The notes under the pieces were generated by a model, which did not search any database, was not told the DNA's origin, and worked only from the letters and a program-made list of their open reading frames with translations. Of a DNA stretch of 46,719 bases, positions 1-46,719 are shown in pieces. The DNA comes from Bacteroidota bacterium. GTDB taxonomy: Bacteria > Bacteroidota > Ignavibacteria > UBA10030 > SZUA-254. Location of the stretch: positions 1-46,719 of the forward strand of contig JASEHD010000007.1 in the NCBI GenBank assembly GCA_030019075.1. Direction: 5' to 3'. The position numbers and the translations under genes are program-made. How positions within the stretch are numbered: the stretch's first letter is position 1; every line of letters starts with the position of its first letter.

Positions 1-244
1 TACAATCCTTTAGTGCAAGTTGTGGTGGTGCGCTTTCGGATACGACTTCAAGAAACATTTGCCCTGGTTTAACTGTACCATTTGTTTCAAAGTATGGTCG
101 AAAGACTCGATGAACTGTTTCCAATATTGCTTCGGCTTCGAATGGTGAACAGTTTAACCCAGCTATTATTTCATTTGTAAATTGTTGGCTCAAATTCTTT
201 TGTCGTAGCCGTTGCCATTTTTGTAATGATGTGTTATTTATCAT
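1..244 (-). CDS. Partial DUF1670-like protein (N-terminal 81 residues)
   Basis: An open frame starts with ATG at 242-244 on the minus strand and runs off the left edge without a stop, giving 81 residues. The N-terminus is basic and Gln-rich (QKWQRLRQKNLSQQF), followed by GLNCSPFEAEAIL and a PYFETNGTVKPGQMF segment. From memory this pattern resembles the start of DUF1670 proteins, a family of unknown function; no search was possible. No signal peptide or membrane segment is visible. The gene reads away from the GIY-YIG genes, so the two units are divergent. The family call is tentative; the reading frame itself is well supported. Confidence 0.55.
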   Translation of the reverse strand, partial: MINNTSLQKWQRLRQKNLSQQFTNEIIAGLNCSPFEAEAILETVHRVFRPYFETNGTVKPGQMFLEVVSESAPPQLALKDC

Positions 245-323
245 GATTCCAAGATTCCGTTATTGTTGTTAATAATGAGATAGCTCAATATAAATATTTA
301 TTCGTGTTTTATGGAAATCTTGG

Positions 324-360
324 TCGCCATTTGGCGATACCTCTGGCGGAGAATCCCACC
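324..360. repeat. Palindromic double-hairpin element, left copy
   Basis: Two adjacent short hairpins, CGCC-ATTT-GGCG and CCTCTGG, are followed by GCGGAGAATCCCACC. The right half is identical to the elements at 618-660 and 921-963, while the left hairpin differs. It marks the left end of the tandem duplication. Confidence 0.55.
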
Positions 361-368
361 CTTTCCGC

Positions 369-638
369 ATGTATTATATTTACGCTTTATGGAGTAATAA
401 ACTTAAGAAACGTTATATTGGTTTTACCGAAAATATTGAAAAACGTTTTAAAGAACATAACGCCGGTAAAACACCTTTTACTAAATCAGGTATTCCTTGG
501 ACACTTATTTATCATGAGACATACAAGGATAAATATTCTGCAAGGAAAAGAGAAATCTTTTTAAAGTCTGGGCAAGGAAGAAAATATCTTGATGATATGT
601 TGCAAAAAGCGGTTCGTGGGTTCTCAGCCGAAGGCTGA
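369..638 (+). CDS. GIY-YIG nuclease family protein, copy 1
   Basis: An 89-residue protein of the usual size for stand-alone GIY-YIG endonuclease-superfamily proteins (UvrC N-terminal-like fold). The signature YYIYALWS and RYIGFT lies at residues 2-20. It is followed by the conserved Arg/His region (EKRFKEHNAG), a GIPWTLIYHE strand and the ARKREIFLKSGQGRKYL helix with the metal-binding Glu. Such small proteins act as structure- or sequence-dependent DNA nucleases, often of unknown physiological role. The last 10 or so residues (VRGFSAEG) are encoded by the palindromic element, so the stop lies in the repeat. There is no convincing Shine-Dalgarno; ATG 369 is chosen because the family motif begins immediately after it. 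An identical copy follows 303 bp downstream. Confidence 0.85.
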   Translation: MYYIYALWSNKLKKRYIGFTENIEKRFKEHNAGKTPFTKSGIPWTLIYHETYKDKYSARKREIFLKSGQGRKYLDDMLQKAVRGFSAEG

Positions 639-660
639 TCCGCCTCTGGCGGAGAATCCC
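618..660. repeat. Palindromic double-hairpin element, middle copy
   Basis: An outer stem GGGTTCTC/GAGAATCCC (one bulge) encloses two hairpins, AGCC-GAA-GGCT and CCGCC-TCT-GGCGG. The left part codes for the last residues and stop of the upstream GIY-YIG gene. Related elements occur at 324-360, 921-963, 7474-7502, 42209-42238 and 44453-44482. Confidence 0.75.
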
Positions 661-671
661 ACCCTTTCCGC

Positions 672-941
672 ATGTATTATATTTACGCTTTATGGAGTAA
701 TAAACTTAAGAAACGTTATATTGGTTTTACCGAAAATATTGAAAAACGTTTTAAAGAACATAACGCCGGTAAAACACCTTTTACTAAATCAGGTATTCCT
801 TGGACACTTATTTATCATGAGACATACAAGGATAAATATTCTGCAAGGAAAAGAGAAATCTTTTTAAAGTCTGGGCAAGGAAGAAAATATCTTGATGATA
901 TGTTGCAAAAAGCGGTTCGTGGGTTCTCAGCCGAAGGCTGA
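672..941 (+). CDS. GIY-YIG nuclease family protein, copy 2
   Basis: Its 89-residue sequence is identical to the copy at 369-638, as expected from the 303-bp tandem duplication. It has the same YYIYALWS/RYIG signature, the conserved Arg and His region and the Glu-containing helix; its C-terminal tail is also supplied by the palindromic element. Both copies remain open and would make the same protein. The duplication could raise dosage or could simply be a transient product of recombination between the flanking elements. Neither copy has an obvious own promoter. Confidence 0.85.
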   Translation: MYYIYALWSNKLKKRYIGFTENIEKRFKEHNAGKTPFTKSGIPWTLIYHETYKDKYSARKREIFLKSGQGRKYLDDMLQKAVRGFSAEG

Positions 942-963
942 TCCGCCTCTGGCGGAGAATCCC
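921..963. repeat. Palindromic double-hairpin element, right copy
   Basis: Same sequence and double-hairpin layout as 618-660, shifted by 303 bp. It closes the tandem array; similarity to the unit ends at 974. Confidence 0.75.
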
Positions 964-974
964 ACCCTTTCCGC

Positions 975-1288
975 CATTTACGAGGGTGTCCAATAAGTCT
1001 TTGTGAATCTTTGTGTTCTTAGTGCCTTAGTGGTTTTTGATTTGTTTTTAATTCATAATCAAAACATACACGCCTGCCTTATCGCTATAGATGTGGCGGG
1101 CAGGTTTAACACTAAGTCACTAAGTTCACTAAGAAACACTAAGAAATTTTACTTTTTAGTCATTTTTGTTGTTGATTCCTGTTAGTATTTCAATGGTTTT
1201 CAGTAATCGCTATCTTGTGTTGCCAATCGTTCAAATTTTATGTAATTTATATATGAACTCTGAAGGTACTCAATAATTATTGTAACAG
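975..1288. other. Intergenic stretch with an inverted pair of simple-word repeats
   Basis: No gene is supported here; a 60-codon open frame at 1003-1185 is made entirely of repeat. The left half has a run of the type CTTTGTG...CTTAGTGCCTTAGTGG and the right half has the complementary type CACTAAGTCACTAAG...CACTAAG, so the two face each other. Between them lies an imperfect palindrome, CGCCTGCC...GGCGGGCAGG (about 1072-1103). Position 1190-1288 is AT-rich and presumably holds the promoter of the NfeD gene, but no clear boxes are visible. Confidence 0.55.
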
Positions 1289-2569
1289 ATGAGACAATTT
1301 ATTTTCAATATTTTCGTATGTTTAACCGTAAGTCTGAATTCATTTTCTCAGCAAACGAATGTTCATGTTATTTCAATCGACGGAGCCATCAATCCCGCAA
1401 CCGCTGATTTTATACATGAAACAATAGAAAAAGCAAATGAAGCGAATTCTGAGTGCTTAATTATTAATTTCAACACACCAGGGGGTTTGTTAAAATCTAC
1501 CAGAGTAATTGTTACTGATATTCTCACTTCACCTATACCAATAGTTGTATATGTTTCACCAAGTGGTTCACAGGCAGCATCTGCTGGTGTGTTTATCACA
1601 CTGGCTGCGCATTTCGCTGTCATGGCACCCGGTACCAACATCGGTGCAGCCCATCCTGTTACCTTAGGTGAACAAAAAGATTCTGTGATGATGGAAAAAG
1701 CAACGAACGATGCCGCGGCTTTTATCCGAACCATCAGTGAAAAACGTAATCGAAATATAAAATGGGCTGAAGACGCCGTCAGGAAAAGTCTTTCTATTAC
1801 TGAAACTGAAGCTCTAAAAGAGCGTGTCATAGATACAATAGCGAACAACATAGGGGACTTGCTACAAATTCTTCACAATAGAGAGATCGAAACAGCAGCA
1901 GGGAAAAAAATTTTATATACACAAAATGCAGCTATCACCACAGTTGAAAAATCATTCCAACAAAAGCTGTTAGATATTTTAAGCGATCCCAACCTTGCCT
2001 ACATCCTAATGATGTTAGGAATATATGGTTTACTCTTTGAATTATATAATCCGGGTTCAATTTTTCCGGGTGTGGTGGGTTTCATTTGTCTTATCCTTGC
2101 GTTTTACTCTCTTCATACTTTGCCGATAAATTATGCGGGCGTTGCGCTGATTTTATTTGCTATCATTCTTTTCATCTTAGAAATTAAAATTGTGAGCTAT
2201 GGGCTTTTAACCATTGGCGGAATAATATCATTAGCATTAGGGTCAATCATGCTTATTCAAAACGAATCTTTTTTTGATTTTGTTACAATCTCGTGGGAAG
2301 TTATCTTAATTGCTGTTGTTCTTACAACAGCATTTTTCATGTTTGCTATTGGATTGGGGATCAAAGCTCAACGATCAAAGCCGACTACAGGAGTAGAAGG
2401 CATGATTGGTGAAACAGGTGAAGTTATGAATGATCTGCGACCCGATGGTTTGGTAAGAGTTCACGGTGAAATTTGGAAGGCAACAACTTTAGATGGAACG
2501 TTAAGAAAAGGAACAAAAATCAGAGTTCAAGAAATCGAAAATTTAAAACTAAAAGTCCATAAAATATAA
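1289..2569 (+). CDS. NfeD family membrane-bound serine protease (long form)
   Basis: A 426-residue protein in long-form NfeD order. It has a signal peptide (residues 1-20), a ClpP-like protease domain (about 24-190), a group of transmembrane helices (about 230-365) and a C-terminal OB-fold NfeD domain (about 370-426, GMIGETGEV...[10 protein letters not shown]). The catalytic dyad can be placed: Ser98 in QAASAGVFI and Lys137 in MMEKATND, close to Ser97/Lys138 of the archaeal 1510-N protease. Known members cleave the hydrophobic tail of the partner stomatin and take part in membrane quality control. The gene ends 26 bp before the slipin start, the classic NfeD-stomatin operon. Confidence 0.92.
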
Positions 2570-2595
2570 TTATCACAAATAGCATGGAGGAAATC

Positions 2596-3357
2596 ATGCA
2601 AATATTTTCACTTTTCATAATGATGGTAGTTTTATTTGCCATCATCATATTATCTAACGCTATACGCATACTGCGCGAATATGAACGCGGTGTGATATTC
2701 AGATTGGGACGCCTTATTGGCGTAAAAGGTCCCGGACTCATTTTACTAATCCCACTCATTGACAGAATGGTGAAGGTTAGTTTGCGTACCGTTGTATTGG
2801 ACGTACCTCCACAAGATGTTATCACAAAAGATAACGTCTCTATAAAGGTAAATGCAGTTGTTTATTTCAGGGTTGTCCAAGCCGATAAAGCTATTGTAGA
2901 TGTTGAAAATTACCTTTATGCAACATCACAATTATCGCAAACGACATTACGGAGCGTCTTGGGCCAATCAGAATTAGACGACTTATTGGCACGTCGTGAA
3001 AAGATTAATCAACAATTACAAGGAATCATAGACGAGCATACTGCTTCTTGGGGAATCAAAGTTTCGAATGTTGAAGTGAAACAGGTAGACCTACCCCCCG
3101 AAATGCAGCGAGCAATGGCAAAACAAGCGGAAGCCGAGCGTGAACGCCGTGCAAAAATCGTCCATGCTGAAGGTGAAATGCAGGCAAGTCAAAAACTGAC
3201 AGAAGCAGCAAATATTATCAGCTCGAATCCAATTGCTCTTCAGTTGAGATTTTTGCAAACACTTACGGAAGTCGCTGCTGACAAGAATTCAACGATCCTA
3301 TTCCCTGTTCCAATAGATATACTTGCGCCATTTCTTGAAAAAGCAAAACAGAAATAA
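2596..3357 (+). CDS. Slipin / stomatin-like SPFH-domain membrane protein
   Basis: A 253-residue slipin: an N-terminal membrane hairpin ([21 protein letters not shown]), an SPFH/PHB domain beginning [19 protein letters not shown], and a coiled C-terminal segment rich in Ala/Glu/Arg ([19 protein letters not shown]), followed by a hydrophobic tail where the NfeD partner usually cuts. ATG at 2596 is preferred over an upstream in-frame ATG at 2584, because GGAGG at 2586-2590 lies at the right distance from 2596. Slipins oligomerise on the cytoplasmic membrane and form microdomains with NfeD. It is co-transcribed with the NfeD gene just upstream. Confidence 0.93.
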
Positions 3358-3369
3358 ATTTTATATGGG

Positions 3370-5712
3370 GTGAATTCGTTACTATACGGCTGGAATTCTG
3401 ACGAACGAATAGTGGCGGTTCACCCCGCAAGTGATCGTACGATGCGGATTTTTATCCGCAACAGCGAGGGAATAGTAACGAAGGAAGCTGAATTATTTCC
3501 ATTTTTTCATCTCTCGAATCCGTCTTATTTAAAAGATTTCGGCGCTAAATATTGGATCAAAGAACTTGCCGGAGACAATTATTACCGCTATATATGTGCC
3601 TTCCAGAGCTGGATTGTTATATGGGATGCAATACATCATATCATAAAAAAATATAATGAAAATGCACCGACATCTATTAACTCATATTTAGATTTACCTG
3701 TAATTCATTTTCGACCTGACCCTGTTCCCCAATTTCTTCTCCAAAGTGGTAGAACATTATTTAAGGGAATGAAATTCGATGATCTGCACCGCCTGCAATT
3801 ATCGATTGCAGCATATACAGCTCGTGGTTTTAAATTCAATAATCCTTATCGCCCCGATGATCGGATCATTCTGATAACCCTATCTGATAATCATGGTTGG
3901 GAGTACATGATGAATGGAAAGCGAAAAGGTGAAGCAGAAATGCTTCAAGAACTTATCCGGATTATCAAAGAAAAGGATTTCGATGTTTTGGAGGGACATA
4001 ATTTATCAAATTTTGACATTCCTTACATCTTTACTCGTTGTGAGTTACTTGGTATTGATTTCAATATCGGACGAGATGGATCGCCCATCCGTTCTATCGA
4101 AGTACGTACACCATTCTGGGAGCGTGGATTCTCATCCACAATGTATGAGATAACTGGAAGACATGTTATTGATACACTCCAGCTTCTTCAACACACAGAT
4201 ATCTCAAAAATAATCCTCGAAGGATACGAGCCGAAATCTTTTTCTAAAGATATTCCTCCGGATCGTGCTTCTTGGTACTGGGATCATGAACCAGAAACGC
4301 TGATTCAGCATAATCTTGATAATGTTCGTGAAATCCGATTGTTAAGCGAAAGACTATCACCCGGTTTCTTTCAAATGACAAAGATGCTTCCATATAATTA
4401 TGGAACTGTAACTCGATCGAACACCTTCACAAAAATCGAATCAATTCTTCTTCGTGAATATATCCATGAGAAACATTCCGTGCCAAAACCTGAGTTTGGC
4501 TCACCGCCATCATTGGGATATTTTGATATGTTTTATTCTGGTGTACTCGGTCCTGTTATACATATTGTTATTGATTTGTTGTATCCTAAAATTTTATTGA
4601 CCAAATCGTTATCGCCGAAAACTGATCTGTTGAATAAATTCCAACAATTGCTTAACGACTTGATTAAGTTGCAAGACAACCCGAGTTATCAAATTGATAT
4701 TTCACAAACAGAAGATGATAAATTAGAAGATACTGCGTTCCGAGCATCCCTAAGGAATATGATAAATTCGCTTGCGTGGTATTTAGACAACAGCCGAACC
4801 CTCTTTAATGATTTTACGCTTTCGGAAGAGCTTGCGAATTTTGGCAAAAGTATAATACAAGAGGTAATCTCATTTATCACATCTATGGAGGGCGTCGTTC
4901 TTCTTGTCGATACAGATGAAATTTATTTTGTTCCACCTGTATCTCATCAAACCGAAATAAAGAAAAAACATTTTATCGAACGTATTAACGAGGCGATACC
5001 TCTTGGGATGAATGTAATCATTCAGAGAGAATACAAGCGGATTTTTTGTTACAAAAAGAAAAACTATGCACTTCTTGACTACGATAATAATATTCAAATC
5101 AATGGTACATCCCTAATTTCTCGAATGATGGAGCGATTTGGAAGAGAGTTTATCCACGGATGTATTGATGGATTGCTAAATCGTGACTATGAAAAGCTGC
5201 ATAACGCTTATATCCATTATTCCAAGGCAATATCGGAACGTAAATTGACAATAAAAGATTTTTCCCGAACAGAAGTCCTTCGAGAAAGTTTCGATGAGTA
5301 TACAAAATCAGTTGAATCTGGATCAAGACATCGAGCTGCTGCATACGAGGTTGCAATCAAAGCTGGAATTAGTTGGAAGCCGGGAGACCATATCTCCTAC
5401 TATATAACTGGGGATGATTCAACGATAAGAGGATTTGAAAATCACAAGCCAGCTATCGAATGGGACCCTAATTTCGCGGATGAGAATGTGAAATATTATC
5501 TGAAGCGTTTAGATGAGTTTGCAAAAAAACTCGAAAACTTTTTTAAGCCACAGGATTTTCATGCTATTTTCTCCATTGATGATTTATTTTCTTTTCCTTT
5601 AAAAGATATTCAAATTATAACATCACTTGTTCGTATTGAAGGGAAAGAACCATTGGAAGACGATGAAGATTTTATCACCATCGCCCCAAAAATCTGGCTT
5701 AACGAAGAGTAA
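3370..5712 (+). CDS. Divergent, probably inactivated family B DNA polymerase
   Basis: A 780-residue protein with full-length family B layout (N-terminal domain, 3'-5' exonuclease, palm/fingers/thumb). It resembles the PolB proteins of Chlorobi in regions such as LLQSGRTLF, RPDDRIILI, IGRDGSPIRS and KKKNYALLDY. The catalytic motifs are eroded. Exo I DIET is S145-I-A-A148. Exo II keeps D216, while Exo III has H314 and N318 where YxxxD is expected. Motif A DxxSLYPS reads V400-I-D-L-L-Y-P-K. Motif B KxxxNSxYG reads R462...N466-S-L-A-W. Motif C keeps D514-T-D516. The frame is intact throughout, so it is not an obvious pseudogene; a structural or regulatory role is inferred. GTG at 3370 lies 12 bp after the slipin stop and is the only sensible start. 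It is a different lineage from the polymerase at 11689. Confidence 0.85.
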   Translation: MNSLLYGWNSDERIVAVHPASDRTMRIFIRNSEGIVTKEAELFPFFHLSNPSYLKDFGAKYWIKELAGDNYYRYICAFQSWIVIWDAIHHIIKKYNENAPTSINSYLDLPVIHFRPDPVPQFLLQSGRTLFKGMKFDDLHRLQLSIAAYTARGFKFNNPYRPDDRIILITLSDNHGWEYMMNGKRKGEAEMLQELIRIIKEKDFDVLEGHNLSNFDIPYIFTRCELLGIDFNIGRDGSPIRSIEVRTPFWERGFSSTMYEITGRHVIDTLQLLQHTDISKIILEGYEPKSFSKDIPPDRASWYWDHEPETLIQHNLDNVREIRLLSERLSPGFFQMTKMLPYNYGTVTRSNTFTKIESILLREYIHEKHSVPKPEFGSPPSLGYFDMFYSGVLGPVIHIVIDLLYPKILLTKSLSPKTDLLNKFQQLLNDLIKLQDNPSYQIDISQTEDDKLEDTAFRASLRNMINSLAWYLDNSRTLFNDFTLSEELANFGKSIIQEVISFITSMEGVVLLVDTDEIYFVPPVSHQTEIKKKHFIERINEAIPLGMNVIIQREYKRIFCYKKKNYALLDYDNNIQINGTSLISRMMERFGREFIHGCIDGLLNRDYEKLHNAYIHYSKAISERKLTIKDFSRTEVLRESFDEYTKSVESGSRHRAAAYEVAIKAGISWKPGDHISYYITGDDSTIRGFENHKPAIEWDPNFADENVKYYLKRLDEFAKKLENFFKPQDFHAIFSIDDLFSFPLKDIQIITSLVRIEGKEPLEDDEDFITIAPKIWLNEE

Positions 5713-5715
5713 GAT

Positions 5716-6123
5716 TTACATTGGACGATTTTTACTTATCCAATCTTTCACATATGCGATGATGTCTATCGTGGAAGCGCCCGGCGTAAAAAGCTCTCCA
5801 ACACCCATACCCTTTAGAGTTGCGATATCCTGATCTGGAATAATTCCTCCACCGAATAGGAGAACATCATTCATACCTTTTTCTTTTATGAGAGCTAATA
5901 TTCGTGGAAAGATTGTCATATGTGCGCCACTGAGGATGCTGACACCAATAGCATCTACATCTTCTTGTAATGCTGCTTCAACGACCATTTCCGGTGTTTT
6001 TCTTAAACCAGAATAAATCACCTCCATACCGGCATCACGAAGAGCAGCGGCAATCACTTTTGCACCTCGATCATGACCATCGAGGCCCACTTTTGCAATC
6101 AATACCCTTATTTTTTTATTCAT
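5716..6123 (-). CDS. Cobalamin-binding domain protein (methylmalonyl-CoA mutase C-terminal type)
   Basis: A 135-residue stand-alone B12-binding domain. The base-off/His-on motif DxHxxG is present as D15-G-H17-D-R-G20, followed by the usual [27 protein letters not shown] and GGGIIP elements of the Rossmann-like fold. It matches the C-terminal domain or small subunit of methylmalonyl/isobutyryl-CoA mutases, which carry out radical carbon-skeleton rearrangements in acyl-CoA metabolism. No large mutase subunit is present in this window, so the partner must be encoded elsewhere. It overlaps the upstream maf gene by 8 bp and is probably translationally coupled to it. It converges on the polymerase gene with only 3 bp between the two stops. 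Confidence 0.9.
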
Positions 6124-6715
6124 ACAATAATCCTAATTCTTTCTGAAATACTTCCATTGCAAGATAAAACTTTGTGAGCGGAAATCCAACTACATTATAA
6201 AAACATCCATCAATTTTCTCAACAAATACAGCCCCATAATCATCCTGAATACCGTATGCTCCTGCTTTATCCATAGGTGAACCTGATTGAATATATTCGT
6301 GAATTTCGTTAGCAGCCAACTGCCTGAATGTAACTTTTGTTATTTCATAATCAGTGATGAATTTATTTGAGGGACGATCAAGAATTGTGAAACCAGTGTA
6401 AACTTCATGCGTTCGTCCACTCAGTTTCGATAACATCGTGAATGCATCCTTCTCATTCTCTGGCTTACCTAAAATTTCTTTATCTAATACGACAATCGTA
6501 TCTGCGCCAATCACGAATCCATTCTCAACTCCTTTTGCAACAGCTGCTGCTTTTTCTTGGGAAAGAATAGTTACATGATCAATCGGTATTTTTATATGAT
6601 CTAGATCCTCGTCAATACCACTCTCTATCACTATAAAATCTAAACCAAGCTGCCGAAGCAAAGTCTGCCTTCTTGGAGAACGAGAAGCGAGTATGATTTT
6701 TTTTTTGACAATCAT
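6116..6715 (-). CDS. maf: Maf family nucleoside triphosphate pyrophosphatase
   Basis: A 199-residue Maf/YhdE-type protein. The N-terminal signature [13 protein letters not shown] (residues 8-20), [21 protein letters not shown] and [17 protein letters not shown] are all present and of normal spacing. The family hydrolyses dTTP/UTP or modified nucleotides to the monophosphates, acting as a house-cleaning enzyme and in some bacteria as a septum-formation inhibitor. ATG at 6713-6715 places the motif at the usual distance. The gene overlaps the B12-binding gene downstream by 8 bp. No oddities are visible. Confidence 0.93.
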
Positions 6716-6735
6716 GTTATTGATAAAAAATAAAA

Positions 6736-6761
6736 AAGAGCGATAGTTATCCCTCGCTCTT
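6736..6761 (-). terminator. Rho-independent terminator after the FN3-like gene
   Basis: Read on the minus strand, AAGAGCGA pairs with TCGCTCTT around a 10-nt loop, followed by TTTTATTTTTT. It lies 30 bp after the stop of the gene at 6791-7213 and just before maf, so it separates the two minus-strand units. Confidence 0.85.
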
Positions 6762-6790
6762 ACCAGAGAATGATATTTAAAATTTCTTAC

Positions 6791-7213
6791 TTATCGAAAC
6801 ATTGCTTTAATGCTTCCCCACGTCCGACGCACACCAGAGACGTTATGGTGAACAGTCAATGGTTTTTCATTCAGTGCAGGATAATAGGATTCTTCCTTTG
6901 GGAACTTGACTTTAATTCTGTAATAATAAACAGTAGTTCCTTTGGCGAATGCTGAATTATCAATAAATTCATATGCCGATGGTCCCTTTGGGTCAATCGA
7001 AGCGATTGTGATATATCCATTATCGAGTGAAGAACTTCTCAATATTTCATATCGCACAACGTTCAATTCATCATCAGAGACCCAGCGAAGCGTAACATGA
7101 ATACCGTCACTGAATGCACGTAACGACCCCGATTTAATAACATCTGCGGAAGCAATGCCCGAGAGTAAGAACACAGCAAAAAACAAAGCTACTATAATAT
7201 GCCTTTTAACCAT
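6791..7213 (-). CDS. Small secreted fibronectin type III-like protein
   Basis: A 140-residue protein starting with a signal peptide (MVKRHIIVALFFAVFLLSGIASA). One FN3-like beta-sandwich follows (about 30-115), with the typical VTLRWVSDDELNVVRYEILRS and TVYYYRIKV strands. The function is unknown; such isolated FN3 domains usually mediate extracellular contacts. The frame stays open upstream to 7360, but that part would be translated tRNA-Leu sequence, so ATG at 7211-7213 is the real start. There is no T9SS sorting domain, so it is probably periplasmic or loosely cell-associated. It has its own terminator at 6736-6761. Confidence 0.75.
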   Translation of the reverse strand: MVKRHIIVALFFAVFLLSGIASADVIKSGSLRAFSDGIHVTLRWVSDDELNVVRYEILRSSSLDNGYITIASIDPKGPSAYEFIDNSAFAKGTTVYYYRIKVKFPKEESYYPALNEKPLTVHHNVSGVRRTWGSIKAMFR

Positions 7214-7274
7214 ATTTTGTGAAGTAAAATATGAAATGAAAATGAGAAAGTCAAGTATTCCCGAAAAATATTTG

Positions 7275-7358
7275 TGCGCGAGGCGAGACTTGAACTCGCA
7301 TACCCTTCCGGGCGCCACCCCCTCAAGATGGTGTGTCTGCCAGTTCCACCACTCGCGC
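7275..7358 (-). tRNA. tRNA-Leu (anticodon GAG)
   Basis: On the minus strand, acceptor GCGCGAG pairs with CTCGCGC and is followed by the discriminator A. The D arm, the anticodon arm CCATC-TTGAGGG-GGTGG (anticodon GAG), a long class II variable arm (GCGCCCGGAAGGGT) and a T arm GCGAG-TTCAAGT-CTCGC are all present. Length is 84 nt and CCA is not encoded. Confidence 0.95.
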
Positions 7359-7456
7359 AATTCAATTAAAAAGGCAAAATTAAAAAGTAAAAAGTTAAAA
7401 AACGGACAAGCCCAGCCATTACTATTTTTTTATTTTTGCATTTTGACTTGATTTTG

Positions 7457-7512
7457 TGAGCCCGGTTGGAATTTCCGCTAAAGCGGATTCGCCTCTGGCG
7501 AAGAACCAACGG
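7457..7512 (-). repeat. 3' fragment of tRNA-Lys gene interrupted by a palindromic element
   Basis: GTGAGCCCGGTTGGAATT and GAACCAACGG repeat the 3' third of the tRNA-Lys gene that lies 67 bp away in the same orientation. Here they are split in the T loop by a 29-bp double-hairpin element (7474-7502). No D arm or anticodon arm remains, so this is a fragment and not a tRNA gene. Confidence 0.8.
7474..7502. repeat. Palindromic double-hairpin element inserted in tRNA fragment
   Basis: Hairpins CCGCT-AAAG-CGG and CGCC-TCT-GGCG, joined by ATT and closed by TT...AA. The right hairpin is identical to those at 618-660 and in the coding copies at 42209-42238. Comparison with the intact tRNA-Lys T arm defines the inserted segment almost to the base. 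Confidence 0.75.
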
Positions 7513-7523
7513 ACTTTAACTCG

Positions 7524-7595
7524 TGAGCCCGGTTGGAATTGAACCAACGGCCCTCTGCTTAAAAGGCAGATGCTCTACCCCTGAGCTACGGGCTC
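7524..7595 (-). tRNA. tRNA-Lys (anticodon TTT)
   Basis: A 72-nt cloverleaf on the minus strand: acceptor GAGCCCG/CGGGCTC with discriminator A, D arm GCTC...GAGC, anticodon arm TCTGC-CTTTTAA-GCAGA (anticodon TTT), 5-nt variable loop, T arm GTTGG-TTCAATT-CCAAC. CCA is not encoded. No other feature is seen in 7596-7884. Confidence 0.96.
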
Positions 7596-7884
7596 TAACA
7601 AATTTATAAGATTTTTCTTTTCAAGTGTGAGAAAAATGAAAAGTTATTCAACAATTTTTTCAACACTTTTATCATTGAAAAAGGAACGTCTTCAACCGTT
7701 TATTCATCTCATCACAAGGTTGCAATACAGTAGAAGGTATTCACAATTTTTAATTACGTGATGACTGAATGAATTAAATTGCGATTATAATATACAAAAC
7801 TTTTCACCGAAACTCAAACCATATGCAATAACTTACTTATTAATAAACTCAGTTTGCTATTGGCGATTTCTGTGGTAGAATAAA

Positions 7885-8712
7885 TTATTTCATCAAAATT
7901 ATTTTCTTCGTCTCAACAAAATCTTCCGCGACTAATCTGTAGAAGTACATTCCGCTTGGAACGCTTTCTGCACTCCAAGTTATTGAATATTCACCCGGTC
8001 GTTTTTTCTCGTTTACAAGTGTTGTTACTTCTTTACCCAGTAGGTCATACACCTTAAGAGTGATATAACTTTCTTTTGGTACTGAGATGGATATTTTCGT
8101 TTGTGGATTGAAGGGATTGGGATAATTCGCTGATAATGTGAAGCTGCCGATAGCGTTTACCTGTTCGTTTACATCGGTGATAAGCATTTGCCAGGTAAAT
8201 GTGCCTTTCAAGGAATTCACCCACGCACTACCGCCCCACGTCTGAAATAAATGCTCCGTTCGGTTTCCATTTGCATCGTAGGCGTAAGTGTATTTATCAT
8301 CATTCACCCACGCACTACCGTCCCAATCCTGAATTAAATGCTCCTTTCTGTTTCCATTTGCATCGTATGCGTAAGTGGATTTACTTGATGCACGCCATAC
8401 ACTCGCAATTATATCCCACTCCTCCAAAACATCGGAAATAAGAACATACATGCTGTATGATAAAATCTTGGAAAGTTGGACTCCTCTTCTATCGAATTGC
8501 CTTGAAGACCTTAATATCTGCTCGTCCTGGAACAGTTCTTCATTTTGACTTCCAGGAAGATGGGGTCGTAGTCCGCGTTCAACTTCCATCATCTTTTCTT
8601 GAATGAACATCTTACCATGACGGAGGTTCTCCTTTTTCTGTGGGAACACCGGTGCTGAAAACGCAATTACGAGCATCGTAATGACGACAAAAACAATAGC
8701 AAAACTCTTCAT
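7885..8712 (-). CDS. Small T9SS-secreted protein with two YD-type repeats
   Basis: A 275-residue protein. It has a signal peptide (MKSFAIVFVVITMLVIAFSAPVF) and a central region of about 100 residues without recognised fold. Two YD-like repeats follow (TYAYDANGNR...GSAWVN twice, about residues 112-160), then a complete type A T9SS sorting domain (YPNPFNPQTKI...GKEVTTLVNE...PSGMYFYRL...KKIILMK). The protein is probably exported across the outer membrane and anchored or released there; its function is unknown. ATG at 8710-8712 is chosen because AAAGGAG precedes it closely; the frame upstream to 8877 is repeat-derived. Few YD repeats compared with typical members suggests repeat loss. Confidence 0.82.
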   Translation of the reverse strand: MKSFAIVFVVITMLVIAFSAPVFPQKKENLRHGKMFIQEKMMEVERGLRPHLPGSQNEELFQDEQILRSSRQFDRRGVQLSKILSYSMYVLISDVLEEWDIIASVWRASSKSTYAYDANGNRKEHLIQDWDGSAWVNDDKYTYAYDANGNRTEHLFQTWGGSAWVNSLKGTFTWQMLITDVNEQVNAIGSFTLSANYPNPFNPQTKISISVPKESYITLKVYDLLGKEVTTLVNEKKRPGEYSITWSAESVPSGMYFYRLVAEDFVETKKIILMK

Positions 8713-9087
8713 AAATTCTCCTTTAGCTATAAATAAAAAATCCCTCTGCTTGTGCTGACAAGCCCAGCCCGACAGATGGCTGGTAGGCACGCCAATGGCT
8801 TTTCCCACCTTGTTGGGCACATAAATAGAGGATTTATATAAAAATGATTTCATGGCGTTTCTCTCAGAGTTCAACACTTTCTGAATATATAAAAACCTTA
8901 TTTTAAATCAACCATAAACATCTTTAAAACCATTTCCTTCGCGATACTAACTATTAATTATCCCGCCATAAATCTGGATATCACTTCCGCCGGTGGCGGA
9001 TAAGTCAGCGGTTGGAATAATATATTATTTAATAATTTTAAATTCAAATCTCTTTTTCATCAAAACTTCGGTGCGTCGGCGGTTTGC
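8713..9087. other. Intergenic stretch made of dispersed repeats
   Basis: No gene is supported. Positions 8757-8825 hold a GC-rich segment (ACAAGCCCAGCC...GTTGGGCAC) whose first 12 bases recur at 7404-7415. Positions 8947-8972 are the left copy of the 26-bp direct repeat. At 8987-8999 there is a perfect hairpin CCGCC-GGT-GGCGG similar to the palindromic elements elsewhere. The rest is AT-rich without recognisable signals. Confidence 0.5.
8947..8972. repeat. 26-bp direct repeat, left copy
   Basis: An exact match, in the same orientation, to 9778-9803. The sequence begins CTAACTATTAATTATCCCGC and ends CATAAA. The two copies bracket the nuclease-like gene at 9088-9753. Confidence 0.85.
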
Positions 9088-9753
9088 TTATTTAAATGTA
9101 TTACCGAAAATTTTCTTATATTGACCATTACTGAAAGCGTATCTCTCATCAAAGGGTCCACGAAACAATTTTTTAGGGAAACGGATTCTCGCAAATCGGT
9201 TTTCCCAAACAATGACACCCAAGCCCTTTAATGAACCATCTCTATCAAAGACTTTCCTCAAAGTTATCAAGGCACTGATAGTAGTGTTGAAAGGTTTAGC
9301 TGGAGTACCCATTTTGCCCTTAGAAAGAAATGCCATATGTTCAGACTTTGGGATTGATTTTCCAGTTTTAAGATTGACATACCATGATATTCCAACGTCT
9401 CCGTACATAGCGCCGGCAACAACATGTGGCATAGTTAAATGAACCAAAGGTGCGTTGTTATTGTAAAGAACGAGTGCACATGGCCATTGCTTGAAATCCT
9501 GGAATTTACCTTTAGCCTTATGAATGTGGTTTCGGATACGATTGTAAGGGTCATAGCAGCCATGGGGGGAAGCGAGCTTCGTATAATTAAAGTCCTTAAC
9601 CTCAAATAAGAATTCTTTGCGCTTTATTATGACACTATAATCAAGTTTTGTTGTAGTGTGCTTAAATGTTTTTTCAAAATCGAAGTCAGCCAAACCTTGC
9701 GAAATCAAATAACGCTCGAAAAGTTTCTCACCAATTGTTCGTTTTTTATACAT
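9088..9753 (-). CDS. Putative PD-(D/E)XK-type nuclease-like protein
   Basis: A 221-residue soluble protein that I do not recognise as a named family. Residues 37-53 have the arrangement KLDYSVIIKRKEFLFEVKD, i.e. D38 and E51-x-K53 on adjacent strands, after an N-terminal helix with Glu (GEKLFERYL). This is the core pattern of the PD-(D/E)XK nuclease superfamily (restriction and repair enzymes). The middle contains HVV and hydrophobic strands, and the C-terminus is basic (ARIRFPKKLFRGPFDERY). It has no methyltransferase neighbour. It sits alone between two 26-bp direct repeats, which suggests it may have arrived as a small mobile unit. Nuclease activity is inferred from the motif only. Confidence 0.55.
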   Translation of the reverse strand: MYKKRTIGEKLFERYLISQGLADFDFEKTFKHTTTKLDYSVIIKRKEFLFEVKDFNYTKLASPHGCYDPYNRIRNHIHKAKGKFQDFKQWPCALVLYNNNAPLVHLTMPHVVAGAMYGDVGISWYVNLKTGKSIPKSEHMAFLSKGKMGTPAKPFNTTISALITLRKVFDRDGSLKGLGVIVWENRFARIRFPKKLFRGPFDERYAFSNGQYKKIFGNTFK

Positions 9754-9777
9754 AAAGAGCTTTTCTTTAATTGCGCC

Positions 9778-9803
9778 CTAACTATTAATTATCCCGCCAT
9801 AAA
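9778..9803. repeat. 26-bp direct repeat, right copy
   Basis: Identical to 8947-8972 in the same orientation. The following bases (ATCGGCGGG) form a stem with CCCGCC inside the repeat, a feature the left copy lacks. Confidence 0.85.
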
Positions 9804-9949
9804 AATCGGCGGGTTTGTTCGTTAATGAATCTATATATAAAAACTATCAATTATTCCCAAATCAATACAGTGTGAATATAAAAAGTTGTTGTGAATAAAT
9901 CAACAGGAAGGAAACGGTATACATAACCTAAAAAATATATGCTTATTTT

Positions 9950-10151
9950 TTATCCAAACAAATCAGATATGGCATTCTCGACAATCTTTATAGCTACCGT
10001 GAAGTGCGTGTTCTCTATATTTCTGATCTAATTTTTCTTCGCAGACAAGTTTCTCAATAACTTCTACCAACTTTTCAATTTCCCGTCCCTGCTTTTTGGA
10101 AAGTTTGTAATCTTTCTTAAACTGGTTTGTTCTAAGAATAGTGAGCATCAA
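9950..10151 (-). pseudogene. YafQ/RelE-family toxin with internal deletion and frameshift
   Basis: The frame from ATG 10149-10151 gives 62 residues (TNQFKKDYKLSKKQGREIEKL...REHALHGSYKDCRECHI), matching the first two thirds of YafQ mRNA interferases, then stops at 9963. In normal YafQ the sequence continues EPDW.LIY...TGTH..LFG. Here the bases directly after RECHI read, in another frame, Ser-Asp-Leu-Phe-Gly-stop (9950-9967), which is the usual YafQ C-terminus. About 25 codons including the EPDW and TGTH catalytic region have therefore been deleted, with a shift of frame. The antitoxin gene overlaps its start by 4 bp. The product should lack RNase activity. Confidence 0.75.
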
Positions 10152-10408
10152 CTCTCAAGGTCAATCATCAATTCTTTTACCGTATCAAACTTCTTCACAC
10201 CTCTTTTTTTCCTTGCATCTTCGATTGCTTTCTTTGTTACCGAATTCGGTACGAATATTTTAAACGGTATACCTTTAAAGTTCACAACCGTAGCGAAAAA
10301 GATTGATACTGCTTGAGAAGTTGTCAATCCAAGTTTGTGGAATATCTCATCAGCATTTTTCTTGAGCTTCGGCTCTACTCTCGTACTTAACATCACTGTC
10401 TTGGGCAT
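10148..10408 (-). CDS. RelB/DinJ family antitoxin
   Basis: An 86-residue protein, the same length as E. coli DinJ. The N-terminal ribbon-helix-helix (MLSTRVEPKLKKNADEIFHKLGLTTSQAVSIFF) binds DNA, and the C-terminal half would wrap the YafQ toxin. AAGGAAAA precedes ATG 10406-10408. The stop overlaps the toxin start by 4 bp, the usual coupling in this operon type. The antitoxin is intact although the toxin is not. It may persist as an autoregulator or as an antidote against a related toxin elsewhere. A perfect inverted repeat at 10437-10453 lies upstream, as expected for autorepression. Confidence 0.9.
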   Translation of the reverse strand: MPKTVMLSTRVEPKLKKNADEIFHKLGLTTSQAVSIFFATVVNFKGIPFKIFVPNSVTKKAIEDARKKRGVKKFDTVKELMIDLES

Positions 10409-10436
10409 GGTTTTCCTTTCTTAATTAAATGTATTA

Positions 10437-10453
10437 CATTTGTCATACAAATG
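10437..10453. promoter_or_regulatory. Inverted repeat, probable operator of the antitoxin gene
   Basis: CATTTGT-CAT-ACAAATG is a perfect 7-bp inverted repeat 28 bp upstream of the DinJ-like start. RelB/DinJ antitoxins repress their own promoters through such palindromes; binding is inferred. Confidence 0.5.
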
Positions 10454-10514
10454 CAAACTTTCGAATTCGAAGCTGTATTGTTATTGTTAAAAGACATTTT
10501 TATCGGCTTGCTAC

Positions 10515-10545
10515 TTGACAAAAAGACAAATTTGTCGTATCTTTG
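10515..10545 (+). promoter_or_regulatory. Promoter with embedded 12-bp palindrome upstream of the RecA-like/PolB2 cassette
   Basis: TTGACA (10515-10520) and TATCTT (10538-10543) are separated by 17 bp. The downstream box also reads TATCTTTG, which fits the Bacteroidota consensus TAnnTTTG. Between the boxes lies a perfect palindrome, GACAAATTTGTC (10525-10536), placed where a bound repressor would block RNA polymerase. A damage-responsive repressor such as LexA is an attractive but untested candidate. Confidence 0.7.
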
Positions 10546-10576
10546 AACAGTAGCTTTTCGCCAATGCAAACTGACA

Positions 10577-11218
10577 ATGACTTTTATGCAATCAACAAAT
10601 ATCGCAGAACTCCAGCCGCGTGCCGAGTTTGGCATTGTGGCACGGCGGTTTCAAGAGCAGCCGGCACGGCTGCACTTACTGCATGGGCATTCAGGCGTGT
10701 TTACCGCTGGACTTATCATCGGCAGTGCAGCACAGCAATCAATTGCAGTCATTGACGCCGCAACACGTTTCAACAGCTACACGCTCGCGAAGGTTGCAGC
10801 GTATCTTGGCATACCGGCAAAAATTCTGCTGCGTCGAACATACGTTACCCGTTCGTTCACGGCTTTTCAAACTGAAGCGGCAATCACAACAAAGCTCCCT
10901 CGTTTCCTCGCAGCTAATCCATGTCGAGTTGTGGTTATCTTAGGATTGCTGGACACATACTATGACGAGCAGGTAAAACCGCACGAGTGCCGGCAAAGCT
11001 TGCAGCGTATCCTGCACACGCTCAAAGATATGGTAAAGAAGAATATCCATGTTCTTATTGCCGATGTTGAAGTTGCCGAGCCGCCAAAGGGCAAAGAAAA
11101 TCTTTTTCAATTTATCAAAAACTCAGTTGATGTTGCAACTATTTTAGAGTCGTGTGAAAATGGTTTTCATTTTATCAATTGTTCTAATCACTATTCAATG
11201 AAAAAGCTTAACACTTAA
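10577..11218 (+). CDS. RecA/RadB-like protein with degenerate Walker A motif
   Basis: A 213-residue protein with the core of RecA/Rad51-superfamily ATPases. The order is a Walker A-like loop at residues 36-46 (HGHSGVFTAGL), IAVIDAATRFNSYTL, the RadA/RadB-typical TYVTRSFTAFQTEAAI segment and a Walker B-like strand VVVILGLLD (about 117-125). The Walker A lysine is absent (F42 in GxxGxFT), so ATP hydrolysis is doubtful. Size and architecture recall ImuA, SulA-like and Rad55/RadB mediators. It is the first gene after a strong promoter and stands upstream of a small helical protein and a PolB2-like polymerase, so a role in loading or regulating that polymerase is inferred. ATG 10577 is taken; ATG 10586 is possible. 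Confidence 0.65.
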   Translation: MTFMQSTNIAELQPRAEFGIVARRFQEQPARLHLLHGHSGVFTAGLIIGSAAQQSIAVIDAATRFNSYTLAKVAAYLGIPAKILLRRTYVTRSFTAFQTEAAITTKLPRFLAANPCRVVVILGLLDTYYDEQVKPHECRQSLQRILHTLKDMVKKNIHVLIADVEVAEPPKGKENLFQFIKNSVDVATILESCENGFHFINCSNHYSMKKLNT

Positions 11219-11222
11219 ACAA

Positions 11223-11246
11223 CAGTTCCTTTTAAGGAACTTTTTT
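11223..11246 (+). terminator. Hairpin with T-run after the RecA-like gene
   Basis: AGTTCCTT-TT-AAGGAACT is followed by TTTTT, immediately after the stop at 11218. It looks like an intrinsic terminator, probably partial, since the downstream genes have no strong promoter of their own. Confidence 0.7.
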
Positions 11247-11252
11247 CGGTTA

Positions 11253-11279
11253 GCGTTCCCATTTATGGGAATGCTTTTT
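11253..11279 (+). terminator. Second hairpin with T-run between cassette genes
   Basis: GCGTTCCCA-TTTA-TGGGAATGC (one G-T pair) followed by TTTTT. Two terminator-like hairpins in a row upstream of 11299 could form an attenuation site within the cassette. Confidence 0.6.
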
Positions 11280-11298
11280 AAGAAAGGAGAAAATAGTT

Positions 11299-11601
11299 AT
11301 GGGACGAAACAACGATACATTCACGCTTGTCGTCGACAAAAACAGAGAAACATGGAGTAAATTCCGTCGAGGATTGAGAAAGGAAGACCAGCAATTATTC
11401 GACGAGTTGTGGCGAGCACCGAAGCTGCATCTTGCCGCAGGGGCTTTCCTTGCCAGCGAAGTACCACTCGAAACAATATTGATGGCAATGATGCTTGAGA
11501 TGTATAAGAAAGTAAGATCGCTCGAAAAAAAATTAGGAATCGGAGAAATGGAGAGTTGGAGTAATGGAGTGGTGGAAAGATGTCAGATATCCGATGTCTG
11601 A
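11299..11601 (+). CDS. Small helical protein of unknown function in the PolB2 cassette
   Basis: A 100-residue protein with a strong ribosome-binding site (AAAGGAG, 11282-11288). It is predicted mostly helical (FRRGLRKEDQQLFDELWRAPKLHLAAG, then PLETILMAMMLEMYKKVRSLEKKLG). I recognise no family. Its last 17 or so residues (from MESWSNGVVE) are encoded by the dispersed repeat that starts near 11550, so the native C-terminus would be around residue 84. It lies between the RecA-like and PolB2-like genes, a position that suggests a subunit or adaptor of the same complex. It has no signal peptide or membrane segment. Confidence 0.7.
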   Translation: MGRNNDTFTLVVDKNRETWSKFRRGLRKEDQQLFDELWRAPKLHLAAGAFLASEVPLETILMAMMLEMYKKVRSLEKKLGIGEMESWSNGVVERCQISDV

Positions 11602-11745
11602 TGTTAGCTAAGAGCAGAGAGCTTAGAGCAACAAAGTACCAAGAACAAAGAACAAATCCGCTTAAGGCGGACAAATGACGATTGACCAATGACCAATTAT
11701 CAAACAATCCTAAATCCGAAATCCCAAATCCAAAATCTATTGGGT
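11550..11745. repeat. Dispersed low-complexity repeat of the 'GATGTCAGATATCCGATG' type
   Basis: A run of AGTTGGAGTAATGGAGTGG, GATGTCAGATATCCGATG, AGAGCAGAGAGC, AAGTACCAAGAACAAAG, a CCGCTTAAGGCGG palindrome and then AATCCGAAATCCCAAATCC. A clearly related run lies inverted at 15113-15262, and a shorter piece at 16163-16232. It overlaps the end of the 100-aa gene and the start of the PolB2-like gene. Confidence 0.75.
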
Positions 11746-14046
11746 TACTTCTTCGACCTCTACCCCACCCGCAGCGGCATGGTCGTTTGGATAATCGGTG
11801 ATGACGGGAAAGCATATCATTGCCTCGATCCGTTCCATCCATCTTTCTACATGAAACTTGTCCGAAAGGACTCCTTTGGAGAAACTTGCGACATGAAACG
11901 AGTTCTAACTCTTGCCCAACGCTTCAGATTTCCTGTAACAATCGGAAAAGAAAAGAAGCTCGAGCTTTTTTCTGGAGAAGAATGGGAAGTTATCAAAATC
12001 ACCGTACACAATCCGCTTCAATTAAATAATTGCGTCTGGACGTTTCAGAAATTTTTCCCTCACTTTGTTTTCTACAACAGTAACATCCCGGTTGCACAGA
12101 TGTATTTGTACGATAGGCAAGTTTTTCCTCTCGCTCATTGTGAGTTCATCATTGATCAAAAAAATATTCTCCAGAAAATCAATGTAAATGATAAGTTCGA
12201 TGCGTGCAATTATCAAATCCCCGATTTGAGAATTATGTATTTAAACAACACAGATTTCGGTACAAAATTCTCCCGCTCGCTCAATCTTGAAATCAGTTAC
12301 GAAGAAAAAGCCTACACCATCGAACAAAATGATCCTGAAGAAGTTCTCCAGTCAGTGAACTGGCACCTGTACAATTACGATCCCGACATCATAATCTCCT
12401 CGTGGGGTGATGCAACACTTTTTCCGACACTTGCCCAGACATCAGCACGATATAAAATACCTTTGCTTTTTAATCGAGATCAATCGCAAGGGTACTTTAC
12501 AACGAAAGAAAGAAGTTACTGGACATACGGGCAAGTAATTCACCGTGATGCGGCGTTTATGCTTGCGGGACGATGGCATATGGATTCTGAAAACAGTTTT
12601 ATCATGGGCGAATCGGATATTGAAGGCGTGATTGAGCTTGCACGACTTACACAACTGCCGATGCAAAAGCAATCACGAGCGGCTATCGGAACAGGACTGG
12701 CAAGTATGCAAATGAGTTACGCGTACCGAAACAACATTCTCATCCCTGCTGAAAAAAAGGAAGGTGAAGACTTCAAAACTGCAGATGAGTTGTTACTGAG
12801 TGATCGCGGCGGACTCATCTTCATGCCCGAGCTTGGATACCACGAAAATGTTGCCGAGCTTGATTTCGCCAGTATGTACCCAAGTTTGATGGAAATACAT
12901 AACATCAGCCCCGAGACAATCAATTGCCGATGCTGCCATAACAGAAAAGTTCCGGAGCTTGGTTACACAATTTGCGAGAAACGACAAGGCATTGTGCCGG
13001 TAACTTTGAAACCTGTCTTAGAAAAGCGTGCTTACTACAAAGCACGGAAAAAAGCAGCAACGACACTCGCCGAACATCAAAAATACGACCGCCGGCAAAA
13101 TGCTCTGAAGTGGATGCTCGTTACTTGTTTCGGTTATCTTGGATACAAAAACGCACGCTTCGGTCGGATTGAAGCACATGAGTCTGTGAATGCTTTTTCT
13201 CGTGAAGCACTCCTCACTGCCAAAGAGATTGCTGAGGCAAATGGTTACCATCTTGTCCACGCAATCATAGATTGTATTTGGCTAAAAAAACCGGGCGCAA
13301 CTCACGAGGATTACGAAAAGCTTTCTAAGCAGATTAAGGATGTTGTCGGGGTAAATATTTCATTGGAAGGAATTTATAACTGGATTCTTTTCCCAAGCTC
13401 GAAGTTGGACCCCGGCATCCCAGCAGCACAAAAATATGTCGGTTGGTACGATCACGGTGAAATAAAAATGCGCGGCATAGAGACGCGAAGAAAAGACTCA
13501 CCACCGTACGTCAAAAAAATGCAGGCACGATTGCTTGAGATGCTTTCGGGAGCAAAAAGTATTTCCGATATTCAAAAATTAGTTCCTGAGCTTTTACGGG
13601 AAGCGGGATTCTACCTTCATGAATTGCGTGCCGGTAATGTTGATCCAAGAGAGTTGGTGCTTAGGCGAAGAGTTCAAAAAGATGCCGGCGAATATGCGAA
13701 CAATAATGTCAACGCCATGGTTGTGCGTGAGCTTGCGCAGTTTGGTGTAAACATTCAAGCTGGTGAAGTAATTGAATATGTTATTGTTGACCAGACGGGC
13801 AAACGTGATCCTCAGAAGGCAAAAAGTCTGCTCACCTACCAACACGAGGATGGATATGATATTGGAAAATACACCGAGCTGTTATTAAAAGCGGTTGAAA
13901 CACTTCTTTCGCCTTTCGGATACGATGTTGAAAAATTAGAGAGTTATTATAAAGTTGGGAAGATTAAGAAACAAAAGCCAGTGTTATATTTAACCACGGA
14001 TTGTCACAGATTACCACTGGTAGATATCCGTGCGGTTTCTGTGTGA
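11689..14046 (+). CDS. PolB2-like family B DNA polymerase with degenerate motif C
   Basis: A 785-residue polymerase. Motif A is intact (LD392-FASMYPS399). Motif B keeps the lysine (K474-WMLVTCFGYLGYKNARFG), but the usual NSxYG is VTCFG. Motif C, normally YxDTDS, reads HAI526-I-D528-C, so only one of its two acidic residues remains. The exonuclease region lacks the DIET motif and looks inactive. The thumb has RGIETRRKDSPPYVKKMQ. This resembles the PolB2 clade of archaea and a few bacteria, described as inactivated and, for crenarchaeal Dpo2, as a damage-tolerance enzyme. Residues 1-16 (MTNYQTILNPKSQIQN) are repeat-encoded and the domain starts at LLGYFFDLYP, so the true start is uncertain. Confidence 0.85.
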   Translation: MTNYQTILNPKSQIQNLLGYFFDLYPTRSGMVVWIIGDDGKAYHCLDPFHPSFYMKLVRKDSFGETCDMKRVLTLAQRFRFPVTIGKEKKLELFSGEEWEVIKITVHNPLQLNNCVWTFQKFFPHFVFYNSNIPVAQMYLYDRQVFPLAHCEFIIDQKNILQKINVNDKFDACNYQIPDLRIMYLNNTDFGTKFSRSLNLEISYEEKAYTIEQNDPEEVLQSVNWHLYNYDPDIIISSWGDATLFPTLAQTSARYKIPLLFNRDQSQGYFTTKERSYWTYGQVIHRDAAFMLAGRWHMDSENSFIMGESDIEGVIELARLTQLPMQKQSRAAIGTGLASMQMSYAYRNNILIPAEKKEGEDFKTADELLLSDRGGLIFMPELGYHENVAELDFASMYPSLMEIHNISPETINCRCCHNRKVPELGYTICEKRQGIVPVTLKPVLEKRAYYKARKKAATTLAEHQKYDRRQNALKWMLVTCFGYLGYKNARFGRIEAHESVNAFSREALLTAKEIAEANGYHLVHAIIDCIWLKKPGATHEDYEKLSKQIKDVVGVNISLEGIYNWILFPSSKLDPGIPAAQKYVGWYDHGEIKMRGIETRRKDSPPYVKKMQARLLEMLSGAKSISDIQKLVPELLREAGFYLHELRAGNVDPRELVLRRRVQKDAGEYANNNVNAMVVRELAQFGVNIQAGEVIEYVIVDQTGKRDPQKAKSLLTYQHEDGYDIGKYTELLLKAVETLLSPFGYDVEKLESYYKVGKIKKQKPVLYLTTDCHRLPLVDIRAVSV

Positions 14047-14057
14047 TATTTTTGTGT

Positions 14058-14100
14058 GGTTCTCTCGTTACATTCGACTTCGTCGAATTACTCGAGAACC
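14058..14100. repeat. Nested hairpin element after the PolB2-like gene
   Basis: GGTTCTC pairs with GAGAACC around an inner perfect hairpin ATTCGAC-TTC-GTCGAAT. It lies 11 bp after the polymerase stop, without a T-run on the plus strand, so it is more likely a repeat than a simple terminator. Confidence 0.6.
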
Positions 14101-14115
14101 TCCCTCAATAAATTT

Positions 14116-14162
14116 AGAAGTGCGACTTCTTTCCGTATTGCAAAATCAGAAGTCGGACTTCT
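14116..14162. repeat. Paired AGAAGTCGGACTTCT hairpin element
   Basis: Two near-palindromes, AGAAGTGCGACTTCT and AGAAGTCGGACTTCT, flank an 17-nt spacer. A related arrangement with a similar spacer occurs at 17510-17557. Both lie in intergenic DNA of the maltodextrin transporter region. Confidence 0.65.
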
Positions 14163-14214
14163 GGCAGTTTAGACGGACTTTTAGCTCAGCCGCATTATTT
14201 GACTTGATCAAGTT

Positions 14215-15057
14215 TTAACCTTTAACGCTACCGAGAGTCAATCCTGAAACTAACCATTTACTCAATACTAAAAAAAGGATAACAACAGGAATCATAACGA
14301 TTAGTGAAGCAGCACCGTATAGTCCCCACTCTGTCGACATGTTCGATTCAAATGATTTCAATCCAAGAGGCAACGTCCATAGCTGCGTATCTTGTAAAAT
14401 TTGAGCCGCTACTATGTACTCCGACCATGCTGTCATGAATGAAAACAATCCCGTAATGACAAGTGCAGGAGCGGCAAGCGGTAAAATAACTTTATAAAAT
14501 GCCTCAAACTGATTACACCCATCGATTCGTGCTGCTTCTTCTAAACTTACTGGAATTGTATCGTAGTATCCTTTCATTGTCCAAACGCAGAATGGGAGAG
14601 CAGTTGCCGAATATGTTATTATTATTCCTAAATAAGAGTTAATAAGTCCGAGGTATATTAACATCAAATACAATGGAAGTAAAAGCATTGTTGCCGGAAA
14701 CATCTGAGTTACAAGCAAACTCAACAATCCAAATTTCTTACCGATGAAGTTGAACCGCGAGAATGCATATCCCGCCATAGCTGCAAGTACAACACCTGTA
14801 AGCGTAACGGTAAAAGATACCAGCGCACTATTTCGTACCCAAAGTAAAAACGGTTGGTCTGTAAACAAACCAATGTATGATTTCAGCGTTGCATTTTCGG
14901 GAATAATTTCCATCGATGTCGATAGTAATTTATCAGCCGGTCTGAGCGATATAGTTACTACTTGCAAGACCGGATACACTGCAATAATAGCGAAGATTAT
15001 GAGAATTAGATGAGTTACAAGCCGTATGAAATATATTTTTTGTTTTGGGTAATTCAT
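14215..15057 (-). CDS. Sugar ABC transporter permease, MalG type
   Basis: A 280-residue inner-membrane permease with six predicted helices. The cytoplasmic EAA loop that docks the ATPase is clear: SLEEAARIDGCNQFEAFYKVILPLAAPAL (about residues 175-203). It belongs to the MalG/ThuG/UgpE branch that imports oligosaccharides. It follows the MalF-like gene with a 208-bp gap filled mostly by dispersed repeat, and closes a MalE-MalF-MalG order on the minus strand. Given the surrounding GH13 and GH31 enzymes, maltodextrins are the likely substrate. The ATPase gene is 20 kb away at 34857. Confidence 0.92.
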   Translation of the reverse strand: MNYPKQKIYFIRLVTHLILIIFAIIAVYPVLQVVTISLRPADKLLSTSMEIIPENATLKSYIGLFTDQPFLLWVRNSALVSFTVTLTGVVLAAMAGYAFSRFNFIGKKFGLLSLLVTQMFPATMLLLPLYLMLIYLGLINSYLGIIITYSATALPFCVWTMKGYYDTIPVSLEEAARIDGCNQFEAFYKVILPLAAPALVITGLFSFMTAWSEYIVAAQILQDTQLWTLPLGLKSFESNMSTEWGLYGAASLIVMIPVVILFLVLSKWLVSGLTLGSVKG

Positions 15058-15112
15058 ATAGCAGTTAAATTATTCGATTGTTTCATTGTCTTATTTATTC
15101 ATTGAATCATTT

Positions 15113-15262
15113 TTCAAGTCATTAGTCATTTGTACTTGGTACTTTGTATGGAAATCGGTGTTCACTGCCCAGCGCTCACCGCTCATTGCTCTACGCTCTC
15201 TGCTGATATCAAACATCGGATATCTGACATCATTCCACCACTCTATCATTCCATTACTCCAC
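15113..15262. repeat. Dispersed low-complexity repeat between malG- and malF-like genes
   Basis: Read on the minus strand it contains GAGTGGAGTAATGGA, GAGTGGTGGAATGATGTCAG, ATATCCGATGTTTGATATCAG and AGAGCGTAGAGC blocks in the same order as 11550-11745. It begins 3 bp beyond the MalF-like stop. Confidence 0.75.
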
Positions 15263-15265
15263 TCG

Positions 15266-16234
15266 TTAATACGCCGCCTCTGTTGCTTTCGTTCTCTTCA
15301 TGAAGGAGAGACTGAAAATTAACAGAATAAAAAATATAACTATTGATAACGCTGCTGCATATCCATAACGATACAAATTGAATGCAGCTTTATAAACAAA
15401 CGATACGAGGATGTGTGTGTTATCTGACGGTTCGCCTGCATTGCTGACAAGCCAAACGATGTTCAGGTTATTAAACGTCCACACAATTCCCAAAGTTATC
15501 GCTGGTATCATGACCGGACGAATTAATGGTAGAGTTATGTTTTTCAATTTATGATACCACGAGGCGCCATCTATATTTGCTGCCTCGTAAAGTTCATGCG
15601 GAATACTCTGCAAAGCACCCAAAGCCACTACCATCATAAATGGAAATCCGAGCCAAACATTTGTGAGAATGCAAGCCATGAATGCTTCGGTGGGACTTTT
15701 CAACCATTCGACTGCTGGCAGATTCAGGTATTTTGTGATGATAATATTTATAGACCCATATTCATAATTAAACATACCGCGCCAAGTTAATGCAACAATG
15801 TACTGAGGTATTGCCCATGGAAGAATAAGAAGTGTTCGATATATTCCTTTCCCTTTTATTTTCTGATTCAAGAGAAGTGCAAGAAAAACACCTATGACAA
15901 CATGAAAGAAAACATTCACCCCTGTCCAGATAACCGTCTTTAAAAATATCACATAGAAATTCGGCTCGGTCGGCTCCGTAAACACTTTGATATATTGCCT
16001 CGGACCAACCAACTCCCAATCCTGAATGTGCCTAAGGTTCATGTTCGAAAACGAAATCACCACGTTATATATAAACGGATAAAACACAACGCCAAGTAGC
16101 ACAAGGAAAGCCGGCGCAACGAAAATGAAGATGAAGATATTTTTATAATACCGATTCATTTGTTTTTTGTTGTTTGTAAATCGCTGTTCAGCGCTCATAA
16201 CTCTATGCTCTACGCTCTCTGCTCTAATGCTCAT
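15266..16234 (-). CDS. Sugar ABC transporter permease, MalF type
   Basis: A permease of 322 residues from the ATG at 16232-16234, which overlaps the MalE-like stop by 4 bp (ATGA), or 297 residues from ATG 16157-16159 (MNRYYKN). The first 25 residues of the long form (MSIRAESVEHRVMSAEQRF) are encoded by dispersed repeat, so the core protein begins at about residue 26. Six or more helices and the EAA loop (ELYEAANIDGASWYHKLKNITLPLIRPVM) identify the MalF/UgpA branch. It pairs with the MalG-like protein to form the membrane channel. Neither start has a clear Shine-Dalgarno; the 4-bp overlap favours coupled translation from 16234. Confidence 0.9.
   Translation of the reverse strand: MSIRAESVEHRVMSAEQRFTNNKKQMNRYYKNIFIFIFVAPAFLVLLGVVFYPFIYNVVISFSNMNLRHIQDWELVGPRQYIKVFTEPTEPNFYVIFLKTVIWTGVNVFFHVVIGVFLALLLNQKIKGKGIYRTLLILPWAIPQYIVALTWRGMFNYEYGSINIIITKYLNLPAVEWLKSPTEAFMACILTNVWLGFPFMMVVALGALQSIPHELYEAANIDGASWYHKLKNITLPLIRPVMIPAITLGIVWTFNNLNIVWLVSNAGEPSDNTHILVSFVYKAAFNLYRYGYAAALSIVIFFILLIFSLSFMKRTKATEAAY
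16163..16232. repeat. Dispersed repeat encoding the MalF-like N-terminus
   Basis: On the minus strand the blocks AGAGCAGAGAGCGTAGAGC and ATGAGCGCTGAACAGCG belong to the same repeat family as 15113-15262. They lie exactly between the MalE-like stop and the MalF-like domain. Confidence 0.65.
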
Positions 16235-17484
16235 TCATTCATCTCCGCAATTTTTCTCAATGCTAAACCCTGCATATCTTTCGCCGCTTGCTCAGGAGTT
16301 TTATCTCCACCTAAAACCGCTTGATAACTGGGACGCATTGCATCCCATATAGCTCTAAGTTCCGGGACAATCGGCATCGGACGACCGTTTTCTATCTGTC
16401 GCTGAGAATTTATTAATATTTCATTATTCTTGATTAATGGATCTTCATAGAGATTTTTCATCGTTGGCATAGTATTCAGAAGTATTGCCGTTTGTAATTG
16501 ATTTTCAGAATTTAACAAATATTTCAGAACATTAACAACAAGTTCAATTTTTTCTTCCGGAACATTTTTATTTAAGGAAAATCCTTTTGGCGATACCATC
16601 GGGGCGCACCATAAACCTGTCTTGGTAATTTTAGGAAGTGGTGAAATTCCAATATCGATACCGGCTTTTTCATAACCTGCCCACGACCAATCTCCGTTGA
16701 TAATCATAGCAGCTTTTTCATCTTTGAATAACGCATCTGCGACATTATAATCGGCTTCCTTTGGAATAATCTTATACTTATCCCGTAAATCTTTTATGAA
16801 ATTCAGACCATCGATTACTCCGTTATTGTCAAGTGTTGGTTTACCATCATCATCCATCACCCAGCCACCAAAGCCGGTCATGAACGGAATAAAGAAAAAC
16901 GGTTCAGTATAATTCCATACAAGTCCATATTGATCTGTCTTTCCGTCTCCATTTTTATCTAATGTTAACTTCTTGCCGATCTCAATCATTTCTTGATCCG
17001 TCTGCGGAGGATGTTGAAGAAGTTTTTTATTATACACAAGTGTAAGATGATTTCCTAACTTATCAGCAATCTGATATAATTGTCCCTTATAATATGTAAG
17101 CGCCTTGGGATTGAGAGAATCGAGATATGATTTTGAAAATATATTATCTAATGGTTTGATAATATTCATTACCTGAAACGGTCCAACCTGATCAGAAGGT
17201 CCATAGACAAAATCAGGACCTTGACCCGCAATAGCTGCTATTATAAAACCTGAACGAAGCTCTTCAGTCTCTTTGTAGATTGCTTCAAGCTTCACATCAG
17301 GATGAAGCTGCATATATTTCTTCATCTGTTCTTCAAGTATGAGGCGTTCATCCACACGCATCTGATGCCAGATGACCACGCGATTAAGATCAACCCTCCG
17401 TGAGCAAGAAAAAAATAAAACTAATGAGAGTAATATTATACTCCAGAGCTGGTTCATGGATGGTTGCTGATATATGATTTTCAT
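16231..17484 (-). CDS. Extracellular sugar-binding lipoprotein, MalE type
   Basis: A 417-residue solute-binding protein of the MalE/UgpB cluster. A lipoprotein signal (MNQLWSIILLSLVLFFSC) suggests that the real start may be ATG 17455-17457, ten codons inside the longest frame. The two-lobed binding-protein pattern is visible: VVIWHQ near the start, GQGPDFVYGPSDQVGPFQ, YKGQLYQIADKLGNHLTLVYNKKLL, a Ca-loop-like DKNGDGKTDQYG, and AAMIINGDWSWAGYEKAGIDIGISPLP. It would capture maltodextrins in the periplasm and deliver them to the MalF/MalG-like pair encoded directly downstream (4-bp overlap). Confidence 0.92.
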   Translation of the reverse strand: MKIIYQQPSMNQLWSIILLSLVLFFSCSRRVDLNRVVIWHQMRVDERLILEEQMKKYMQLHPDVKLEAIYKETEELRSGFIIAAIAGQGPDFVYGPSDQVGPFQVMNIIKPLDNIFSKSYLDSLNPKALTYYKGQLYQIADKLGNHLTLVYNKKLLQHPPQTDQEMIEIGKKLTLDKNGDGKTDQYGLVWNYTEPFFFIPFMTGFGGWVMDDDGKPTLDNNGVIDGLNFIKDLRDKYKIIPKEADYNVADALFKDEKAAMIINGDWSWAGYEKAGIDIGISPLPKITKTGLWCAPMVSPKGFSLNKNVPEEKIELVVNVLKYLLNSENQLQTAILLNTMPTMKNLYEDPLIKNNEILINSQRQIENGRPMPIVPELRAIWDAMRPSYQAVLGGDKTPEQAAKDMQGLALRKIAEMNE

Positions 17485-17509
17485 ATCTAATACATTATTG
17501 CATGTTTAG

Positions 17510-17557
17510 AGCTCCGACTTCTATCCCTGTACAATCCGGGCAAGAAGTCGGAGTTCT
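17510..17557. repeat. Paired AGAAGTCGGAG hairpin element
   Basis: AGCTCCGACTTCT and AGAAGTCGGAGTTCT form a long stem across an 18-20 nt loop between the GH13 stop (17565) and the MalE-like start (17484). It resembles 14116-14162 and could also reduce read-through. Confidence 0.6.
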
Positions 17558-17564
17558 TGTTAAG

Positions 17565-20381
17565 TTATCTTATGAGTAATAATTTTTTTGTTTCATCATA
17601 GGGCTGCCCTAAAATCGTCGATGAGCTGCCTAATTGTCCCGAGATGGATCCCACGGATAATCGATAGAAATAAACACCACTGGGAATTTGAGATGCATCC
17701 CATGAAACTTTGTAACTCCCAGGTTGCATATGTTCGTTTACTAATGTAGCAACTTCTTGACCAAGTAGATTATACACCTTCAAAGACACAATTCCGAATT
17801 CCGAAATCCGAAATTCGAAATTCGTTATCGGGTTGAATGGATTCGGATAATTTTGGGATAAATAGAATTCTTTTGTGATCCCTTCAGAGATTACCTTAAT
17901 ATCCAAAACACTATCTGGTCTGTTCGAATAAACAATCGCAGTATATGCAGGCAACGTTATGCTATCAATGGTTAAACTTGATGCAGTATAAATCGTTTGA
18001 CTAAAGATATCAAACCAATCACCGGTTCCGAGCCAAGGGACATTTCTCACGGTTTTCTGAGTGTTACTTAAATTTGCAACCGCCATCACTTTTGAACCGG
18101 AAGTCGAGTCGTCAAATCCCCATACTAATACTTTTTCTGTGTTGTATTTATAAAGTTTCCGCAGTGTTCCATTGTACAGTGCTGGATTATTTAATCGTTG
18201 GAAAATCAATCTCTTGTAATAGTTATAATGAGATTGACCTCGTGCTGTTCGATAGTAAGAAAACTGCACAGGTCGATATGAAAGTCTTTCCCCACCATCA
18301 TGCCAGCCGCGAGGTTCACTGAATTCCATTCCTTCCCATAGCATCGGTATTCCAAGCGATGTGAACATGAATGTCGCGTAAAGTTTATCTCTTTTAATTG
18401 CAGTTGTCTCCGGGACACCTTGATATGTAACCATCTCAAAAATCAATGATTGCTCATCATGATTTACATTAGCGTTCACAGGTTCTGTTCTGTTTGCATA
18501 TCTTGCAGGTGTTGATGGCACATCGTTGCTTGGGTATGCACCGAGATCGATCACTTTATCTTCAATTGTTGCCAAAGTTGGATATAAAGAAGGGATCAAA
18601 CAATTGAATACTTCGTCGCGAAAACTATCGTGCCAGCCGCTCGTTATTCTACTGTAATAAATTAATGCAGGACTTTCAGGAAGATGTTCTACGATTTGAT
18701 AAATCGTTCCATTGTAATCGCGATTTATTTTATTTACCCAACCAAGTATTCCCTTAGTTGTGTCGTTGATATTCCATCCAATACCCTGTGTGTAATCATA
18801 TCGGAAACCATCGACATGATAAACATCGATCCACATTTTGAGAGATGTGTAAACAATTTCTTGAGTTTCGGTAGTCCAATGATCAATATCTTTAAAAAAA
18901 CATAACGGGTCTTCGTTATATCTTAAGTCGTTGCAAAACTTGAAATAAGGATTCGCAACTTCATCAGGAAGCAACTGCCATAGTGGACTTGTTTCATTAA
19001 GATGATTGAATACGACATCCAAAATGACAGCAATTCCCCGCCCATGGGCTGAGTCTACAAATGCTTTAAAATCTGCAGGTGTCCCATAACTCGGTTCGAT
19101 AGAAAACCATGAATTGACATCATAGCCCCACGAGAAACCTGAGCGTCCAAGTTCGCCATAATCTGTTATCGGCATCAATTCGATTGCGTTGATTCCGAGA
19201 GAATCGAGATAAGGAAGTGTTTGTATGAGATGAATGAATGTTGCTGCACCTGCAGGAAGATTAAAATAACCGCCTGCAAACTCTCCGAGGTTGAGTTCAT
19301 ATATTACGATCTTATTTAAAGGAGGACGTTGATAATTTGTATTCTGCCAAACGTAATCATCTGCAGTAAGACCGGTTGAATCGGTTGAAAAGCGTGAGCC
19401 GTACTGTCCATTCCAACCTCCGAAAGGATCGTATATCATTTTATTATTTTCAAATTCGTATAAATATTCGTATGTGCCGATAGGTAATTTTAAATTAATC
19501 CACCAGTCATTGGTAGTAGGAGCTTTTCGCATTACTAACGGTTCCACGGTTGCAGGATTTGTCCCAACCGGCGCTAATCGTAATAGTACATATTCTTTCC
19601 CCGGGACTTTCAATCGAAAAGTTGTAGAATCATTTGATGACGAACTCGGCAATGTTATACCATTATTTGCGTACGCTGGAAGGGGCATGATCGTAACATT
19701 ATAACCGCCTCGTTTAAACACAACAGAATCTCCATGATTATTGAAGCCAACAAATTTTATAAAATATGATTTTGGAATTGGTAAAGCAAGCCGATAATCT
19801 AAGATACGTGTAACTGAATCATAAGCCGAAGTTACATCGATAGTCGTGAGTGTAGAGTTCTGATACTGTCCGGTAGATAATTTTATTGAAACGATAGTAT
19901 CATTATTAGCATGTACTAAGCTGGCAGAAACTTTTACTATCGATTGACTTGATTCTGCGGCATAAAATTCGAACCAGAATAATTTCGTTAATCTTAGAAC
20001 AGAATTATTATGGTCAGATGGATTTGTTTCAGGATTCAACGGATCGCTGTACCATCCTGTAGAAGTCCCTCCTTGATTAAATTTGTACTGGAAAACCGAA
20101 TCACCCATTGTCCTGCGTGTATCGGATGGATCGTGAATTTTAAATGTGTAGGTTTTTATCCATGCGCTGAGGGATGTATCATACCTCATGGTAGAAGGAG
20201 CACCGGGAGAAATAACACCGCTCGAATTGGGTCCCCAATTGTTAAATTCACCTGGAACATAAACAATAGGTACTGCAGGTTTATATGCACGAAATGTTAT
20301 TGTTGCACTATCTTGCGATTGAGAAAGCAGATAGCTTGTTACAAATAACGCAAGGATTGTTATTAGAGTTAATTTATTCAT
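17565..20381 (-). CDS. T9SS-exported GH13 alpha-glucan hydrolase with N-terminal carbohydrate-binding-like modules
   Basis: A 938-residue protein. After a signal peptide come CBM48/E-set-like beta domains (YVPGEFNNWGPNS at about 40, YEYLYEFENNKMIYDPFGGWNG near 320). A GH13 (beta/alpha)8 barrel (about 355-790) carries VILDVVFNH, nucleophile Asp near 527 (DGFRYDYT), acid/base Glu near 564 (VEHLPES) and the transition-state Asp near 640 (NVNHDEQS). The C-terminal T9SS type A domain is complete, ending KKLLLIR. Two stretches are repeat-like: NFEFRISEFGI, and an extra segment after VYFYRL (SISGQLGSSSTILGQP). It should cut branched or linear glucans outside the cell. It overlaps the upstream GH13 gene by 4 bp. 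Confidence 0.9.
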   Translation of the reverse strand: MNKLTLITILALFVTSYLLSQSQDSATITFRAYKPAVPIVYVPGEFNNWGPNSSGVISPGAPSTMRYDTSLSAWIKTYTFKIHDPSDTRRTMGDSVFQYKFNQGGTSTGWYSDPLNPETNPSDHNNSVLRLTKLFWFEFYAAESSQSIVKVSASLVHANNDTIVSIKLSTGQYQNSTLTTIDVTSAYDSVTRILDYRLALPIPKSYFIKFVGFNNHGDSVVFKRGGYNVTIMPLPAYANNGITLPSSSSNDSTTFRLKVPGKEYVLLRLAPVGTNPATVEPLVMRKAPTTNDWWINLKLPIGTYEYLYEFENNKMIYDPFGGWNGQYGSRFSTDSTGLTADDYVWQNTNYQRPPLNKIVIYELNLGEFAGGYFNLPAGAATFIHLIQTLPYLDSLGINAIELMPITDYGELGRSGFSWGYDVNSWFSIEPSYGTPADFKAFVDSAHGRGIAVILDVVFNHLNETSPLWQLLPDEVANPYFKFCNDLRYNEDPLCFFKDIDHWTTETQEIVYTSLKMWIDVYHVDGFRYDYTQGIGWNINDTTKGILGWVNKINRDYNGTIYQIVEHLPESPALIYYSRITSGWHDSFRDEVFNCLIPSLYPTLATIEDKVIDLGAYPSNDVPSTPARYANRTEPVNANVNHDEQSLIFEMVTYQGVPETTAIKRDKLYATFMFTSLGIPMLWEGMEFSEPRGWHDGGERLSYRPVQFSYYRTARGQSHYNYYKRLIFQRLNNPALYNGTLRKLYKYNTEKVLVWGFDDSTSGSKVMAVANLSNTQKTVRNVPWLGTGDWFDIFSQTIYTASSLTIDSITLPAYTAIVYSNRPDSVLDIKVISEGITKEFYLSQNYPNPFNPITNFEFRISEFGIVSLKVYNLLGQEVATLVNEHMQPGSYKVSWDASQIPSGVYFYRLSVGSISGQLGSSSTILGQPYDETKKLLLIR

Positions 20382-21850
20382 TTCCTTTTTGTATTCAGTA
20401 AAATTGCTCCACTGTATGGGGATAAACTTTCGAGAGATAACTTTCCATCTTGAAGTTTGATATGCTTTTCATTCAAAACATCATACCACTCTTGAAATGA
20501 TTGACTAAGATTATCGATGACAAGATTTTGGCAATTCGGACTATTATTAAGGATAACAATCGCATGGTTACTTTCATAGTCGCGCCTAAACGCAATGATA
20601 TTTTTAGTCGCATCTACAATAATCGTTCGATAATCACCTTTTCTGAATACTGGATTTTCATCTCTAATGCGTATAACTTTTTTATAAAATTCCCTGAGGT
20701 CAGAATTCCAATGAAGTGTATCCAAAATCATTGTACGCCGGCAGTCGGGGTCGCGTCCGCCCATCATTCCGATTTCATCTCCATAGTAAATCATCGGCGC
20801 ACCGACGTACGTCATTTGAAAAAGTGCTGCTAACTTCGCTTTTCCGATGTTACCCTTGCATAACGTCAAGAAACGCTCCGTGTCGTGACTGCCGATGAGG
20901 TTTTGGAGAGCATAATTAACTTCGTTTGGATAATCTTTTCGTGTTGCAGATAATATCGAATCAAATTGAAAAGTATTTCTGTTCTCAAGAGCAATCCATC
21001 CAACGCACGCACCGCGGAAACGATAATTCATCACCGCATCAAATTGGTTTCCCTTCAGCCATGCTGATGCATCGTCCCAAATTTCACCAACTATGTATGC
21101 ATCTGGATTTTCACCTTTTACCAATGTACGCCATTGTATCCAGAAATCGTGCGACATCTCATTCGGTACATCAAGACGCCAGCCGTCAAGTCCCATCTTC
21201 ATCCAATATTGAGTTGCTTCGAAGATATATTTTCTAACTTCGGGATTGTCAGCCATGAGCTTCGGTAAGTCTCCCATCCCCCACCATGCTTCGTAGTTTG
21301 GTTTTGCAGGCGGAAGTTGAACCGGGAAACTATGAACATCATACCACTTCAAGTATTTGGAATTATTTTCGTTTTTCACTATATCCTGAAAAGCAAAGAA
21401 ATCTATTCCCGTATGATTGAACACGCCATCGATCACTACCTTTATCCCGCGTTTATGACATTCACTTAAAAGCATCTTGAATATCGAGTCGTTTCCAAAT
21501 TGCGGATCTATTTTGAAATAATCTTTTGTATGATATTTATGATTAGAATTGGATTCAAAAATAGGATTTAAATATAAGGCATTGATACCAAGTTCCTGAA
21601 GGTAGTCGAGATTTTGAATTACACCTGCTAAATCACCGCCAAAGTAATTATTGTATTCAGGTTTGCCGCCCCATGCTTTAACATTTTGTGGATCGTTTGT
21701 CGAATCTCCATTTGCAAAACGCTCGGGGAAAATTTGATAGAATATGGCATCCTGTACCCAATTAGGGATGATTACTTTGTTTTGCGAGACGCATGATGCT
21801 GAAATGAAAAGAAGTTGAATTAAAACGATATTAATTTTATGTTTGAGCAT
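20378..21850 (-). CDS. GH13 alpha-amylase/cyclomaltodextrinase-type lipoprotein
   Basis: A 490-residue enzyme with a lipoprotein-like signal (LLFISASC). The GH13 motifs are complete: VIDGVFNHTG, nucleophile Asp near 225 (DGWRLDVPN), acid/base Glu near 256 (VGEIWDDAS), GSHDTER near 321, and YYGDEIGMMGGRDPD. The start of the catalytic domain (DAIFYQIFPERFANGD) is of the neopullulanase/cyclomaltodextrinase kind that acts on short maltodextrins and pullulan. It is probably anchored to a membrane facing the periplasm or the surface. Its stop overlaps the next GH13 start by 4 bp. It is related to the GH13 at 32876 but shorter. Confidence 0.93.
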   Translation of the reverse strand: MLKHKINIVLIQLLFISASCVSQNKVIIPNWVQDAIFYQIFPERFANGDSTNDPQNVKAWGGKPEYNNYFGGDLAGVIQNLDYLQELGINALYLNPIFESNSNHKYHTKDYFKIDPQFGNDSIFKMLLSECHKRGIKVVIDGVFNHTGIDFFAFQDIVKNENNSKYLKWYDVHSFPVQLPPAKPNYEAWWGMGDLPKLMADNPEVRKYIFEATQYWMKMGLDGWRLDVPNEMSHDFWIQWRTLVKGENPDAYIVGEIWDDASAWLKGNQFDAVMNYRFRGACVGWIALENRNTFQFDSILSATRKDYPNEVNYALQNLIGSHDTERFLTLCKGNIGKAKLAALFQMTYVGAPMIYYGDEIGMMGGRDPDCRRTMILDTLHWNSDLREFYKKVIRIRDENPVFRKGDYRTIIVDATKNIIAFRRDYESNHAIVILNNSPNCQNLVIDNLSQSFQEWYDVLNEKHIKLQDGKLSLESLSPYSGAILLNTKRK

Positions 21851-21914
21851 AAATATTTAGAATATTATTATAGATGAATGAGTTTTATTTATTCACTTAT
21901 AGCGATGAAATAAA

Positions 21915-21940
21915 AAAGCCGGCTTTTCTAAACCGGCTTT
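21915..21940 (-). terminator. Rho-independent terminator after the CBM-like T9SS gene
   Basis: On the minus strand AAAGCCGG-TTTAGAAAAG-CCGGCTTT is followed by TTTATTTC. It lies 57 bp after the stop at 21997 and ahead of the GH13 operon. Confidence 0.85.
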
Positions 21941-21996
21941 CCATAAACATGTATGTTCCGAGCACCTTCTGATAAAGTGTGCGATAGATGGTGAAC

Positions 21997-23538
21997 TTAC
22001 TTCACGAATAACATCTTCTTTGTTGCAACGTATTCGCCTGCGGTAATTTTATAGAAGTACAAACCGCTTGCTAATCCGCTCGCATCGAAGTTAAATCTGT
22101 ATGTACCCGGAGTTAATTCCTCGTTAACCAATGTTGCAACTTCCTGTCCCAAAACGTTGAATACTTTCAAAGAAACAAACGCTCTATTCATAATTTCGAA
22201 TCGAATTGATGTATTCGGGTTGAATGGGTTAGGATAATTCTGGTGTAATTGATAACTTGTTGGTAAAACTCCTTTAGCTTCGCGAACAAGGAGAAGAGAT
22301 GTGTATGGATCTGTTTCTTGATCAGTCTTTACCTGATCATTAGTCCAGGTATCCACAGGCATAGTCCAGGGATTAATCGGGAATGATCGTGCCACATCTT
22401 GTCCAATGAATCTTACTCGATAAGCAAACGCTCCGAAACCAGCAGGTTCATGCTGCCATCCACCATCGGCTCCACTCTTATATGCATATCGGTAAACGAA
22501 TGAATTGAATGAAGGTGCGCCAATCGACAATGTCCCAGTATAAATCGAATCATTATCGGGATCCGTTAAAATTAGAACTTTCATTGTATCGGAATCTGTC
22601 CAACCCTGAGTCCGAACAAATGATGGTTGTTCACATATCCAGAATAGAGTATCCTGCCCTGGAACAAATGGAACCGCCGTTTGGATTGGATCCATTGCTG
22701 GTTTCATATTTACTCTGAACTTAGCTTGGAGTTGATTGCCCGTTACTATAACCCAATCGGGATGGATATCGTCATAATATGCAGTAGGTACCACTTGATT
22801 TGGTTGAGCCAGGAATGTCGCTTCGCGATTTCCACCACCACGTGAACATGGTCTCTCCCATGCATCAAGCCAAATGCCTGGTGTATCGAGATTAACATAA
22901 TATTTATAATATTGTATCTCGCCAATACCAGCATTAACGAATGGAACATTTATGAACCATAGATTTGGATCAACTATGTCTTGGTTCATATGTGATTTTG
23001 CTGTGTCATCTCCACTCCAGCCGTTAAAGCTTCCTCTTACCTGAAGTTTATCCACATCGGGTTGATAAATACCGATCTCCGCCATAACAGTCATATCAAC
23101 CTTAAACATGATATTTCCGTCCCCCATTAATGTAACGACTGAATCGTTATCGAAATAAACAGGAGCAAGTGTTGTATTAGTACTACCGAGAACAAGCGAA
23201 CGATTGGGTTTGCCGCCCAATTCATCTTTTCCAGCCCACGAAGTACCAATGTTGTATTTATATTGGTACGATGCATTGGCAGGGATACGATAAGTAACAG
23301 TATATATACTATCGTTATTTGGATCGACCATATCTGGTGCGGTCGCCGGTGACCATTGGGGGTCTTGTATTTCACCAACAGCTCTTACAACTTCCGTAGT
23401 TGTATTAAAATATCCTTCTAAGATCTTAACTCGCATATTTACCTGGAAGGTAACATCAACTGTGTCCACCTGCGCCGAAAGTGGAAATGAGGCGCCGATG
23501 AAACACATTATCACAAAAACTAATATCGATCTTTTCAT
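21997..23538 (-). CDS. T9SS-secreted protein with three carbohydrate-binding-like modules
   Basis: A 513-residue secreted protein: signal peptide, three beta-sandwich modules and a complete T9SS type A sorting domain (YQLHQNYPNPFNPNTSIRF...ASGLYFYKI...KKMLFVK). The modules start VDVTFQVNMRVKILEG, IMFKVDMTVMAEIG and AKFRVNMKPAMDP. Each carries a VRGSFNGWSGD- or IYTVTYRIPANASYQYKY-type pattern, as in starch-binding CBM20/SusE-like proteins. No catalytic motif is visible. It likely binds alpha-glucans at the surface for the neighbouring amylases and receptor. It has its own terminator (21915-21940) and, upstream, a perfect palindrome ATGTTTAAACAT at 23579-23590. Confidence 0.8.
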   Translation of the reverse strand: MKRSILVFVIMCFIGASFPLSAQVDTVDVTFQVNMRVKILEGYFNTTTEVVRAVGEIQDPQWSPATAPDMVDPNNDSIYTVTYRIPANASYQYKYNIGTSWAGKDELGGKPNRSLVLGSTNTTLAPVYFDNDSVVTLMGDGNIMFKVDMTVMAEIGIYQPDVDKLQVRGSFNGWSGDDTAKSHMNQDIVDPNLWFINVPFVNAGIGEIQYYKYYVNLDTPGIWLDAWERPCSRGGGNREATFLAQPNQVVPTAYYDDIHPDWVIVTGNQLQAKFRVNMKPAMDPIQTAVPFVPGQDTLFWICEQPSFVRTQGWTDSDTMKVLILTDPDNDSIYTGTLSIGAPSFNSFVYRYAYKSGADGGWQHEPAGFGAFAYRVRFIGQDVARSFPINPWTMPVDTWTNDQVKTDQETDPYTSLLLVREAKGVLPTSYQLHQNYPNPFNPNTSIRFEIMNRAFVSLKVFNVLGQEVATLVNEELTPGTYRFNFDASGLASGLYFYKITAGEYVATKKMLFVK

Positions 23539-23578
23539 ATATCCCTCATATTTGTTTGATAAATAATGAATTTGTTTT

Positions 23579-23590
23579 ATGTTTAAACAT
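23579..23590. promoter_or_regulatory. 12-bp palindrome upstream of the CBM-like gene
   Basis: ATGTTTAAACAT lies 41 bp upstream of the start at 23538, in an AT-rich stretch. It could be a regulator site; no second copy was noticed in the window, so this is weak. Confidence 0.25.
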
Positions 23591-23631
23591 ATTTAATATC
23601 GGTGGAAATATACAAACAATTTTATTTAAAT

Positions 23632-24654
23632 TCAAAATCTAAGAATAATACCAAAACTATGTGTATCACCTAAGTAGTCATATTTTTGGTATGAATAATC
23701 CATTGTGAAGCCGAGATAGCCCAAACCGGTGTAATTTAAGCCAATTCCAAGCGATAACCCTTCCTGACTATCTTTTAAGAACAAGGTTTTATATCCGCCA
23801 CGTAAAAATATTATTTCTCCCATCAATGCAAGCTCACCCCCAAAATTTACATATTGGGCATTATCGTTCGGATGTGCTGCATCTATTGCTATCGTAAATC
23901 TTTGATTCTCAACGAACATAAAATCTCTTGAGATACCAATCTGCAGCCGAAGAGGAAGTTCAAATTCATCAGTAGCATAATTTGCATCAATGGTTTCATT
24001 GTTTCCGGCTCGCTGTGGATCAGGGTCGTGCCGAACGAGCAAATCATCACCGCTGATCTTCATTTTGGTACCGTAATTTGAAATGCTGCTGGAGAAGCGT
24101 ACTCCATAGAATGGTGTTGTAAATATGGTCCCGATATCGAAGCAGATACCGTTAGCACTTGAATTAAAAATGTCTTCGCGAATATATTTTGCATTCACTC
24201 CAACCATGAAATGGTCTGTAATTCGACGCGCATAAGATAAGCTGAAAGAGTAACTCGCGGCAGAAAATGTTTCACCAGTTCCTTCCGGATAATCTTCCGT
24301 AGTAACATCCATCTCACCCGCACTTAGAGCAGTAACACTGAAACCGAATTTTCCGATCTCATTTGCCGGTACTACAACACCAAAGTAATTTAATTTTATA
24401 TCGGCAAAGAGCTTCGAATATGTAAACAACGTCTGAACTTCGTTTACAAGTGCGATACCTGCAGGGTTCCAGTACAAGGCGGAAGCGTCATTAGCGACAG
24501 AAGTAAATGCACCGCCCATGGCATTGGCACGCGGACCGATTCCAATGCTCAAAAATTTCGCACCTGTTGTTCCAGTCTTCTTTACTTCGATGCCTGACGC
24601 TGTATGCTGAATCACAGCCAGCGCAATCAATAGTATTAATCCTTTTGGTTTCAT
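23632..24654 (-). CDS. PorV/PorQ-family outer-membrane beta-barrel protein
   Basis: A 340-residue protein with a signal peptide and an outer-membrane barrel ending in aromatic Phe (SFGIILRF). The family signature GAKFLSIGIGPRANAMGGAFTSVANDASALYWNPAGIA (about 30-68) is characteristic of PorV/PorQ proteins, several of which escort T9SS cargo to the attachment complex. It lies 38 bp downstream of the large secreted protein, in the order TonB receptor - large protein - PorV-like. This arrangement suggests a dedicated partner for that secreted protein. Confidence 0.9.
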   Translation of the reverse strand: MKPKGLILLIALAVIQHTASGIEVKKTGTTGAKFLSIGIGPRANAMGGAFTSVANDASALYWNPAGIALVNEVQTLFTYSKLFADIKLNYFGVVVPANEIGKFGFSVTALSAGEMDVTTEDYPEGTGETFSAASYSFSLSYARRITDHFMVGVNAKYIREDIFNSSANGICFDIGTIFTTPFYGVRFSSSISNYGTKMKISGDDLLVRHDPDPQRAGNNETIDANYATDEFELPLRLQIGISRDFMFVENQRFTIAIDAAHPNDNAQYVNFGGELALMGEIIFLRGGYKTLFLKDSQEGLSLGIGLNYTGLGYLGFTMDYSYQKYDYLGDTHSFGIILRF

Positions 24655-24692
24655 TATTTTATCTCCTTGAGATATTATTCTTCAACTCATTT

Positions 24693-27600
24693 TCATTTGA
24701 TGATTGCAAACTTACCAATTTTTTCACCAATCCCCGGTGCCTCAACATGATAAACATATACACCGTAAGAAGCAGATAAGTTATCTTGGGTTAATAAATC
24801 CCAATAAGCCGTACCATTGCTGTATGGATTATCATGTTCTATAATTTTAATAAGCTCTCCATTAATTGTAAAAATTCTAATCGTGCACTTAGCCGGAAGA
24901 TGGATAAAATGTAACGATCGTGGACCTCTTCCGCTCCTGTATGGATTTTTTGGTTCCCATGCTGCTGACGCAACATAGGGATTCGGAACCACTTTAATCT
25001 TCTCCAACTCTGTCTTTGCCTTGGCTATGTCTATTTTACCCTGCGATGCCACAAAACGAAAGATGTCGGAAGAGAGGAATGGTTTTTTAAGATTTAAAAT
25101 CGCTGAATCTCCGGGTAAAGGAATTGTCTGCGTTGAATCTGGTGGAACTGCTAAATAGAACGACCATGTAAAAACTAATGAATCGTTGATGTTCGGTTCA
25201 AGGAAGACAATTCTATCGAGCCGAGGTCCACGTGCAGCAGATAATTTTCCCGTCCCGCCAGTCGTATCTACTTCAATGAAACCAAAGTCGATGAGTTTTT
25301 TCTTGCTTCTATTATAAACCTGGAAATTAACTGGTATAGACTGCCATGTACGACTGATTGCTCTTATCTGTGTAGAAGTATCAACACCTACGTCCGAGAA
25401 TAAGATGAAATAATCATATGGCATCTCTTCACCTTTTTCACCGGTAATCGTTACAAATTTTTCAAATTTAAAAGCAGGGAGGTTAGAACTACTCCACCGG
25501 GACGTACTCTTATTTAACTCAACACGTGGTTCACTGTAGAAAGTAAGCCGGAATCCATCTGTAATTGGTTGCTCATATTCTGTTGCGAAGGTACGGCTTT
25601 TATCAATGAGAGTTTTATTTTCTGTAGAATCGAATAAAGTAAAACTTTTCGTAGTAAGAGTGTCCGGTGCACCAGATTTCCCCGCTTTCAGTGTGTCTTC
25701 GAATGTAATATAATAAACATGATTTTCTTTCACTTTGTTAAGATCTATGATTTCATAAGAGACCGACCCGGTTGTCGTACCTTCGATTAACTCAATATTT
25801 CCTAATGTAGGTGGTACATATCCTGCGGCAGGCGCTTCTGGTGTTACACGCGCAACATTTGGTGATAACTTCACACTCCCATCGGGTAATAGTGTTATAC
25901 GAATCGGACTTTCAGATGGCATAATTCCACCTGCAGTATAACCGAAATCATATGAAGTAATTGCATAGTAATATGTAAAACCATTTTTAACAGTCGTATC
26001 AACCCAAGAGTGCTGTAGTCCAGAATCATCACCTAAATAAAAACGAACACCATCAAATCCAACAGAATCAAAGCCGGTGATTCCATTCTTCAAGTCGAAT
26101 ATCTTAAGTGGTGTCTTGAATTTCTTTATACCGTATCCTGTCGTTATATTTTCCACATCCTGAAAAGCTGGATCAGATGAGCGGTATATTCTATAGCCCT
26201 CGAAGTCTTTACCGTTACCTCCAATGTTATTTACATATGTATCGAATGACTGTTCTGCAATATCATCCCAATATAAAGTTACCCTATTATCTCCCGGGAT
26301 TGCCGTTAGAGTTGGTGTGATAGGAGCATTGGCAAATTGATAATCGTTATTATAAGTTTCTTGAGCGCGAACTCTTTTCCTCAGGATTTCCGCTTTTCTA
26401 TATGCAGCTTTTGGATCCGGTATAGGACCATTCGCTAATAGAATGGCAATAGAAAATGGTTCAGTTTGGCCCGCCTTAAGGGGGAAGAAACCAGATGAAA
26501 TGGTTAAGTCATTCTCACCATATATCACCTGCATCGGATCATAAAACTTACCAGGCATCATATAGGTAAACCATAATTGCGCATCTTTAGCAACGCTAAG
26601 TTGTAAGTCACCTGCAGGAAAATACTGAGCATTCGTGATTCCGATCTGATCAGTCTCTGAGACATCAGTAACGTCAATGTTAGGTTCTCCAGGCAATCCG
26701 TAACGCGCACCCGAAGTTGGCTTACCATCTCCTTCACCTTCATCTTGTGTATCAGGAATGCCATCTAACCCGACATCGTCTGTAAATGGATTCCAATCTC
26801 CATCATTGTCAATTCCATCATCACGTGCTTCATCAATCATCTCGTCTATTCCTTCATCCATAAACTCATCAATCGCCCCGTTATTATCATTATCAATTCC
26901 GTCAGCATATTTTTTCCCAAGATCACTCTGATGCAAATTATAAAGAATCACATTCGTTCCCGGCACTTTGTATCGAAAGTAAGGCGAATCAAGTCTTGCG
27001 ATTTCGATCATTTGCTGGGTAATGGTAGGGCTGTTTAATTCGCCATTTCCATTATCGTCAATGTAATTTTTATAAGCCAATCCCACATCAGTCGGATCAA
27101 CCATTATTAAATGTACAACTCCTTTTTGTATCGTATCTTGCTCTGGAAATGGGGGGAAACGTTTCCAAGGATCGGGATTAGCAAATAAAACCATTTCGTC
27201 TGTTATTATGGGGCTTCCCACTTCTGCATTTCCGTTTTGGTCTATACCATCAGCGTAAGTTACTCCGACCTGCGTACCGAAAGGAATATGAGTCTGATTT
27301 TCGTCAATTAATCCATTCCCATTATTATCTATTAAATCATCAGAGATCTCACCAACGAGCATATCTGCAGTGACCTTTGGACCATCTTTTTCTCCATCAC
27401 CATCGTTATCAATCCGATCGGTTGCATTTCCTGGTGTTTCTAAGAACGCACAGGCAACAATTCCAACCGGATTCGAACCGAATGTTGGAGCTCTATGATC
27501 TGCATCGAAGCTCCAGGCAATATCCTGCAGAAGATCAAATTCAGACCAATCATCCTGTGAGTCACCATCACCACCGACAAAATCAGCGTACCAGATTGTA

Positions 27601-28331
27601 GTAGCAACTTTTGAGATATCTTTTGTTCCATCGTTTTTTATGTAATGCAGAACATACAGTACATCATTAACCAGCACCTGATTCCAAGCCAATGCTCGAA
27701 CATCTACGAGTATCCCTAAACCTTTACGTGTGTAATCGGTGGTATCGGGAAAATAATCTGCAAAGCGACTATACCTATCGTCCGATATCCTATAAAACAT
27801 TTCTTGATCAGCATTGAATTTATCCTTACCGAAATAACCATTCCAGCTCCCAGGCCAACCGGGGTCTTTTACATCTGCCATTCTATCGGGCCAGAATGGG
27901 GGCCATGTCTCGCTGTTTACGCTCGTTGCTACTTCTTGTCGTTCTGGATTATAATATCCCGGTATTGGTTCAAAGTTCCAGGATTTTCCTTCTGGTGAAG
28001 TTCGTCCCGTTCCAACATTAACTATTTTTTGTGTAGTACCCGTTTGGTCTACGACTTCCCCGCCAACCCATAGTACCGTCATCGCTAAATATACTTGTCC
28101 TGTGTTCTTGGGCCACTCATATGGTGTTTGCTCATAAATCGGAACGCCGCCCCACCGTCCGGTTAAACCATAATTCTGAATTGTAGTTCGTATATTGTTA
28201 CCTTCCATTTGCCCTTTTGCACGGTATTTTGGGTCACCTCTCTCCTTGCCCGGTTGATATTGTGAAATCGCTCCATCTGAAATCAAAATTATCAGAGTAA
28301 TATATGCTATAAATCTTAAGAAGTTCTTCAT
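24693..28331 (-). CDS. Large secreted protein with calcium-loop repeats, FN3-like domain and T9SS-like C-terminus
   Basis: A 1212-residue secreted protein. ATG 28329-28331 follows GGAG at suitable distance and gives a signal peptide (MKNFLRFIAYITLIILIS). Between about 300 and 540 there are repeated acidic loops of the EF-hand/thrombospondin-3 kind (RIDNDGDGEKDG, LIDNNGNGLIDE, GIDNDNNGAIDE, GIDNDGDWNPFTDD). An FN3-like domain (about 680-830, YWDDIAEQSFDTY...GYRIYRSSD) follows. The C-terminus (KVVPNPYVASAAWEP...IRIFTINGELIKIIEHD...YGVYVYHVEAPG...GKFAIIK) is a divergent T9SS-type domain. The role is unknown. It lies 21 bp after the TonB receptor and 38 bp before the PorV-like gene, so surface binding of the receptor's substrate is plausible. 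Confidence 0.8.
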   Translation of the reverse strand: MKNFLRFIAYITLIILISDGAISQYQPGKERGDPKYRAKGQMEGNNIRTTIQNYGLTGRWGGVPIYEQTPYEWPKNTGQVYLAMTVLWVGGEVVDQTGTTQKIVNVGTGRTSPEGKSWNFEPIPGYYNPERQEVATSVNSETWPPFWPDRMADVKDPGWPGSWNGYFGKDKFNADQEMFYRISDDRYSRFADYFPDTTDYTRKGLGILVDVRALAWNQVLVNDVLYVLHYIKNDGTKDISKVATTIWYADFVGGDGDSQDDWSEFDLLQDIAWSFDADHRAPTFGSNPVGIVACAFLETPGNATDRIDNDGDGEKDGPKVTADMLVGEISDDLIDNNGNGLIDENQTHIPFGTQVGVTYADGIDQNGNAEVGSPIITDEMVLFANPDPWKRFPPFPEQDTIQKGVVHLIMVDPTDVGLAYKNYIDDNGNGELNSPTITQQMIEIARLDSPYFRYKVPGTNVILYNLHQSDLGKKYADGIDNDNNGAIDEFMDEGIDEMIDEARDDGIDNDGDWNPFTDDVGLDGIPDTQDEGEGDGKPTSGARYGLPGEPNIDVTDVSETDQIGITNAQYFPAGDLQLSVAKDAQLWFTYMMPGKFYDPMQVIYGENDLTISSGFFPLKAGQTEPFSIAILLANGPIPDPKAAYRKAEILRKRVRAQETYNNDYQFANAPITPTLTAIPGDNRVTLYWDDIAEQSFDTYVNNIGGNGKDFEGYRIYRSSDPAFQDVENITTGYGIKKFKTPLKIFDLKNGITGFDSVGFDGVRFYLGDDSGLQHSWVDTTVKNGFTYYYAITSYDFGYTAGGIMPSESPIRITLLPDGSVKLSPNVARVTPEAPAAGYVPPTLGNIELIEGTTTGSVSYEIIDLNKVKENHVYYITFEDTLKAGKSGAPDTLTTKSFTLFDSTENKTLIDKSRTFATEYEQPITDGFRLTFYSEPRVELNKSTSRWSSSNLPAFKFEKFVTITGEKGEEMPYDYFILFSDVGVDTSTQIRAISRTWQSIPVNFQVYNRSKKKLIDFGFIEVDTTGGTGKLSAARGPRLDRIVFLEPNINDSLVFTWSFYLAVPPDSTQTIPLPGDSAILNLKKPFLSSDIFRFVASQGKIDIAKAKTELEKIKVVPNPYVASAAWEPKNPYRSGRGPRSLHFIHLPAKCTIRIFTINGELIKIIEHDNPYSNGTAYWDLLTQDNLSASYGVYVYHVEAPGIGEKIGKFAIIK

Positions 28332-28352
28332 TGAAACTATCTCCATCATTTT

Positions 28353-31028
28353 CTAGAATGAAATTTCTAAGCCGATTTGAACGTTCCGAGGTTCGGCATA
28401 ATTCCAGGGGTATCTCAAATATTCTTCAATTGTATTAGGGCGTTTTGGATCGTACCCAACGTTTTTTGCTTCATTTGTATAATCGGGTTTGCCAGTATCT
28501 CCGAAAACATTTATTACAGTCCTCGAATCGAGTAAATTAAAAATTCTCAAATACGCTGTTAGTTCTGTGCTTAATAAGGAAAATACTTTATGCAATTTCA
28601 GATCAATCGTAAATTGAGGAGGTCGGATTCGACTATTCTTCTGCAAACCTGATGTGATTCCACGCTCAGCAGTATACTGCGTTATAGCCGGTGTATATGG
28701 TAAACCTGTACCATAACGCGCTAACAAACTTGTTCCCCAGTTTTTTTCACCAACAAGGATATTAAAATTTATTAAGTGCCTTTGATCCCAATCCATAGGA
28801 AGTAAATAGAGCGTTGGTTCACCTTCACCTAATTGTGCATAGTATTCATCTTCGGGACTTGAGTTGCTTCCTTCTGCAACTTGATAAGTATAATTCAAAT
28901 CGAATGCATAGTAATTACTCAGGCGTTTACTGAAGATAAATGTAATACCTTTGACATTAGAATAATCTTTGTTTATGTATTTTGAATATGTAACTATATT
29001 CCGTGTAGAAATAAATGGTCCTGCCGTTATCCAGTTTCGAACATCCTTATAAAAAGCGGTTGCATCAATCAAAAAGTCGTCTAAAAACTCCTGACGGAAA
29101 CCGATCTCATACATCACAGTTTTTTGTGCTTCTAAATCGGGATTTCCGTACACACCATACTTCTCCCCGGTTTCAGGAACTTTATATTCCCCCCTATTAT
29201 ACAAATATTGGAAAGTAGGAATCTGTAAAAAATGTCCATACGAAAAGTGAACGACCCCATATTCACTTATCGGATATGCAATACCGAACCGCGGACTAAT
29301 TTGCCATTTGGACCTGGAATCTTTGTAAAAATATTGCTCTCTCTCGGCTAAGCTTAAAGAATCTAAACCAGGCCTCAACGGTATGTTGATATTCGGATCT
29401 GTTGGGTCAACAAGCACTTTACCTCTTGCATCGAAATAATCTAACCGAATGCCTAAGTTAATTATTACATTCTGATATTCAATCTTGTCCTGCATATATC
29501 CTGAAAATTCGATCGGCTTATTTAGATACTTTGTTCTGTTTGGTGAATTTTCATCAGGTATCGAGGGCTTAAACGGTTCAACAGGAATGTTATTTATTCT
29601 TAACGGCTCGAGGGTGTAGTCGTCGAATTTCAGCTTATGAATTTTTGTTTCCACACCGAGCTTTATTAAATGATTTTCATATGCCTGGCTTGTGAAATCA
29701 GTTTTTGCTAAAAAAGTGTTTGTCTCTCTGAAGAATCGGTGGAGATTGGTCCCACCAGTACGAAAGGCATAGCTGACTGTGTTAAGTGAATCGGGATGTA
29801 AATACCGCGGGTCATTCCAGTCTTTGTAAAGATATTCATTGAAATCCTTGACAAAGTACGAAGCTTTCAATGTATAAAATGACGAAGCGGATAACATGTG
29901 ATTTAATGTAAATGTTCCATTGTAACTATTAGCATATTTGAACACGTTCCCATCAGGTACATATCGGAAACTATGATCATAATCCTGATAATCTTCCTTC
30001 GAGTATAAAAATTCACCATTTATTTTTACGTCTGATAACATCTGATAACCTATGTTCGCTTGCCCTATGTAATTATTACGCCAGTTCATCGCTGTAATTT
30101 TGCGATCACCTTCTCTTCCGGTCGTTTTGAACCGCTTCTCACCATACAACCATCCATCATCATAAAAATATCGTGCATTAGCAAAGAATCTTAGTTTGTT
30201 ACTGGTAAATGGAAACGGTCCGCTCAAACTTCCTTGAAAATTATGACTTACAATAGGATTGTATCTATCTATGTATGGGAAATATGTAGTAAAGTTGCTG
30301 AGGTGATCGCTTGTGTAAAAGTTGACACTACCTGAATATTTCGGGCTTCCCTCTTTAGTTACAGTATTGATAATCCCCGACATGGCATTCCCATATTCCG
30401 CATTAAATGTACCACTGATAACTTGAAGTTCCTGCACGCTGCTGTTATCGATCCTTATTCCCTGACTATTATCATAAGCATCAGTTATTGAAATACCATT
30501 TACCCAGTAAGCAATCTCTGTTGTTCGTCCACCTCGAATGTGGAAACCACCGCTTGCATCTTTTGTAACACCTGCCTGAAGCTGGAGGACGTCAGTCAAC
30601 TCTGCCACAGGTAGATTTTTAATTTGATCGGAAGAAATTATCGCCTGACTTGAAGTGATATCTTTCTTCAGTGCTTCGGCTTTCGCTTCTATAATTATGG
30701 CTTCCATTTCAATATGTGTTTCGCTTAGTTCAATATCTCTTGTAGTCGTCAGATCGATCGAGATTGGAACATTTTCCATAATTATGGCTTGATACCCAAT
30801 GTAACTTACTTTAACTTTATATTTGCCGGGATGAATATTAAGTATGACATAATTACCATTGATGTCTGAGGACGTCCCTAGCGTTGTTCCGTCCATTAGA
30901 ATGTTAACACCAATTAACGCCTCTTTCGTTTTACTATCGGTAACTTTACCTGTAAGTTTGCCAGTTGTACCAGCCCAGAGAAAATATGGCAAAATAATAA
31001 GAATGATAATCAATAACATTTTCTTCAT
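28353..31028 (-). CDS. SusC-like TonB-dependent outer-membrane receptor
   Basis: An 891-residue receptor: signal peptide, a carboxypeptidase-regulatory-like domain (GKLTGKVTDSKTKEALIGVNILMDGTTLGTSSDINGNYVI, about 22-100), and a plug domain (AELTDVLQLQAGVTKDASGGFHIRGGR...EYGNAMSGIINTVTKEG, about 140-240). A 22-strand barrel ends in an aromatic residue (QIGLEISF). Such receptors import oligosaccharides or other large ligands with energy from TonB-ExbBD. Its place among amylases and a maltodextrin importer suggests alpha-glucan uptake. No SusD homologue is present; the large secreted protein downstream may take that place. It is preceded by the parvulin gene. Confidence 0.92.
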   Translation of the reverse strand: MKKMLLIIILIILPYFLWAGTTGKLTGKVTDSKTKEALIGVNILMDGTTLGTSSDINGNYVILNIHPGKYKVKVSYIGYQAIIMENVPISIDLTTTRDIELSETHIEMEAIIIEAKAEALKKDITSSQAIISSDQIKNLPVAELTDVLQLQAGVTKDASGGFHIRGGRTTEIAYWVNGISITDAYDNSQGIRIDNSSVQELQVISGTFNAEYGNAMSGIINTVTKEGSPKYSGSVNFYTSDHLSNFTTYFPYIDRYNPIVSHNFQGSLSGPFPFTSNKLRFFANARYFYDDGWLYGEKRFKTTGREGDRKITAMNWRNNYIGQANIGYQMLSDVKINGEFLYSKEDYQDYDHSFRYVPDGNVFKYANSYNGTFTLNHMLSASSFYTLKASYFVKDFNEYLYKDWNDPRYLHPDSLNTVSYAFRTGGTNLHRFFRETNTFLAKTDFTSQAYENHLIKLGVETKIHKLKFDDYTLEPLRINNIPVEPFKPSIPDENSPNRTKYLNKPIEFSGYMQDKIEYQNVIINLGIRLDYFDARGKVLVDPTDPNINIPLRPGLDSLSLAEREQYFYKDSRSKWQISPRFGIAYPISEYGVVHFSYGHFLQIPTFQYLYNRGEYKVPETGEKYGVYGNPDLEAQKTVMYEIGFRQEFLDDFLIDATAFYKDVRNWITAGPFISTRNIVTYSKYINKDYSNVKGITFIFSKRLSNYYAFDLNYTYQVAEGSNSSPEDEYYAQLGEGEPTLYLLPMDWDQRHLINFNILVGEKNWGTSLLARYGTGLPYTPAITQYTAERGITSGLQKNSRIRPPQFTIDLKLHKVFSLLSTELTAYLRIFNLLDSRTVINVFGDTGKPDYTNEAKNVGYDPKRPNTIEEYLRYPWNYAEPRNVQIGLEISF

Positions 31029-31051
31029 GTTATGCTCCTTCTAATAATAAA

Positions 31052-32761
31052 TTAATATTCACTGGTAACATAATTTGCAACATCGTATGTACTTAAAATA
31101 TGTTCATTGATTTCTACATTTACTTGCTCTCGAAGCTTATCTAAATATTCCTTTACGATCCTCGATTGTTCGGCGATTTTTAACGCCTGAATTACTTTTT
31201 CTTTTACCAGTCCATATTCAATCTTTTTGCCTTGTTTTTTTTCTAAAACTTTAAATAAACCATAGTGATTCTCAATTCTTATTGGTCCGAGTAATTCATG
31301 ATTGGGACTATTCCAGAATTTTTCTTTAAGCATTCCAAACTTCGATAATGCCGCAAAACCCATAACACCTTTATTGGCTGCCGACCATTTCCGTAAAGAA
31401 TATTTTTCAGCTAATTCTCCAAAATCTTTTCCATTATCGAGTAAGTTTCTAAGATTGTCAGCCAACTTTTCGCTTTCAACGATGATTTCCTGAACATTGA
31501 TTTCATCTTCCATTGAGAACCGTTGTTTGTTTTCCTCGTAATAACTGTACGCTAATGAATCAGAAAAGGCGGCTTTGTCTGTTATTTCTTTTCGTTTGAA
31601 TTTTAAAAATATTATATCTTGTTGATTGCTTAAAGTCTGTTTAACTATCGCTAATTGATCGTACCCTTTTTCTTTAACAATTCTAAGAAGTCTATCCTGG
31701 ATGAGAAAGCCGTGTATTACGACTTTCAATTTATCAATTGAATTTATTTTCACTTTGTGATATTCCGGGAGTTCGGTTATTTTATTTAGGATTTCTTTAC
31801 CTGTGTACGATAATCCATCATACGAAACACATTTAGATGTATGATTTTCTGTCTTCTTTTTTTCAATATTATCACGTATGTCGCTCGTTATATCCTTGAA
31901 CAGATAATTCAAACATTCTTCATCGAAAACAACCTTTTTTGGATCGAATATTTTTCTGAGATATTCCTTTTCTGCTAAATTCTTCTTTTTGATTTTCAGA
32001 ACTCTTTCAAGTTGGGATTTCTTTTGAAGAAATTCGGACTCGGTAAGTAAAGGATGCGACACACGGTCCTCTAATTTTATGATACTATAACCGTGAGCGG
32101 TTTTAACAGGATTGGATACCTCACCTATCTTCAGTGAATAAGCTGCATCCTCGAATGCAGGGTCCATATCGCCCCACGAGAAATAACCAAGATACCCGCC
32201 ATGATTTCGTAAAACTGAATCCGTAAAAATATGTTTTGCAAGGAAATCAAAATCGACATCCATCTGCAAAAGTTGGTATAAATGATTTGCTTCTTCCTCT
32301 GTTGAAGCGTACAAATGCCGAGCTGCAAGTTTTTCATTTGAATTTTTGAAAGTTTCCCTTAATTCTGCTACTGTAACTTTTATTTCTGCATAAATCTCTT
32401 GATCTTTTAGGTAAGCTAAAATCGTCTGTTTTTTTGTCCACGCAATTTCGTTGATGTAATTCTGATTACTTGTTATGGCGGAGTTGTCATCGTAATTTAG
32501 AAGCAGTATTTCATTTATGATGTTATCGAGAATTGCCTTTCGAGATATAATGTTATCTTTGATTCCGGTGGCAAGAATATAATTGGAATATCTCTCTGCA
32601 AAATCGTCAAGAAAAATTTTATGATCTCCCACTATAGCAACGGGAAGATTATCTGACCGAGGATTATGCTTCTGCTTGAATGTGGCATGTGTTGAGAAGG
32701 ATGGATTATATAACAATGTTAGGAACAAAAAATAAGAGCACAATTTTTTAATCTGCTTCAT
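31052..32761 (-). CDS. Periplasmic parvulin-type peptidyl-prolyl isomerase (SurA/PpiC-like)
   Basis: A 569-residue protein; ATG 32759-32761 starts a signal peptide (MKQIKKLCSYFLFLTLLYNPSFS). The first parvulin domain is clear at about 150-245 (AARHLYASTEEEANHLYQLL...DFDFLAKHIFTDS...GGYLGYFSWGDMDPAFEDAAYSL...GYSIIKLEDR). A second, more divergent one is at about 430-530 (INVQEIIVESEKLADNL...LAEKYS...GVMGFA). Proteins of this kind help fold outer-membrane barrels. It lies 23 bp upstream of the TonB receptor gene, so it may serve that receptor. Confidence 0.88.
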   Translation of the reverse strand: MKQIKKLCSYFLFLTLLYNPSFSTHATFKQKHNPRSDNLPVAIVGDHKIFLDDFAERYSNYILATGIKDNIISRKAILDNIINEILLLNYDDNSAITSNQNYINEIAWTKKQTILAYLKDQEIYAEIKVTVAELRETFKNSNEKLAARHLYASTEEEANHLYQLLQMDVDFDFLAKHIFTDSVLRNHGGYLGYFSWGDMDPAFEDAAYSLKIGEVSNPVKTAHGYSIIKLEDRVSHPLLTESEFLQKKSQLERVLKIKKKNLAEKEYLRKIFDPKKVVFDEECLNYLFKDITSDIRDNIEKKKTENHTSKCVSYDGLSYTGKEILNKITELPEYHKVKINSIDKLKVVIHGFLIQDRLLRIVKEKGYDQLAIVKQTLSNQQDIIFLKFKRKEITDKAAFSDSLAYSYYEENKQRFSMEDEINVQEIIVESEKLADNLRNLLDNGKDFGELAEKYSLRKWSAANKGVMGFAALSKFGMLKEKFWNSPNHELLGPIRIENHYGLFKVLEKKQGKKIEYGLVKEKVIQALKIAEQSRIVKEYLDKLREQVNVEINEHILSTYDVANYVTSEY

Positions 32762-32875
32762 AATCCTGTATTCGTTTGATTGTTTACATTGTAACAGCAT
32801 CTTCTCAAACTGATAACCGAGAACGTTTGTAATATACTATAAGCTAATGAGGATGTCAAACAGTAAATTATGATA

Positions 32876-34726
32876 CTAATATTTCACCACGGCATTGTAG
32901 ATTACACCGCTTTTCGGTTCTAATTCAATATTTATATTTCCGTCGGGAAATTTTACTATATCTCCATTAATAATGTTTACCCATTGATTATTTTTGTGGT
33001 GCGATTTATAATGAAATTCAGTTGAAAAGGGGATATTTGAATTATTGATGCATATTAATATTATATCATTTCCCAATTTCCTTTCATAAGAAATAACATC
33101 AGCTTGATCGTTCTGGTAAACAAAATTAAATGAACCAACTGATAATGCGGGATAAGTTTTCCTGATATCAATAAGTTTCTTGTAATAACTGTATAAATCT
33201 TGGTCGAAAAAAACCTCATCTCTCGGTCGTTGCTTGCCAAACGGATGTGTGGCTTCGGGTTCATACACAATATCTCTCCACACCATCGGCTTGCGTCCGT
33301 CTGGATCGTCTCCACCCCACATTCCTGCTTCATCACCGTAATAAATATGAGGTGCACCGACAGCAGTGAACTGAAATAGTAAAACTAACTTCTGGATTTT
33401 TATTTCATCAGCACTTGGTTTTCTAACATCGTATGATTGATTATCCTTGGCGCTTGCTTGATGGTCGTACCAACGATCGGGATTAACAATTATTGAGGGC
33501 AGCCGATCAGTATCGTGACTATCTAATGTATTTATCTGCACCTGAGTTACATCGGGAGGAAATTGAACGTACAGTTCAGTTACCCTCTTTGCAAATTCTG
33601 AGCTTGATATCTTATTATTTTTTTCCGTGAAATAATTCAAGATTGGAACTGTATGCCGATAATTCATCACCGCATCGAAGACATCTCCATCCTGAATCCA
33701 GTTTGAAGGATCGAATATTTTATTCTTCCCCCAATCTTCCCACCATACTTCTCCAACCAGATATGATTCAGGATTGATTTCGCGTGTCCACTTCCTAAAT
33801 TCTCGCCAGAAATTTATATTAACCATATCAGCAACATCTAATCTCCAACCGTCTATTCCATCAGATGGGTCACCATCGTTATTGGGGTCCATCCATCGTC
33901 TTACAATAGCATGAATATGATTCTTGATTATTAAATCAAAACCATCAGGTCCCTCCTTTAACTCAGGTAACTCTCTCACACCATACCAACCCTCGTAATC
34001 GAATTCATCTTTTTCTGTTTCTGGATCATCCCATTGTTTGATAGTGAACCAATTTTTGAATTCCGACTTTTCTCCATTCTTTTTTACATCCTCAAATGCC
34101 CAAAAAGTCATCCCAACATGATTGAATACTCCATCGATAATAATTTTGATGTTACGTTTATGGCATTCACCTATCAGTTGTAGAAAAAGCGAATCCGACG
34201 TTGTCCATTTCCATGTTGTTGGTTCTGCCGGATTTTCTTTTGACCAAATTTCTTTATCGCGTTCCAGATCAGGTCCAAAGTTATTATCAACATGATGATA
34301 AAAAGTCGCATCATATTTATGGAGCGAAGGCGATTCAAAAATTGGATTGAGGTAAATTGCATTTACTCCGAGCTCGGATAAATAATCGAGTTTATCAATG
34401 ATTCCCTGAATATCACCACCGTACCGCCGCAGTTGAGTATTATAATAAAAATCATTTCCATTTTTTACTTCCCACGGTTGCATTTTATACCAATCGCTGT
34501 TCCATATGGAGATTTGCCACTCACCTATCGGATCGTGGGGCCAGGAACCGAAAAGATCAGCGACTTTTGGGTCATTATTTGTATCGCCATTTCGGAAGCG
34601 TTCAGGGAAGATTTGATACCAAACAGCGGTTTTAGACCATTCGGGGACAGAACTTGAAACTTGAAAAGATGAACAAGCGAGATGTAAAACGATTACAATC
34701 AACTTTGTGTTAGTATGTTGAATCAT
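32876..34726 (-). CDS. GH13 neopullulanase/cyclomaltodextrinase-type enzyme
   Basis: A 616-residue secreted enzyme (signal peptide to about residue 25). GH13 motifs: IIIDGVFNHVG, nucleophile Asp near 294 (DGWRLDVADM), acid/base Glu near 322 (VGEVWWEDW), third acid near 403 (NTLDSHDTDR), and YYGDEAGMWGGDDPD. A C-terminal beta domain follows. It is a longer relative of the GH13 lipoprotein at 20378, with extra loops around 140-170. It probably acts in the periplasm on maltodextrins brought in by the TonB receptor. It diverges from the MalK-like gene across a 130-bp region with inverted repeats. Confidence 0.93.
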   Translation of the reverse strand: MIQHTNTKLIVIVLHLACSSFQVSSSVPEWSKTAVWYQIFPERFRNGDTNNDPKVADLFGSWPHDPIGEWQISIWNSDWYKMQPWEVKNGNDFYYNTQLRRYGGDIQGIIDKLDYLSELGVNAIYLNPIFESPSLHKYDATFYHHVDNNFGPDLERDKEIWSKENPAEPTTWKWTTSDSLFLQLIGECHKRNIKIIIDGVFNHVGMTFWAFEDVKKNGEKSEFKNWFTIKQWDDPETEKDEFDYEGWYGVRELPELKEGPDGFDLIIKNHIHAIVRRWMDPNNDGDPSDGIDGWRLDVADMVNINFWREFRKWTREINPESYLVGEVWWEDWGKNKIFDPSNWIQDGDVFDAVMNYRHTVPILNYFTEKNNKISSSEFAKRVTELYVQFPPDVTQVQINTLDSHDTDRLPSIIVNPDRWYDHQASAKDNQSYDVRKPSADEIKIQKLVLLFQFTAVGAPHIYYGDEAGMWGGDDPDGRKPMVWRDIVYEPEATHPFGKQRPRDEVFFDQDLYSYYKKLIDIRKTYPALSVGSFNFVYQNDQADVISYERKLGNDIILICINNSNIPFSTEFHYKSHHKNNQWVNIINGDIVKFPDGNINIELEPKSGVIYNAVVKY

Positions 34727-34765
34727 AAATGAACCCCTTAAAAAAATGTAATAGAAAAATAGTAC

Positions 34766-34793
34766 ACTTTCTCAAGAAAGTCAAATACTTGAG
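34766..34793. promoter_or_regulatory. Inverted repeats in the divergent GH13/malK promoter region
   Basis: ACTTTCT-CA-AGAAAGT (34766-34781) is a perfect inverted repeat. CTCAAG inside it pairs again with CTTGAG at 34788-34793. It lies midway between two divergent starts (34726 and 34857), where one regulator could control both glucan genes. Confidence 0.4.
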
Positions 34794-34856
34794 TTTCGTG
34801 CTCGGACTCCTTATATTTAGCAGGCATACGATTTTTAACAAAAAGTGAGAATATCT

Positions 34857-35954
34857 ATGGGCAGCGTTCGTTTAGAACATATATTTAAAAAATATGACAG
34901 TAATCTCGTTGTTACCGATGTCAACTTGGATATCAACGATAAAGAGTTCGTAGTTCTGGTTGGTCCTTCCGGCTGCGGGAAATCCACAACGCTTAGAATG
35001 ATCGCTGGACTTGAAGAAATCACGGAAGGGAATATTTTTATCGATGAAAAGATGGTCAATGATGTTCCTCCAAAAGATCGAGACATCGCAATGGTATTTC
35101 AGAATTATGCACTTTATCCTCACATGTCTGTTTACGAAAACCTTGCTTTCGGATTGAAGATGCGGAGATATCCAAAAAATGAAATTCAGGAGCGTGTTCA
35201 TCAGGCAGCCGATATACTCGGAATAAAGGAAATGCTTGATAGAAAACCAAAATCACTTTCCGGCGGACAGCGGCAGCGTGTAGCGCTCGGGCGTGCAATC
35301 GTTCGGAAACCAAAAGTGTTTTTGTTTGACGAACCTCTTAGCAATTTAGACGCAAACCTGCGTGTCCAGATGCGTACAGAAATTTCTAAGCTGCATAAGA
35401 AAATAGAGACAACAATGATCTATGTTACACATGATCAAATCGAAGCGATGTCGATGGGTGACCGAATTGTCGTAATGCACAAAGGTGTTGTACAGCAAGT
35501 TGATACACCGCTTGCAATTTATAATAATCCCTCAAACCAGTTTGTTGCTGGATTTATCGGAAGCCCTACTATGAATTTCTTCGAAGGACGGCTGCTCTCA
35601 AACAACGGACTTACATTCGAATCCAACACAAAACAATTTAGCTTGCCGCTTCATTTGGAAACGTCTAAGCGTCTCTCCGCACATGCAAACACAGAAATTA
35701 CGCTCGGTATACGTCCCGAACACATTAGCGCAAAACATCAGAACGATTTTTGTATGAAAATCCCGGTAGAGGTGCAAGTAACCGAACCAGTTGGCAATGA
35801 AATATTCGTCTATTTCACAATCGGTCAATTAACTGAAACCTATGTATCTCGAATTCCTGCCGACATTCAGCCCCCTGTCAGAAAAACTTTTGATCTTTTC
35901 TTTGACACATCCAAGCTGCATTTTTTTGATAAATCGTCTGGCAATGCAATTTAA
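34857..35954 (+). CDS. Sugar ABC transporter ATP-binding protein, MalK/UgpC/MsmK type
   Basis: A 365-residue ATPase. Walker A GPSGCGKSTT, Q-loop VFQNYALYPHMSV, signature LSGGQRQRVALGRA, Walker B VFLFDEPLSNLD and the H-loop VTHDQIEAM are intact. A C-terminal TOBE/OB regulatory domain (GIRPEHI...) is typical of the MalK branch. ATG 34857 (MGSVRLEHIFKKY) fits the family start; an in-frame GTG at 34845 adds four residues. It should energise the MalF/MalG-like permeases encoded 20 kb away. The GH31 gene follows after 36 bp. Confidence 0.94.
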   Translation: MGSVRLEHIFKKYDSNLVVTDVNLDINDKEFVVLVGPSGCGKSTTLRMIAGLEEITEGNIFIDEKMVNDVPPKDRDIAMVFQNYALYPHMSVYENLAFGLKMRRYPKNEIQERVHQAADILGIKEMLDRKPKSLSGGQRQRVALGRAIVRKPKVFLFDEPLSNLDANLRVQMRTEISKLHKKIETTMIYVTHDQIEAMSMGDRIVVMHKGVVQQVDTPLAIYNNPSNQFVAGFIGSPTMNFFEGRLLSNNGLTFESNTKQFSLPLHLETSKRLSAHANTEITLGIRPEHISAKHQNDFCMKIPVEVQVTEPVGNEIFVYFTIGQLTETYVSRIPADIQPPVRKTFDLFFDTSKLHFFDKSSGNAI

Positions 35955-35990
35955 TAAATATTACCTCTTCCGCACGATGGAGTTTATTCT

Positions 35991-38456
35991 ATGAAATTAT
36001 TCATCTTTCATTCTTCCCCCTTCCTCCGTCAACTACCAACATTCTTCCTCACTGCAATACTTTTTATGTTCCCTTTGCAAGCTTGCAGTCAGTGGATTTC
36101 GATTGGCACCGTTGTTAATTTTGAAAAACAGGATAACGGTGTAGTCCTTTCAGTACCTCCTGCAAAAGTACAGATCAAGATTCTTTCGCCTGATGTAATA
36201 AGAATTCGGATGACGAAAGATGGATATTTTCTCCCTGACAAATCATGGGCTGTTGTTACTGATAAGTTAGGCGAACAATCTTTCGAGCTTAAAGAAACCA
36301 CCGATAAAATATTCCTCACCACATCCAAACTGACAGTCAGAATACAGAAATCTCCTTGTCGAATTAGTTTTCTTGATAAGCATGGCAACATCATCAACCA
36401 AGATGAACCAACGAAGGGAATTTGTTGGTCAGGTAACGAAATCGCTGTCTGGAAATCTATGCCTAAGGATGAATATTATTTTGGTTTCGGTGAGAAAGCT
36501 GGCGCTCTCAACAAAAAGGGTAAGTCGCTGTCGATGTGGAACTCCGATATCCCCGCTTACAAAGCCTACACCGACCCCCTTTACCAAACAATTCCTTTTT
36601 TCTATGGTATAAGGAATGGAAAAACTTATGGTATCTTTTTGGATAATACATATTATTCGTTCTCCAACATGGGAAAAGAAAATCCCGATCAGTATTCATT
36701 CGGTGCAAACGACGGAGAATTGAATTACTATTTCATAAATGGACCGAAGCCCAAGGATGTTTTAGATAATTTTTCAAAACTCATTGGAACAACACCTCTG
36801 CCGCCTAAGTGGGCAATTGGTTATCAGCAATGCCGATGGAGTTACTATCCGGAATCCAAGGTACGGGAAATAGCCACCACATTTCGCTCAAAGAATATTC
36901 CATGCGATGTTATTTACCTCGACATCCATTACATGGATGGATACAAATGCTTCACATGGGATAAAGAGCGATTTCCCGATCCGAAGAAAATGGTAAGTGA
37001 TCTCGCGAATGATGGTTTCAAGATTGTAACTATCATCGATCCGGGAATAAAAAATGAGCCGGGTTATTGGGTGTATGATGAAGGAGTAAAAGGCAATCAC
37101 TTCGTCAAACACGCCGATGGAAACTATTTTGTTGGAAAAGTATGGCCCGGCGATTGTGTGTTTCCCGATTATACACGAAAAGAAACCCGCGATTGGTGGG
37201 GATCACTTCATCAAGAAATCGTTGACGTTGGGATACGAGGATTCTGGGTAGACATGAACGAGCCATCGGTTTTCGATACACCGAACAAAACATTTCCGCT
37301 GGATGTACTTCACGATGATGATGGAATGAAAACCGATCACCGTAAGAACCACAATATCTATGGAATGCAGATGGCGCGCGCTACTCATGAAGGAGCATTA
37401 ACACTGCAACAAAATGAGAGACCTTTTGTTCTAACACGCGCGAATTACGCCGGTGGAAATCGTTATGCAGCAGCATGGACGGGAGATAACGTCAGTTCTT
37501 GGGAACACCTCGAAATGGCTGTACCAATGTGTTTGAATTTGAGCATCTCCGGTCAACCATTTGTCGGCGCTGATATTGGGGGATTTGTTGGAAATCCGAG
37601 CGGTGAGCTTTATGCGCGCTGGCTGCAACTGGGGATCTTCACACCTCTTATGCGAACACATACCGAGATAAACAGTAAAGACCAAGAACCATGGTCGTAT
37701 GGAACAGAATACGAAGCTATCAATAAAAAATCCATCGAGCTGCGATATAAGCTTCTCCCTTACATCTACACACAATTTTACAAAGCTTCGAAAGATGGAA
37801 CACCAATCATGCGACCTATCTTCTTTGATTATCCTGAAGATACTGAAACGTACTGGAATGACAAAGAATTTTTTTTCGGTGAGACATTTCTCGTCGTACC
37901 CGTTTTAAAGGAAGGTCAGACAATGCGAGACGTCCGACTGCCCGCGGGTGAATGGTATAATTTTTGGAGCGGCGAAAAATTTGTAGGACCAAAATATCTT
38001 CGCTTTGAAACACCAATTGAACGAATTCTGCTATTTGTAAAAGCCGGCTCGATCATTCCTTCTCAGCAACTTGTGCAATATACCGATGAAGCACCGATCG
38101 ATCCGATGGAGCTTGATATTTATCCCGCAAAAGAAGATTCAACTATCCTGTATGAGGATGATGGTTTATCTTTCGATTACCAGAAAGGTGGTTACTGTCT
38201 TCGTTCAATCAAAGTGAAAAATAATAATCAGAGTTATGTTATTCAAATATCGAAACCAGAAGGAAATTATAGACCTTCAAATCGGACAATGATAATTAAG
38301 TTTAATGATAGCCCGAGAAAACCTTTCGACATAATTTTAGGGGATGAAAGAATAAATGATGATATTGGCAGATGGAGTTACGATGAAGAAAAGAAAATTA
38401 TTCGGCTGATATTTACAGATAACTTCGAAGAACAAATGATAAAAATATTATTCTAA
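35991..38456 (+). CDS. GH31 alpha-glucosidase (lipoprotein)
   Basis: An 821-residue enzyme with a lipoprotein-like signal (FMFPLQAC). The N-terminal GH31 beta domain (about 30-270) is followed by the barrel with PPKWAIGYQQCRWSYYPE, DVIYLDIHYMDGYKCFTWD, the catalytic nucleophile Asp near 422 in FWVDMNEPSVF, acid/base Asp near 499 in WTGDNVSSW, and GADIGGFVG. The family releases glucose from non-reducing ends of maltodextrins. Co-oriented with and 36 bp after the MalK-like gene, it completes glucan breakdown. Its terminator is probably the hairpin at 38527-38559. Confidence 0.94.
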   Translation: MKLFIFHSSPFLRQLPTFFLTAILFMFPLQACSQWISIGTVVNFEKQDNGVVLSVPPAKVQIKILSPDVIRIRMTKDGYFLPDKSWAVVTDKLGEQSFELKETTDKIFLTTSKLTVRIQKSPCRISFLDKHGNIINQDEPTKGICWSGNEIAVWKSMPKDEYYFGFGEKAGALNKKGKSLSMWNSDIPAYKAYTDPLYQTIPFFYGIRNGKTYGIFLDNTYYSFSNMGKENPDQYSFGANDGELNYYFINGPKPKDVLDNFSKLIGTTPLPPKWAIGYQQCRWSYYPESKVREIATTFRSKNIPCDVIYLDIHYMDGYKCFTWDKERFPDPKKMVSDLANDGFKIVTIIDPGIKNEPGYWVYDEGVKGNHFVKHADGNYFVGKVWPGDCVFPDYTRKETRDWWGSLHQEIVDVGIRGFWVDMNEPSVFDTPNKTFPLDVLHDDDGMKTDHRKNHNIYGMQMARATHEGALTLQQNERPFVLTRANYAGGNRYAAAWTGDNVSSWEHLEMAVPMCLNLSISGQPFVGADIGGFVGNPSGELYARWLQLGIFTPLMRTHTEINSKDQEPWSYGTEYEAINKKSIELRYKLLPYIYTQFYKASKDGTPIMRPIFFDYPEDTETYWNDKEFFFGETFLVVPVLKEGQTMRDVRLPAGEWYNFWSGEKFVGPKYLRFETPIERILLFVKAGSIIPSQQLVQYTDEAPIDPMELDIYPAKEDSTILYEDDGLSFDYQKGGYCLRSIKVKNNNQSYVIQISKPEGNYRPSNRTMIIKFNDSPRKPFDIILGDERINDDIGRWSYDEEKKIIRLIFTDNFEEQMIKILF

Positions 38457-38526
38457 CCGACCTTAAGCAAAAATGAAGAATTGCCGCGACATTTGGCGAA
38501 GGCATTGAGCTTGAAAGTGAAAAGAT

Positions 38527-38559
38527 AAGTGGACACCATCTTAAAGATGGCGTCCACTT
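38527..38559. terminator. Strong hairpin between converging genes
   Basis: AAGTGGAC-A-CCATCTT and AAGATGG-C-GTCCACTT form a 15-bp stem with one mismatch and a very short loop. It sits between the GH31 (plus) and protease (minus) stops and can act on either strand. T-tracts are poor. Confidence 0.65.
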
Positions 38560-38595
38560 GGCTGAAACCTTACCTATAGATAGGGCTATTTGATA

Positions 38596-41500
38596 CTATT
38601 GCATAAGAACCATCTTCTTAACCTCTGTATATGCTGAGCCAGTCGAAGCACCTGCTGTTAACTTATAGAAAAATATTCCACTCCCCATCCCACTTGCATC
38701 CCATTCCACCGACTTGAATCCCGCATCTTGAATCTCGTTCACAAGAGTTGCAACTTCACGTCCGAGGATATCGTAAATCTTCAACGTTACCTGTGCATCC
38801 ACAGGTAGAGAATATTCGATTCTTGTAACCGGATTAAACGGATTTGGATAATTTTGGAATAGATGATAATCTTTCGGTAGCTCGACTACAATTGCCTGCT
38901 CGGGTGATAAGGTATCACCTATCGATATCGAAGAACTCCTGAGTAAAATCCCAAGTTCCAATGACGATGCTAACATTTCCATAGCTGCCGCACTAATAGT
39001 TTGACCACGTGTACCCATGGCTGTATATATCGAGCGGGCGTTTGCAGTATCACCTATTGCTATATAGGCATTCACTTTTTGAACGTTACAATACATCCAC
39101 ATCTCATCACCCGGATTAAGTGAAAGAATTGCATTTGCAATATTCACTGCTGAATTGTATTCCTGCAAATCCATCTTTGCCTGAATCCGATATGCAGCAG
39201 CAAGCGAGCGCATACGTGTTGATGGTGATCTCGTTTGCAGCATAGATAAATATGTTTGCCATGTTGTGGTTAATGAATCTGGTAATATCTCGTTAGGTTG
39301 TATCTTTGTTGATAAAAGATGAAGTTCATTTAGTGAAGCATTTGGGTTTTCCTTTATTTGTTTGATGAGATGGCGAACATACCAAATATCTCTGTCGGGT
39401 GGAGGATTAAAGCTAATTCCATCTAAGTCGGATTCCTCTGGTGGTTTAGATGCAAGCGGAGAATATTTTTGCATAGAACAGAAATAAAGAGAGCGATCAA
39501 CACTACCAATAAAGCCATTAGGACCAGGCGGGCAGCTTCCCCAATAATTTAGCTGTGCCTTCACCGTTGAAGCGGTTTGATTGTTTACTAACCTTCCGCT
39601 GAATGTAAATGAGTTATAGATGTTGTTGTAGCCAGCGTTGTCGCGGGTGCAATAAATGGGCCAGCACTCTGAAGTGTTAACACTTTGTATTTCAATTGGG
39701 CAATCCCATCCGCAGATATATCTTACCCGCTCTCCTAAATAAGCTGTTCCATTGTTAATAAGACGGATCTCTCCACGAAAATTTGTAAATTCAGGATGTG
39801 CGTTATTATTAAGCGTATCACGACCCGATGATGAGCCATCGTAACTTAGTGTTATCCAACTTGAACTTCCATCCACCAATATACCAGGGCCTGAATTGTT
39901 TTGTATGCGTGAATAGCCAAGATATACTTTCGAGTTCAATGAATATATCCCACCGTAACACTGTGTGTTATTCTCGACTCGTGTTTTGTACAAGTTTATG
40001 CGAGAATTATTAAGACCAATACCCACTGGATTATTTCTTATTGTGCTGAAGTGAACTATTGTTCTTAGACCGCTTGTCCCGGTATTCAGGCAGTAAATGC
40101 CATAGTTCTCACACTGCTCGATGGTTGAGTTTTTGATGAAATGTGTATTTGTGTTAATCGCACCGATACCCCATTTTGCATATTTAATTGTGCAGTATTC
40201 TAATGTATCAGGTCCGCCGTATAGAAAGATAGATTCCCAATCGCCTGGCGATGGTGTTGCATTTGAGGAAGTAAATGTAATGGGTTGAGATGATGTACCT
40301 TTAGCAATTAACTTACCGAAGATACTAAGAAGGCTGGAAGTAGATTTAATAGTTGTTCCGCTAAGGATACTTAATGTTGCTCCATTTGGAATATTCGTAT
40401 TTTGATTAAATACAACTATTGATCCAGCACCACCAATAGAAACAGCCCCCGATATACTAAGACTACCATTAAGGGTTAATGTAAATCCAGAGGCAATATT
40501 CAATGTTGTGCCTGGGAGGATAGTTAGTGTTGTTCCACTCGTGGTTGTGATGTTCTCGTTGAATGTTATGGTTTGACCCGCACCGCCAAGTGTTGTGCTG
40601 TAGTTTTCGATGGTGTATTTTAGAGCTTTGTAACAATTTATCATTCCTGATCCATAAGCTGTTGGATTAGTTTCCCATCCACTAAAGAGGGTTGCATTGC
40701 TTTTAATAGTACCCATTACCTGAGCATTTGTAATACTTGGTCCAATGCTCATTATCAAGGCTGCAAGACCTGCCACTTGTGGAGTGGAAAATGATGTCAT
40801 TCCTACCGGTGTATAATAGCCCCATGTTGGATCTTTTAAAGGAGCAGTTGTCCAAAGATTATCTCCAGGTGCTGTTACATCGATGAATGTTCCGCGATTT
40901 TGGTCAGGCCTCACGTAAACGGTATCACCATTATTTACGTACAGCAATGCACCACATGCAACAACAAAACTGTCGTAAGCGGCTGGATAAATGATATCAC
41001 CAGATATTCCTTCATTCCCCATCGATGATACAATAAGAGATCCAAGATTGAATGCATTTCGTACAGCATTACGAAGATAGATCGGATCTTCATTGTGTGG
41101 ATGATAATGCCAACTACAATTGATAACTTTCGCACCATTGAGGGCTGCATCGTATATGTCGCTGGCGCGTTCTGCGACAGTATATCCTATGCGAGGCATT
41201 ATCAAGCCATTCCAAGCAACACCAGCAACTCCTTTATTATTATTTGTAACAGCGGCTGCAACACCTGCCACATACGTACCATGTCTTCCACTTGGTGTAG
41301 TTGTGTCATATCCAATCTCAGAACCAGCACCGAACCAAATATGAGCATTTAAATCCTCATGGTCATGCCTTACACCGGCATCTATTATTGCAATTTTAAT
41401 ATTATCTCCTTTTGACAAATCCCATGCTGAAACAGCTTTGATGTCAAATTTTGAGTTTACAGTATTTTTTAAATGCCATTGCTTATAAAATAGAGGATCG

Positions 41501-41949
41501 TTCGGTTCACCATCCATTATTGGATAACTATCTTTATGTATATTGACAATATCTGGCAAACGCGCAAATAAAGACAATGCAGAATCTACAGGTATGCTTG
41601 TTGGGAATTAAATGAAAAAGTACCGCGATAAATCTGTAATTTGTACAAGCTTTCCAGTAATTGGAGATACTATCTCAGTTTGCCCTTCAACTGCAGCAGG
41701 GAAGATTTTTTCCACTTCTGTTGCGCCAACAGCTTGACACACAGAAAAAACATTTTGTGAGAGAATAACAGATCGGTTTATCGTTGATTTAAGTAACCCA
41801 GATGGTAATGAAACAACGCCCGGTTTGAACTCAACAACAATTCTTCCCGGCACTGTCCGATCCTGTGCTTTAATCGTTGTTATCGAAAATTGAAGCAACA
41901 AGATAGAAAGCAGTATTATGCTTTCGACGATATGTATATGCTTATTCAT
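38596..41949 (-). pseudogene. Subtilisin-family (S8) T9SS protease interrupted by one in-frame stop
   Basis: One reading frame runs from ATG 41947-41949 (preceded by AGAAGGAAT) to 38596, broken only by TAA at 41608-41610. Before the stop lie a signal peptide and propeptide (PGRIVVEFKPGVV). After it come ten codons in the same frame (FPTSIPVDSA), then the S8 domain: Asp near 188 (AIIDAGVRHDHEDL), His near 222 (GRHGTYVAG), Ser near 387 (GMTSFSTPQVAG). A parallel beta-helix region (about 450-760), TPR-like helices (about 870-980) and a T9SS domain ending KKMVLMQ follow. The context I-stop-F suggests GAA changed to TAA. An internal TTG at 41575-41577 could only start a form without signal. Either a recent pseudogene, read-through, or a sequence error. 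Confidence 0.85.
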
Positions 41950-42014
41950 GATTTTATTCCTTCTATTAAAAAGTTATTGAATTAGTGAATTTAAAATTGT
42001 ATTTTAATAAAAAT

Positions 42015-42096
42015 GGAAAGCCCTCACGGGAACAAAAATTCCAAAGAGGATACTCGTGGCTCGAGATTACTCAGGAAAATCCTTTCGGGGCTTTCC
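42015..42096 (-). ncRNA. Candidate structured RNA element between T9SS genes
   Basis: On the minus strand GGAAAGCCC pairs with GGGCTTTCC over 82 nt, followed by ATTTTTATT. Inside, CCGAAAGGAT can pair with ATCCTCTTTGG (bulged), capped by CTCG-AGCCA-CGAG, and GGAA-TTTTTG-TTCC forms a second arm. It lies 48 bp after the stop at 42144 and 66 bp before the protease start. It may be a branched terminator or a leader regulating the protease. I recognise no known riboswitch. Confidence 0.4.
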
Positions 42097-42143
42097 GCTT
42101 ATTTTATCTTTTAGGTGGTGATCTATTCCTTTTCATTCATATC

Positions 42144-44384
42144 TTACCGAATTAATAAAAGTTTTTTTGTTATAATTTGCCTCTCGCTTCTCAATCGGTA
42201 AAAATATACGCCAGAGGCGTATCCGCCTTTGGAGGAAACACCTGATGAATAACCTGAAGCATTAAAATTAATTTTGTACTTTCCTATTTCAACATTCTGA
42301 TCAAATAGCGTTGTTATCTTTTGTCCAATGATATTATATACTTCGATAATAATTCTATCTTGTTTAGGTACATCAAACTCGATTGTGGTTTGAGCATTGA
42401 AAGGATTGGGATAATTCTGATAAAGACACCATTCCGTAGGTAGAGGAAATAGTTTCCCATCATCAGATACGCCAGTAGAAATTCCACCCGTTGTTGTCTT
42501 AAATATAGCTCCATTATCTCCGCATACCCACCCTGTATTTGGATTCACAAAATCAATAGAGTAGAATGATTTGCTGAAGGGCACATATTGTCGCTTCCAA
42601 TTTTTACCACCATCGCTTGTATGGTAAATTAATCCTCTATATCCAATTGCCCAACCATTTAAACTATCCACAAAATCAACTTCATTGAACATATCTGGTG
42701 CTGTGCTATCTTGAAGTATCCAATTATCACCGCTGTTACTGGTATAATAAATATAGCCCCGCCCACCCATTGGTTCATCACCAATTATCTCATCGCCACC
42801 AACTGCAAAACCATTTTTATCGTTAAAGAAATATAAATTAGAGATAGGCATTTCGATTCCATTGAATTTTTGTTCCCATGTTAATCCACCATTTGATGTT
42901 TTCATAAGTCGATAATTATTTGCACCGATCAGCCAGCCATTTGCATCATCAATCATTTCCAATCCAGAATAGAATGATCCAATAGTATCAATAGGTTGGA
43001 AAAACCAATCATATCCACCATTGCTAGATTTCAATAAGAATCTATAGTATTCTCTCGAACCGATAATCCACACATTAGCTGAATCAATGAAATCGATTGA
43101 ACGTATAAATTCCAAGTTATATATATTTTGAGTAGCCCATGTTATACCTCCATTGGTTGTTTTTAAAAGTGTACCTGTAATCATCTCCTTTGATCCAATT
43201 GCCCAACCTATCATATTGTTGTAGAACTGAACAGAAGTTAGATATAACAAACTATCTCTAAATTGTGTTCTCCAATTGAGTCCACCGTCTGATGTATTTA
43301 TTATTATACCATCTTTACCTACCGCCCAACCAGTGAGTGTATCAACAAATGATATTGATGTAATATTACTCCTTATCCCATACGAACGCTCTTGCCAACT
43401 CTCTCCTGCATCTGTCGTTTCAAATATGTATCCCTTGAGTCCAACGACCCAACCTTTTGTTCTGCTTGTAAATTGTATTGATGTCAAACTATTATTACTG
43501 TTTGTTTGGTAAGATGTCCATGTCGTCCCGCCATTTGTAGTTCGATAGATTTTTCCTTCCCAGCCAACCACTAACCCAGTGTCTTTGCCCGAGAAGCTTA
43601 GGTCAAACAATATCATCGGTATCTCACTTGAAATAAACTGTGTCTGCCAGTTGTTGCCTCCATTCGTTGTCCGTGCAACATACCCGCAGCAAAATCCTAC
43701 CGATCCCGCAACCCAGCCAACTGAATCGTTTACAAATTGAACAGTTAGGAGCTGCTCAACATCTGATCGATCTAAATACTGCCGCTGCCAACTTATTCCA
43801 CCATCTGTTGTCTTTGCGATAAATCCGTGAATACCAACTACCCATCCAGTTAAACTATCACGGAAGTTGGCATCTGTAATCGACTTCAGTGAGTCATTCG
43901 ATTGGTCAATCCAACTGTACCCACCGTCCGTGGTCTTAAGGATATTGCCTCCAGTGTTTCCAACAATCCAGCCAATTTGGTCTGTAGAGAAGAAGATATT
44001 AAACACCTCTCGATAAATAGTAGACAAATGCTGCCACGATCTGCCGCTATCGATCGTGCGAAAAACAAATGCAGGTTGAGATGTGTTGTACATTCCACCA
44101 AGAGCCCAGCCAGTGTCTCGTCCTATGAATGATAGCGACCCAAGAATGAAGTGAGTAGTAATCGGGATACCATCGGGTTTCACGTACTGCACATCCCACG
44201 TTGAGCCGTTATTGGTCGTTCGAAGTACAACACCATGATCACCTACTGCCAGAATATTAAGTGAGTCGAACACCCAGACCTGCATCAAGGCATTCCCCTG
44301 CGGCAAGGGATTTTGCCACTGCCATTGGGAATCAGCAGTGGTTGTCAATATTAGAACCATAAATATTAGAAATTTATACTTCAT
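42144..44384 (-). CDS. Ycf48/BNR-repeat-like T9SS-secreted protein, copy 1 (intact)
   Basis: A 746-residue protein: signal peptide, about a dozen beta-propeller-type repeats of about 45 residues with the signature GW.VG..G.I.KTTDGG.SW, and a complete T9SS type A domain ending VYFYRLRSERQIITKKLLLIR. Repeats of this kind occur in Ycf48-like photosystem assembly factors and BNR proteins, but in this phylum they are generic secreted propellers of unknown role. Ten residues (VSSKGGYASG, 42209-42238) are inserted before VYFYRL by a palindromic element. The start lies 3 bp from the original stop of the paralog upstream (44388), so the two form a tandem pair. Confidence 0.85.
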   Translation of the reverse strand: MKYKFLIFMVLILTTTADSQWQWQNPLPQGNALMQVWVFDSLNILAVGDHGVVLRTTNNGSTWDVQYVKPDGIPITTHFILGSLSFIGRDTGWALGGMYNTSQPAFVFRTIDSGRSWQHLSTIYREVFNIFFSTDQIGWIVGNTGGNILKTTDGGYSWIDQSNDSLKSITDANFRDSLTGWVVGIHGFIAKTTDGGISWQRQYLDRSDVEQLLTVQFVNDSVGWVAGSVGFCCGYVARTTNGGNNWQTQFISSEIPMILFDLSFSGKDTGLVVGWEGKIYRTTNGGTTWTSYQTNSNNSLTSIQFTSRTKGWVVGLKGYIFETTDAGESWQERSYGIRSNITSISFVDTLTGWAVGKDGIIINTSDGGLNWRTQFRDSLLYLTSVQFYNNMIGWAIGSKEMITGTLLKTTNGGITWATQNIYNLEFIRSIDFIDSANVWIIGSREYYRFLLKSSNGGYDWFFQPIDTIGSFYSGLEMIDDANGWLIGANNYRLMKTSNGGLTWEQKFNGIEMPISNLYFFNDKNGFAVGGDEIIGDEPMGGRGYIYYTSNSGDNWILQDSTAPDMFNEVDFVDSLNGWAIGYRGLIYHTSDGGKNWKRQYVPFSKSFYSIDFVNPNTGWVCGDNGAIFKTTTGGISTGVSDDGKLFPLPTEWCLYQNYPNPFNAQTTIEFDVPKQDRIIIEVYNIIGQKITTLFDQNVEIGKYKINFNASGYSSGVSSKGGYASGVYFYRLRSERQIITKKLLLIR
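42209..42238 (-). repeat. Palindromic double-hairpin element inserted in frame in coding sequence, copy 1
   Basis: On the coding strand TTTCCTCC-AAA-GGCGG and TACGCC-TCT-GGCGTA. Thirty bases add VSSKGGYASG to the T9SS domain, where other proteins in this window read straight from SG to VYFYRL. The right hairpin is identical in core to 618-660 and 7474-7502. Confidence 0.8.
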
Positions 44385-44387
44385 ATC

Positions 44388-46625
44388 TTACCGAATTAAT
44401 AAAAGTTTTTTTGTTATAATTTGCCTCTAGCTCCTCAATCGGTAAAAATATACGCCAGAGGCGTATCCGCCTTTGGAGGAAACACCAAATGAACATTGTG
44501 AAGCATCAAAATTAATTTTGTACTTTCCTATTTCAACATTATGATCAAATAATGTCATTATCTTTTGTCCAATAATATTGTATACTTCGATAATAATTCT
44601 ATCTTGTTTAGGTACATCAAACTCAATTGTAGTTTGAGCATTAAAAGGGTTGGGATAATTCTGATAAAGACACCATTCCGTAGGTAGAGGAAATAGTTTC
44701 CCATCATCAGATACGCCAGTAGAAATTCCACCCGTTGTTGTCTTAAATATAGCTCCATTATCTCCGCATACCCACCCTGTATTTGGATTCACAAAATCAA
44801 TAGAGTAGAATGATTTGCTGAAGGGCACATATTGTCGCTTCCAATTTTTACCACCATCGCTTGTATGGTAAATTAATCCTCTATATCCAATTGCCCAACC
44901 ATTTAAACTATCCACAAAATCAACTTCATTGAACATATCTGGTGCTGTGCTATCTTGAAGTATCCAATTATCACCGCTGTTACTGGTATAATAAATATAG
45001 CCCCGCCCACCCATTGGTTCATCACCAAATATTTCTGATCCTCCAACTGCCCAACCTGTCTGACGATCAATAAAGCAAACATTAGAAAGTCCGGGTCGGA
45101 TTCCGCTGTCTTTCTGAATCCATGTATCTCCTCCATCTGTTGTTTTTACAAGTTTGATTTCAGCTGAACCAATAGCAAGCCATCCGGTCAAACTATCAAT
45201 AAATTCAATAGAGTGGTCGGCGGCACCGCTTGTATAAGTATATTGAGTAAACCAAGTTACTCCGCCATCTATCGTTTTCATCAATTTTCTATCAAAGTAT
45301 TTACTACCAAGAATCCAACCTGTGAGAGTATCAACAAAATCTATTGAGAAAATGAATTCCACATTTGGAATAAATTGGTACACCCATGATATGCCAGCAT
45401 CTGTTGTTTTATAGAGAATACCTTCAACAATATTTTTTGATCCTATAGCCCATCCAATGTCTCTGTTATAGAATTGAACTCCTTTGAAATAAACCAGGCT
45501 ATCGATAACTTTTACTATCCAACTTGCACCCCCATTCGATGTATGAAGAATCACACCCCCCGATCCCACTGCCCAACCATTGAGCGTATCAATAAAATTA
45601 ATGTAGCTAAGTGTACTTCTTGTGCCATGCGAATTTCCCAGCCAGGTAATTCCACTGTCGTTGGTTTTAAATATAAAACCTTTAACACCAACCGTCCAAC
45701 CAATCGATTTAGTAAAATGAATTGAAGTTAAAAAATTTCTACTTATCGTTTGTGTATATTCCCATGATGATCCACTATTACTAGTTTTAAAAATTATTCC
45801 GCTCATACCAACAGCATATCCTACTTCATTGTCCATAAAAAATAAATCACCAAAAATATGATCAAAATCAGTTATTAATTGTGTTATCCATTGATAACCA
45901 CTATTAGTTGTTTTAGAGATGTATCCCAAGCCAAAGTGTGCACTACCTGCAACCCAACCAACTGAATCATTGATGAAATGGACAGCAAGAAGTTGTTCTA
46001 CATTATTATTATCTAAATTTTGCTTTTGCCATGAATTTCCTCCATCTGTTGTTTTTGCAATGAATCCATGAATTCCAACTACCCACCCTGTCAACTTATC
46101 GGTAAAGAAAACATCTGCCATCGATTCAAGAGAGTCATTTGACTGGTCAAACCAATTATTCCCACCATCAGTAGTTTTTAAAATATTACCTTGACTATTA
46201 CCAACAATCCACCCTATCTGATCAGTTACAAAAAATAATTCAAATACTTCTCTGTTTATTTTGGAAATGTGCTGCCAACTTTTTCCTCCGTCAATTGTTT
46301 TGAAAATATATGCTGGTTTTGATGTCTCATACTCTCCACCAAACACCCACCCTGTATCTCGCCCGACAAATGATATTGAATTGAAAATGAAATTTTTAGA
46401 TTCAGGAAAACCTGTTGGTAAAACATATTGCATGTTCCATAATAATCCTGCATCTTCGGTTCGCATAACAAGTCCATAATCACCAACTGTAATTATATTC
46501 AAGGAATCAAAAACCCATACTTTTTTGAGCGTATTCCCTTGAGGTAATGGATTTTGCCACTGCCATTGGGAATACATTGAAGCGGTAAAAAAGACAATCA
46601 TCAAAGTTAAAGTATTTATTTTCAT
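44388..46625 (-). pseudogene. Ycf48/BNR-repeat-like T9SS protein, copy 2, with premature stop in the sorting domain
   Basis: Paralog of the gene at 42144-44384 with the same architecture: signal peptide, repeated GW.VG..G.I.KTTDGG blocks, T9SS domain. The frame stops at 44427-44429 (TAG) after VYFYRLRS, giving 732 residues. The bases beyond encode RQIITKKLLLIR and TAA at 44388-44390, exactly as in copy 1, so one GAG-to-TAG change removes the last 13 residues of the sorting signal. The N-terminal two thirds differ clearly from copy 1, but the last 210 or so residues are almost identical, including the 30-bp palindromic insertion. A truncated product may still be made, but surface delivery is doubtful. 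Confidence 0.8.
44453..44482 (-). repeat. Palindromic double-hairpin element inserted in frame in coding sequence, copy 2
   Basis: Identical to 42209-42238 and at the same codon position of the paralogous gene, so probably one insertion copied by duplication or gene conversion. Confidence 0.8.
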
Positions 46626-46659
46626 GTTATTCTCATATAGTTTAGTTTATAAACACAAA

Positions 46660-46699
46660 AACCCACCTCATTCCAAATGATATGGAATACAAGTAGGTT
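46660..46699 (-). terminator. Probable terminator of a gene beyond the right edge
   Basis: On the minus strand AACCTACT and AGGTGGGTT pair imperfectly around an inner hairpin TTCCA-TATCATT-TGGAA, followed by TTTTGTGTTT. It lies upstream of the start at 46625, so it would end an upstream minus-strand transcript. Confidence 0.45.
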
Positions 46700-46719
46700 A
46701 TAAACTCTTCAGTTCTCAT

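Follow-up and report, generated by a model that had tools for sequence, protein, structure and literature searches.

The locus considered here, positions 10515 to 14046 of a stretch of 46,719 nucleotides from a Bacteroidota bacterium (the window), raises the question of whether three genes that follow a single promoter make up a system for tolerating DNA damage and, if so, of what switches them on. We consider it quite likely that the genes form an inducible operon for translesion synthesis, of the iRadA-PPB2-PolB2 type, under a phage-CI-like XRE-S24 repressor, with the resulting mutasome acting as an extender. The features are as follows.

10515 to 10520, plus strand: -35 element TTGACA, at a fixed distance to the operator in 71 distinct sites
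10525 to 10536, no strand assigned: operator palindrome GACAAATTTGTC, where the XRE-S24 repressor is predicted to bind
10538 to 10543, plus strand: -10 element TATCTT, at 17-bp spacing
10577 to 11218, plus strand: iRadA (213 aa), a RadA/Rad51-like core without the Walker A lysine and the N-terminal domain, by motifs, profile and fold
11224 to 11279, plus strand: two hairpins resembling terminators, between iRadA and PPB2
11283 to 11289, plus strand: Shine-Dalgarno-like AAAGGAG ahead of PPB2, from sequence
11299 to 11601, plus strand: PPB2 (100 aa), an arCOG07300-type small helical protein with the N-terminal arm MGRN
11689 to 14046, plus strand: PolB2 (785 aa), a family B polymerase of bacterial group G2, with motif C IID

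As to the identity of the genes, the three co-oriented reading frames of the original prediction are indeed present, but its description of the first product, as RecA/RadB-like without the Walker A lysine, holds only in part: the lysine is absent (HGHSGVFT), and the likeness is to RadA. Against the PDB, a profile of 30 relatives scores 3.4e-9 with RadA but no better than 1.2e-4 with RadB, and the structure predicted by AlphaFold (pLDDT 88.9) matches RadA, DMC1 and RAD51; by profile and predicted fold the protein is thus a RadA/Rad51 homologue, not a member of some unrelated family, the outcome that had been named as damaging to the prediction. Like the RadA-like partner in the published PolB2 mutasome, it lacks the N-terminal domain and a functional ATPase site. 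PPB2 likewise resembles the helical, MGR-armed component of that complex, its model being all helix with a free arm, while Pfam gives no match for it and the PDB none that is convincing by sequence. Pfam and NCBIfam alone identify neither iRadA nor PPB2, for which profile and fold searches are needed. The arm, MGR[TNS], is kept across Archaea and Bacteria; the window and the relatives nearest to it have MGRN, most relatives MGRT and others MGRS.

The polymerase belongs to family B (Pfam DNA_pol_B, 7e-40; NCBIfam PRK05761 subfamilies best, about 1e-119), and its motifs are as originally described: motif A (LDFASMYP) is intact, and motif C (A-I-I-D-C) retains one acidic residue, the second Asp (D528). 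The first Asp is lost, as in the PolB2 group, and the alignment reveals that archaeal and bacterial PolB2 have IID at motif C and KWMLVTCFGY at motif B in common. That same loss, along with the term "inactivated" applied to PolB2 in the older literature (PMC4104785), could suggest an inactive polymerase homologue with a structural role, regulating replication or repair but not synthesizing DNA; we regard this as improbable, as IID is also the motif of archaeal PolB2, an active extender polymerase (PMC8764526, PMC11791011), and as the Asp of motif A, motif B and D528 are conserved.

The cassette itself is not new. It is known from Archaea and Bacteria, was described as the arCOG07300 operon (Makarova et al. 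2014, PMC4104785) and has been modelled as the iRadA-PPB2-PolB2 "PolB2 mutasome" (Timinskas, Timinskas and Venclovas 2025, PMC11791011), a predicted heteropentamer of one iRadA, three PPB2 and one PolB2. The window shares with it the three families, the order found in Bacteria, an ATPase-dead RadA, a helical protein with an MGR arm and motif C IID. The proposal of a family B mutasome with a small adaptor therefore agrees with the published prediction, in which, however, the system came from Archaea and was not invented separately in Bacteria (PMC11791011). What is new here is the shared operator and the control that it implies. The window differs from the published system in the arm of its PPB2, MGRN; predicted XRE-S24 control via GACAWWWWTGTC and operons that include DinB do not appear in the portions of PMC11791011 and PMC4104785 consulted. 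A homologous PolB2 with motif C IID is also found in the Dpo2 operon of Sulfolobus islandicus, whose product is a damage-inducible extender in translesion synthesis (PMC7390963, PMC8764526), but that operon is archaeal, and it is Orc1/Cdc6 homologues, rather than an S24 repressor, that are linked to its control by damage. Functionally, the system would work like ImuA-ImuB-DnaE2 or Pol V (UmuD'2C-RecA), each combining a polymerase, a RecA-family protein and a small or adaptor protein under SOS-type control (here predicted), but the polymerase is of family B, not C or Y, and the partner is iRadA, not ImuA or RecA. No relation between PPB2 and either UmuD or ImuB was detected. Membership in the ImuA-ImuB-DnaE2 mutasome was rejected on the polymerase family, the RadA-like nature of the RecA-like protein and the lack of a Pfam match for the small protein.

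Conservation of the neighborhood had been proposed as a decisive test, and the genes pass it, the order iRadA-PPB2-PolB2 being kept in 36 of 37 bacterial loci (only loci with sufficient upstream sequence were counted), as in the window, with adjacency also seen by independent BLASTP. The genes for a RelB antitoxin and a truncated YafQ toxin adjoin the cassette, which would fit a defence or mobile-element cassette, but this reading is very improbable, given a gene order maintained across many bacterial lineages, a LexA-like regulator and, by Pfam and NCBIfam, no viral or defence domain in the three proteins.

The evidence for control begins with the promoter. TTGACA-17-TATCTT (10515-10543) ties for the best score in the region, and the palindrome GACAAATTTGTC has exact symmetry and occurs only once in the genome, so that the strong promoter and perfect palindrome first noticed are both borne out, with GACAWWWWTGTC filling the 17 bp that separate the -35 and -10 elements. 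Chance is ruled out as a source of the palindrome, because the same promoter-operator is found at about 85 sites in relatives (55 of 150 genomes), against 3 for a reversed-pattern control. The palindrome is an operator: the 71 distinct instances all have the -10 element at exactly 17-bp spacing. Genomes that have any carry only 1-3. Elsewhere in this genome, GACAWWWWTGTC recurs exactly (C149, C150, C163) within genes or in DNA that lacks a promoter match, and these sites are taken as chance occurrences.

The candidate ligand of this operator is an XRE-S24 repressor with its gene at a separate locus of this genome (C180:15199-15849); it combines a CI-type helix-turn-helix with an S24 peptidase (Pfam HTH_3, Phage_CI_repr and Peptidase_S24) and matches the LexA core and P22 C2 in the PDB. 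The Ser-Lys dyad and the scissile Gly are conserved in all 30 homologues, as is an A/G-G bond (G-G instead of A-G in six), with A105-G106, S140 and K176 in this genome, and the core of the recognition helix, RT[LV]QRWE, is likewise present in 30/30. Of 30 genomes, 29 have the operator ahead of the XRE-S24 gene, among them this one (TAAGACATAATTGTCTTA), a geometry of autoregulation; two sites, allowing up to one mismatch, are found in 25/30, and shuffled upstream regions give 0.0/18. Across the order, the operator is present in 48 of 54 genomes with both PolB2 and XRE-S24 versus 5 of 20 with PolB2 only (p about 2e-11, uncorrected for relatedness). Binding of XRE-S24 to the promoter is thus predicted, from co-occurrence and the geometry of autoregulation. 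As binding is a prediction, and as four genomes (G009, G034, G058, G084) have PolB2 and the operator with no XRE-S24 gene detected, the palindrome of this PolB2 mutasome might instead be bound by another regulator, with control unlinked to DNA damage. We hold this to be unlikely, in view of the association above, of the same operator at nearly every XRE-S24 gene, mostly twice, and of the incomplete assemblies (61% and 79%) of two of the four exceptions. The further targets in relatives, DinB, an SPL-like radical SAM protein and DUF72, all SOS- or PolB2-linked, also speak against it. DUF72 and lexA neighbors have been reported for PolB2 mutasome operons (PMC11791011, PMC4104785).

The operon is thus probably switched on by a phage-type self-cutting repressor, not by the usual LexA, which is excluded as the regulator here, as its winged helix-turn-helix (PF01726) has no match in this genome. 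Many f4 and class-level genomes do have canonical LexA, and in related families without XRE-S24 its gene often adjoins the operon, with other palindromes there. Canonical LexA versus a CI-type repressor at the same operon presents a clear case of regulator replacement with function apparently conserved. We found no SOS operator for this bacterial group in the published literature. A close parallel, by features, is the non-canonical LexA reported as exclusive to Bacteroidetes, which replaces LexA, is autoregulated and targets error-prone polymerases and SplB (PMC8565304); the XRE-S24 protein resembles it in the CI-type DNA-binding domain with S24, the Ala-Gly bond, the Ser-Lys dyad and, by prediction, in these roles. 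Its operators are GGA-N5-TCC or CTAA-N5-TTAG, compared to GACA-N4-TGTC here. Moreover, recA is ruled out as a co-regulated gene, the operator being found upstream of it in 0/30 genomes (up to one mismatch allowed) and not at this genome's own recA. XRE-S24 thus lacks the recA control of the non-canonical LexA and, given only 1-3 promoter-operators in genomes that have any, its broad SOS regulon too. Five genomes possess XRE-S24 but no PolB2, and its regulon is therefore not limited to the PolB2 operon.

We infer the following scheme for a damage-inducible operon under a LexA of non-canonical type. In undamaged cells, the XRE-S24 repressor, on GACAWWWWTGTC between -35 and -10, would exclude RNA polymerase, and would shut its own gene via the same operator. 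Upon DNA damage, RecA filaments would provoke self-cleavage at A105-G106 through the S140/K176 dyad; the operon would then be expressed, and its products, with PPB2 as a trimer beside iRadA and PolB2, would assemble into a mutasome extending distorted primer ends beyond lesions. Insertion opposite the lesion would come first, by a Y-family polymerase such as DinB or by another enzyme. Experimentally, extender activity is demonstrated only for archaeal Dpo2 (PMC8764526, PMC11791011), which is needed for targeted mutagenesis and whose operon is damage-induced (PMC11791011, PMC8764526). Several relatives have DinB, too, in the operon behind the operator, and a Y-family polymerase is thus co-expressed with PolB2 there, in support of the inserter-extender model of bacterial PolB2. 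Somewhat favored, on balance, is a dedicated small damage-tolerance regulon uncoupled from recA, in which the S24 repressor replaces LexA at the operon and controls only itself and a few bypass genes (the PolB2 mutasome and, in some relatives, DinB, DUF72 and the SPL-like protein) via the spacer operator, as a switchable two-polymerase module of inserter and extender. We found no experiments on any bacterial member in the literature consulted, and the bacterial PolB2 mutasome has so far been a prediction with no experimental handle; with an operator defined, one repressor as the candidate and few genes in the regulon, damage induction and mutagenicity become directly testable.

Some details of the locus deserve mention. 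The hairpins between iRadA and PPB2 could uncouple these genes within the window operon; in several close relatives the two genes overlap. The true start of PolB2 may be a TTG near 11740 rather than 11689. A clamp-binding motif in iRadA or PolB2 is reported for a fraction of PolB2 mutasome members (PMC11791011); by eye, the window proteins have no clear beta-clamp motif, and several relatives (e.g., L011, L012, L021) end in QxELF/LNLFD-like sequences.

The three co-oriented genes of the window are iRadA (inactive, RadA-like), PPB2 (arCOG07300) and PolB2 (a family B polymerase), and the cassette itself is of a known kind. A 2014 report (PMC4104785) describes this linkage in archaea and in several bacteria, some of whose operons include lexA, and a 2025 report models the PolB2 mutasome as heteropentameric and archaeal in origin (PMC11791011). 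Thus, the original prediction of a family B cassette was right, yet already in the literature. The proposed control circuit of the cassette, with an operator inside the promoter and a CI-type repressor standing in for LexA, is a new variant.

Features of the window (coordinates, strand, description)
9088-9753, minus: ORF, NERD nuclease-like by a weak match (E 0.07)
9963-10408, minus: RelB antitoxin gene, then YafQ-like toxin
10577-11218, plus: iRadA ORF (first)
11219-11298: iRadA-PPB2 gap, ~80 bp, two terminator-like hairpins and a Shine-Dalgarno sequence
11299-11601, plus: PPB2 ORF (second, 100 aa)
11689-14046, plus: PolB2 ORF (third)

The polymerase (family B by Pfam, 7e-40; PRK05761 subfamilies as top NCBIfam matches; Pyrococcus PolB as top PDB match) possesses an intact motif A (LDFASMYP) and motif B lysine. 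As originally described, its motif C is down to one acidic residue: in A-I-I-D-C, DxD has lost its first Asp and retains D528, a residue kept in every bacterial and archaeal relative shown in the alignment. The iRadA ORF has no match in Pfam, while an iRadA profile (30 relatives) matches RadA at 3.4e-9, and the AlphaFold model (pLDDT 88.9) matches the cores of RadA, DMC1, and RAD51; the alignment bears out the claimed absence of the Walker A lysine from this RecA-like protein. PPB2, expected to be helical, is modeled as such, with a free N-terminal arm, and its N-terminus, MGRN in the window, is MGRT or MGRS in bacterial and archaeal relatives. Repetitive, intergenic-type words at 11560-11740 (CAAATCC..., AAAGAACAAA...) seem to encode the C-terminal end of PPB2 and the 17 N-terminal residues attributed to PolB2, whose real start may be a TTG near 11740. 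The genes do recur as neighbors: their order is kept in 36 of the 37 bacterial loci whose upstream sequence is long enough (a profile search, with profiles built from sets including those loci), and plain BLASTP with the window proteins as queries recovers the same neighbors.

The palindrome noticed earlier in a strong promoter is indeed perfect and fits exactly within the 17-bp spacer of the highest-scoring promoter of the region, a layout also read directly in the upstream regions of relatives. In 150 related genomes, the pattern TTGACAN{2,4}GACAWWWWTGTC occurs at ~85 sites in 55 genomes, and the reversed pattern, serving as control, at 3. The consensus of 71 distinct sites from fetched loci is TTGACA-NNAC-GACA-WWWW-TGTC-G-TATNNT, the TATAAT match averaging 4.1/6 at exactly 17 bp and <1 at 16 or 18. 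Any repressor sitting on this operator, of which we found no description in the literature, would cover the promoter.

The genome of the window has one S24-family match, a protein with an XRE/CI-type HTH and a LexA-type core (XRE-S24), and no canonical LexA DNA-binding domain; TAAGACATAATTGTCTTA is found upstream of its own S24 gene. Exact GACAWWWWTGTC lies within 200 bp upstream of 29/30 XRE-S24 genes, this one included, and 25/30 have two sites within one mismatch. Shuffling 18 of these upstream regions produced no operator, and recA, the negative control, has it in 0/30 cases and lacks it in the window's genome. All 30 proteins keep the catalytic Ser and Lys and share the recognition-helix core RT[LV]QRWE; at the scissile bond, 24 have A-G and 6 have G-G. 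By raw counts ignoring kinship, the operator is present in 48/54 genomes of the order possessing both PolB2 and XRE-S24, and in 5/20 PolB2 genomes without XRE-S24. Five genomes (G003, G004, G010, G055, G082) have XRE-S24 and no PolB2 match, and these are helpful in delimiting the remainder of the regulon. We infer that the repressor would bind and occupy the promoter until RecA triggers its self-cleavage; iRadA, PPB2, and PolB2 would then be expressed, presumably form a complex, and bypass lesions by extension, if the polymerase is active in bacteria.

The PolB2 operon persists in families without XRE-S24, where several loci have a canonical LexA gene directly upstream of iRadA and carry other palindromes (e.g., GGTATACATTTGTATACC). 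Among PolB2 genomes, 11 of one family (f4) and 8/8 at the class level have a canonical LexA. As both regulators are of the S24 self-cleaving type with unrelated DNA-binding domains, damage control appears to be conserved at this operon, with the repressor exchanged. The non-canonical LexA of Bacteroidetes (PMC8565304) resembles this replacement; however, its operators have N5 spacers and different half-sites, and it targets recA in several species, unlike the operator described here (0/30).

Elsewhere, this operator precedes DUF72 genes (in many cases oriented divergently to the XRE-S24 gene), a radical SAM gene similar to SPL, and operons in which DinB comes before iRadA-PPB2-PolB2. The latter arrangement fits with archaeal Dpo2 being poor at insertion and good at extension past lesions (PMC8764526). 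A ~250-aa uncharacterized protein (no Pfam match for the one copy scanned) is encoded directly upstream of iRadA in L017:4297-5052, L019:4071-4865, L028:4099-5034, L009:3425-4213, and L013:349-1149, following DinB in several of these loci, and shows weak similarity to genes that, at other loci, diverge from the operon. In L208 (G040:C44), the operator heads a DUF5131, XRE-S24, iRadA, and PPB2 set, with the PolB2 match on a different contig under its own operator. Two genes without Pfam matches follow an exact operator in L204 and L205 (G055, G067), and are possible further regulon members.

Upstream of the cassette, the YafQ-like toxin looks decayed, since it stops early (62 aa, terminus RECHI*) with no continuation evident in other frames. 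Within the cassette, iRadA and PPB2 overlap in several close relatives, whereas the gap in the window bears hairpins (fold z-score -3.1), and therefore the relative expression of the two genes may differ in the window.
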